From: Phoronis ovalis
Lineage: Eukaryota > Phoronida > Phoronidae
Direction: 5' to 3'
Length of the DNA stretch: 35,522 bases
Assembly (NCBI GenBank): GCA_028565635.1
Contig: JAOXYB010017961.1
Span: 1-35,522, forward strand
A model generated the notes under the pieces. It ran no database searches. It had not been told where the DNA came from and was given only the letters and a program-made list of their open reading frames with translations. Both the position numbers and the translations under genes were made by a program. Each line of letters starts with the position of its first letter. Position 1 is the first letter of the stretch. Shown one piece after another: positions 1 to 35,522 of this stretch.

Positions 1-61
1 AAGTGGCACAATGTATCACGGCAAAAAAGAGTCCCAAAATGCACCAGATTGCAGGAAATCA

Positions 62-250
62 CATGAAATATTAAAAATTTTCCCGGGGGGGGGGCATGTC
101 CCCGGACCACCCTAGTTTCGCTTCGCGCCCTCTGAGTGCTCGCCTGTCAGAAGAGGGGGGTCATAATTTTTTTGGCATGCTCTTAGGGGGGTTTGTCATT
201 TTTTTGGCTAACCCTGGAGGGGGGGTTGCATTTTTTTGTGCACCATGTTT
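62..250. repeat. G-run/T-run repetitive element
   Basis: A run of about ten G follows TTTTCCC, and then a pattern of G6-G7 runs and T7 runs recurs three times at roughly 35-45 bp spacing. A segment ending TTTCGCTTCGCGCCCTC separates the first G-run from the array. The base composition is unlike the AT-rich surroundings. This looks like part of a dispersed repeat or DNA-transposon end. It resembles in style the G-rich inverted-repeat elements near 12746-13590 and 18442-18762, but I cannot show common ancestry. No coding potential is seen. Confidence 0.55.
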
Positions 251-325
251 TTGAAATGCACCAACCTCCCCGTGGTAATTTCTGACCAGTCCCTTACACT
301 AAGAGAATGTCTGCATAAACTGTAA

Positions 326-807
326 CAACCTGAATACATCAATCCATTAGTATTCCGTACCCTCTCAACTAAGGTCTGAGCTTAACCATAGTCAATTTTT
401 GTTTGATTATCTCGAAAAGCAGAAGAATGTTAATCCCTTTATTTCTACATAAAATGTTACGAAAATCTTGACATCAATCAAATTGCAGCTTACAAAATTA
501 ACAATAGGTATAACAGTGGACTAAGCGGGTAGGGAGTCGATCACACATATGCTGTGCAGTTAGAGTTTATCTATAGTCCGCTAAGCAAAAACCAAGCTTT
601 CCGGCGATACTTATTCAGAATGAGTCATACATATAGACGTGGTAGGCGACGACGGATCAAGCAGAGAGATAGGTTTATCTCAGTTGGCAAAAGATTAATG
701 ACGCTCTTGTTTAAAAATTGAAAGAATATAACAAAAGTTAAATATGGTTAAGCCCAGACGTTAGTTCAGAAGGTACGGAACACTAACGGATGGATTTATT
801 TAGACTG
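326..807. mobile_element. MITE copy 1 (482 bp, long imperfect TIRs)
   Basis: The left end (CAACCTGAATACATC...) and the right end (...GGATTTATTTAGACTG) are inverted repeats that extend about 65 bp inward, through a block reading GTTAAGCCCAGACGTTAG on the right. Two further copies lie at 11263-11596 and 13102-13459. This copy is in the opposite orientation: its internal segment TCAAATTGCAGCTTAC appears reverse-complemented in the others. There is no open reading frame, so it is non-autonomous. No convincing target-site duplication was found, and the superfamily is unassigned. Confidence 0.75.
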
Positions 808-1690
808 ATACAAGTATTATTCAAGAAAGTGTTGTTATTAGATATGATAAGACACTATCTTATTACTTTTAATCAAAAACAAAAAAACTTTAAGCACGGT
901 TTAGTAGAATTATATGCTAGGAACATTTCTTGCTCATCGGATATTTTTACTTTTTTAATATTATTTTAAAATTATAAAGCACATTTTTTTTTAAATTGTC
1001 ATTTATCACAGGCCAGATTTTAATCAGACATTTGTTTTACTTGTAGATTTTACAGTAAATTTTTTTTTCAAAATGTAAGCTTTTGTATGCCTATATCTAC
1101 CTGTAAATTATTAATAATAGAGAAATCACACTTTGGAAGAATATCATTCGGCAAAACTGAATTACCACTAAAGTTTAAGTCCCGGAGGTCCGACTCAAAT
1201 CAATGGTGGGTACGCATTTGGGTGAAAAAAGTTTAAGAACAAAGCACGTTAACGCGCGTTACACATTTGGTATAAGGACACAATTGATTTTCCCATCCAC
1301 TTCTATAGTAATTTCATGTAACTTAAATCATTATATAAATTTTCCAAACAATGCGCGAAGAAAATTATCGGTTAAAAACTGAAGATTATTATGTATACTA
1401 CTACCAGTTAATTTTACGTGCAGGCATGACCAATTTTTTTTTGCTATTCCGCTATGTAGACTACCCCCAGAAAAATGCAACCTCACAACTGACAAAATTC
1501 ATAGTTTTGCCCCTTGCTCAAATAATCCTATCAAATTTTGGTTTATTTACTTTAAAAAGCTAATATTAGTTTCAATCTCTTGTACAGTGATTTCCATTTC
1601 AAATAAAAACAAAGAAAAAAGCCAGCGCCAAGGAAGAAAAAAGAAAAAATCATACATTTAAGGTTTTGGCACTACTTTCACGGCCAGCCG
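808..1690. other. AT-rich intergenic DNA, no gene seen
   Basis: The stretch is AT-rich with homopolymer runs. One open frame of about 70 codons (1351-1563) has no recognisable motif and biased low-complexity composition, so it is not called. No promoter, RNA gene or obvious repeat was recognised. Confidence 0.5.
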
Positions 1691-1719
1691 TTGCGCCATC
1701 ACTGCGATTACTTCAATTA

Positions 1720-2060
1720 TGACCTTATGCCATTTAGGGCTACATTTTTGATAAAGTATACAAAAGGTTACCTTATTTGATTAATTGCATGCACGCGTTT
1801 AAGGTATCAAAACCGCCCTTGAAAACCGCCAACCATTTGACCAAACTTCGTCTCGAAGTTCGAGTGCATGTCCCATAATTCAGCTTCCAGGGCACTTTCC
1901 AAAAAAAAATTCTCAGCGCATTTAGGGTATCTATAAAGTTTCTTCCAGTTAGTGAAAAGAAGTCAAAATTAAAAACGCGCGCATTTAGGGGCTTTTTCAA
2001 AAACACATTCACGCACATGGGTACCAATAATATATTTGAGTTGAACTCCCGGTATTTAAG
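1720..2060. repeat. Degenerate repeat with recurring CATTTAGGG motif
   Basis: CATTTAGGG (preceded by GC or GCG) occurs near 1730, 1918 and 1980, each followed by unrelated or partly similar sequence. The similarity explains why the long antisense open frame here (1773-2096) contains recurring Leu-Asn-Ala segments. It is best read as a decayed repeat, not as a gene. Confidence 0.4.
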
Positions 2061-2515
2061 TTCGATTTCGGATTTTGGACAACAAAAGGTGTACATATTT
2101 GAAAGACTTCTTCTTCTTTGTAGCTACATGCCCAAAAGCGTTTGAAGATTTTTACATCGATAACATGAAAGTAATTAAAATAAACTTGATAAAAGTGCTA
2201 TATGACGGTTAGGCAGTGTGACCATTTTACTGATGCATCAAAAAGGATCAAAATATTACATCCTTGAGACGTAATACTGAAAAGAAAAAAAGTAAAAACC
2301 GCTCAACTGATACAAGAATACAATTAGCTGCGGCCGCATTCCAGGGGCAATGGGTATCTAGCTAATATTTTAGTAATTTTTCTTTTTCCCCCCATTTCAT
2401 GTATATCTTTGACAATGTTTTTCGTTTTATCTCGAAAGATATTGTTTTAAGTTGCTTTGAGCTACAGGTAAGAAACTTGAGGTGTGGACTTAGTAGGGAG
2501 GGGGGACATACAAGA

Positions 2516-3020
2516 ATTAGGTCAGGGTCAATTTGAGGTCAGTAGGTCAAATTTCAGAAATGTCTTAAAACCTTCAAAAATGATGGCATTTGGTCACCTA
2601 AAGGTAAACATAATGATTTTTGAGGTCTTTTATGGGTCAAAAGGTCAGATTTTTTATAAGGACGAGTGTCTACATCAAGACAGAGTGGTGCTACAGTCAT
2701 GTAATTTGACATATGACATCTCTGGGATAAGTTAGCTGACCTTAAAGGTCAAAGGTCATTCAGGATCAAAATCTTAAAATTGCATTTAATTTTCGAAAAT
2801 GATGGTTTATGTCATTTACCGATAATTTAGGGGTCATATGGTCATTTTGAGGTCAAAAAGTCAAAAAAAAATTAATTTCCAGAAATTTGATGAACAGTTC
2901 AAAATGAAGTTAAAAGGCCATTTAGAGGTTATCTTAGCTGACTTTGAGGTCCAAAAAGTCAGTCAGAGGTCAAACAATCAAATTTAATGAAACTCTCGAC
3001 AAGAGGTAAAGGTCACCCAG
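2516..3020 (+). repeat. Cluster of AGGTCA half-site motifs
   Basis: The hexamer AGGTCA occurs exactly nine times on the + strand, at 2519, 2536, 2544, 2642, 2746, 2753, 2850, 2967 and 3010, with many one-mismatch variants (GGGTCA, AAGTCA). TGACCT at 2737, a 3-bp gap, then AGGTCA-A-AGGTCA (2746-2758) form an inverted repeat plus a perfect DR1. AGGTCA is the nuclear-receptor half-site. The nearly uniform orientation also fits a decayed minisatellite. Function is not shown; the nearest gene start is about 1.6 kb downstream. Confidence 0.6.
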
Positions 3021-3059
3021 AGGTTCTTTGGACATCCACTGTTCCAGGATAATCCTAAT

Positions 3060-3878
3060 AGGTCTGGATATCCACCTATTTCTGCGTGTGCAACCTGGCC
3101 TTTGCTAAAAGGCGCTTCTAGTTTATTTTTAAGATAGCTGGTTTTAACTTTTTCCAATAAAAATAACAGTATTTTTTTAAAAAAACCATATGTTATTTCT
3201 TTAACTGATTTATGCAGACGTTCGAAAAAATGCTGTTGAACTGCATAAGCAAAATATTATTAGCTACAAAATTGTGCATGAAATAAAATTTAAAAATAAA
3301 TCCATATTTGACTAATATGCATTATAAATAGCATTCTTTTATGAAAAAATGCTAATGCGTTTTTCAGTAATTTTGAAATATTTTTAAAAATTACAAGTAA
3401 CATTTTATTACAACAACGAATAGATTACATACTTGTTATTGCACTGGAATTTGAAATCAAATATAATAATTAATGTAAAAAGTTAAATATGTTTTGTTAG
3501 TTTCAAAGAATGAAATAAATACCAAGCACACAAAGAAACTAATAGCAGGAACATTTAGTGTATTAATTTTGAACTGATTTTTAATATATCAGAAAAAATA
3601 AAACAGATTAACATGATCGATGATGATGATGACTATCCTGTATTTCTGATGACGTGGATGTACACAGTTAATGCTCTCAGTAGGTGCACAGGTAATGATA
3701 AAGAACGTGAACAGGGATTTAGTAAGTTACTTAAGTACTTAATCCTTTCCAATAACTTACACAAACAAAAAATAAAAATGCAGGTAGATGTTTTTGCAAA
3801 ACACATGTACATTCTGAATTCAGAATATCCATTAAAAAGATTGAAGTTCGAAGCACTACAAAAATATTACATGTGTAT
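3060..3878. other. AT-rich intergenic DNA
   Basis: The stretch is strongly AT-rich. A 112-codon open frame begins at an ATG at 3613 behind an Asp run, but it runs into the solo LTR at 3879 and shows no recognisable domain. I therefore do not call it a gene. Nothing else was recognised. Confidence 0.5.
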
Positions 3879-4189
3879 TGTAACGAAAGACTTTGGCTCA
3901 GGGCCGTTGGCTGAGTCTTCACTAGATCTAGTTCGTAAAAGACGAGAGTGATACTTGATGAGAACAACGCGAAGTTTATTGTTCAAATGTAAGCGAGCAA
4001 CTGAATTACATTACAATGATACAGGCTATTTATAGTCAACCAGCGGAGGAAATCCGCTATACATAATATAGACTTCGGAGGATGAGGGAATCCGCTATAC
4101 ATAATATAGATAGACGTGCATATATGTAATATAAATATATATCTCTATACAATAATGATAATTTAAAATTAAAGTTAAATTTCGCTACA
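3879..4189 (-). mobile_element. Solo LTR of an LTR retrotransposon
   Basis: Read on the minus strand, the 311-bp unit starts TGTAGCGAAA and ends TTTCGTTACA, a 10-bp inverted terminal repeat with one mismatch and the canonical TG...CA ends. It is flanked by GTAT on both sides (3875-3878 and 4190-4193), a 4-bp target duplication. Internally there is a TATA box (TATAAATAG, plus 4026-4034) and, 46 bp further, a poly(A) signal AATAAA (plus 3975-3980), in the order expected for U3-R. The U3 part carries a 22-bp direct repeat (4051-4072 and 4089-4110). No internal retrotransposon genes remain, so this is a recombined solo LTR. A Ty3/Gypsy origin is a guess only. Confidence 0.85.
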
Positions 4190-4505
4190 GTATCCACCAG
4201 GTTTGGTATCCATTTCTAATTAATACCTAATGGAACTGAAATTGGAAATAATCTTGAATTCACAATTAGCAAAATAGGAGATACTTAATAAAATAGTTCA
4301 CATCTAGCTCCATAAAGCATTTTAAATTCACGCTGTATTGACTCCAATTCAAATAGTTTCATTTTGTAGAAGTCAATTTATTGCAAAATAAAGCAATTGT
4401 TCAATTTTCAAAAATACCGTGATGCCCATCTGAATGAGTCACTTACATGTATAGCGAGTTTGTAATAGTATCCTCAGTTTGGAATTATTTAATAATCGTT
4501 CTCGG

Positions 4506-4512
4506 TATAAAT
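4506..4512 (+). promoter_or_regulatory. Possible TATA box of the DEG/ENaC gene
   Basis: TATAAAT lies 119 bp upstream of the initiator ATG at 4631. A start site about 30 bp downstream would give a 5' leader of about 95 nt. The leader might instead be spliced: TTTTAATTCTAG ends at 4625, six bases before the ATG, and is a plausible 3' splice site. An in-frame TGA at 4580 rules out an N-terminal extension by read-through. Confidence 0.35.
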
Positions 4513-4630
4513 ACATTCCGGGATCTGTTATTTTTGCAGGTGGGTATTGTATAATTATCTATGTAATTGTTATAATTTATGAACAACATTTTATATACAT
4601 GCACATTGCCCACTTTTAATTCTAGCTATC

Positions 4631-7600
4631 ATGCCTGGAAGAGGACGCAGATATTCCATTGAAAAGTCTCAAGAGAATGTTTGGAAAACCCCAAGGTTGG
4701 AAATAGTTAATCAAGAAGCAATAAGTGAAAAACAAGAAAATGACGACAGAGATAAAGATAATGGTAATTTATTGACGTCATTGAAAGATGTTTTCGCTAC
4801 ATTATGTGAAGAGACCAGTTGCCATGGAATAAAATATGTCGGTGGATCGAAGTATTGTATCGCAAGAAGGTATAATGTTGAGACCTCTGCTATCCCAGCA
4901 GTAACCCTTTACTATAAACAACAACAACAAATACATATACAGGGTGACACAAAATATCATGAGCGATTTTGTTTTTATAAGTAATAAATTAAGCAAGATA
5001 AAGTCATATTCTTTACATTATCACAGACATTCATATAAAACAGTATAGTAACAGTAGTGGCTATTTTAAAGAACGCGCTCGTGTCTGATGGTGGAATTAG
5101 TTGATTCAGGCATTTTGAAGTAAAACGTAGTTTAAAGGCATACTTAGATTACGGAGTAAAATGTTTTCTACTGATACGATTCGAATCAAACCAGAAAAAT
5201 AAATAAGCCCAACCACGATTTACATGTATGGCCTATTTTTTATTCTGCTGTTCAAACCTTTATTATAATAGGAAGGTTACGTTCACGGGTTTCAGTTAAT
5301 TAAAAAATGTCCTAAAAAGTACGTAACCATGCGAATGAAATACGTACGTAAAGTGAGCTCCAGATTCAGATTCAGATTCAGCTCCAGATGATTCAGATTC
5401 GAAAAAAAACAAACTAAAATGCTCTAAATTGCAAATATTTCATAAATTAATGACTTTTCACAATTTTTTTGTTTCCACTAATCCCCCGCCACCCCCAACG
5501 ATTATCGGCGGTTCTTAAATATTTCAAACGATTTTTTTTAAATATATTCATGGATTTTTAATAATAAAATCCAGAAACAAGAGGTAATAGTTATAAAGGA
5601 ATCTCAATATACTCTTGGAATACTCACAAAAAAAGCTAAAAAAATATGTTGCCTAGCAACAAGGCATTCAACCATTTTGGTCGAAACATGCGGCCGCAAC
5701 GTTCGGACATAGTCTATTTCGAATCTGAATTTGAATCTGGAGCTGGGGTTCAAAAAATGTGTTTGGATCAAAATGTTCCAAAAGTTATTTTTTTGTAAAA
5801 GTCAGTGATCTTCACAAATTGCACTAAACATTATTTCTTTGCTGACTCCCACTTTTATGTAAACCCGTCTTTATGGGAAATTTTCGAAATATTTCAAATG
5901 ATTTTTTTGAATATATTCATGGATTTTTAATAATAAATGCAGAAACAAGAGGCAATAGTTATAAAGGAATCGTGATACACTCTTGGAATACTCACAAAAA
6001 AGCTAAAAAAATATGTTGCCTAGCAACAAGGCTTTCAACCATTTTGGTCGAAACATGCGGCCGCAACGTTCGGACATTTGAATCTGGAGCTGGGGTTCAA
6101 AAAAATGTGTTTGGATCAAAATGTTCCAAAAGTTATTTTTTTTATAAAAGTCAGTGATCTTCATAAATTGCACTGAATTTGAATCAAAAAAATGTGTTTG
6201 GATCAAAATGTTCCAAAATTTACTTTTTTTGTAAAAGTCAGTGATCTTCACAAATTGCACTAAAAATTATTTCTTTGCTGAATCCCGCTTTTATGGAAAC
6301 CGGTCTTTTTGGGAAATTATCGAAATAATTTATTTCAAATGATTTTTTTGAATATATTTATGGATTTTTAATAATAAAATGCAGAAACAACAGGCAACAG
6401 TTACAAAGGAATCTTAATGTACTCCTAGAATACTCACAAAAAGGCAAAACAATATGTTACCAGGCAACAAGGCTTCCAGCCATATTGGTCGAAATATGCG
6501 GCCGCAACGTTCGGACATAGTCTATTTCGAATCTGAATTTGAATCTAGAGCTGGGGTTCAAACAAATATGTTTGGATCAAAATGTTCCAAAAGTTATTTT
6601 TTTGTAAAAGTCGGTGATCTTCACAAATTGCACTAAAAATTATTTCTTTGCTGACTCCCACTTTTATGGAAACTCGTCTTGGAAACCTGAGGAGCCACTT
6701 CGTCTTACAGACAGTAGGTTGCACGCGGCAAAACTTCCAAGTTTTGTCTTTGATTTTTTGAGAAATTAATAGCGTTTTTTTTGCCTTTTCATATCGTGCA
6801 CATAGATAAAGAGATCATAAACATACTGAAACAATCCCGAGTCTCTCCGCAGGGGCGGATACAGAGCACAGTTGTGACAGGTTTCCGAGACTCGGACACC
6901 TTGTTTCCGCAGACCCAACTTTCAGTTGTTGGCCACTTTGTTCCCTCATATCTCAGTAAAAAGTCACCGTACTTTAAATATTGTGTGGTCCTTATTGGAC
7001 ATATATTAGACTCTGTTGAAGGAGTAAAATCCGAAACTCGTCAGTCGAACTATATGTCCCTGACTGACTACACACATTTTATTTGTCGGTACTGTCCTGA
7101 TTACACCAGGGGGTCTCCTTAATTAGGCTGCCAACTTTTCTACAAGAAAAGGCAACTTATTTTTTTACCTTTTTGGTGAGTATTCTAAGAGTATATTAAG
7201 ATTCCTTTATAACTAGTGCCGTTTGCTTCTGCATTTTGTTATTAAAAATCCATGGATATATTCAAAAAAATCATTTGAAATATTTCGAAAAAGTGGGAGT
7301 CAGCAAAGAAATAATTTTTAGTGCAATTTATGAAGATCACTGACTTTTATAAAAAAATAACTTTTGGAACATTTTGATCCAAACACATTTTTTTGAACCC
7401 CAGCTCCAGATTCAAATGTCCGAACGTTGCGGCCGCATTTTTCGACCAAAATGGTTGAAAGCCTTGTTGCTAGGCAACATATTTTAAAAGCTTTTTTGTG
7501 AGTATTCCAAGAGTGTATCACGATTCCTTTATAACTATTGCCTCTTGTTTCTGCATTTTATTATTAAAAAACCATGAATATATTCAAAAAAATCATTTGA

Positions 7601-9639
7601 AATATTTCGAAAATTTCCCATAAAGACGGGAGTGGGAGTCAGCAAAGAAATAATATTTAGTGCAATTTGTGAAGATCACTGACTTTTACAAAAAAATAAC
7701 TTTTGGAACATTTTGATCCAAACACATTTTTTGAACCCCAGCTCCAGATTCAAATTCAGATTCGAAATAGACTATGTCCGAACGTTGCGGCCGCATGTTT
7801 CGACCAAAATGGTTGAATGCCTTGTTGCTAGGCAACATATTTTTTTAGCTTTTTTTGTGAGTATTCCAAGAGTATATTGAGATTCCTTTATTGCCTCTTG
7901 TTTCTGGATTTTATTATTAAAAATCCATGAATATATTTAAAAAAATCGTTTGAAATATTTAAGAATCGCCGATAATCGTTGGGGGAGGCGGGGGATTAGT
8001 GGAAACAAAAAAATTGTGAAAAGTCATTAATTTATGAAATATTTGCAATTTAGGGCATTTTAGTTTGTTTTTTTCGAATCTGAATCTGGAGCTGACTTTA
8101 CGTTGAATCTGGAGCTGAATCTGGAGCTCACTTTACGTACGTGAATGAAATGGAAACATGTAACAGACTCTGCAAAATTCATATATAAATTAATTACAAA
8201 AATATGTATTTCCTCGGCAAGCACAACTCTTGCTCATATACAATAGCTGTAATTTTTTTTGCTGAGAGAATTTTCTATATTTCTTCCATGGAATGAATTG
8301 CCCAGTCGTGTAGCCTTTCTCCATAACATGGTATATCAAGATCATATATCAAACACAAAGTTTGTTCTTGGACTATGTTTTCATAAGCTATCTTTATATT
8401 GTACCTACACAATCAAGTCCGTAAAAAGAGCATGCTAGTATTTACCCAAATTTTACAAGAACTATATTTGAAATAAGCCAACGAAATTAAATGGATATGA
8501 TTTTTAATTAAATTTTCTTTATCATAGCAAAACACTGTGTTTATATGTTATTAATAGTTATGTTAAAATTCAATTCAAAATCGTTCACGTTATTTTGTTT
8601 CACCCTGTATAAGTCATATATTGAATAAATCTCCTAAAATCCAGTAACATTTGCATTGTTGTCACAATTTGCAATGAACTGTTTATGTTCTGTGCTATAG
8701 ATCTACAGGAAAACCACTGGTAATGTTGTATATGTACGAAAATATCAAGTTGGAAATCCAAATACCAGTAGTTTCTAAAAATTGTACCTATCAAATAAAA
8801 GTTAAATTGTTTGCTATTTTTGTACAGAATATTGTGGTTATGTCTGGTAATAGGAGCAAGTGTAGTAGTTTTCATCATTCTCAACAATGCAGTACAGACT
8901 TTCCTCAGAAAACCAGTCCAAACTAAACTTAGCGTCCAGTTCAGACGTCACATGCAATTTCCAACTGTAACAATTTGTAATTTAAATCGATTGCGGAAGA
9001 CCCACATATTACAATATCCAAATATAACTGAAGTTTTAAGAACCATATTCCCTATAACAATAGAGGATTACAATTTTAGTCCAAATTGGAGTGACCCAAT
9101 ATTTGCTCCATATGTGAATCAAGGAGAACAAACTTTACCACAAATTGCAATTGAAGCAGCTCACAAATTAGAAAATATGTTTATGTACTGTATTTGGAAT
9201 GGTAGATTAATTAACTGCAGTGAAGAATTTAAGATGGTAATTACAAATTTCGGAGTTTGCTACCAATTTAACTCAAATGGTACTTTAAATGCATCCCGTA
9301 TCGGTGCAGCATATGGATTGTGGTTGAGAGTTAACATAGAACAGTATGAATATTCTAATGGGGATAGTGATTCAGCTGGATTGAAGGTAGGATAAATAAT
9401 GTGGTACAAGGTAAAACCTTCATAATAAATAACATTGTTCACTAATTGAAGATTTTTTTTACTTATTTATCATTTTTGATAAAGTTAATGGAGTTTGGTT
9501 AAATGAACTACTGTTACAGAACTTCGAATATCTATTTGCACTGAGTCTCTATATCAAACATACTTTATTTTTACCTTACAATTTATGTATCTATATGCAC
9601 ACGCACACACACACGCCATCGTACATACATGCTTATACG

Positions 9640-9684
<45 letters not shown>

Positions 9685-12600
9685 GTGATATTACAGGTGT
9701 TGCTGCACCGACATAACGAAGCACCACAGGTAAAGGAATTGGGTTTTGTCGTTGGTCCGGGACTAGAAACTTTGGTCTCACTCCACGTTACACAGGTATT
9801 TTATCTTGTCACTGGTCACTGAATCCAAACAGTAATATTCCAAGAAATGTCAAAAACTGTAGATAACCACATGTACTTTAACGTTTCGTGAAATTAACTA
9901 ACAACAGTACCAGATATGAGCAAAACGTGTACAGTTTTCAAAGAAAGTTAAATTGCGTATACGTAACCTGCGTTAAATATTTTCCTCTGCAAGTGAATAT
10001 AAACAGGTACCACGTTGTCTACCTGTATCAATGCTACATGTAATACTCTGTAATGACGTCATCATTGAACATCTCGGATGACATTTAAGTTTCCTTTTTC
10101 CTTATTCAATAAAGAAAAAAAACATATTTTATATTTCCTTAGTCAATTTTGAGTTGAATAAGGAAAAAGAAACCATTTCCCTTTTCCTTATTCCATTGTT
10201 GATTTTGAATAAGGAAAAGGGAGCTTTTCTATTTGATTTTGAGTCGAATAAGGAAAAAGAAATCATTTCCTTATTCATCTTTTTCCTGTTTCGATTTTGA
10301 TATTTTTCCTAATTCGGTTAAAATGGAATAACAAAAAAGGAAATAGTTCATGTTTCTTATTCAAAACTCAACGTTCTAATAAGGAAAAATGAAATGCTTT
10401 TTTCCTTATTCATATAAATAAAATCGAATATGGAAAAAGGAAATAGTTTCCTTTGAACTAAAAATCAAATAAGGAAAAAATAAAATAGCTCAGTTTTTCC
10501 TTATTCGGCTTAAAATCGAACTCGAACTAGGGTTATCTTTTCTTCCCTGAAACCCGCCAGTGAATAAGGAAAAAAGAAATAGCTCCCTTTTCCTTATCGA
10601 ATAAGGAAAAAGGAATAAGGGACTTAATTGACATATCATTTATAATAAAAATTATATTTATATCTTATACTATATTTAGATTAAATCTTTGCCTCCTCCA
10701 TATGAGAAAAGTGATTGCTTAGACATAAGGAGCCAGCATTTTGTCAATCATCTGACAATATACGACACCTATAGTGTGACTGGTTGTAGGCAGGAATGTC
10801 TAACAAATGTTACACTGCTGCACTGTGGATGTAAGGATATTTTTGCCGCAGGTAAAATTGGTGCAAGTATGCAAAGTTAAAAAGCAGGACAGATTTAAAC
10901 CAATCTCACTTTGTGATTACCTTACTTCAGATCTAGTAATGCCTATAATAAGCAAGTAGGTCCTTTTTTTCAGAAGCACTTAAATGTTCCAAAAAGATCT
11001 CACAACTGGTTCTCAGTATGATGACGTCTTGCGGGACTAAACTCAGTAAAGTTTAAAAAGACTTGATAGACATACATACAGTGTTTTATGTTTAATTGAA
11101 AAATCTTAAACTTATTAAACTTTCATATTTTCCCCCCCGATTGTTATTCTGTTTGTAGGTCCAGGTAACCCTTGTCCAGCAAACAAATACACCTGCGTGC
11201 GAGAAGCTCATGGTAAATAATAATTAAAACCCGTAATGTCGTGAAGCAGCCACATAGTGGTCCAGTCTGAATCCAGTGGTCTGAATAAATTCATCCGTTA
11301 GTGTTCCATACCATCTTAACTAACGTCTTGGCTTTACAATAGTGAAATAAGTACGTCATTAAACTTTTGACCAATCGAGATTAGCTTTTCTCTCTGTGTG
11401 GTTGACCTAGTTCACTAGCTACCATCTTAGTCCACTGTTACACCTGTTAGTTTAAGCTTCAATTTGATTGGCAACTAGAATGTTTCGGGATTATTGTTAT
11501 TCTATACATTACGTGATAATAAACGAAAATTGAAGCGGCTAAGGTCAGGCGTTAATTGAGAAGGTGCTTTATACTAACGGATGGATTTATTGAGAGTAGT
11601 ATCTCATAGTTCCCGTAAGTCTCTGCTAATCAACCAATACACATTTTTATTCCCGAGTGTTTATTGCTACCATTTGCCAGGAGATGCAATTCCGTAATAC
11701 AGTTGTTTGTAACGTCATAATTAGCTAACTCAAGGGCATAGTATCACCTACCACGAAACTATGGGATCGCACTTTACTTCAAACAGTCGTAATTAAGCTG
11801 TCTGAGAACAATTTAAATCCAAACGAATGGATTGTAGGTGGCACATTGTCGAAAATAATACAAGCAGTTATTTAGCATGGGGTTTCAAAAAATCATGTTT
11901 AATTCTACAGAAAACACTATACATAGAAAATTTGTAAATTCGCAAATTTAGAATGCTAAATAGTATATTTTCATTAGGGCTTTTTTCTGCAGTACTACGT
12001 TATCAGTTATTTAGCTCAAAAAAGTGTGACATAAATGTTAATTATTTTCTGTGAGTTTATTCCGCTTTCTGTACCAGCACGTTTTACTATTTTATAAACA
12101 AGAGAATTATAAAAAACTTCGCACTCAAAATTTCCCACCGAGTATGAATTAACCAAAATTATAACAACTCGATCCCATGCCCACGTAATAATACATTGAC
12201 TATATACATACGTCTCGTTTTAGCATCTTTGTGATTATTGATTTATAACCAATATATACTTAAAAGTATCTTATGTTTGTAAACTGTATTTGCGCTGTTA
12301 TAGCTGACGATAGAAACAGACCCCATGGTACAAGAATGATACAAAAGTTATGTTAATAATCATGATATTTCTGTGCACAGGAATGTACGCCATGGATGAT
12401 ACCATTGAAGCTGCCTGCAAGTGCAAAGTTCCATGTAGCAATACATTGTTTGAGTATCAGACTTCATCTGCTTTGTGGCCCAGCAATCACGTAGTCAACG
12501 AATATATAATGGCAGCAGCAAGCAACAATGCTCCGATGACAAAAGAGAATATAAGGTATTTTCAAAATGCTTACAATTAAGGACACTAAAGCAGTTAAAG

Positions 12601-14813
12601 TCTTGATGTTTGATCTGGAGGGATCGATGGTTTCAGCTATTTCATGGTTGCGTAATACTACTTTGTAGAAGATATAATGCACACAGTAGGTTGTACGGAC
12701 GCAAGTTACCTAATGACCCTTTTGACTAGGTTTGAAGCTACTTACGTGCCCAGGGGTGACTCAAATAAAATGTGGGTAATCATGCTCGTTGATGGCCTCC
12801 TGAAAAAGCCTCTAAACAAATGGTCAAGGAGGTTTAAAAATGGACCCTAGACAAGACTTATGCCGAAATTGTTACCTATTCAAGACTGAAATTTTTCGAC
12901 AAGCAAAAAACATCAACCAAGACTAAGCAAAACCTATGCCGAAATTGGTTCTCTATTCAATTTTTTTTTCGAAAAACAAAAAAAAACAGACACACTGCGA
13001 AAATCGGATCCTAAACAAGACTTCCGTGAAAAACAGACTCTTGGCAAGACCAGGGTTAAAAATTGCTGATTTTCCTACCCTAAAGGTGCAACGCACGGTA
13101 CCAGTCTGAATAAATTCATCCCTTAGTGTACCGTACCTTCTCAACTAACGTGTGGGCTTAACCATAGTCAATTGTCGTTATATTCCTTCAATTTAACAAG
13201 AGCGAAGTAAATACGTCATTAAACTTTGACCCAATCGAGATACGTTTTCTTTCCATGTAACTGACCTCTTTTACCTTTGTCCACTGTTACCTATTATTGT
13301 AAGCTGCAATTTGATTGATGGCAAAACTTTCGTGGGCACTTTATATATAAATAGAGGGATTATCGTTCTTCTGTTTTTATAGATAATAAACGAAAATGGT
13401 TAAGCCCAAACATTAATTGAGATGGCACGGGACACTAATGGATGGATTTATTCAGACTGCTCATTCTAGAGAATAACAGTTATTCAAGGTTATTTAGAAT
13501 GGGGTTTGTCCTCAAATAAACACCATTTTCACGTGTTTTTATTAACGAGCATGATGATTACCATGATTATTTAAGTGCCCCCCTGGGCGCTTATAAACGT
13601 GAAGTGTCCCGGAAGTGTCAATTTCCCAGTTAGTATTTTAAAGCATAACAACGGTATGACAGGTTGAAATATAATATAAATATATCTCTCTCCGAATTGT
13701 GCTAGGTTATGGCACCCAGGTATTAGTTTCTAAGTATATACTCTGGAGTATTATTTGCTTGTGTCATCATTCAATTCCCGGAACTCGGGAATGAAGAGAA
13801 TGGTACAGTACTTTGTATATAAAGTGCATTTAATACTTAAATGGTTTTTCCTCTTATTAATAACAGATTGTTTTACACCCATAATCTTCGCTATCAGTCA
13901 GTAGCAATTGAATAGCTAGTTTACAAAGAATGAATTTCCGATTATTTCTTTCTTAATGGTGCATTAATTTCATCATATATACTTTTCTTCCACAGGGAAA
14001 ATGGCCTAGATTTACGCATATTTTACAAAAAAATGAATTTCGATCTGGTTGAAGAAGTTCCAGGTTATGAGCTTATGGATTTGTTAGGTAAGGCGCGTAC
14101 ATGCTGAGCTATATGCACATCCCATAATGCATGGTAACGTAGTGATACATTTGTAACTAATTCAAAACATTATAAGCTAACAAGAGCTCGAGCCCTGGGG
14201 CTGAGATGCAGGAAAATATAAAGGTAATAGCTGTTAATTATTACAATACCCTATTCGACATGACGATACAAGATTCACCCATGTATGGTACACAGTCACA
14301 TTTCGTTGGATAGCGATGAATTGTGAATGTATAATTGTGAATATGGGCTTATCATCCGGGCTTATCATTTCTCCTTCACAAATACAAATGTAGTACGTTA
14401 TTCGGCTGAGAGTAATCTTTTTATGTTATTTTTATTAAAAGAATGAATCACAACTTGTTTTGTTTTGTCACATTTGGCAAGGCACATTTTTGTTTTTGAG
14501 TAGTGCAAAAATGTATGTGAAAGTTATTTCAAACTAGTTATCTTACCTGATTTTACTGTTTGCAATATGTACGTTGTAAAAAGATCCGTTCGATGGTTTC
14601 AAACACACTGATATTTGCAAAAATATGCTATCAAGTCTTTCTTTGATGGGAATGGTACAGTATGTGTTTATTATTTATATTTCAGCGAACATTGGTGGAA
14701 ATCTGGGTTTGTGTTTGGGAGCAAGTATTTTAACAATATTTGAGCTATTCGAGTTTAACATGATATTTTTATTTAGAGTATTTTCTCATCTAAAACGAAA
14801 AAGAATGCAGTAA
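4631..14813 (+). CDS. DEG/ENaC (ASIC/FaNaC-type) cation channel, 8 exons, 505 aa
   Basis: Exons: 4631-4869, 8828-9386, 9697-9795, 10680-10851, 11159-11212, 12381-12555, 13996-14087 and 14686-14813. All junctions are GT-AG, the phases match, and the sum is 1518 nt (505 codons plus stop). The protein has a cytosolic N-terminus with the family His-Gly gating motif (ETSCHGIKYV, residues 61-70) and TM1 at about 81-101, followed by FPTVTICN (124-131). A large Cys-rich ectodomain contains GFVVGPGLETLVSLHVT and LPPPYEKSDC, several paired cysteines and N-glycosylation sequons. The pre-TM2 and pore segment has GGNLGLCLGAS, with the Gly-Ala-Ser selectivity filter at 475-477, followed by LTIFEL. The degenerin position aligns with Ala464. 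The C-tail is only about ten residues and basic (KRKRMQ). Such channels are homo- or heterotrimeric, sodium-selective and amiloride-sensitive in the plasma membrane; they are gated by protons, peptides or force. The ligand cannot be deduced here. Length is typical of the family. The first ATG after an in-frame TGA at 4580 was taken as start. Confidence 0.95.
5342..8142. mobile_element. Foldback transposon with long compound inverted repeats and 9-bp target duplication
   Basis: The ends are perfect inverted repeats starting ACGTACGTAAAGTGAGCTCC, and the arms stay near-identical for hundreds of bases (5342-6665 against about 7150-8142). GAATGAAAT flanks both sides (5333-5341 and 8143-8151). The outermost 60 bp carry GATTCA and GAGCTCCA micro-repeats. 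Each arm is built from tandem units of roughly 350-440 bp: three in the left arm, two plus a partial unit in the right. Each full unit contains GTTGCCTAGCAAC (or a close variant) and GCGGCCGCAACGTTCGGACA. The 9-bp duplication and internally repetitive long arms recall Drosophila FB foldback elements and Mutator-like elements. The middle (about 6670-7140) has no recognisable transposase. Confidence 0.85.
6670..7145 (+). other. Unique centre of the foldback element, small unrecognised open frame
   Basis: The loop region between the inverted arms is less AT-rich than its surroundings. It holds an open frame at 6781-7122 of about 113 codons that begins with TTG, not ATG. The translation contains a CRYCPDYTRGSP-like tail but no transposase motif (DDE/DDD or zinc-finger pattern) that I recognise. 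It may be a captured host fragment or a decayed gene piece; I do not claim that it is expressed. Confidence 0.3.
9597..9682. repeat. CA and TA microsatellites at the exon 3 acceptor
   Basis: A short CA-rich run (9597-9614) is followed by about 40 bp of uninterrupted AT dinucleotides (9643-9682). The TA tract ends 14 bp before the acceptor AG of channel exon 3 (9695-9696), where a polypyrimidine tract would normally be. Confidence 0.9.
10085..10622. repeat. Array of alternating inverted CCTTATTC / GAATAAGGAAAA motifs
   Basis: CCTTATT or its complement AATAAGG, usually extended by a purine or pyrimidine run (GGAAAAAG / CTTTTTCC), occurs more than a dozen times in about 540 bp. The motifs repeatedly switch strand and form many short palindromes. 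The array lies in intron 3 of the channel gene and ends about 60 bp before exon 4. It is non-coding, and the class of repeat is unknown. Confidence 0.8.
11263..11596. mobile_element. MITE copy 2, in channel intron 5
   Basis: This copy shares its ends and interior with the copies at 326-807 and 13102-13459: TCTGAATAAATTCATCCGTTAG on the left, CTAACGGATGGATTTATT on the right, and AGTCCACTGTTAC plus CAATTTGATTG inside. The left end seems partly duplicated (CAGTCTGAATC then CAGTGGTCTGAATAAA). There is no coding capacity. It lies wholly within the intron and is in the same orientation as the 13102 copy. Confidence 0.75.
12746..13590. mobile_element. G-rich-terminus inverted-repeat element in channel intron 6
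   Basis: The left end (GTGCCCAGGGGTGACTCAAA, 12746 onwards) matches the reverse complement of the right end (GCGCCCAGGGGGGCACTTAA, from 13590). Similarity continues for about 50 bp through AATCATGCTCGTT. The interior has degenerate tandem units of about 75 bp containing TATGCCGAAATTG, and the MITE at 13102-13459 has inserted into it. Without that insert it is about 490 bp. No transposase frame or clear target duplication was seen. Confidence 0.65.
13102..13459. mobile_element. MITE copy 3, nested in the G-rich element
   Basis: The perfect ends CAGTCTGAATAAATTCATCC (left) and ...GGATGGATTTATTCAGACTG (right) are near-exact inverted repeats. Inner inverted blocks GTGGGCTTAACCATAG and ATGGTTAAGCCCAAAC follow. 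This is the best preserved of the three copies in the window. It has no coding capacity. Confidence 0.8.
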
Positions 14814-17800
14814 AATCATTTTGAAGCAACAAGGACTTTAACTTTAGACATCGATACTTATAGAAAGGGCACATTCCTAAATGAAAGTGAGAGGTAGGAT
14901 AAGTTTGAGTATAGAAAATACGCGTTAGATCCCGCTTAGTAATCCGATTTTTTGTCCGTTTCATGACATTCCTTTCGAGATACGATGTGGTTATAAAGGC
15001 GTTTCAATTTTCATGATGTTGTGGTAAGGACAATAGGTGTAGCATGTATATAAAAATAATGATTTATATAGAACTCTTGTACGTTACATTATGCGCCACA
15101 GTACAACACATGGGACATGTTAAAATAATGAAATAGAACTAAGTGTGTAGTTTCTAATTAAAGGCAAGAGGTCCATTATTCGTTTCAATAGGTCCTTTAT
15201 TCATTTCATGATAATGAAATTACTGTTTTCCCATGTTCCATCCTAGCTTTTTTAACATTGTTTTTGCGATAAACTGTTATTATATGCTAAAGACTTTTAG
15301 ATCAATAGGGGTGAGATGGAGACGAAAAAAAGAGAAAGTAAAAATGAAGCTATATCTCTATATGCTATACTTATTGTCCTTGTTTGTAGTAAGCAACAAA
15401 ACGTCATTCTTCGTTGAGTGTGATAAATATGTGAACAGACTGTCTCAGGTATTATTCACGATATTAATCCTAAAAGAGTAAATTTCTTTTTTTTCTTCAA
15501 AACTTACGAGCTAGAAAGAAAACTGCAGTAACGTATCTGAGAATAAAGGGAATACTCTTTTTACCGAACCTATTGTTCTTTTAAAGCAATACTCCCTAGA
15601 TATGGCACTCTTCGTTATCGAAACTGTTAAAGATACGCCCAAATTATGATGTCAAAGTAAAGTAAAATCTTCAGTAGAGAGGCTTAACCACACGTTTTTG
15701 TATAGTTATATTAAGGGCCATAGGTCTAGCAAATAAAGAATTATAATTTTTTTTTTTTTACTTTTTTTTATTCAGTCTTCTATTCACAGGCAAATAACAT
15801 TTTCCGCGATTTTGTATGGGCAAAGTTGGGGTAACGTCACGAAACACAACATATTTCCCGCCTGAATAGACTTCTGGAAAAACGAAACGCAATGCAACGT
15901 ACTGTGTTTCCCGAGTTATGCTCTCTAGTGATAAAATTATACTTTTTGCATTTTTTTTTAATTTCAAGAGGTATCGCAGACATTCACTGCAAAACGTTAA
16001 AGTATAGCGCGGAAACTGTAGCACATGACGTATCGTTTAGAAACTAGCGCTATTTTCTGTAGATTTTTTTATCTAATAATAATTTAAAAAATATAACCAT
16101 TATTTTCTTAATATATGCTAGACCTGTTGGCCATGATTATATTACGTCTGAAATTGCATGTTAAACGATAAAAAGATTTAACATATTACAGTTCGGGTCG
16201 TTGTACAAACTTTTGTATATGCATTATAAAATGTTTTTGTTTGTATGTAAAAATTTTGTTCAATCAGTGTATTCAAACTGTTATTGTGATACAAAAAATT
16301 ATGTTGTTTGTTTATATGTGGCAGTTGGAAAAGGAATTTCATATGGATAAATTGCTTTGTAAAATTGTCTGTATCAGTACAGCATCGCACATTTCATTGT
16401 ATGAGGATGGCAAATTGTTGAAAACGAAGACCCCCAATTGTTCTTATTTAATAAATTAATATGTTTCAAATTCACGTATACATTCGTGTCTTTGTAAATG
16501 TTTCTTATTTCTTATTTCTATACCATCCTTGTATTGTCAATGTGTATACTGACACTATGTATTGATACTGCAAACTAAATTACACAAACTATATATAGCA
16601 ACCAATCAATCAACTGTTACATGACAAGATATTTCGTGTGATTTTGAAAATAAATAGTAGATTGCAGTGTTTCACTCTCAAGCACACGCTTATACTGAAA
16701 GTACATCCAACTATCACGTGTCTATTCGAAAATCGTTTGTTATTTTAATGTTTTTCGGAAGAAAATTGCAACAATTTATTTTAGCGTAATTGATGTAATA
16801 CCTAATGCCAGTAAAAATAGCAGCACTGTCGGACCTACCGTTTTTAGCAAAGCTCTTGGTTTTGTAAATCACCGTTATAATTCTGCAAAAGCGATAAACG
16901 TTCGAAAGCCCTCCACGTGGGCGAATACAATTGTTCATCTGCTCTTTATTCGTTGACTAAAAGTGCACATAGTGATAGTTGTATCTGAACGCATCCATTC
17001 GAGTATTTTTTATTATGGTGGTTTGTAATATAATATCATATCAAAGACCAAAATGGAACTCAGAAGCCATCCATACATTATGTGACGTAATGCTGTGTAC
17101 AGCTCAGAATACTTGTTTTTCTTATGATTAATTGTTACCCACTGGGACTTTGACTATGAGCTAGTCCAGCCATAGGAATTTATAACGGGAAGCTCTTTCA
17201 TATTTTTTTGTTGTACAGATGTGTTTATTGTGAGCTTAAAAAAAATTCTTCGGCTCGAGCACCAGTTAGACTGCACTATACAATCGTGTCCATGGAAGTT
17301 GTAGTGAAGTGTTGTGAATGGAGGATATGCCTGTTCATGCGGTGTTATTAAACTAACAATGACAAACTGTGAGGATGAGTGTAATCACAAATTCTGTAAT
17401 ATATTTTTATGAAAAATGTTGACTACCAAAACAACTGTAAACGTTAAAAGTGAAAAGAAATGGTGATGTGAAATGAACAATCACGAAGTTCACTGCATAA
17501 CTGGAATGTGGAATTGTGAGCGTGCTCTGATTTAAAAGTCATCGACTTAAAAAAATCAGCTCAACCCATTTTTCCTCCCACTTCGTTGACAAAGGTTAAT
17601 GTAACCGGCAGATAGTTTGTGAAAACCTAATCTGTAGTATTATTTCGTACGTTGTTTTGGTACTGTGCTCTTGTTGGACAATTCACAGTCACATGTTAGG
17701 CGGAATTTCTGAGAGTTAAATAAAACGAAATACCGACAAAAGTATCTGTTTCTGTCAGAAAAATGAAATTTTACTGACTTTTGAATTCTGAAAGGTAAAT

Positions 17801-18009
17801 AGCTTTGAAATTAGGCGAAATATCAAAAATTGTTTACGTTCTTGTATGGAGAAAAAACAATTTAAGCTTACTTGTGTATGACCTGTAAACCACGAAATAT
17901 ATTCTAATATTATACTCCAAACAATAGTTTACAAACTTTCGGTTTTAAATTTTAAAATCATCACTAAAAAACTTTCTTAAAGTACTGTTGCAGTACCGAT
18001 TCGATGAAG
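14814..18009. other. Intergenic DNA between convergent genes
   Basis: This stretch holds the 3' flanks of the channel gene (+) and the FAS1 gene (-). Candidate poly(A) signals are AATAAA at 15542-15547 on the + strand and AATAAA on the minus strand at 17224-17229, both about 0.7-0.8 kb past the stop codons. The 60-90 codon open frames here (such as 15233-15481 and 16241-16459) have no recognisable motif or supporting signals and are not called. Confidence 0.45.
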
Positions 18010-20519
18010 TTATGGAATTTCATGAAAGTACAGTGTATCGTCTGCTGTTTTGTTAGGGGGCATCATCACTGTATCAACCAAATATAACACTCCATTTTTG
18101 GCCATTTGATCAAAGAGTATAATCTCACTGTCTTCAACTTTATTGATCTGAAAAAAGAATAAATATTGAATCGGACATTCAGTAATAGTAGTTTTAGCTA
18201 GAGTAACAATCATAATAAAATGGTACTTTGGATGAAAGTGTGAAGGTAAATACACTGTTCAAATGTTGATTTGATATAATCACAGGAAACTTTATATAAA
18301 AAGAGTCCCTATATATTCCACAGACACTTAATATTTAGTTCAATAATTGATTTAGAATCGATATATGTGAACAGTGTTTACTATGTCCAACGTATTTGGT
18401 TAGTATACAGCGATTTGAGTGAGTGTTCAACAATTGCGTGTAATCGCCCCAGGGGGGGGGGCAGTCAATATGAAATTGGGTACCCATGTTCCAACATGGC
18501 TTTTCAAAAAAGCCCCTAACGAAGTGAAATTCTACAAAAAATACACCCCGAAGAAAGCGAGTTTTTTGAAAAAATGCACCCTTAAGGAAGTGACTTTTGG
18601 AACAAAACACCCCTAACGAAGTGTCACACCTCCAAAAAAATCACCCCTTTTCGTGATTTTAGCCAAAAAGTGAAAATATAAATGGCGTAACATACCCTTT
18701 CACGCGAAATTTTGTTGAAACATGCGTACCCACTTTCATATTGACTGCCCCCCGGGGTGATCGTGAGGGGATACTAGTAGTCAACGGATGTTAGGCAGCA
18801 CTAATCTCTATGGAAGATTTCTAAAATCCTTTACTGACATTGTTAATTATTTACGTGTGACTCACCGCAGGCTTTCCAGGTTGATCATGAATTTTAAACG
18901 TGATCATTGTATCCTGTAGTAGAGATGGAATTTTCTTCTGATTCCTCACACTTGCCCAGTACACCGTTTGTGGTGACATGTGATATTTTAAGATTTCTGT
19001 GAGCAGAGTTTTGTTGCCAATAATCGTATTTGGATCTGGTAGTTTAGCGAACGCTTCGTCAGTTGGTGCGAATAGTGTTAAATTGTCTACAAAAATAAAA
19101 ACTCAAAGAGGCACTTAGACTGTTAATAACCAATGGCCACTTAACCATTTAAAAACAATTTGCAAATGTAAAGTCAACACGGGATAAAAAATTCCTTCCT
19201 TTACTTATCAAAAGTGAATTTTCTTCATTCTTATTTCAGTCACATTCCTAATAAATCGATTGCCTTTGACGTAGACATCAGGCATTTGATTTCTACTATT
19301 ACTATACTAGAGATCAATTAGAAAAAGTTTAAATCAACTGATAGAGATAACACGGTAATAAGTACCTGAGTCGGTCAATTCGTCTAAGAGATCCGTAGCA
19401 TTTAACAGATCTATCAGTTCCGTTGTCTTTAATTCTGTGGCTAACTCTAACATATTTAATGCAGGGTAGTCAGTTGGCAGTTCGTCCATTTGTTCCGGCC
19501 AAGGGGGCATCAAAACTTTGTCTATTAGGAACAGGTTCCCATTTGTAGCTTGCTGATCAAACCGAAGTATGGGAGCACCCGATACAAAGTTAACCTACAA
19601 ACAAAATATTTCTTATTCGGTACTAGACTAGTACGTACACTTTTTAGATTTTTCGAGAAAGGGTAAAGTTTGTAATTGTTCAGTTTCAGATGTCACTACT
19701 AGTAGGGGACTTGGTGGAAATGCTGGGCAATAAAAATAACAATTTTAAGTGCTCTAAGACTTCTAACTTAACAAAATATGCTTTACTCACATTAACAGCA
19801 CTTTGATATTATGCAACAAAATGTACTTTGTAATTTTTTACACGTAGGTTCCTAAAGCTTCTTTTGTGCATTACGTCTCCCTAAGCGACGGACGAGGATT
19901 AAAAACAGTAAATCAAACGTGGAAAAAGAAAAGAAGCAAAAGTACTCACCCCATTCTTTCCTGGAATGTCATGATGAAGTATATTGAATTTAAGCATTTT
20001 TAGTGGCAAAAAGGTTTCTATCTCACTACCTTCTTGGATATCTCTCCAAAATATCTTCTTGGGTACGAAGTGATACGCAAAAAGCATCCGCAGAAAACCT
20101 CTATGACCTAATTTCTTTTTCACGTCTTCTGGTAGATCATCAAAAGCCTTGTTAGTAGGAGCAAACAATGTGAAGTTTCCTGTAAAATTAATTTTTTTTA
20201 AACCATTAGAAAAGAGAGTGGATTGTTAAAATGGAGGACGGAATTACTGACGAAAAAGAAATGAAAACTAGTATACTTCATCCGGAGTTTACACCTCGCG
20301 CGAATATAAGTATAATGAATTATCTTCAATTTCAAACAACCGACCTGGTTTCTTTAGGTAGTCAATAACTCTTGCTTTCAAAGCGTATTTTTCAAGAGCA
20401 GTTAATTCCATTTCTGCAACTAACTCCAGCATATTCATATCAGGATACTCTTTTGGCTCCTGTAGAGACTGCACTCCAACAATCAAAAATAGGACTACCC
20501 AAGTATATAATGTTTCCAT
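18010..20519 (-). CDS. Secreted protein with two FAS1 (fasciclin) domains, 5 exons, 330 aa
   Basis: Exons on the minus strand: 20519-20345, 20179-19950, 19594-19366, 19086-18866 and 18147-18010. They sum to 993 nt, all junctions are GT-AG, and intron phases run 1, 0, 1, 0. Residues 1-20 look like a signal peptide (METLYTWVVLFLIVGVQS). Domain 1 spans about 29-166 and domain 2 about 182-318. Each has NMLELA at its start, the H1 motif (NFTLFAPTNKAF at 60-71; NLTLFAPTDEAF at 213-224), the Tyr-His motif (AYHFVP, KYHMSP) and the H2 motif (NGNLFLIDKVLMPP at 153-166; NGVLYLVDTVMMPP at 303-316). No transmembrane or GPI signal is seen after domain 2, so it is probably extracellular. FAS1 proteins such as periostin and TGFBI act in cell-matrix adhesion, usually with four domains; this one has two. 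The exact ligand is unknown. An upstream in-frame GTG extends the open frame, but the ATG at 20519 gives the signal peptide. Confidence 0.95.
18442..18762. mobile_element. G-rich inverted-repeat MITE in FAS1 intron 4
   Basis: The left end AATCGCCCCAGGGGGG... and the reverse complement of the right end (GATCACCCCGGGGGG...) continue as matching CAGTCAATATGAAA and GGGTAC-CATGTT segments over about 45 bp. Inside are about four tandem units of roughly 33 bp carrying CCCCTAACGAAGTGA and an ACAAAAAA-type run. The small open frames on both strands here come from this repeat and are not genes. No target duplication is clear. Confidence 0.75.
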
Positions 20520-20614
20520 TTTTGTTATGCACACATTAAGCTTCTCGATCACAGTTGTTATACTTGTTTAGCAGTCAGCCCGAAGCAACTATGGGTTTGT
20601 TTATTTTCCCTCCA

Positions 20615-20627
20615 CTATTTATATATA
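20615..20627 (-). promoter_or_regulatory. Possible TATA box of the FAS1 gene
   Basis: On the minus strand TATATATAAATAG lies about 100 bp upstream of the ATG at 20519. A start site about 30 bp downstream would leave a 5' leader of about 65-75 nt, a sensible size with no intervening intron needed. Confidence 0.45.
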
Positions 20628-20639
20628 CCTGGTCAGGTG

Positions 20640-23187
20640 TCAGTCATGTGTCCAGGAATCATGTGCTACTCATACGCATGTGAATGGGATTTCACAGAAC
20701 ATCAGATCTTTTTTAAAGCGGATAATACTGCAATAAATACGTCTAGACAAGTCGTATGCATATAAACATTTACGTTTTGTCATTTATATTTGAATTGATA
20801 AAAATGGGACAGAATGCAAAAGTGAGTTGTAAATTTTAAATGATAAAATTAACAAAAAATCATGAAGAGCTAATAGTTCAGTAACACTAACATGTCCAGG
20901 AAAGTGTTTAGTATTTGTTGTCTCTGTTTAATCGACTTTTTCAGAAGTTGAAAACGGGATATGTCCAGTTTGCCAGTTAGATGGAGCCATTGTTCAACGG
21001 TAGTTGTTTATAGTCCTTAATATTGATGTGTACAATTTGACTATAGTCGTAGTACTTTATTCTGAGTCAGTTAGTCATAAAAGTTGTTATTTTGATTAAT
21101 TATATATATATTAAATATATATTGCCTTTTATGATGCATATGAAACAAACAAGGGTGCAACGCAACTCGTATTTTATAAAGTTAGCTAGCTCAGTGGGCA
21201 ATAAATTGACCGAAATCGACTTATAAAATTAGAGATTAACTTATTAACCCAAATATTAATAATTTATAAAGATTATGTGAACAATATGGCAAATGAAACA
21301 AACATTTTAACACAGATACTGATTGCAGATTACACAAGATAAATAGTCTATGATGCCAGTATTAGCTCGACACTCTTGAGTTTTATATATCCTAGGTTTA
21401 CATGTACAAGAAATTGAGGGGATAAAATACTAAAAAGTGTCTATTTTCAGTAGGGAATCTATTTTCAGAATGTCAGTGGGGGTGACTAAAAATACAGGTG
21501 GACGTTCATGTTCCCTGGGAAAAACTTTGTGAACCACATCAGGTGATTTATTCCACAAAATATGGAACACTACCATACCTACTATTTCATTTTAACAATT
21601 TGCATAAAATCGCAAAATAGAGTGGACTTGATGTCAAGTTATAATTATATTGGTAAATATGTGCTCGTGTTGCTTCTCTTGCCATTTCAAGAGTTTTATT
21701 GCAAGAACTTAAGGTATAGAATTCACCAGAGCTAGTACTTCATGCAAAATTGGAACCTTGTTCATTTCGTGGTCTACAACCAGAGGACACTAGTAACTTT
21801 ACACTGATGCCGTGATACGTAAATACGGTCTCGGTATAGTCAAACCTGAATGTTGTACAACCAGCTGCTGATTTATTAAAATTAAACATTTTACAGGTTC
21901 TTTTCTTGAAAAATACACGTTTTTAGTTCACTATTTCTTCTGTTAATATTTTAATTGCAGATGTGCAGATGAAACGTATCTTGCGAAGTTACATGCTCAC
22001 CAAATACACAAAAGAGGGAGACACTTGATCCCTAAGCAATATTTGGCAGACCCTCTACAGATTGCTCTAATTTATACCTATTTAATTCAATAAATCTGCC
22101 ATCTTTGTCAGTCTCCACATTTGTAGCAGATCTATCTGCGTTATACATTTCTTTCTATTTCGAGCAAGCCAGAAGTAAGTTAATTTTATCTTTCTTTATC
22201 AAGAATCATTTTTGAAAATTGTGAATATAAGTGAATAGAAAAATATTTGTCGCAATGATTTTTAGTTACATCATTCAGCAAAGACATTGCATAAAGAGCC
22301 GCGATAAAGAGATCTCTGTCATATTTAAAAATAAAGAAATCTACGGTCTTAGTTATAACTGTCCCACAGACTGTTAAAAAAATTTTATCCCAAAGTTTTA
22401 AAGTTTATCTTTTTTTTAACCTGCAGTATTTATTAGAAATATAGGTTTGAAACTCCGCGCGTTGCAAGGATCATATGACTTTTTCAATTTCTTAATACTT
22501 TTTTATTCGTGAAATGTAATAACGTTTTCTCTGGTTACTGATTCGCAATGATAAAATATGTCGTTACAATATCCAACTTTATTGTTTGGTTACTTTTCTC
22601 ATTTGTGTTTGTTATAAGTTTTCTGATGCGGAAAGCGACATGAACGGTTAATAATACTTCTATTATGATTGTAATATTTATTTATTTATTTTTCTTTCAA
22701 TCTCTTTGTTGTTATTAACTGTCTGTTTAACCTTTAATAGGTTAAAAAGCGTCTGCTCGTCTGCTTGCAGGACTGATTTTGCCGAATTTGGAATAAACAA
22801 ATACCTGTGTACCTGTGACATACTCTCGATACCAATATTTCCCCAGAAGATTTCAGAAAGTCCTGAACGGTTCACGGAGTGCGTACAGCTTTGGGATAAT
22901 GTCATTATCAAGGAAAATTTATTCATTGTAACTTTGTAAGGGGTCTGATTTCATATTAGGTCGGTTCCGTCAAATATTGACATAGCATTCAACCTTTGTG
23001 TCTCTGTAAACAAAACCCCTGGTGTTTTGGATTGGAGGCTATAATCGCGTCAAGTTATATACGAGAAGGAGAGATAAGTTACAGGACGTGTAAAAATTAT
23101 CCAGAAAATTATCATGTACTTGTACTAATTATGTACCAATTTCAAAGTTATGAAATAGCAGCATGTTTTTAATATGCGACATTGCAG
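20640..23187. other. Intergenic/upstream DNA between divergent genes
   Basis: AT-rich sequence separates the divergent FAS1 and serine-rich genes. Two places look like possible untranslated or small exons: a TTTAATTGCAG acceptor at 21950-21960, and a CTGCTTGCAG acceptor at 22770 followed by about 165 bp of higher GC ending near GTAAGG at 22937. Neither gives a recognisable protein or a phase that joins the next exon in frame. No other repeat or RNA gene was recognised. Confidence 0.4.
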
Positions 23188-26100
23188 TTTCATAGGATAT
23201 CAAGTGTCTATGGTTATTTAAACTTTGTTTTTTGCAAGAAAGTTTGTATGTCATACCAACGAGAAATATCGACAAACCAGTTCGGCTCTGCTGACGACAG
23301 TGATATTAGTGGCGAGTCACGATTATTTCGAATGCATGGAAGATCTAGAGATTCTTCATCTTCAAGTATACATCGCGTAAGATCTTCCGACACAGAGCAA
23401 CACGGAGAACTATTTATAGACAGTGACTCGTCTGCAAGGAGTACTCCAGTGTTAGTAGCTCATGGAGGATACACTCCAGAACTTAGAATAGACAGTCCGA
23501 CGACTTTTGGAAATAAGGATAGTGAAAGTCGTGGTCACAAAGAACTCCAAGACAATTCTTTTCCAAAAAAACAAAAGTTACAGTTACAAACTCAACTGTC
23601 AGACTCGACTGAAAATAATCAAAAATTGTCTAAAAGTGCTGTAGTTGTGAAAGATAGCACAAAGGGAGATCGACCAAAGTTATCAGAGAAACCGCGATCT
23701 TTTAGTGATTCTTACGACATTAAAAGCGTATTAAGTGTGGCATTATCGGAAGCCAAGATTGAAACTGAGCAATTAGAGAGTGGAAGAAGACTGAATGATT
23801 CAAATACCCTATCTGATAATTATGACAGACAAGTAGAAACAGCTGATAGAGAACATTCTTTAACAGTCTATCATGGTGGATTAGATGCTGAACATGTTAG
23901 AAAACCACAACCTTATGTTCGAAATAAAAGTTACATTTTAGCTCAGTTAGATGGTAATGTTTTACCAGCAAATATTTCAAGAAAAGCCTCAACTTTATCT
24001 ACTGAAGAAGTTTTACCTAGAGATATAAATCAAATATCAAAATATAAAGTTTCTGTAGAGAGGTCTGGAGGATTTGCTTCCGATTATGAGGAGGAAGGAC
24101 CAGTAAGAAAACCTCGTTCTGGCAGCAATGCAAGTGAATCATCAGCCAGGAATGGATCAGTGAAACGTAAAATTTCTTCTGCCGGTATTCCACAAAGACA
24201 TTTTCGACCAAGTTTACAGTTGCCTGCCACTGCACCTAATCCTTTATGTGATGACATAAATGTTGACTGTGAAAGTGTCACTAGCGAGGCAACTTCATGT
24301 AGTCTTGAAATAAGAAGTATTACTAATAATGCTTTTCAGCTGGTACAGGAATACCAAGACTTGGATGAATCTGTAACACCGGTCGTCTCTGCCAGTCCAA
24401 GGATTGCAAATTCATGGTCTAGGAATAGTTCTACTTCATCTGCTAGTTCAAGTGTTAAAATAAAACTTGCAAAAGTTAGTAAAGTAACTAATTTAACGTC
24501 ATTTAAAAATACGCCTTGTAGTTCTAGAGCAAGTAGTCGTAGGTCAAGCATAGAGTCAACAAAAAGCGAATATACACCGAGAGAAATGTCACTCAGGAGA
24601 AGAGCCAAAGATTTAGATTTAATATCCCCTGCTTCAGTTCCTATAAAGCCAGCACTGCCTTCATTTATATCTGCAATTCGCAAATTTAGCACAGGAAGCA
24701 GGGAAAGTCATAAGAAGTCAGATCAGCTGACAGGAAAAGCAACTTTAGAACTGTTAAAAAAGGACTGGCGTTCTTATATTTCGCGGAGTCCTCGCTCTCC
24801 TCGATCTCCTAGTCCTCCCTTACCCACATCCCCACCTCCGAAGTCACCTAGAGCATCACCTTCTAGGCAGTTGCCACTGGAAAATTTGTCAAATAAATTC
24901 CAGTCATGTTTAGAGAGAGCAGCTAGTGTCTGTAAAAGTCCCACACCACTGGATGACGAAAATTTAAAAAGCGAAAAAATAATAAATAAAGAAACTACTT
25001 CAAGATTGCAAGAGAAACGGGAAAAACACAGGCGGCCTAAAAAACTTGAAAGCGATAATGGAAGACGAAGTCCGTCATCATCATTTATGAGTCCACCATC
25101 AGTTCCACGTTCTCAACGCAGAGGTGGAATATCATCTTTACTATCCAGTTGCCCTAGCAATGAAAAAGGTTTGCCAAGCCCTAGAAGTGAATCGCCATTA
25201 TCAGATTCTGAAATAAATATTGAAAATAGTGCATTTGAAAGGGAAAAATCACCTTGTCATGCACAGGTACCCCGTGTGCCAACAATTGAAGAAGATGAAG
25301 GATTTGATACAGATTATGTTGACACATCAATGGACATTAAGTTAAAAGCAGATAATTTAGAACCTAGAAATTTACAGGAGCTAACCTCTAAACGACCACA
25401 ACGACGTGATACATCGTCAGGTGGGAATGGAGTCAGGTTTTTAACACATCCTCCTGACAGACGAGTTGCAGAACATGATTTAGGTCCAGAATCTGGTCCA
25501 ATGGATAGTAATGGGTTTGGGCCTTTAAGAGGCGGGGAAAGCCAGGGACTCCCTGGAACATTGGATAAGGGAGAACCATCATCGCTGTCCTTGCCAGATA
25601 GTACAATATCCCCCACAGATATAAGAGATACATATGGAGAAGTAGTTGAGAGCCTGACATCAGAGCCAACAGAATTAAATAGAGTGGATAGTTCACGGCG
25701 TAATGCAAAAAAACAATGGAAAAGTGATCCAAGTGGTAACAAAACTGAACCGGTAGACTTGCCAAAAGTTATTAATTCAGTACAAGCTCTAAGTAGTCCT
25801 GTACTGAATAAAGATAACATGCTGAATACATCCACAGGTGCTAATAAAAAATCGCAGTCTGACAATCTGTTGGAACCGAGACAGAATGAAGTAATAGGTG
25901 TTAATAAAGGCCGGATTCCATCGGCTATAGTTGTCACGCCTAGTACTCCGCATACTAGACATTCAAGATCGCAAACAATACCATACGTATCATCAAATAC
26001 AGTAAACGATGGTAGAAAGTCAGATACATTGCCTCTGCCGGGGTCAAAAACTAGGTTGAGTCGTAGTTTAAGTGATGCTAGAATGCATACAGAGAAGAAG

Positions 26101-26316
26101 CATGGATTACATACCTCACCTTCAGATGTAGGTATTCCCACTAGTCCAAGGCCACTTGATGCTAAATTATGCAAAGGAGTGTCTGACCCAGATTTGCAGT
26201 CACCAACGACACCTAAGCAGTATCCAGATTTTTCGATTGTAGATTTATTTGATGATAGGTGCTCAAGTCGACATCAAACCCCATCACCATCAGGGAGCAC
26301 ATCCAGTGTTTGCCAG
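23188..26316 (+). CDS. Large exon of a serine-rich, probably disordered protein (partial gene)
   Basis: One exon is open for 3.1 kb, from the acceptor TTGCAG (ends 23187) to the strong donor CAG|GTATGT (exon ends 26316, phase 0). The first in-frame ATG is at 23248 and would give 1023 residues before the splice. The exon could also be internal, because the frame stays open back to the acceptor. The protein is rich in Ser, Pro, Lys, Arg and Asp, with many Ser-Pro and Arg-Ser-Pro sites. A Pro-rich segment (about 514-541, repeated SPRSPRSP and PPLPTSPPPKSP) could bind SH3 or WW domains. An acidic patch (PTIEEDEGFDTD) lies near residue 680. There is no signal peptide, transmembrane segment or folded domain, which suggests an intracellular scaffold, cytoskeletal or GEF-type N-terminus. 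I do not recognise the family. The catalytic or folded part may be encoded beyond the window. The 286-codon antisense frame at 25314-26174 is a shadow. Confidence 0.85.
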
Positions 26317-28145
26317 GTATGTCCAATATTGTGTTATTAGATTTTAGCAGGGGTCGGAATTTAGTTTGTGAATTCAACAATCCTTTTCTGTGAATTAAAC
26401 TAACATTCCATTTATATTGTTTGTATGTGATAACTATTAACTTTTTCAGAGAATACAAAAATTTGGTGTCTGTCTATCTACCTTTAAATAGTAACTAAAA
26501 AAAGTCAAACAACACTGGCCCCTATTTGTAGTTGAACTAACTATGTATTCTAGTAAAGTTCATGTCTATTCGTTGCAAGATTCTGTAGACCAGTAGTTTT
26601 TCTACTGTTTATCTGTGAACTGTGGCTATTTACCCCAAAAACATGTGGCAAAAAATGCAAACATGGTTTTTGTATTATCAAACATTAATTTTATCAAAAA
26701 TATTAATTATTAAAACAGATTGGAATAGTTTCAAGTAAGCATACCAATAACATGTTCTGTACAAACATGTACATATAAAAAACATGATGAATGAAAGTTC
26801 TACATGTAGGAAGATACTTGGGATGTGTATGAAATAAACAGATACAAGAAAAAAGTAAAAATAAGTTCACAAGTTACTGCAAATAGGGTTCAACAAGGAT
26901 ACCAAAGATACAATACAGTGTCATCTGTTCACTTTTCTCTGATCCAATCAATGCAGGTGTTAACAGAGTCTGATAAAAAAAATCTATCTCTTGTTACATA
27001 ATTTGATGTGGACAGTAATATTTAAAGTGGTTTTAGAATTCCCAGATGTTCTAGTAAAGTTGCAAGCATGCTCTGTCTTTCTTATAATGGGATATCTGTT
27101 ACAGCACATTATATATATTAGGTCTCATTCTTATCACTTTGTAAACACACAGTGCAAGCAGATTCTGTAAACAATACTTTATGGATCTTCTGTCAGTGTC
27201 CACAGTGATAGTTGGACCCTTTCAATATAATCCAATGAAACTACAAGTGATTATTCATGCAAGCAATGCAGATATATTACATTTTATGTATTATGTTTCT
27301 GCAGTATGAAATTAATAACATGACTACATGTTTATATCTAGATAATCTATAATTTATCTGGCAGTGTAAATCAGGGCTGACTAGCATCCACCGATTATCA
27401 CATACAATCGTTTTTCATTCACTTAAATCGCTTTATATGGACACATTTTTGAGAAAAAACTAATTGACTTTTATGTGTCATTGAATGCCAATTGCTCACA
27501 TAACTTGAAATTGTAATCATGTTTTCAAAATGTGAAACTCAAGTGAAAATGGTCTGTCAGGCAAAACCTGACCAAAGAAGAACTAATATTCAGTGCCAGA
27601 CTGATTTATCATTGTTAGCTGACAATTTTTCTCTTATTACTTCATTTATAACATTAATTGAATTTAGAAATGAAAATTAAAATGTAAAACTGAATGTTTT
27701 GGGCGCCTTATATCATAAAACTAAATAGTAATTCCCAAATTAAATATTAAATGTCTGCTTGGAAAAAAAATGTAGTATTGCTGCAGAGACTATATCTGGG
27801 TTATAATAAATTTGGAAGTTTACCAGTCAGTTCCCTTTATATGATAGGAAGTGCTGAACACTTCATTGCTTGTTTGTAATGATTTGGTTCATAATTATTA
27901 ATAGCTTAGTCCATAAAATAAATATTACTCTTGCCCCCAATAGGAAATTCACTTGGTTCATTCAAGTTCTGGTCAATAATGTTTTAAGCCTGTATAGGAT
28001 CATTTTGAATGCAACTGACAACAGGCATATTTCATAGGTCCCACCTAAAACTTACACAAAGTTTTAAGAACGTGCCGTAAGTTTATAATGTCAAGAAAAT
28101 AAAATTGACAAAGTGCGAAATTTAATAAAATCTATCTGCGATCTA

Positions 28146-28818
28146 CTTACGCAAGTAACTTAAGATGGGTTAAAATTTATTTCCAGAGGCACGCGCTATA
28201 ATTCAGAATTATCCCCGCACATTTTACTACATGTCATTTGCTTATCTCCACAGGAAGGAGAGCATGCGCCACTGAGGACTATTGCTTGCTGTGAAGCTGG
28301 AACGATATAATTCAAATTCCGCGCGTTCGCTTTATTTTGTAAATTATGGAAAGTTATTCTATGAGATCATGTAATAAGAACTTACTTTTGCACATATTGC
28401 ATTCTCAAACTATTTCGGTGGTTTTTAGAAATAATGTATTTTCAAGTGATAATGGCGGATTTCATAAGAGTTATATTTAAAAATATTGTTATTTAAAATG
28501 GAAGCAAAAAACAAAATATGCCTTAGTCCAGTTATCTTCTTGAATAAACACTAACTAATTTTACCAAAAAAATTAAATCATTTATCTCGTTGAATGCGCG
28601 AAAATTTAGTTGAAGTAGGTGTAATTTTTATGGGTGACGTGATCATTTAGCCAAAAGCAGTGAGTGCCACATTAAAGGTTATAATGTTCTTAACAAACAA
28701 GCTTTAAAATGAAAAATTTAACCTTTTTATTTATTCAGAAATATCACAAAAACAACTATGCAGTGCCACAAATGGCGAAACGTGGTTAACAAACACCTGC
28801 CTTAAGTACTTGCGTAAT
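28146..28818. repeat. Possible inverted-repeat element
   Basis: TTACGCAAGTAACTTAAG near 28147 is matched in inverse by CTTAAGTACTTGCGTAA near 28802, with one base missing. The intervening 650 bp is somewhat less AT-rich at its left side than the surroundings. The arms are short, and no target duplication was found. Confidence 0.3.
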
Positions 28819-29529
28819 GCATTTTTTGTATCTGACCAGCTCATTTTCCTAATTTCTATTTTATATAAAATTTTAATTACCTATGAATGATATTGTTTTG
28901 AAGTTTTTATAGATAGCCATTTATTTAGAAGTTCAAACTGTAATATACATGGAAATATACATTGCTCTGCATTGTCTATACTGCATGTGGATCAAGTGTA
29001 CACTAATGCAAATTTAATATGTTGTGTGGCACAGTATTTTGGGCAAAAACATGACCTTAAGTACAAATGGCTAAAAGCAGTATAAGGAAAAAATTAGCTG
29101 AATACAAGGACTTCACCCTGCAATTAATTACTATGTTGTGCTCATGGAATGCAGATCTTATTATTATAATTTGCTAGTTGTGTGCTATATGACCCCTCAT
29201 TATCTCAGCAGTGACTCTGGCTATGTAGTTCAATTTTGGCTTGAATTACTAAGTAGTACAATGGGTATATTAGTATATATCTAAGACTCTTGACTTAGTT
29301 CTGTTGTTAAGGACTACCAGTAATAACTTAATCTCAGATTTTCTGTTTAATTTGTTACAGTTTGTCAGGAACAGTATCTAAGCAGATTAGTTGAAAAAAT
29401 TCAGGCTTTTAATATGGTGATTTTTTTTTTGAAAATATAGGTAGCTGTATCAATGACGGGCTTGATTGGATGGAATTCATGTAATTGTGGACCATACCTG
29501 TTTGCAGCAAATATATATAATGTTTCAAA

Positions 29530-29573
29530 CAAATATATTTAACATTTGAAGCAAATATATTTAACATTTGATA
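29530..29573 (+). repeat. Short tandem repeat, about 22-bp unit
   Basis: CAAATATATTTAACATTTGA occurs twice in direct succession, preceded by a related partial copy (GCAAATATATATAATGTTTC). It is non-coding. Confidence 0.7.
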
Positions 29574-32500
29574 ATATTCTAGCAGATGGTTTGAGCTACT
29601 TTGAATTTCGCATCAGCAGTAGGTCTTATAAATCTTCTTTAACAAGTAGCTATTTTAAGCTGTGGCCTTTCAAGCAGAAAGCTTGCAAAAAGTCGAGTTA
29701 TTCTTTCTAAATGAAACATGCTTTCGCAAGATCACGAGAAACTTGTTTTGATCTTCTTTGACGCAATTAAGTTGTGCAAATAAGTCATACATGTACACGC
29801 TTGAAATCCCACTTACTTAATTTTGTTCCTCCATAAAATAGGGTTTGCACATAGTAAATTGATACTTATTAATTCTGCCATCTTACATTCTGGATAAGAA
29901 TAGAACCTAAATACTTTTCTCTGTGGACTCAACCTCTTCATACAGCATGATATATGTAGGTTTTATTTAGCTGCATTTTCTCATTCCTTTTAACTCTAGA
30001 AACCATGTAAAATTTGCGTTGGAGTGTATGGACTTTCTCATTAATGTTATTTGATAAAATAATTGAGCAAGTATTAATTACTTATGTAGTTCGACAGCCA
30101 TATTTATTTACTCCAATGTAATTAACTATGTTATTCTAAAGAATATTCAGACTAGTTATAAAAGGATGGATACCTGCTGCTAAGGAAATTTATGGAGTCT
30201 AGAACATCCTTGGACATCCTAGTGTCTGATGTAATATTAGCTTTCCAATAATAGATTACCAGGCTTTTTGGAAACTGCATATATCAGAAGCAGGGCATGG
30301 GATCCAGTATTTTTTTAAACTTTTAACCTTCTAAAAAGTAGGTGTAAAATCATTTTCAGCCAAATTTTAAATCTAACATTAAAGTGTATAGCTCATACTT
30401 ACAACTGCCACATTGGTCAATGACACAATATAAAATTGGTGTGAAGGAATCTTTTAGGAATAACCGACCTTTCCTTAAAAATTATAAATTGCCCGGTAAT
30501 ACCTGGTAAATTGAATAAAGCCAAAACAACATATGCATTTGCAAGACGGACACATATATCCGTCATGATTCAGAGAATCCTAAAACAAGTGCGTTTCTTG
30601 TAAATTGCTACGAGTGGAAATTGAAATGAGTTCTTATAAAATGATTTAGGTGAATGAAAAACAGTGGATGTTAGGCAGCCACTGTGGTCAAAGATTTAAA
30701 GACAACATTTGATATGCAATCACAGTTATCAAATTATTATATAATCTATGAAAAATGTATACACACATTTAAGGCAATTCTTGTGTCAATATTATGAACT
30801 TTGGTAGAGTCTTGAATTAGTGCATTATTTTGTATTATAGAACAAGAAATGTCTATGCAGTTCATGGTGTTAAATGTATGTACCTTCCTTGTATTAATTT
30901 GTTTTTCTGAATGTTGAAAAGATTTGCCATTTTACCTTTGCTTGTAAAAGATCCATATGGTTAAGTTGAAGGAATGTCCATTAGAATTCTTTTCAATAGC
31001 AATTCTATTTAATGGGGGGAATTTCAAACTGAAATAATGCAATTTATATGTCTTTTGACATTTTAGAAGTACATAGCCCAGAAATATAATTTCCTTAGTC
31101 TGACAAGAGTTCGCACAGGAACAAACTGAAATAATCTCTCATGCAAATGCTTGAAAGATAAATCGTGCAACATAAGTATCTCATGTTTAATCCACCGATT
31201 GAGGTACGGTAGATTGAAACAAAAATTGCAAATATTTTGCAGGTGGATGATTTATCTTCAAAGATAGAAATGCACAGTCACATCACTAGCATGTTAATTC
31301 TTGATGAAAGAGTCAAAAGCAAATTACTCCTACAGACACTCTTTGTTAATATTCTTCCAAGACTTTTCTTCGTCATCTTACCACTTTTGCCCTATGATTT
31401 TTATGAAAAAAAACACTTGAAATACGATGACAATCAGTTCTGCATTTTACATACAATTCCTGTATACAAATATTGTGCATACAACATAGTGACCAATCTA
31501 CTGGCCTAGGAAGAATGTGTAGTTGCGATTGAATTTTTATAGTGCGAACGATCAGAATAGCGATTAAAGTTTTTAAGATTTTTTTTCTTGCTAATATTTT
31601 GATTGCGATTGTCAGTGTGAACAAGGCTTTAGTCTTGTATATCTTGGATTTCTCCACAAAGTTTATTTGACAATTGGGTAGAAGGATTAGCTTTACGCAA
31701 GTCTCCAAACAGTAATATACAGGCTGGTGCTGAGACTGGAAATATAAGTCCTGAATTGAACGTGTAATGACACGAGCCCAGAAAAATCACAGACCAGGAG
31801 GCTTCTTTCTATGCAGGAGTCTTAAATTATCATATTCATCTTTATCAAATTTTAATCAGTACAACTGTAGTAATTTTAGATTAGACTACATAGAAACTCA
31901 GAAGTGTTTTCCCAAGTAATTTTTAAGCCAAGCACAGGAAAAACATAACTGACATAATGCAATACCAAAATATTTTTAAAGAATACTTGAAATGTGACTG
32001 TTCAACAATATGTAATCTCAGGATTATGTTGACAAATTATGCAGTATATTTTATTAGATATTTTTCTGTGCCAGTAATTTCAGCTCAAGTTCCACTTAAA
32101 TAAATCTGGAATTAACTAGTGAGTCTGATTGATTGTTCTCATTGTTAATTGATTATTTTCACATTCTGTGTATTACCATCTCTCATGCAGACATTTTCCC
32201 CTTCTATTTTTCATTTATAGAGGGATAATAAGATATCAATAGGGTTGGCAAAATGTGGTGTTTTTAGGATTATCTGCAGTGGAAACTTTAAAAAATTTTT
32301 TTGGTTGATGTTATTTAAATTTAGGCCATCAAATAAATTGGAGGCACTTCCTCTTATCTGCCCCTAAATTAGCCATTGCATAATTAAAATATTTGCATTT
32401 AATCTTTTTCAGTGTTGTAACTGATGCATGCAGTACTGTGTTTTACATTAAGTTCCATCCATAAATACTATAAATCAGAGATGTCTTATGAATTAAATTA

Positions 32501-34160
32501 CTTTTAAACTCATGTTTTTCTGGTAATGAACTTATTTGGTATCATAGAGTTCTTATCAGTACCAGTTGTAACATTAACTAGTGGCAGGTATCATATTCAC
32601 AGCCCAACAGTTGTCTATATAATGGAAAACATTTTTATTGTTCTATAATAAAGAGTAAAAATGAATTATAGACAGGATTTTCGAAGTATACTGACTTGCA
32701 GTACTTCTTGGCTTGTTTACCAAAGTCATTAATATTTATCCACTGGGGAACAGAACGACATCCTGATACATGAGTGATAATATTTTACCTATATATATTT
32801 GAGACTTAAATAAATGGATCATAAGACTTAAAATATGTATATAAAGGTTACATGTTGAGAGCTCTGGAATAGATAGTATGGTTATTTGGAGTGTGATGGT
32901 ATCCCGCATTGACATTTTATCTGATATATGATAATATATGATCACAAACAACACAGGAGTGTACCTGCTTCTGAGCATGAACATAAATTGTGTTGTAAAA
33001 GTTAATAAATTTATCAAGTGGACTCATTTGTTATATTGACTTTATTATGAAATAAAAGATAGAAAAAACCTGTACCCATTCTTAAATTTTATCTTTAAAG
33101 ATACCCTATTAAACTTCACAGTAGGTGGGCTTTATATGTATGCCACTGTTTTATAAATTATACTTTCCAGATTTAATTGAATTTCGGTTGTTTTGATGCT
33201 ATTTTAATTTTAAATTACTAAACTGACTTCATTGAATGTGGCCCCAATCTGGCACTAAAGTCCACTTACAAACTAATAATAGTTTTACTCCAAACAATGT
33301 TTACAAAATACTAACTGATATACAATAAAAAGATGATGTAACTGAGAGAATTCTTTATCCTGATAAAAAGTTATCACTCACTTTTTCTCACCAACTTTAA
33401 AAAAATATACAATGACTGAGAACTGCTTATTTCTTTTTTTAACCTAGGTTAACTTGTTATTGCATGACAGCTGCCTGGTAGATGTTGCTTCTTATAGAAT
33501 AAAGAGATATTATTTGAATGTCCTATCTCTGTTGATTGATTCAGATGCTGTTTTTTTTTTCAAGCAGTGAAGGCCAGTAAAGATTTGTAGTATTTAAATG
33601 AGTGAAAATGAAATTACCTCAAAAGGAACTGGGTCTGGTCCTGATTGTTGTTTGATGACTTTAGTTAAGTTTAATATGGAAACCACTTCTACATAACATG
33701 CGATTTGAGTTTCTTCCTTTTTTTGGTAGCTCATAATGGTAAGCGCATGTTGGTGTTATGTTATTGTAGTTTGCACACCATGCACAGGTTGTGTGCTGAC
33801 GTAATTTGCAGTGTATGCATTAGTATGTTTCTAAAGGGCTGTGATGTTCATCCTGGAAGTCATTGTTAATTATTGTAAATTAATACCTAACAAAAATAAG
33901 AGTTATTTTTATCTTTGTGAATGTTTTGTTTATTAGGTGGACTGGTTAACTTGTTTTTTACATATAAATATAAATGATTTATAAAAATTGAAGTTTGTAT
34001 ATTATATGTGATGAAAATTAAAATGTTATATGTTTTAACAATCAAAGATTCAAGAGATACTGTGGGATTAACATATATAATCCAGTCAACAAAAAAAAAT
34101 TGAAAGAGGGGATTGGGAGGTCAGAATGATAAGGAAAGGGAGGGTGCATTGCGATATTTT

Positions 34161-34265
34161 CAACATCCGCTGATTAGAATGAACGCCCACAATTTAGTCC
34201 AGTTCCAACATCCGTTGATTAGATTCAAACACCTGTCTATTTTATTTTGGTGACTAGAATTGTAT
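34161..34265 (+). repeat. Two-copy repeat beginning CAACATCCG(C/T)TGATTAGA
   Basis: Two direct copies start at 34161 and 34206, 45 bp apart, with similarity fading after about 20 bp. A CGGATGTT-containing sequence also occurs near 18784. Confidence 0.5.
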
Positions 34266-34782
34266 AAAAAATGGTTGCTAGCTATCAGTATTGACACCAG
34301 GGCTGCTTGGATATTCAAGATTTTTATCAAAGATTTCACACCTAGCCGTCTCGTAATCCATTATCTGATTGAGACAGACTTGCTGCGCTATCAGAATGGC
34401 TGCTTTGATTCCCTTTGATTGGACGATCTGGCTGCAAGAGTTACTATTCAGTTGTTAGGTCTAGGAAATATGTCGCTGTTAAATCTGATAGCAAAGGGCT
34501 ATGCTAGTTTTGGGCATAAGGGCTTCAATAATTGTTATGTAAACTGCAATAACAACTTTTTAAGATTCCTGTTATAAGATTGACACAAAAGTTCTTTAAC
34601 CACAGTCCAGGCAAAGTTACTAGATTTTTTTTCCTGTATCACGATAAGAAAGCACCCAACCATCAATTAGAAATTGATTGTAAACCAGATTCCCAGTTTA
34701 GCCAATGACAAATGCAATTTGTTACTATGGTAATTCTTCTCAAATTCGTACAAAAAAATAAATATATTTTTTAAAATTTTTT

Positions 34783-34890
34783 GGGGGTGTACGAAATTTG
34801 GGAAATACAAAATTCTCCGAAAATATGGGTGTACGAATTCTCGGAAACTGTAATAAAGGGGGTGTACGAATATGGGAATTCCCGAAAAAT
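34783..34890 (+). repeat. Degenerate tandem repeat with GGGTGTACGAA
   Basis: GGGTGTACGAA occurs three times in about 90 bp, each copy followed by a GGGAAAT or TCGGAAAC-like segment. Overlapping small open frames on both strands come from this repeat and are not genes. Confidence 0.6.
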
Positions 34891-35522
34891 ATATTTTGAT
34901 ATTTGTTTGTCGATGATCGTAAATCGGGGTCAAACACTACCAGTACGGCAGTGCGAGAAATCGATGTAAACAGAATCCGATCAATCAATGACAGAAATAG
35001 CTAGTAGAATGCCTATGGCATTATTATATAATAACCATTTTTCAATACTTGATGTATGAAATAACGGACAAATTGGGGTAGCATGCAAAGTACCTGGCTT
35101 CTGGCGGATGATCTGGCGTGTTCTCCCGGCGTGTTTAAAACTTAATATGCTTTGCTAATCTTCTGGAATAAACAAACAAAAAAGTTGCCGTCCCAAAAAT
35201 GTTTTTAGCTTTCTTGAAAATTATTTTTTTGTGCTCTAAGATCGTTCTCGATCAAAATCTCCTGCGATTACTCATTTCCTGAAACATTCATTGTAAATTC
35301 ATATCTAGTAAAAAAAAAACAGCTGATCAATGAATGACGGCATGTCACTTACAGCCAATCCAAGTTGGCTAGGCTACGGGTTAGCCACCGAAAAAACAAT
35401 TGAACCATCAACATGCGGTACGCTTGAAATTGACCCTCGAACTCTTGTGATAGAATTATCAAGTAAAGAGTTTTAAATCAATAAATTTTAAATAATTATT
35501 TTTATTTTGAACTGCATTAATT

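Follow-up and report, generated by a model that had tools for sequence, protein, structure and literature searches.

The stretch of the Phoronis ovalis draft assembly analysed here (hereafter the window; all 35,522 nucleotides of contig JAOXYB010017961.1) carries a 2801-bp foldback element at positions 5342-8142, delimited by the sequence of its ends and of the target-site duplications (TSDs), by the alignment of its two arms and by comparison with empty sites. The assembly amounts to 77.4 Mb in 4805 contigs, and the window locus is labelled C392 in the comparison of copies. The element begins with the 20-bp tip ACGTACGTAAAGTGAGCTCC (5342-5361, + strand), the first 8 bp of which form a perfect palindrome, and it ends with an exact inverted copy of this tip (8123-8142, - strand), as seen in the sequence and in a search with the tip pattern. 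On both sides stands the 9-bp word GAATGAAAT (5333-5341 and 8143-8151), which is present as one copy in paralogous empty sites. The perfect outer ends with a 9-bp duplication claimed by an earlier sequence-only reading of this DNA are therefore real. Short subterminal repeats are found at both extremities, of the GCTCCAGATTCAGATTCA type on the left (5353-5404, +) and in reverse orientation on the right (8068-8132, -), where Tandem Repeats Finder detects a period of 12 at 8080-8128. As to the open reading frames (ORFs) of the window, Pfam searches identify an ASC domain and a fasciclin domain, which point to an animal host; a homologue search with the ASC-domain ORF gave none at E ≤ 0.001.

A search of the genome with the joined flanks of the element returned 35 matches in addition to those of the window's own two flanks. 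Thus, the sequences bordering the element (traced on the + strand from 5200 to 5341 on the left and from 8143 to 8300 on the right) belong to one dispersed host repeat, hit by the insertion and continued beyond it. Thirteen of these 35 further matches were aligned, and all 13 cross the junction without insert and with the target word in a single copy, identical to GAATGAAAT in five cases and carrying point differences in the other eight. Comparison with these related empty sites shows that this locus gained the element together with one of the two 9-bp duplicates, in other words that insertion occurred into the host repeat.

The two arms share inverted matches of 261 nt at 100% identity (5593-5853 with 7631-7891), 219 nt at 96% and 139 nt at 97%. 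Just inside the perfect ends (5342-5402), 8 of 60 aligned columns differ and the short repeats are shuffled. Further in, 6 substitutions are counted over 541 aligned columns (5403-5960), 4 over 175 (5961-6135) and 19 over 189 in the inner part (6233-6453). The description of the arms as nearly identical consequently holds for their outer part but not for the inner one. Unit mapping resolves the left arm (+ strand) into a first unit of 368 bp (5593-5960), also delimited by comparison, a second (5961-6402) enlarged by an internal 87-bp duplication that forms an array at 6097-6261, and an incomplete third (6405-6680) covering 277 of the 368 unit positions. The right arm (- strand) contains a partial unit (7150-7210), a second unit (7211-7532) and a first unit (7533-7891) that is 99.4% identical to left unit 1. 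All mapped units of both arms are related to one module of about 368 bp, in agreement with the stacks of three units on the left and two plus a partial one on the right that had been proposed, the left third being incomplete.

The matching deletion announced for the second units was also recovered, since those of both arms lack the same 20 bp that are present in the first units and in left unit 3. This implies that stretches longer than one unit were copied or converted between arms. Other pairs of units within the element are 94-95% identical, and the best unit shown from another copy reaches 92.7%. The symmetry of the arms would be best explained by arm-to-arm conversion or, in a folded intermediate, by template switching. 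The low divergence had been ascribed either to recent movement or to homogenisation of the arms; the perfect TSD and the closeness of the two first units, set beside the best foreign unit, leave these two options inseparable. The perfect duplication and the low divergence of the outer arms fit a fairly young insertion, its age being uncertain. It should also be noted that a copy on contig C2721 has a 9/9 TSD with arms that are 87.8% identical, so that arms need not match fully at insertion.

Two motifs recur within the units. The conserved 19-mer GCGGCCGCAACGTTCGGAC occurs once in each of five units (5690-5708, 6057-6075 and 6498-6516 on the + strand; 7418-7436 and 7776-7794 on the - strand). 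Within all five, the tip motif is likewise present as an inverted copy (5721-5747, 6068-6094 and 6529-6555 on the - strand; 7399-7425 and 7737-7763 on the + strand); it reads AGCTCCAGATTC in four of them and has one change in the fifth, at 6529-6555. Between the arms lies a loop (6690-7150), whose longest ORF, of 122 aa, has no match in Pfam. Relatives of the loop occur on C4121 and C1381, both together with arm units, and also on C58 and C2243, with no arm seen in some 3.3 kb retrieved around these two. The loop seems to be a passenger common to the element and to another dispersed sequence.

The element is one of many relatives scattered through the genome. A search allowing two mismatches gives 48 places for the tip ACGTACGTAAAGTGAGCTCC (reversed control, 1), and 54 for a version of the tip with AACC (control, 0), the second list overlapping the first. 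The 19-mer GCGGCCGCAACGTTCGGAC, with at most one mismatch, is found at 39 places, against none for the control, all of them on 22 unit-bearing contigs. In the fetched loci, 57 candidate pairs of ends were available, and a neutral rule (both ends with at most 3 mismatches in 16) selected 12. Seven of these 12 show a TSD with at least 7 identities in 9: the window element (9), C2721 (9), C99 (8), and C4042, C2653, C3719 and C276 (7 each). In the five others no TSD is recognisable (C271, 6/9; C1711, 4; C3358, 3; C2670, 2; C395, 2). When duplication lengths from 6 to 12 were compared, none but 9 stood out; C3358 scored best at an 11-bp offset (8/11). For a permutation analysis, C213 was added to the 12 pairs after its TSD had been seen (one end with 5 mismatches, TSD 9/9), and 8 of the 13 pairs of this set, or 7 of 12 without C213, reach 7/9. 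In 100,000 permutations of the partners the maximum was six, in two trials, and none of the 156 cross-pairs reached 7/9. A further copy, C4078, fetched later and outside the counts of 12 and 13, has the tip ACGAACGT and a TSD of 8/9. The sequence-only reading had proposed to look for copies that share these ends and have other 9-bp flanks, and such copies exist. That reading had also named copies devoid of 9-bp duplications as a refuting observation; the five such cases among the 12 are here read as decay or rearrangement.

The number of units per arm varies widely within the family. None is complete in the 467-bp copy on C2721, whereas an arm on C769 holds the most, with five complete units and partial ones; an arm on C4097 comprises four complete units and a partial unit running to the contig edge. 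Long inverted repeats built of internal repeats, flanking a variable middle, together with dispersed mobile copies bearing target duplications, are what defines foldback elements, and both are found here. Altogether, the empty sites, the different 9-bp duplications of other copies and the anatomy of the arms confirm the proposed foldback transposon with a 9-bp duplication, and we regard it as almost certain that the element is mobile and non-autonomous, its attribution to the Mutator-like group left aside. A segmental inversion, an assembly artefact or a chance palindrome at the place of a transposon, though conceivable given a draft of so many contigs and the ease with which long inverted repeats are misassembled, is extremely improbable in view of the indel differences between the arms, the 13 aligned empty sites, the dozens of other places in the genome that have these tips and the 9-bp duplications of other copies, and the assembly inversion named beforehand as the refuting case is ruled out.

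The copies examined have no recognisable coding capacity. Inspection by eye of the ORFs of at least 120 aa in the loci then fetched showed no transposase gene. Moreover, a listing of ORFs of at least 90 aa overlapping the family-match span in 47 loci, the window included, gave 42 rows, six of which were set aside as artefacts of a run of N in locus L052 (1082 of 1351 letters). The longest of the 36 remaining ORFs has 175 aa, and Pfam searches with 11 of them (ten plus the loop ORF) yielded no match. This listing covers the matched spans and may have passed over an ORF where a copy has one end and an interior without family match. The qualification of the element as intact-looking is accordingly right for its structure but not for coding: no transposase gene was found, and the element is non-autonomous.

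An autonomous partner with a MULE transposase, for which a search had been suggested, was not found either, as a profile search of the 77-Mb assembly with PF10551 gave no match; the control search matched in 3 of 14 genomes, and the draft is fragmented. The profile PF21056, also without match here, had none in any control and carries no weight. Other profiles gave one match for FLYWCH, two for DDE_Tnp_IS1595 and five for the hAT dimerisation domain, used as positive control. Contig C4065 was considered as an autonomous copy and rejected, its B-like end at 5546 facing away from the FLYWCH ORF (1400-1840), which lies outside the family copy. The other ORFs of C4065 look, by eye, like pieces of retroelements.

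Foldback arms and a 9-bp TSD are also those of the FB element of Drosophila. The Rehavkus/FB-NOF group is characterised by a Rehavkus-type transposase with a PHD finger. More generally, the type to which the present element belongs is known from flies, mosquitoes and nematodes. According to published descriptions, MULEs duplicate 8-11 bp of target (PMC6446971), a range in which the 9 bp of seven out of 12 rule-selected pairs falls. Rehavkus elements are described with a 9-bp TSD, terminal inverted repeats (TIRs) of 26-400 bp and a minisatellite (PMC6446971). Muta1 of Aedes aegypti, an active MULE classed by its authors as a type-2 foldback element, is described as having an 8-9-bp TSD, a palindromic motif at its tip, tandem repeats of 12 bp in subterminal position and many non-autonomous derivatives with variable interiors (PMC5225508). 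The association of a palindromic tip with subterminal tandem repeats of about 12 bp is found here as well. However, Muta1 codes for a transposase and its TIRs measure 145 bp, as against arms here that reach 1 kb or more and are made of ~368-bp units, and its tip is given as an imperfect 10-bp palindrome, as against a perfect one of 8 bp (PMC5225508). Tm1, a Mutator/foldback element of Meloidogyne, resembles the present family, as far as it is described, in its composite TIRs of variable length, its TSDs of mostly 9 bp and its transposase-less members, but differs from it by arm repeats of 13-15 bp, two differing tips and a known transposase-bearing member (PMC3169594).

Among the published descriptions consulted, Tetris, a foldback element of Drosophila virilis, is alike in its outer flanking domain, its variable middle and its lack of a conserved ORF, in the variable number of long tandem units per arm (about 220 bp in Tetris) with expanding arrays, and in 8-10-bp TSDs; its authors state that they found no transposase-bearing copy (PMC4079207). 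Where its arm units form expanded arrays, these are described as an incipient satellite (PMC4079207). The present family has a unit of ~368 bp and the tip ACGTACGT, and its likeness to Tetris is judged from descriptions. Neither the tip sequence in the literature searched nor anything on this family in the literature on foldback and long-TIR transposons, taken by title and start of abstract, was found; the tip 16-mer had no match in viral contigs. The family therefore seems to be new, though of a known kind, new meaning not met in these searches, with Repbase and Dfam consensuses outside the comparison.

Because 9 bp lies in the MULE range, the tip and repeats resemble those of Muta1 and Tm1 combines composite arms with 9-bp duplications, the element is probably a non-autonomous foldback cut-and-paste DNA transposon moved in trans by a Mutator-like transposase. 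The absence of a PF10551 match, the five TSDs lacking among 12 pairs, the occurrence of foldback arms in other superfamilies and the existence of IS1595 matches count against this. The same mobile element could instead depend on a transposase of another superfamily, of the Merlin (IS1595-like) type or of the P/Galileo-like THAP type, which we consider unlikely. Merlin elements duplicate 8-9 bp and the two Merlin-type matches in the genome would be in its favour, but the ~3 kb around each of them contains no family tip, even with up to 6 mismatches in 20 bp. Galileo has a TSD of 7 bp, and the duplications are of 9 bp here. Foldback architecture is reported to be convergent, its arms having arisen in several superfamilies (PMC3169594; PMC3688188). 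Thus Galileo, a member of the P superfamily in Drosophila, is described with long, internally repetitive TIRs, like the arms seen here, and with repeated transposase binding sites in them, but it has a P-type transposase (PMC3688188). On the other hand, the tip palindrome and the 12-bp subterminal repeats match those described for mosquito MULEs (PMC5225508).

Under the Mutator-like reading, a transposase encoded elsewhere would recognise the tip ACGTACGTAAAGTGAG and subterminal repeats of the CTCCAGATTC type. The element would then be excised and inserted by a 9-bp staggered cut, whose repair would leave GAATGAAAT on both sides. The inverted tip-motif copies of the units may provide additional putative binding sites. 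Repair by folding back, or template switching from one arm to the other, could keep the arms alike, and unequal exchange could shift the number of units.

The family comprises two subfamilies that differ at the tip, with CTCC in A and AACC in B, and the same difference is found in the inverted tip motif of their units. The diagnostic columns read AG (GAATCTGGAGCT) in 27 of the 32 aligned A units (AA in two, GG, AT and A-gap in one each) and TT (GAATCTGGTTCT) in 12 of the 15 units of B, the copies with an AACC tip (CT in one, gap in two). TT is never found in A units, nor AG in B units. Three of the 50 units, from loci L023 and L044, were left out of both groups; that of L044 (CTCC tip) has AG, as in A, and the two of L023 (imperfect AACC tip) have TG and AT, neither type. 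As regards exact AG..CCAGATTC words, no internal AA word is present in CTCC-tip copies and no CT word in AACC-tip copies. Between the consensus sequences of A and B units the identity is 78%, and the sole identical stretch of at least 20 columns is the 22-bp sequence GGCCGCAACGTTCGGACTTAGT. This matched difference of tips and units suggests binding sites evolving in step with the ends or homogenised towards them.

The match could simply reflect shared descent and minisatellite homogenisation, the unit motif having no binding role, an explanation compatible with the Mutator-like reading and to which we give an even chance. B units form their own clade, so that A and B may have separated only once. 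In B, conservation of the motif (0.83) is below that of the unit (0.87) and is equalled or exceeded in 296 of 357 windows; most B units, besides, contain a 12-bp word twice, as expected of homogenisation. Locus L023, in addition, combines an AACC tip with units of neither type. However, the motif ranks among the better conserved parts of A units (of 357 windows of 12 columns, 21 score as high or higher, its own included), and the A/B difference affects tip, subterminal repeats and units alike, with TT and AG mutually exclusive as noted above. Moreover, in Galileo, as described, arm repeats contain tested transposase sites and have been proposed as a source of transposase binding specificity (PMC3688188). 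It can be proposed, as a tentative and less probable view, that the ~368-bp units are putative modules of transposase recognition, in which the inverted tip motif stands beside the 22-bp core. The arms would then be recognition arrays, and their specificity would have changed along with the tips at the A/B split.

Almost all points made by the sequence-only reading are upheld. Taken by itself, the element represents a familiar type; what is new here is the matched difference between tip and unit motifs. The reason for the long repetitive arms of foldback elements is unsettled. With two subfamilies of matched motifs, arms containing from zero to five complete units, and paralogous empty sites, this family is suited to testing the role of arm repeats. 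If the units are indeed recognition modules, the family would represent an example from nature of transposase sites evolving together at the ends and in the interior, which would explain the growth of foldback arms by whole units.

The host sequence into which the element (window 5342-8142) inserted is a dispersed repeat at least about 290 bp long; it makes up both flanks (5200-5341 and 8143-8300), and its matches in the genome are mostly 72-83% identical. The element is followed, some 650 bp downstream, by an open frame (8799-9395) that encodes an amiloride-sensitive sodium channel (ASC) domain. On other contigs of the draft genome, a Merlin/IS1595-type transposase match lies within a 201-aa open frame (C1233:1254-1532), and a FLYWCH zinc-finger ORF is found on the minus strand of C4065 (1400-1840), a contig that also carries an end resembling those of subfamily B (AACC tips) at 5546. 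The FLYWCH ORF was rejected as an element-borne gene, as it is located outside the family copy on C4065.

Within the loop between the arms, a stretch of about 37 bp (6850-6886) starts with CAGGGGCGGATA, which we take to resemble a hAT-type tip. It recurs at at least 31 further places among the matches listed, six of which have a contig start at most 80 bp away. This placement suggests that the stretch is part of a high-copy transposon at which the assembly breaks. It is not present in the fetched loci of C58 and C2243, two contigs with loop-related sequence.

Unit arrays vary among copies. In L015 (C4194), the outermost complete unit of one arm (876-1241) and its counterpart in the other arm (2197-2566) are 91.5% identical to each other, and at most 87.6% identical to all other units compared; L015 is a second case of position-matched arms. 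One arm of L010 (C769, 5643-8177) contains partial units in addition to five complete ones, and that of L019 (C4097, 1-1910) has four complete units and a partial one running to the contig edge. It is possible that these long arrays are nascent satellites.

A third tip variant, ACGAACGT, was found on C1654, C1794, C2257, C2543, C3257, C4078 and C4102 (loci L072-L078). Of the eight ends of this type, six are no more than 200 bp from the end of a contig, as expected if the subfamily is abundant and nearly identical; it may be the youngest branch.
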